Below are positions 1 through 12,464 of a DNA stretch of 12,464 nt, in pieces. The notes beneath the pieces are model-generated. The model ran no database searches, had not been told where the DNA came from, and worked only from the letters and a program-made list of their open reading frames with translations. The position numbers and the translations under genes were made by a program. Position 1 is the stretch's first letter. Each line of letters begins with the position of its first letter. Location of the stretch: assembly GCA_003695045.1 (NCBI GenBank), contig RFJB01000085.1, forward strand, positions 1-12,464, written 5' to 3'. Source of the DNA: Candidatus Woesearchaeota archaeon (lineage in GTDB: Archaea; Nanobdellota; Nanobdellia; Woesearchaeales; J091).

Positions 1-2
1 AC

Positions 3-155
3 TTTCAGACAAAATGCAAATGGTCGCCCTTTGAGGGCATGAAACTCACAGGATGGCCCTTATATACAATTGTAAACGGGAACATCGTTTACGACAACTC
101 AAGCGGAAAACCCAAAATAAATCCCGTCCCGGCACAGGAGGTGAAATTTCTATGA
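3..155 (+). CDS. pyrC: Dihydroorotase, C-terminal 50 residues (5' end outside window)
   Basis: The frame starting at base 3 is open from the window edge to a TGA at 153-155 and encodes 50 residues. They contain [10 protein letters not shown], then [15 protein letters not shown], then a Pro-rich end. This is the usual C-terminal strand region of dihydroorotase and related cyclic amidohydrolases, where the chain returns to the small beta domain after the metal-binding barrel. Dihydroorotase cyclises N-carbamoyl-aspartate to dihydroorotate in de novo pyrimidine synthesis. The catalytic metal ligands lie upstream of the window and cannot be checked. The stop overlaps the pyrE start in an ATGA arrangement, and the pyrE ribosome-binding site lies inside this gene. 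The pyrE-pyrF context strongly favours dihydroorotase over other amidohydrolases such as allantoinase or hydantoinase. Confidence 0.85.
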
Positions 156-805
156 CTGAAAATTCCACAGCACAAAAGGTTGCAAAACTCCTGCTTTCAA
201 TAAAAGCAGTAACTCTGAACATGGAAGAACCCTACAGATACGCATCAGGAATACTCAGCCCGATATACTGCGACAACCGGCTTATCATGTCTTACCCTGA
301 GATAAGAGAAAAAGTAATCGACTCATTCCTCTCAGTCATAACTGAGAAAGAACTTGAATTTGATGTGGTTGCAGGAACTGCGACCGCAGGCATTCCGCAC
401 GCAGCGTGGGTTGCCGACCGCCTCAAAAAGCCGATGATCTATGTGAGAAGCTCCGCGAAAGATCACGGCAAAAAGAACCTGATAGAAGGAAAACTCGAAA
501 ACGGGCAGAAAGTCCTCCTAATTGAAGACCTCGTCAGCACAGGGGGAAGCAGCATCTCCGCAGTAAAAGCAATAAAAGAATCCGGAGGAGATGTTGTGGC
601 ATGCCTTGCCATCTTCACTTACGGAATGGAAAAAGCAGAGAAGGCGTTCAAGGAAGAGAACTGCCCGCTTTTTACGCTCTCAAACTTTAACACCCTCATA
701 AACACAGCAGTGGAAGAGAACTATCTCTCTCCCGAACAAGCCGAGAAGGCAGTGCATTGGAACAGAGACCCCCAGGGCTGGGGGGCAAAGATGGGTTTTG
801 AATAA
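152..805 (+). CDS. pyrE: Orotate phosphoribosyltransferase
   Basis: This 217-residue enzyme transfers the phosphoribosyl group of PRPP to orotate, giving OMP in the cytoplasm. The PRPP-binding signature is clear at residues 121-132 ([12 protein letters not shown], with the acidic pair E125-D126). The catalytic-loop region of type I phosphoribosyltransferases is at about 94-113 ([13 protein letters not shown] followed by an IEG). An orotate-site-like segment [14 protein letters not shown] is near residues 30-43. Length is normal for the family. The ATG at 152 is chosen because AGGAGGTG lies at 135-142 with good spacing and the ATG overlaps the pyrC stop. The same frame stays open upstream to base 53, but that stretch is pyrC coding sequence. 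pyrF follows after a short gap, so pyrC-pyrE-pyrF are probably co-transcribed and translationally coupled. Confidence 0.96.
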
Positions 806-819
806 AGAGGTTGATAAGA

Positions 820-1533
820 ATGCCGAATGAACGCCTGATTGATCTGGACAAAAGCATAATCCCCTCCTGCGACGTTTCAACGCTTGAAGAGCTTGAAGCG
901 CTTGTCAAGGCAACATGCAATGTCAAGGGAGTGGGAGCTTACAAAATAGGGCTCGAGCTCGTAATTCCCTACGGCACAAAACAAGTCCTTTCAGTCATAA
1001 GAAAACACACAGACCTTCCGGTAATATACGACCACCAGAAAGCCGGAACAGACGTGCCGTTCGTCGGCAAAAAATTCGTGCAGGCATGCAGGGATGTCGA
1101 CGCCATAATCATATTTCCCCAGGCAGGACCTGAAACAGAAAAAGCGTTCATCCAGGCAGCCATGGACGAAGGAATGAAAATCATCGTGGGAGGCGAAATG
1201 ACTCATCCGGCATACCTTGAAAGCGACGGAGGATACCTGAAAGACGATGCTCCTGAAAGAATATACAAACTTGCTGCCGAACTCGGCGTTACGGATTTCG
1301 TCGTTCCCGGAAACAAGCCGGACAAGATAGAAAAGTACAGAAAAATGCTTGAGTCAATGGGGGTCGAACCGACATTCTACTCTCCGGGCCTTGTGGCGCA
1401 GGGAGGAAAAATAACCGATTCAGCCAAAGCAGCAGGAAAGCGCTGGCACGCCATAGTCGGCAGGGCAATATACCAGGCAGAAGACATGAAAAAGGCAGCA
1501 GAGGAACTCACAAAAGAACTGGCAAGTGAATAA
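820..1533 (+). CDS. pyrF: Orotidine 5'-phosphate decarboxylase, variant active-site motif
   Basis: This 237-residue TIM-barrel protein should decarboxylate OMP to UMP, the last step of the pathway begun by its upstream neighbours. The fold signals are an early Asp strand (PSCDVST, D18), a substrate-strand Lys (AYKIGLEL, K42), the catalytic segment VIYDHQKAGTDVP (residues 68-80) and the phosphate-binding end AIVGRAIY near 212-219. The common catalytic array is D-x-K-x2-D. Here the spacing is D71-x2-K74-x3-D78, a minority arrangement that I recall from some archaeal and bacterial homologues. The ATG at 820 is preferred because GAGGTTGAT at 807-815 precedes it. A TTG at 811 would add three residues. 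A related barrel of the HUMPS family is less likely given the direct pyrE neighbour. Confidence 0.9.
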   Translation: MPNERLIDLDKSIIPSCDVSTLEELEALVKATCNVKGVGAYKIGLELVIPYGTKQVLSVIRKHTDLPVIYDHQKAGTDVPFVGKKFVQACRDVDAIIIFPQAGPETEKAFIQAAMDEGMKIIVGGEMTHPAYLESDGGYLKDDAPERIYKLAAELGVTDFVVPGNKPDKIEKYRKMLESMGVEPTFYSPGLVAQGGKITDSAKAAGKRWHAIVGRAIYQAEDMKKAAEELTKELASE

Positions 1534-1534
1534 A

Positions 1535-2098
1535 ATGGCTGTTGAACTGGCAACTGACGGAATCGTGGCAGGCGTAATGGGCCTTTCCCATGACACCACT
1601 CCCATGCAGGAAGAAAAGGCCTTTCAGCTGGGGCGGGAAATAGCAAAGGCAGGCCTGATAATGCTGACGGGAGCAACAACAGGACTGCCGCATCATGCGG
1701 CAATGGGGGCGAAAAAAGAAGGGGGAATCGTCATAGGAATCTCTCCGGCGTCAAACCCCAGAGAGCACGTTGAGATGATGGGCAAGCCCACGGACAATCA
1801 CGACTTTATCGTTTATACAGGACTTGGTTTCATGGGCAGAAACAGCATAAACATAAAAACATCAGACATAATATTCATACTTGCAGGCCACATAGGAACT
1901 CTAAACGAGTTCACGCACGCCTTTGTGGAGAAAAAGCCGGTGGCAGTGCTTACCGGCACAGGCGGGATAGCGGACAAGCTGGAAGAGATTGTCAGCGTAC
2001 TTGGAGCTGAGGACAGGACAATAATCTACGATTCCAGTCCTGAAGAACTCGTAAAGAAAGCGCTGTCTGCATTCGGTGGGAAAAATGGGAAAACTTAA
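1535..2098 (+). CDS. SLOG/LOG-like Rossmann protein (TIGR00725-type), possible nucleotide phosphoribohydrolase
   Basis: A 187-residue protein of the SLOG superfamily, which includes the LOG cytokinin-activating enzymes and PpnN. Enzymes in that superfamily cleave nucleoside 5'-monophosphates to base plus ribose 5-phosphate. Visible features are an N-terminal nucleotide-binding strand-loop (VAGVMGLSHDTTP, residues 11-23), a second Gly-rich turn (LTGATTGLPHHAAMGA, about 44-59), G101-R102-N103 where the catalytic Arg is expected, and AGHIGTLNE (117-125) in place of the usual PGGxGTxxE. The Glu is kept but one motif Gly is His. The fold assignment is firm; the reaction is inference. The ATG at 1535 follows the pyrF stop by one base; a GTG at 1526 is an alternative. 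The 3' end overlaps rpe by 14 bases. It sits between a UMP-producing enzyme and a pentose-phosphate enzyme, consistent with ribose-phosphate or nucleotide turnover. Confidence 0.75.
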   Translation: MAVELATDGIVAGVMGLSHDTTPMQEEKAFQLGREIAKAGLIMLTGATTGLPHHAAMGAKKEGGIVIGISPASNPREHVEMMGKPTDNHDFIVYTGLGFMGRNSINIKTSDIIFILAGHIGTLNEFTHAFVEKKPVAVLTGTGGIADKLEEIVSVLGAEDRTIIYDSSPEELVKKALSAFGGKNGKT

Positions 2099-2720
2099 GG
2101 TAAGCGTTTCAATACTCTCAGCGGACTTTTCCAAACTCCAGTCAGAGATAGACAGAGTTTCAAATGCCGACATGCTCCACATTGATGTAATGGACAGCCA
2201 TTTTGTGCCGGAACTCACATTCGGGCCTGTAGTCATAAAAAACCTCGCCACGAAACTTCCGTTCGACGTGCATCTCATGGTCACCAATCCCGAAAAGCAC
2301 ATCGAGCCGTTTGCACAAGCGGGAGCGGACGCAATAACCTTCCACGCAGAGGCAGTCGCCGACATAAAAAAAGTGATTGACAAAATACATGCCGCAGGAC
2401 TTAAAGCGGGCGTCGCCCTGAATCCGGACACGCCGCTTGACCCGATAGAAGAGCATCTTGAAAGCATTGACAGAGTGCTCATCATGTCTGTGTTTCCAGG
2501 TTACGCCGGGCAGAAATTCATTCCGGACGTTGTCCCGAAAATCAAAGCCCTCCGGGCCAGATACAACGGTGAAATAGCGGTTGACGGCGGCATAAATTCT
2601 GAAACAGGAAAAATTGTTGCAGAAGCGGGAGCAGACATTCTGGTTGCGGCATCATTCGTTTACAAAAATCCGGAGCCCGCAAAAGCGGTGGAAGAACTCA
2701 GAAACTGCCTAAATAATTAA
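2085..2720 (+). CDS. rpe: Ribulose-phosphate 3-epimerase
   Basis: A 211-residue TIM barrel that interconverts D-ribulose 5-phosphate and D-xylulose 5-phosphate in the pentose phosphate pathway. Expected metal ligands are all present: H32 and D34 in LHIDVMDSHFVPELTFGP, H63 in DVHLMV, and D167 in AVDGGI. D34 and D167 also serve as the acid/base pair in the family. Two normally strong motifs differ. The DG after the metal site is DS (D37-S38), and the phosphate-side loop usually written NPGFGGQ is FPGYAGQ (137-143). The start at ATG 2085 follows GGTGGG at 2075-2080 and lies inside the preceding SLOG gene, suggesting coupled translation. A related epimerase with a different sugar-phosphate substrate, such as allulose-6-P, cannot be excluded because of the loop changes. 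Confidence 0.88.
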   Translation: MGKLKVSVSILSADFSKLQSEIDRVSNADMLHIDVMDSHFVPELTFGPVVIKNLATKLPFDVHLMVTNPEKHIEPFAQAGADAITFHAEAVADIKKVIDKIHAAGLKAGVALNPDTPLDPIEEHLESIDRVLIMSVFPGYAGQKFIPDVVPKIKALRARYNGEIAVDGGINSETGKIVAEAGADILVAASFVYKNPEPAKAVEELRNCLNN

Positions 2721-2723
2721 AAA
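2712..2723 (+). promoter_or_regulatory. Candidate TATA box for the coaE operon
   Basis: An AT-rich run (AATAATTAAAAA) overlaps the end of rpe. Its 3' half is centred about 26 bases before the coaE ATG, the position expected for an archaeal TATA box driving a leaderless mRNA. No Shine-Dalgarno sequence precedes coaE, which agrees with leaderless translation. The box is degenerate, and read-through from the pyr operon is equally possible. Confidence 0.4.
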
Positions 2724-2745
2724 CCCGGCAGTCTTATTCTTCATC

Positions 2746-3315
2746 ATGATAATAACAGTAACCGGGAAGCTCGGCTCCGGAAAGACAACTCTGTGCAGGC
2801 ACTTCCAAAGAAAAGGCGCCAGCGTAATTGACGCCGATGCTGCGGGAAAGGAACTCCTGCAGCGGCAGGATGTCAGAGACAAACTTGCAGAAGCATTCGG
2901 AAACAGGATTCTTAACGAAGACGGCAGCATAAACAAGGACAAGCTTGCAGAGCTGGCTTTCAAAAGCAGAACTTCTCTGGAAAAGCTGAACAGCATAATG
3001 CACCCTCTCCTGAGAAAAGAGTTGTCAAAAATGGCTGAAAAACAGGAAGGCATTGTTGTCATAGACGCAGCCCTCGGCAACGAACTTGGTTTGCATGAAA
3101 TATCCGACTTTGTCATTGTAGTTTCGGCTTCCGACGAAGCAGCAGCATCGCGGCTGCCCCCTGAAAAAAGACAAAACCTATTAAGAAGAAGAGCATTCCA
3201 GCAGGACAGCAGGGGGGATTTTCACATAGAGAACAACGGCTCTCTGGAAGAATTCCTGAAAGAGGGCGATAAGGTCTGGAACGAGGTCGTTCGCAATGCA
3301 AGGACAATCCGTTGA
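2746..3315 (+). CDS. coaE: Dephospho-CoA kinase, bacterial CoaE type
   Basis: A 189-residue P-loop kinase predicted to phosphorylate the 3'-hydroxyl of dephospho-CoA, the final step of CoA synthesis. The Walker A motif is GKLGSGKT (7-14), followed by the family marker VIDADAAGKELL (27-38), the segment NRILNEDGSINKDKLAELAF (about 53-72), the I-M-HP turn (84-87), and a C-terminal R-GDFHIENNGSLEEF block (156-170) that matches the CoaE ending. Two oddities stand out: the lid region between residues 130 and 155 looks shorter than in typical CoaE, and the usual D-x-PLL segment reads DAALG (107-111). Many archaea use an unrelated GTP-dependent dephospho-CoA kinase instead. The immediate coaD neighbour supports the call over a generic nucleotide kinase. 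The 3' end overlaps coaD by 20 bases. Confidence 0.85.
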   Translation: MIITVTGKLGSGKTTLCRHFQRKGASVIDADAAGKELLQRQDVRDKLAEAFGNRILNEDGSINKDKLAELAFKSRTSLEKLNSIMHPLLRKELSKMAEKQEGIVVIDAALGNELGLHEISDFVIVVSASDEAAASRLPPEKRQNLLRRRAFQQDSRGDFHIENNGSLEEFLKEGDKVWNEVVRNARTIR

Positions 3316-3823
3316 AAAGAATGCGAGAACCGCGATTTATCCCGGCAGTTTCGACCCCATAACAAACGGGCACCTTGACATACTCTCCAGGGCTCTGAAA
3401 ATATTTGACAAAATAATCATCGCGGTCCTCAGGAACGGAAGCAAAGAGCCGCTCTTTTCTGTGGAAGAGAGAATGAGCATGATAAAGCAGGTAACTTCCG
3501 GAATGAATGTTGTGATTGAATCTTTCGACGGACTTCTCGCGGATTATGTGAGGCAGAAAGAGACGAACATCATAATACGCTCGCTGAGGGCGACAAGCGA
3601 CTTTGACTATGAGTTTCAGATGGCAGTGATGAACAGCCAGATGAACAGGGAGATGGAAAGCATCTTTCTGATGACAGGAAAGGAATACTTCTTTCTGAGT
3701 TCTTCGGTCGTGAAGGAAATAGCTTCAAGGGGCGGCGATGTGAGCTGGCTCGTTCCTCCCGTGGTTGCTGAAAAACTGAAAGCAAAATTACGCTCTTCTG
3801 GCAGCAACAATGGTGAAGAATGA
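3296..3823 (+). CDS. coaD: Phosphopantetheine adenylyltransferase, bacterial CoaD type
   Basis: A 175-residue nucleotidyltransferase that joins ATP and 4'-phosphopantetheine to give dephospho-CoA, the substrate of the CoaE encoded just upstream. The sequence follows bacterial CoaD closely: AIYPGSFDPITNGHLDIL (13-30, with the nucleotidyltransferase G25-H26), IIIRSLRATSDFDYEFQMAVMN (92-113, usually RGLR, here RSLR), and FLSSSVVKEIASRGGDVSWLVPP (133-155), which carries the SSS-x2-K-x4-R ATP-binding element. Archaea more often use the separate archaeal PPAT family, so this copy is of bacterial type. The start ATG 3296 lies inside coaE and is preceded by GAGGT at 3282-3286. The last codons overlap the next gene in an ATGA junction. 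Confidence 0.95.
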   Translation: MQGQSVEKNARTAIYPGSFDPITNGHLDILSRALKIFDKIIIAVLRNGSKEPLFSVEERMSMIKQVTSGMNVVIESFDGLLADYVRQKETNIIIRSLRATSDFDYEFQMAVMNSQMNREMESIFLMTGKEYFFLSSSVVKEIASRGGDVSWLVPPVVAEKLKAKLRSSGSNNGEE

Positions 3824-4839
3824 TGGAACGCCTCAAAGAAGCCCTCTACTATGAGAAAAAACAAGGCAGCCAAAATGTTCAGTGCCGCATCTGCCCGAGA
3901 AACTGCATTATAGCCGAAGGAAAAACCGGTTTCTGCAGAGTCAGGCGGAACATAGGCGGAAAACTATATGCGGAAAACTATTCAAGGCCCTGCTCCATCG
4001 CAATAGACCCTGTAGAGAAAAAGCCCCTCTACCACTTCCTTCCGGGACAGGACATACTCTCCATAGCGACGGTCGGCTGCAATCTGGCATGCAAACACTG
4101 CCAGAATTATGAAATATCACAGGCAGAGGTAGGCGCCTACAACGAGCCAAAGGTAACTCCTGAAGAGATTGTTGACGCAGCACTTAGGAAAAACTGTAGC
4201 ATGATAGCATACACCTACACCGAACCAACAATCTTTTACGAGTATGTCCTTGACACTGCGAAACTTGCAAAGCAGAAAGGCATCAGAAACGTCATAGTTT
4301 CAAACGGATACATAAATCCGGAGCCGCTCAAAGAACTCCTGAAATACATTGATGCGGCAAACATCGACCTCAAAGCGTTTGACGGCGACTTCTACAAGAA
4401 GATAACGCTTGCGAAGCTCGAGCCGGTTCTCGAAACGCTCAGGACCATAGCAAAAAGCAGCGCGTGGCTGGAAATAACCAACCTGATAATACCAACTCTG
4501 AACGACAGCATAAGCAAAATAAGGGAGATGGCTGCATGGATTTCGGCAGAACTCGGAGCTGATGTCCCGCTTCATCTGACGAGATTTCACCCTTACTATA
4601 AGCTCTCACACCTTCCTCCAACCCCTGAAGAAACTCTCACGAAGGCATACATGGTTGCGAAAGAAAAACTCAACTATGTCTATGTCGGAAACATTCTCAC
4701 AGAGGAAGGACAGCACACATATTGTCCCGAGTGCGGCGAGCTTCTCATTGAACGAGTCGCTTTCAGGGTGGTGAAGAACAGAATAAAAAACTCCCGCTGC
4801 CCTTCGTGCAAAGCGAAAATAGCGGGGGTATGGAGTTGA
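3820..4839 (+). CDS. amrS: AmmeMemoRadiSam-type radical SAM enzyme (PflA-like)
   Basis: A 339-residue radical SAM protein. C87-x3-C91-x2-C94 in TVGCNLACKHCQN is the 4Fe-4S/SAM motif. Before it is a Cys cluster (C22, C25, C29, C39 in CRICPRNC...TGFCRVR), and at the C-terminus two CPxC pairs (CPECGE and CPSCKA) resemble a zinc ribbon. This Cys layout with ENYSRPCSIAIDPVEKKPLYHF is typical of the family grouped with AMMECR1 and Memo proteins and often annotated as pyruvate formate-lyase activating enzyme. Its substrate is not established to my knowledge, and no AMMECR1 or Memo gene is visible here. The ATG at 3820 overlaps the coaD stop by four bases; ATG 3823 is an alternative. A true PFL activase is unlikely since no glycyl-radical enzyme is nearby and the extra Cys regions would be unexplained. 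Confidence 0.88.
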   Translation: MMERLKEALYYEKKQGSQNVQCRICPRNCIIAEGKTGFCRVRRNIGGKLYAENYSRPCSIAIDPVEKKPLYHFLPGQDILSIATVGCNLACKHCQNYEISQAEVGAYNEPKVTPEEIVDAALRKNCSMIAYTYTEPTIFYEYVLDTAKLAKQKGIRNVIVSNGYINPEPLKELLKYIDAANIDLKAFDGDFYKKITLAKLEPVLETLRTIAKSSAWLEITNLIIPTLNDSISKIREMAAWISAELGADVPLHLTRFHPYYKLSHLPPTPEETLTKAYMVAKEKLNYVYVGNILTEEGQHTYCPECGELLIERVAFRVVKNRIKNSRCPSCKAKIAGVWS

Positions 4840-5405
4840 TGAAAAGAGAAAAAAACACCCTCAAGGAGATATTCAGCCAGTTAACGCCGTATCTCAAAGC
4901 AGTTCTGATCCTTTATGCCGTTTCACTTATGGCTGGCGCGGCGCTTCATGAAAGAATAAACCCCTTCATAAGCGAGTTTCTGGAAGGCATACTTGCTTCA
5001 GTGGAGCAGAAATCATATCTTGAAACGGTTGAGTTCATATTCATAAACAACTTTCGGGCAGCATTTCTTGCTGTGCTCTTAGGGCCCGTCTTTGCTCTTT
5101 ACCCGTTATTTGCCACCTCGCTGAACGGACTCATTCTGGGAGGCGCAGCTGCAAAGGCGTGGTCAACAAGCCCTGGTCTTCTACTGAAAATACTTCCGCA
5201 CGGAATCTTTGAGCTGCCCGCCATCCTCCTCTCATTTTCGCTTGGAGCAAAGACGGGCCTCGAACTGATTCTTCCAAAAAAAGGAGCAGGGAACAGGAAA
5301 GAATCATTCATAATAAACATGAAAAATTCGTTTTATGTTCTGTTCTCGGTCATACTGCCGCTTATTCTTATTGCAGCGCTTATAGAATCCGCTCTCATAA
5401 AGTAA
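4839..5405 (+). CDS. SpoIIM/DUF95-family integral membrane protein
   Basis: A 188-residue membrane protein of the stage II sporulation M (DUF95) family, which is widespread in archaea that do not sporulate and has no settled role there. The hallmark is LPHGIFELPAILLSFSLGAKTG (about 119-140). Hydrophobic segments lie near 19-36, 72-106 (probably two helices, with an NF-x-A...LGP...Y start), 122-138 and 164-186. The ATG at 4839 overlaps the radical SAM stop by one base (TGATG) and has GGGGG at 4824-4828 at suitable spacing. An in-frame ATG at 4830 would add three residues. It ends the coaE-coaD-amrS cluster. I see no clear functional link to CoA synthesis; co-transcription may simply be convenience. 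Confidence 0.85.
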   Translation: MKREKNTLKEIFSQLTPYLKAVLILYAVSLMAGAALHERINPFISEFLEGILASVEQKSYLETVEFIFINNFRAAFLAVLLGPVFALYPLFATSLNGLILGGAAAKAWSTSPGLLLKILPHGIFELPAILLSFSLGAKTGLELILPKKGAGNRKESFIINMKNSFYVLFSVILPLILIAALIESALIK

Positions 5406-5549
5406 TGAGCAGGACAAGGGAAGTGCAGAAGTGCAGCATGATAGCATAATAGAAGCGCGGAAGCAACAAAACATAAACCGAACCGGAAAAGGAATCCGGG
5501 ATGCTCGTAGAAAAGAAACACTTCTGGAAAAATAATAAAAAACAAACCC

Positions 5550-5577
5550 CTGCCGGACATCTTCCGTCTCTGCCGGA
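5550..5577 (+). repeat. Short direct repeat CTGCCGGA, 20-base period
   Basis: Two perfect copies of an octamer start 20 bases apart, about two helical turns, 57-84 bases upstream of the surface-protein ATG. This geometry would suit a regulator binding one face of the DNA. An 8-base repeat can arise by chance, so the regulatory reading is weak. Confidence 0.25.
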
Positions 5578-5604
5578 ACCTCTCCGAAATCTGCCTGCGC
5601 AACC

Positions 5605-5614
5605 TTATCAAAAA
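5605..5614 (+). promoter_or_regulatory. Candidate TATA box for the surface-protein gene
   Basis: TTATCAAAAA is centred about 24 bases before ATG 5634 in an otherwise GC-richer stretch. There is no Shine-Dalgarno sequence in front of the ATG, so a leaderless transcript starting near the ATG is plausible. The element differs from the best archaeal consensus. Confidence 0.4.
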
Positions 5615-5633
5615 ACGACCAGTCCTAATTCGC

Positions 5634-7742
5634 ATGAAACGCTCCCCCCTGTTTCATCTTTTGCCTTTCTTCCTCTTTTTATTCCTCTTTGTCTTGGTCC
5701 AACCTGTTTCCCTGGCTTTCATATCGGCAAGAATAACCGAGGTTCAGTTCAATCCCATAGGCCAGGATTCCGTAAGCGAGTTTGTGGAATTCCTGCTTGA
5801 ATTCAACGAATCAGTCAATGCATCCCTGATTTCCTTCCGGGATGCCAACTCAGAGGACTCTTTGAGAATTCAGGGGAACCTCTCAGACGCAACAGGCAGG
5901 GCGCGGCTCGTAATATCTCCCTCCCCGGGTTACCCGTGCCCGGTTCTTTTGACATCAGGGCCGCCGGGAAACGGGCTGTCCAACACGGATGACTCTGTGG
6001 AAATACTCTACGGGAACATCACGCTTGCTGCCCTCCATTACGCTCTTTTTAGCGACCGCGTTGAGGTAATGAGTGGCAACTCAACATTCTCTCTTTCAGG
6101 ATACGAGGAAGGGCTTTCCATTCAACTGATGGAAAACACCTCTGAATGGAAACTTCTGAATCCAAGTCCGTGCAGCCCCGCCTTTTTACCGGTCAGCAAC
6201 TCTTCCACTGGGGCGCTTCACAATCAGACCAGTTCTTCATCCGCGCAAAACAGATCGCAAAACAGCTCTGCCCAATCCGGTTCCGCTTCAAATGATTCTA
6301 CTTCGACCGGTTCTACTTCAACCAATTCCAATTCAACAGGTTCTGATGCATCCGGGTCTGCCTCGCCAAGCTCCACAAATGCCTGCCTTTCAGGCACAGG
6401 AATGAGGATAAACATTCCCAAAAGAATCTACGAGGAAGGGGAAAAAGTGTTGTACACTATCGACTTCACAAATCACGGGCCACGCCCCAAGGTCAAATAC
6501 TGGATAGAATCATATTCCGGCAGGATTGCAAAGCAACCGTTCATAAGCGCCACAAGCACCCAAAAAAGCTTCACGCCCCGCCTTTCCTCGAAGAAACCGG
6601 ACTCCTTCACATTCCGGATTGTTGCAGAATCCCTCCCTGAAGATAACTGTCCGGAAGAAAGTGCGGAAGAATATTTCACAGTGGTTTCCGAGCCGACTGA
6701 AGCAGAAGAGTTTGAAAACAGCATTCTTCTTGAAGCAGAAGATACTGAATCATCATGCTCGGGCAAAACCTCGCTTGTCACAATCCCTGTAAAGGTAAGC
6801 GCTACAAAAGGGGACTCAAGAAAAAAGCTCATTGTATTAAGGGCTTTTCACGACGGAAATCCCGTCTCTAAGCCGGCAGAACTCAAGCTCCCTGCTTCTA
6901 ACTCTGTGGCGGAAGCCGAACTTGAGATTCCGGCAGTCCTGCCCTGCAACTCGTCCGTTATGAAAGTGACGGTCACTGCCGAAGGCCTCGGACTTGAAGA
7001 AAACAGGGAAGCCCTGGTCAATCTCAAACGCATCGAGCAAGAGAATCCTGCCTCAAAATCCGCGAGTGATGAAAGAGTATGCCAGCCGGCCGTTCAGAGA
7101 GAAAACACCCTCGAATCCGGTGTTATCAAAAAGATATACACTCTTGCAAGAACATTTGAGGATGGAAAGCAGATTCTCCTCAGGGTCAGAACCTCAAATA
7201 CAGCCGGCAACGGAACGCTTTACCTCTTCCGAAAGCAGAATGCCGAATTCAAATCCCTGATTGCATCCGGAGACACCGCTGTTATTCCGGTAATTCCTTC
7301 AGGACCGCAGGAAGAATACCTTGTGATTCTTCAATATCCCAACAATTCCTTCTTTCTAAAGCCGTTCAATCTGTCCCTTAATCCAAAGAAAATAAACCTG
7401 CCCGAAAACGCGAATTCCTCTTTGGAAATCCAGCACGGCGCAGGCAATAATGAGAATGAAAATTTCAGCACCCGAACATTAAGAACATTAAGCACGCACG
7501 CATCAGGCCAGGCATCGCTTGCTTCCATAACGGGCATGGCAACACTTGATGCTGCTTCGGGAAAAGACCAGCCCAACGCCAAAGAGACGCTGTTCCGTTC
7601 AGGAGGCAGGAAGGCAATACTGCTCGTTACGAATCCTTTAGGCATAGGCATACTGCTCTCGGCAACGGCTCTGGTTTTTGCCCTTGGCAAACGGAATTCT
7701 GAGGACGACTCCCCTGCAGAAATACGCAGCACGAGCAGATAG
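5634..7742 (+). CDS. Secreted, membrane-anchored surface protein with lamin-tail-like domain
   Basis: A 702-residue exported protein. Residues 1-29 form a basic start plus a long hydrophobic core (Sec-type signal). Residues about 31-170 resemble a lamin-tail domain: ITEVQFNPIGQDSVSEFVEF, then FRDANSEDSL, LTSGPPGNGLSNTDDSVEIL and EEGLSIQL. A Ser/Thr/Asn-rich linker at about 187-250 is probably disordered and glycosylated. Residues 257-352 and about 376-466 look like two beta-sandwich modules; the first begins MRINIPKRIYEEGEKVLYTIDFTNHG and contains KYWIESYSGRI. A third beta-rich stretch covers about 480-590. The C-terminus has a transmembrane helix near 661-685 followed by a short polar tail, so most of the chain should lie outside the cell. 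N-x-S/T sequons are numerous. No catalytic signature is seen. A role in envelope structure or adhesion is inference. The gene stands alone between two operons with its own possible promoter. Confidence 0.8.
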   Translation: MKRSPLFHLLPFFLFLFLFVLVQPVSLAFISARITEVQFNPIGQDSVSEFVEFLLEFNESVNASLISFRDANSEDSLRIQGNLSDATGRARLVISPSPGYPCPVLLTSGPPGNGLSNTDDSVEILYGNITLAALHYALFSDRVEVMSGNSTFSLSGYEEGLSIQLMENTSEWKLLNPSPCSPAFLPVSNSSTGALHNQTSSSSAQNRSQNSSAQSGSASNDSTSTGSTSTNSNSTGSDASGSASPSSTNACLSGTGMRINIPKRIYEEGEKVLYTIDFTNHGPRPKVKYWIESYSGRIAKQPFISATSTQKSFTPRLSSKKPDSFTFRIVAESLPEDNCPEESAEEYFTVVSEPTEAEEFENSILLEAEDTESSCSGKTSLVTIPVKVSATKGDSRKKLIVLRAFHDGNPVSKPAELKLPASNSVAEAELEIPAVLPCNSSVMKVTVTAEGLGLEENREALVNLKRIEQENPASKSASDERVCQPAVQRENTLESGVIKKIYTLARTFEDGKQILLRVRTSNTAGNGTLYLFRKQNAEFKSLIASGDTAVIPVIPSGPQEEYLVILQYPNNSFFLKPFNLSLNPKKINLPENANSSLEIQHGAGNNENENFSTRTLRTLSTHASGQASLASITGMATLDAASGKDQPNAKETLFRSGGRKAILLVTNPLGIGILLSATALVFALGKRNSEDDSPAEIRSTSR

Positions 7743-7784
7743 AGACCAACATAGACCAGACAATCACGAACACAGACAGATAGA

Positions 7785-7792
7785 TATAAATA
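7785..7792 (+). promoter_or_regulatory. Strong archaeal TATA box for the ScpB operon
   Basis: TATAAATA is a near-consensus box A centred about 27 bases before ATG 7816. Transcription would start at or next to the ATG, giving a leaderless mRNA, and no Shine-Dalgarno sequence is present before this start. This is one of the clearest archaeal signatures in the window. Confidence 0.7.
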
Positions 7793-7815
7793 TGCCCGCG
7801 GTTAACAGCTGAATC

Positions 7816-8496
7816 ATGGCACTCTTCAGAAACAAGAAAAAGGAAAAGTCCAAGGAGGACAAGGAAAAAGAAGCGTCAGATTACAGAAAGAAAAAAATGG
7901 CTTCCATGGAAGACGATGAACGCCTTGAAAAAGGCCAGCTTAAACTCAGAATCATAATTGAGCTCATGGGCAAGCCGAAAGACCTCATGGAAAAGACATT
8001 CGACCTTCTCCTCAAAAAACTGAGGGACGACGAGAACCACCACGTCATAAAGGAAGACCGGGCGGACTTCAAACAACACGGAAAGCTCTGGACAACCTTT
8101 GCAGAAGTTGAACTCTGGGTAAAAAACTTTTCGGCACTCACCGCATTGCTCTTCGACTACCTTCCCAGCAGCGTTGAGGTTCTGGAACCTCAAAACTTCA
8201 TTCTCAGAAGCCAGGACTTCACCGACTATCTCAACGACATGCAGGCGCGCCTTCATCAGGCAGACATGACCGTGAAGAATCTCAGGGCCGAAGTTCAGGT
8301 TCTCAAAAAGCAGGCAGCAGGAATGCTCAACAACCTGGTGGTCCTTTCCCTGAGAGAGGGCCCGAAAACGCTTGAGGAAGTGTGCGAGGACATAGGCACC
8401 TCGCCGGAGGACCTTGAGCCGTACATGAAAAAGTTCGTCGAGTTCGGAAAGATAAAAATGGACGGCAAAAAATACGATTTGGTGAGGAAAAAATGA
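7816..8496 (+). CDS. Unnamed winged-helix/coiled-coil protein, first gene of the ScpB operon
   Basis: 226 residues, cytoplasmic, no signal peptide; function unknown. In order: a Lys/Glu-rich N-terminus (about 1-40); a region at 41-125 whose pattern (LKLRIIIELMG, helix, FAEVELWVKNF, helix, SSVEVLEP) reads like a small alpha/beta fold of ACT or ferredoxin type; a helical, probably coiled-coil stretch at about 136-166 (DYLNDMQARLHQADMTVKNL); and a C-terminal segment at 168-226 (VVLSLREGPKTLEEVCEDIG, then helix, then KIKMDGKKYDLVRKK) that fits a winged helix. The blocks FDYLPSSVEVLEP and LNDMQARLHQADM resemble proteins I recall from DPANN genomes, all without a name. It overlaps the next gene by four bases (ATGA) and heads the operon holding scpB, so a DNA-binding or chromosome-related role is a reasonable inference but unproven. 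Confidence 0.8.
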   Translation: MALFRNKKKEKSKEDKEKEASDYRKKKMASMEDDERLEKGQLKLRIIIELMGKPKDLMEKTFDLLLKKLRDDENHHVIKEDRADFKQHGKLWTTFAEVELWVKNFSALTALLFDYLPSSVEVLEPQNFILRSQDFTDYLNDMQARLHQADMTVKNLRAEVQVLKKQAAGMLNNLVVLSLREGPKTLEEVCEDIGTSPEDLEPYMKKFVEFGKIKMDGKKYDLVRKK

Positions 8497-8762
8497 GGAC
8501 AATAGTGGGCGTATCAATTATTGTCGCTGTCGCTGCAGTTCTCGCAGGACTGCTGTGGTGGTTTGCCGTCACGAGAGAGCCGGCAGCCAATACCGTCCAG
8601 GAGGACGGGCTCTACAAAACAATCAATCTTCAGGACTCCTGCTCGTCTGAATGGGATTCCTGCTGCGAGTCGAGCTGCAACGACTTCTGCGATGAAAACG
8701 GGCAGGATTACTTCAACCACCACACCAATAATTACCTTTGCAGTTGCTGGTGTTCAGCGTAA
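8493..8762 (+). CDS. Small membrane-anchored Cys-rich protein, unknown function
   Basis: An 89-residue protein I do not recognise. Residues 3-26 form one hydrophobic helix (VGVSIIVAVAAVLAGLLWWF) with a short positive start, so the anchor or uncleaved signal should place the rest outside. The outer part holds eight cysteines at 50, 57, 58, 62, 66, 83, 85 and 87, plus H76-H77, in an acidic, Asn/Asp-rich setting. The C-terminus is CSCWCSA. Possibilities are a disulfide-stabilised knot or a metal-binding module. It begins inside the preceding gene (ATGA overlap at 8493-8496), which supports it being a real translated gene. A 39-base gap separates it from scpB. The length fits no family known to me. 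Confidence 0.65.
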   Translation: MRTIVGVSIIVAVAAVLAGLLWWFAVTREPAANTVQEDGLYKTINLQDSCSSEWDSCCESSCNDFCDENGQDYFNHHTNNYLCSCWCSA

Positions 8763-8801
8763 CTATCCGGCTGGCATTCCGACTAAACAGGGCTGGTATT
8801 A

Positions 8802-10001
8802 ATGGAAGACATACTCAACAAGGTCGAATCTGTGCTTTTTTCCGTCGGCAAAAAGGTCGATGTTGAGTTCATCAGGCAACTCTGGAAGGTGCGCGATTCC
8901 AAAATAATAGAGGAAGCCCTGAAAGAGCTGAAAAAGGTTTATGACGAACGCGCCTCTTCCCTCCAGGTGGTTCAGGAAGGCGATTTCTGGAAGCTTACAG
9001 TCAGGGACAAATATGCCGAGCTTGCAAGGCGCATAATTCCTGAAACAGAAATGTCCAAAGCGGTAATGGAAACGCTCGCAGTAATCGCATGGAAGCAGCC
9101 CGTTCTCCAGTCGGAAGTAATCAGGGTAAGGACCAACAAGGCATACGAACACATAAAGGAACTCGAAGAAATGGGCTTCATAACAACGGAAAAGTTCGGA
9201 AGAACGAAAAAACTCAAGATAACGCAAAAATTCCTTGATTACTTCGACATCGGCGGCATAGACGATATCAAAGAGTTCTTCAAAAAGATGCGGGAGAAGC
9301 AGAAAGAAGAGCAGAAAGAACTTTCAGGAAAGGACGCGGAGATAGCACGGCTCGTGCAGGGAATAGCCCAGGCAGCAGAAGAGCAATCAATTGTTTCCAA
9401 CGCAATATCCGAATCCCAACAGGAGTTAGAGGGGCGGGACATTTCAGAGGCCTCCCAGAGCACAGAGGAAAACAGCAGGATAGGCCCTCTGGAGGTCTAC
9501 GATGCAGATGCTCCAAATCAGGATGGAGAGGATGATTCCGAAGCAGGCGAAGAGGCGCCCCAGAGAATCTCATATCCTTCTGATGAAGAAGTAAAACAAA
9601 GGCATGAAATACACGAGATGCTGTCCGAAACCCTGGAAAGCAAAAAAACCGAAGAAAGCAATGAAGAAAGCGAAATCAGAGACAGTTTGGACTCCGAACC
9701 GGCGCTTCGCCATCCTTCTTATGAGCCAGAGCCGACAGAGAAACCATCCGAAAGGCAGCATGAAATGCCGTCAGAAAGCGAGGCAGAAAGGGAACCGGCA
9801 GGGTCTGAAGCAGCGAGCGAACCCGAGTCCAAAACAGGGGAGCAGCACGAGTTCCGAAAAACAGGAATCTGGGACGATGATGAAGATTCTGCAGAGAACG
9901 AAAAACAACAGGAAGACGCCATTCAGAAAGAAAAGAGCAACCTTGACAAGCTCTTTGAAGAAGACGCTTCAGACCAGGAAGACGAAGATGAGGAGCCATG
10001 A
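8802..10001 (+). CDS. scpB: Segregation and condensation protein B with long acidic tail
   Basis: 399 residues, about twice the usual ScpB length. Residues 1-160 are the ScpB core of two winged helices: ILNKVESVLFSVGKKVDVE at the start, then METLAVIAWKQPVLQSEVIRVR (89-110), GFITTEKFGRTKKLKITQKFLDYF (125-148). ScpB binds the kleisin ScpA and with SMC forms the complex that compacts and segregates chromosomes. ScpA and SMC are not in the window. From about 161 onward the chain is a helical Lys/Glu stretch and then about 200 residues rich in Glu, Ser, Asp and Gln with few hydrophobics, presumably disordered. Islands within it are a PQRISYPSDEEV segment near 255-266, IWDDDEDS (about 357-364) and SNLDKLFEED near the end. 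No good Shine-Dalgarno is seen before ATG 8802. The 3' end overlaps the zinc-ribbon gene by four bases. Confidence 0.9.
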   Translation: MEDILNKVESVLFSVGKKVDVEFIRQLWKVRDSKIIEEALKELKKVYDERASSLQVVQEGDFWKLTVRDKYAELARRIIPETEMSKAVMETLAVIAWKQPVLQSEVIRVRTNKAYEHIKELEEMGFITTEKFGRTKKLKITQKFLDYFDIGGIDDIKEFFKKMREKQKEEQKELSGKDAEIARLVQGIAQAAEEQSIVSNAISESQQELEGRDISEASQSTEENSRIGPLEVYDADAPNQDGEDDSEAGEEAPQRISYPSDEEVKQRHEIHEMLSETLESKKTEESNEESEIRDSLDSEPALRHPSYEPEPTEKPSERQHEMPSESEAEREPAGSEAASEPESKTGEQHEFRKTGIWDDDEDSAENEKQQEDAIQKEKSNLDKLFEEDASDQEDEDEEP

Positions 10002-10147
10002 GCATACTTCTCCTCGTTCAGTGCCCCAAATGCGGCAATAAAATGAAGGCATCCCCCAGAGGAAACAACCTCTCGGGAAAGAAAAAGAGGTGCGTTTACT
10101 GCGGAGCCACCTTCTCATTGAGAGACCGCATTATAAGACAACTCTGA
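9998..10147 (+). CDS. Tiny zinc-ribbon protein (49 residues)
   Basis: A short gene starting at ATG 9998 in an ATGA overlap with the scpB stop, with GAGGAG at 9990-9995 as ribosome-binding site, and ending at TGA 10145-10147. The protein begins MSILLLVQCPKCGNKM and holds two knuckles, C9-P-K-C12 and C32-V-Y-C35, separated by a basic Gly/Lys-rich loop, ending SLRDRIIRQL. This is a compact rubredoxin-like zinc ribbon. Such proteins in archaea often bind nucleic acid or act as small partners in larger complexes; the role here is unknown. The matched Cys pairs, start overlap and ribosome-binding site make a chance frame unlikely. It closes the operon ahead of the gyrA promoter. Confidence 0.85.
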   Translation: MSILLLVQCPKCGNKMKASPRGNNLSGKKKRCVYCGATFSLRDRIIRQL

Positions 10148-10165
10148 CCTTTCTTGACATCGCAA

Positions 10166-10175
10166 CTTATATAAA
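10166..10175 (+). promoter_or_regulatory. TATA box of gyrA
   Basis: CTTATATAAA matches the archaeal box A consensus well. Expected transcription start is about 25-28 bases downstream, near 10195-10200, giving a leader of roughly 43-48 bases before ATG 10243. This gene therefore appears to be leadered, unlike the leaderless-looking starts at 2746, 5634 and 7816. The leader contains AGTTGATAACT (10204-10214, a small inverted repeat) followed by a run of six T at 10216-10221. Confidence 0.6.
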
Positions 10176-10242
10176 CAAAACCTCTCTCCGCAATCTGCAG
10201 AGAAGTTGATAACTCTTTTTTCGCATAAAAGGACGGATGCTT

Positions 10243-12464
10243 ATGGAAGAGAATAATCCCGGCTACAACAGCCAAGAGGGAGAAGCAGCCGCATCTCCTG
10301 CAGGAAGCGAACGCGTATCAGAGCGCGTTATAGAAGACGAGATGAAGCAGTCCTACCTGGACTACGCAATGTCCGTTATTGTAGGCAGGGCTCTTCCGGA
10401 AGCCAGAGACGGACTTAAACCTGTGCACAGAAGAATTCTTTACGCCATGAACGAAATGGGCATGCACCACAACAAGCCCTTCAAAAAATCAGCGAGAATT
10501 GTCGGAGAAGTTCTTGGAAAGTATCATCCACACGGCGACTCCGCAGTTTATGATGCACTCGTAAGGCTCGCCCAGGACTTCTCAATGAGATACCCCCTGA
10601 TTCAGGGGCAGGGGAACTTCGGAAGCATTGACGGCGACAATCCTGCAGCGATGAGATACACAGAGGCAAGATTGACAAAACTCGCAGAAACCATGCTTGA
10701 AGACATCAACAAGAACACCGTGGAATTCGTCCCGAACTTTGACGAGTCGCTGAAGGAGCCGGTGGTTCTGCCCTCGAAGATGCCAAATCTGCTTCTCAAC
10801 GGCTCCAACGGCATTGCGGTTGGAATGGCAACAAACATTCCGCCGCACAACATGCGCGAGGTATCAGACGCTTTCATCGCTCTCATAGACAATCCCGACA
10901 TCAGCGTCCCGGAACTCATGGAGCATCTGCCCGGACCCGACTTTCCGACAGGAGGCATAATCCTCGGGCGTCAGGGCATAGCAAGGGCATACGCGACAGG
11001 ACGCGGAAAAATAAAGGTAAGGGGCAAGAGCCACATTGAAGACAAGGGCTCAAAGCAGCAGATAATCATAACAGAGATACCATACATGGTAAACAAGGCA
11101 ATGCTTCTTGAACAGATTGCCCAGCTGGTCAGGGAAAAAAGGATAACAGGCATATCCGATTTGCGGGACGAGTCGGACAGAGAAGGAATGCGCATTGTAA
11201 TAGAACTCAAAAAAGACGCAAATCCGGACATTGTGCTCAACCAGCTCTACGCGCACACGCGCCTGCAGTCAACTTTCGGAATAATACTGCTTGCGCTGTC
11301 AGACAACGTTCCGAAGGTTATGAACATAAAGGAACTCATGAACGAATTCCTACAGCACAGAAAGACGGTAATCCGCCGCAGAACAGAATTCGACCTCGGC
11401 AAGGCAGAGGAAAGGCAGCACATCGTGGAAGGCCTCCTCAAAGCGCTCGACAACATTGACGAAATAATAGAACTGATAAAGAAATCCGCCGATGTGAAAG
11501 AGGCGTCCGCAGCTCTCCAGAACAAATACGCCCTTTCAGAAAAACAAGCAGGCGCGATACTCGAGATGCGCCTCCAGAAACTGACAGGCCTTGAGCAGGC
11601 GAAACTCAAGGAAGAACACGAAGAGCTTGAGAAGCAAATCATCAATTACAAGAAGATACTCTCCTCCGATTCGGAAATTCTCAAAATAATCAAGAACGAC
11701 TTCGCAGAACTCAGTTCCCAGTTTGGAGACGAGAGGAGAACAGAGATAATCGAATACGAAGACGACCTTGACATAGAAGACCTCATCAAGCCGGAAGACA
11801 TGGTAGTCACAATCACCCATTCAGGATACATCAAACGCCTTCCGCTCCAGACATACAAAGTCCAGGGAAGGGGGGGCAAAGGTGTGCGCGGCGCAGGCAC
11901 GAGGGAAGAGGATTTCGTGGAGCACCTGTTTGTGGCAAACACCCACTCTTACCTGCTGGTCTTCACAAGCACCGGCAAGGTTCACTGGCTCAAGGTCTAC
12001 CAGATACCCGAGGCAGGAAGAACCGCAAAGGGAAAAGCAATAGTAAACCTTCTGGAACTTGATAAAGGGGAAACAGTGAACACGGTAATTCCCGTCAAAG
12101 AATTTTCCGACAGCGCATATCTTTTCATGACGACAAAAAAGGGCACAGTCAAGAAAACATCCCTTTCTGCGTATTCCAGACCGAGGAAGGGAGGCATAAA
12201 AGCAATACTTCTTGAAGAGGGAGACGAACTAATGGATGTAAAACTGACCTCGGGAAGCAACGACATAATACTTGCCACATGGCTGGGAAAGGCAATAAGA
12301 TTCTCGGAAAAGGACGTGCGGCCGATGGGAAGAACAGCGCACGGAGTGAGAGGGATAATGTGCAGGGGAAATGATCATGTTGTGGGAACTGCAGTAATAA
12401 ACCCTGATGAGGACGGCACAGCCACTCTTTTGACAATCACTGAAAACGGATACGGCAAAAGGAC
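10243..12464 (+). CDS. gyrA: DNA gyrase subunit A (3' end outside window)
   Basis: 740 codons are present and open at the window edge; the family is usually 800-880 residues. GyrA cuts and religates DNA in the A2B2 gyrase that introduces negative supercoils. The breakage-reunion domain starts after a short polar N-terminal extension (about 1-25) with [20 protein letters not shown] (38-57). The drug-pocket region [16 protein letters not shown] has S100 and D104, the residues seen in quinolone-sensitive enzymes. The catalytic Tyr is Y139 in [10 protein letters not shown] (codon at 10657). A coiled-coil follows near 360-490. The C-terminal pinwheel contains the GyrA box QGRGGKG at 541-547, which separates gyrase from topoisomerase IV. 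ATG 10243 has AAAGGA at 10228-10233; ATG 10237 in the same frame would add two residues. It is of bacterial type, as gyrases in archaea generally are. gyrB is not visible. Confidence 0.96.

Follow-up and report, generated by a model that had tools for sequence, protein, structure and literature searches.

The window analysed here spans contig C126 (12,464 bases) from end to end; the contig comes from an archaeal draft genome of 1.06 Mb that is 84% complete. It carries the genes of a winged-helix protein (hereafter WH), an 8-Cys miniprotein, ScpB, a zinc ribbon and GyrA, preceded by a gene of the family here called C5 (Table 1). The TATA box and the four genes from WH to the zinc ribbon lie where the initial annotation had placed them, and both ATGA overlaps that it described are present, one at the WH/miniprotein junction (8493) and one at the ScpB/zinc ribbon junction (9998); the gap from the miniprotein to scpB is 39 bases. 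Its remark that scpA is absent holds for the window, and the same genome has scpA on contig C53, while contig C99 encodes an SMC hinge. Two neighbours had been overlooked: gyrA, which is the usual next gene downstream, and the C5 gene, which adjoins WH in the sister orders too.

Table 1. Features of the scpB region of the window.
Feature	Coordinates	Strand	Description and basis
C5 gene	5634..7742	+	702 aa, lamin-tail-domain family; BLAST cluster
TATA box TATAAAT	7785..7791	+	25-31 bases upstream of the ATG start codon (7816); sequence
WH (winged-helix) protein, PF27325 family	7816..8496	+	226 aa; AF2 model and Pfam label
8-Cys miniprotein	8493..8762	+	89 aa, N-terminal hydrophobic stretch, putative membrane anchor; ORF
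ScpB	8802..10001	+	399 aa; PF04079 and TIGR00281 over cut-off
ScpB tail motif IGPLEVY	9480..9500	+	residues 227-233, docking-type by pattern; enrichment across tails
Zinc ribbon, CPxC...KRCVYCG	9998..10147	+	49 aa; invariant Cys alignment
gyrA, cut by contig end	10243..12464	+	NF004043, 1156 bits

The miniprotein has one relative, on a 692-base metagenome contig, with 80% identity and all eight Cys kept; outside the window, none was found in the 60 regions fetched from the Woesearchaeota-type order of the source genome (hereafter the order). It is a real but private gene. As no copy other than that of the window and that of this metagenome contig was found, it was rejected as a conserved partner, and the suggestion that it links the SMC complex to the envelope is not supported. 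As for the zinc ribbon, C9, C12, C32 and C35 are invariant in 27 aligned members, and the gene stands first or second after ScpB in 29/55 loci, some of them cut by contig ends; it is matched in 39/60 genomes of the order and, more weakly, in 4/40 sister-order genomes.

Domain architecture of WH and the acidic tail of ScpB

In the AF2 model of WH (mean pLDDT 94.6), an N-terminal helix (residues 13-38) is followed by a ferredoxin-like domain (42-124), a 48-residue helix (132-179) and a winged helix (186-222). The model of the short form found in the sister orders (pLDDT 89.5) is otherwise alike, minus the winged helix, and PF27325 therefore has two architectures. The PF27325 label on the window protein is precomputed, a Pfam scan of the window having given no such match; it is also carried by all 7 matches of one homologue search and by every one of 120 listed out of 237 matches in a wider search. 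A profile built from 54 WH proteins matches 262/279 genomes of a phylum sample; in a sample of the order, WH is matched in 57/60 genomes (own genome included, some matches partial). The WH core is thus phylum-wide and more widespread than its link with ScpB. In profile scans of the window protein, no family was found over its curated cut-off, and the PADLOC and PHROGs searches gave nothing. No PDB match was obtained at E ≤0.001, which does not imply a new fold, and fold searches with both domains returned common-fold matches only.

Kite proteins have two tandem winged helices, and the WH model has one. Lrp/AsnC regulators consist of an N-terminal HTH and then a RAM domain; WH has in common with them a ferredoxin-like domain and a winged helix, but in the opposite order, and the likeness is one of fold alone. 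The winged helix is weakly TrmB-like: 17/54 WH members match TrmB at E ≤0.05 (best 6e-5) and one homologue (P0119) carries a precomputed TrmB label; the window protein has no match to PF01978 over cut-off, nor any TrmB match at E 1. From both types of regulator WH differs by an acidic recognition-like helix and, for the window protein, by the lack of any match above cut-off. On average, the net charge is -1.4 for the recognition-like helix and +2.5 for the whole winged helix (long-form rows, not de-duplicated). The former predicts that the winged helix probably docks a protein rather than DNA; on the whole-domain charge, it may contact DNA.

These features bear on the reading of WH as a DNA-binding regulator of its own operon, in which a ferredoxin-like sensor and a winged helix would form a reversed Lrp/AsnC-like arrangement and co-transcription of scpB would be a regulatory convenience. 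Based on the acidic charge of the recognition-like helix, the existence of a sister-order short form without winged helix, and the position of the window protein under the curated cut-off for every family, we consider this reading unlikely.

The ScpB of the window matches PF04079 with 121.1 bits (cut-off 27.4; E=4e-35) and TIGR00281 with 93.4 bits (cut-off 89.2). Its closest solved structure by sequence is 6juv, which we take to be the P. yayanosii ScpB protein of Jeon et al. 2020. The core is followed by an acidic tail of ~230 residues. Complete ScpB proteins have a median length of 305 residues in the order (n=52) versus 179.5 in the sister orders (n=20; p 1e-8), with median tails of 140 and 14.5 residues, respectively; more than 60 residues follow position 165 in 43/52 order proteins versus 3/20 sister proteins, and about one-third of the residues after this position are acidic in the order.

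A strict motif, [LIVM]GxL[EDQ][VI][VYFI] (M1), occurs in 37/87 unit tails (shuffled mean 0.02), an enrichment that is post hoc, the motif having been found by k-mer counting in the very tails tested. For this reason, more independent support comes from how seldom the motif occurs in the remaining ORFs of these loci (0.2 per 10,000 residues, versus 15.4 in tails) and from its absence in sister ScpB tails (0/10) and ScpA (0/31). It is equally absent from WH (0/137), GyrA (0/75), the zinc ribbon (0/75) and C5 (0/87). The motif often reads EKLGxLEVxDEP, with LGxLEV(V/F/Y)(D/E)EP as a recurrent form, and by a looser pattern one ScpB tail has three copies. It is present in 37/64 tails of at least 100 residues, and the 27/64 long tails without it count against a partnership of WH with ScpB. 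Rarer tail motifs are D.[KR]V..[IM]LHP-like (12/87) and DLLEA-like (13/87).

Linkage of WH and scpB in the order and in its sister orders

The order was sampled by 60 genomes, the own genome and 59 relatives, one per family; the 60 regions fetched, together with the window, contain 55 ScpB loci. WH proteins covering the profile beyond 85% of its length are called the long form, the winged helix occupying about positions 147-200 of the profile. Of the 55 ScpB loci of the order, all from different families, 52 also contain WH: it is directly upstream on the same strand in 49/55, with one gene between in 2 (including the window) and two genes between in 1. Measured by distance, 51/54 order loci have WH at most 2 kb upstream of scpB on the same strand, usually directly, and ScpB follows the long form at ≤150 b in 48/54. 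A search of named genomes gave further loci, the best 80 of 120 being used, titled Woesearchaeota, Pacearchaeota, Nanoarchaeota, Nanoarchaeia or plain archaeon, with one Methanosarcinales; 23/80 overlap the order or sister regions, leaving 57 independent loci, in which ScpB is directly behind 37/39 long forms and 0/17 short forms with enough flank. In the pooled sets ScpB is directly behind 85/93 long forms versus 1/38 short forms, with a Fisher p of 1e-23 that overstates independence, the loci being related by descent. On the other hand, ScpB is missing from the 2 kb around five long forms (named loci L209 and L235, and G020, G037 and G054, in which WH and ScpB are unlinked), and in G018 a WH without winged helix yet adjoins ScpB; both observations speak against a partnership.

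Among 40 sister-order genomes, 39 match the N-terminal part of WH, the match ending at profile position ≤159 and mostly near 145; G179 gives a weak winged-helix match only. ScpB is present in 39/40 of them and lies beside the short form by coordinates in 0/40, the nearest on a shared contig being 6 kb away and neighbours being hidden by contig edges in at least G078 and G180. Regions around WH were fetched for 20 of the 40, and regions around ScpB likewise for 20. Behind the short form, neither ScpB, zinc ribbon nor gyrA was found in the 20 sister loci; in the 20 ScpB loci, scpA is directly upstream in 3 and behind one small ORF in 1, with smc in all four.

As far as gene order and profiles indicate, an old and phylum-wide ferredoxin-like/long-helix protein has the winged helix almost only beside scpB, and WH, ScpB and, less constantly, the zinc ribbon make up a conserved unit that is specific to this lineage and separate from scpA. 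Of the initial proposal that WH or the zinc ribbon is a lineage-specific partner, the conserved unit with ScpB thus stands, the zinc ribbon being the less constant member; the survey of gene neighbourhoods found these genes kept together, and the miniprotein not. A natural WH-ScpB fusion was considered as proof of contact and rejected, as 0/157 WH ORFs (57 order, 20 sister and 80 named, sets overlapping partly) also match ScpB; likewise, 0/157 match the zinc ribbon, GyrA or C5.

Co-occurrence was counted in the same 60 order genomes, in which ScpB was detected in 55, ScpA in 52, the SMC hinge in 56 and the zinc ribbon in 39. WH and ScpB are both present in 55/60, neither in 3, and WH alone in 2, the contig ending inside WH; ScpA and ScpB are both present in 50/60, ScpB alone in 5, ScpA alone in 2, and neither in 3. 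Five genomes have WH and ScpB with no ScpA detected, among them G019 (99% complete), in which the SMC hinge was also not detected. Neither SMC nor ScpB lies within 1.5 kb of 31 order ScpA loci (own genome and 30 from the 52 with ScpA), as far as the contigs reach. In the order, ScpB pairs more tightly with WH than with ScpA, a comparison of little weight, as adjacent genes share assembly gaps. Co-absence is weak evidence as well, because adjacent genes can vanish in one such gap: 9 order genomes of the phylum sample lack WH, of which five lack ScpB too, three have it at the edge of a contig and one (G249) has it truly alone, and 13/13 order genomes with WH in this check have ScpB. A clean joint loss of WH and ScpB was rejected on the two genomes inspected: in G034, one of the five order genomes without both, the zinc ribbon is at an unrelated place and no clean excision could be demonstrated, and in G249 ScpB stands alone beside other genes. 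In the sister orders, ScpB is present in 8/8 genomes without a WH match and lacking in 1/8 with one (G224); there is no WH-ScpB co-occurrence tie there, which argues against a partnership, as does the small excess of WH/ScpB co-variation over gyrA (partial r 0.19-0.37). A mirror-tree test was not retained as support, being weak and confounded by descent.

TATA-like hexamers precede 74/94 de-duplicated long WH starts, most of them beginning at -31 to -28, and 17/43 short WH starts, compared to 8.5% and 14.1% of random positions in long-form and short-form loci, respectively. They precede 149/424 other large ORFs in long-form loci and 13/20 ScpB starts in the sister orders; in the de-duplicated order and named sets, the counts are 16/93 for ScpB, 10/66 for the zinc ribbon, 23/65 for gyrA and 39/78 for C5, all with the noise added by taking the longest ORF as gene start. 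Because such boxes are frequent before WH and rare before ScpB and the zinc ribbon, the transcription unit is predicted most likely to begin at WH. A TATA box at -31 to -28 is typical for leaderless archaeal genes, and the box at 7785-7791 is probably the promoter of a leaderless WH-ScpB unit.

Downstream, gyrA lies within 4.5 kb of the long WH in 30/39 order and 25/29 named loci (sets overlapping partly). According to PMC9348778, most Woesearchaeota and Pacearchaeota have gyrase. It may be that this gene order is kept for expression only, as a housekeeping string with gyrA in which WH and ScpB do not cooperate; in fact, the window does string together housekeeping genes with no relation to each other, and gyrA stays adjacent despite a TATA-like box of its own there (TTATATAAA, 10167-10175). 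We regard this as doubtful, since the winged helix, the site of the promoter, the place of scpB and its acidic tail all change across one lineage split.

In a tree of the shared N-domain, four changes separate long and short forms, with few alignment columns. Constraining the long forms to one clade gives a higher likelihood (AU p 0.83, again with few columns; 133 rows, after removal of L116, L117 and L142 for long branches or truncation, with one long form among these three), and a single clade of long forms is not rejected. Order ScpB proteins lie on one side of a branch with support 74. In the unrooted tree gain and loss are indistinguishable; we favour a gain of the winged helix rather than a loss. 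The strongest fact, as read from the sequences, is the concordance of four differences, in winged helix, gene location, promoter and ScpB tail, with a single lineage split.

WH as a candidate partner of ScpB

That these four features differ along one split is most simply explained by a functional partnership of WH with ScpB. The candidate reading, for which we see about equal chances of being right or wrong, is that WH, ScpB and the zinc ribbon are one transcription unit fixed in the Woesearchaeota-type order, with WH as a dedicated ScpB partner. We infer direct contact between the two proteins, as well as the part that docks. The ferredoxin-like domain and long helix of WH would dimerise, and the docking site of the winged helix would be not DNA but ScpB, which has two winged helices of its own, or the tail of ScpB. 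ScpB would then belong to an assembly that contains WH, with or without SMC-ScpA, and this assembly would work in chromosome organisation alongside gyrase, with the zinc ribbon as an accessory and the miniprotein outside the core. A bolder version, which we hold to be improbable, is that ScpB, at least partly, no longer belongs to the SMC-kleisin ring but to a new WH complex, its acidic tail docking the ferredoxin-like or winged-helix domain through LGxLEV(V/F/Y)(D/E)EP and so linking chromosome, gyrase and, via a lamin-tail partner, the envelope; if true, this would show which protein an archaeal orphan kite works with.

Any envelope connection is more plausibly made by the C5 gene than by the miniprotein, because the sister-order WH, without winged helix, sits behind this lamin-tail-domain gene. 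The window C5 clusters with 23 relatives by BLAST; PF00932 is found in 7/7 other C5 members scanned, and the window copy has no LTD match. C5 is predicted to be probably a secreted, C-terminally membrane-anchored protein. Its YES motif was rejected as a general sorting signal, because strong matches (E under 1e-6) sit only at C5: once per genome in 17/40 genomes, all at C5 by position. That WH is an envelope-chromosome adaptor, its core working with C5 and its winged helix with ScpB, would fit the gene order C5-WH-ScpB and the position of C5 as the gene immediately preceding the short form in 18/20 sister and 16/18 independent named loci and the long form in 23/51 order and 14/37 named loci, but is very improbable, as 31/42 C5 proteins leave ≤6 residues after their best C-terminal membrane stretch (22 in the window copy), which offers a protein of the cytoplasm few residues to bind, and over half of the long-form loci have no C5 directly upstream.

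The partnership of WH with ScpB can be set beside known systems. Compared to bacterial Smc-ScpAB with its scpA-scpB operon, the ScpB core of the order is ordinary by profile, and the SMC hinge and ScpA were detected in 56/60 and 52/60 genomes, respectively; however, scpB is not beside scpA or smc, standing instead with WH, the zinc ribbon and gyrA, and ScpB often has the long acidic tail with its motif. According to Jeon et al. 2020 (PMC7055376), scpB is patchy among 640 surveyed archaeal genomes and often remote from scpA, and pull-downs of the archaeal homologues tested gave no ScpA-ScpB binding, the authors raising the possibility of unrelated paralogues. Relative to the orphan ScpB of that study, the order has in common the separation of scpB from scpA and adds a specific candidate partner gene beside scpB, and 4/20 sister ScpB loci are still with scpA upstream and smc. 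The words DPANN and Nanoarchaeota are absent from the main text of PMC7055376, and in the open-licence PubMed Central literature we found no description of a WH-ScpB link and no mention of PF27325.

For work on the role of archaeal ScpB, the order supplies a specific and conserved candidate partner. The sister orders, with their other arrangement, form a natural control group, and the defined motif of the ScpB tail is a target for mutation. The finding bears on a published puzzle, namely archaeal homologues of ScpB that show no binding to ScpA.

C-terminal signal of the C5 family

Many proteins of the lamin-tail-domain family C5 share a C-terminal signal, in which (V/I)YES(S/N)xxKA is followed by a membrane helix and a KK/RR end. 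In the genome-wide search, strong matches (E under 1e-6) were found in 17 of 40 genomes, one per genome and every one at C5. The YES signal appears to serve the anchoring or sorting of a single target. In the C5 copy of the window, the YES residues are absent.

Coordinates of the features discussed
Feature	Location	Strand
coaE (PF01121 match) and adjacent gene	window 2746-3823	
AmmeMemoRadiSam-type radical SAM gene and SpoIIM-family gene	window 3820-5405	
C5, window copy	window 5634-7742	+
8-Cys miniprotein	window 8493-8762	
C5 family example	L091:5091-6968	
C5 family example	L129:4943-6082	

Genes neighbouring C5, WH and coaE

The radical SAM gene of the window and its relatives recur near C5 at 12 loci of the order, as does a SpoIIM-family gene at 4; a radical SAM gene of the same type also adjoins C5 at some sister-order loci. 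At the sister-order loci L123-L135, genes of protein clusters c4 and c11, which encode large, probably secreted proteins, recur beside the pair of C5 and short WH (the PF27325-family protein lacking the winged helix), downstream of short WH and on the opposite strand. The membrane-anchored miniprotein of the window is private; its single relative, on a 692-base metagenome contig, is 80% identical and wholly conserves the Cys pattern. Judged from its sequence, the gene adjoining coaE looks like a phosphopantetheine adenylyltransferase of bacterial type.

Individual WH-ScpB loci

In genome G018 (L084/L294), a WH protein of 153 aa without the winged helix adjoins ScpB and gyrA, the only such pairing seen in the order. 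A WH-ScpB locus of Woesearchaeota type is also carried by L216, whose record, titled Methanosarcinales archaeon, is probably a mislabelled or contaminated bin. In G019, WH and ScpB are encoded on contig C25, and both the SMC hinge and ScpA were undetected in this 99% complete genome; consequently, ScpB in G019 may act without SMC.
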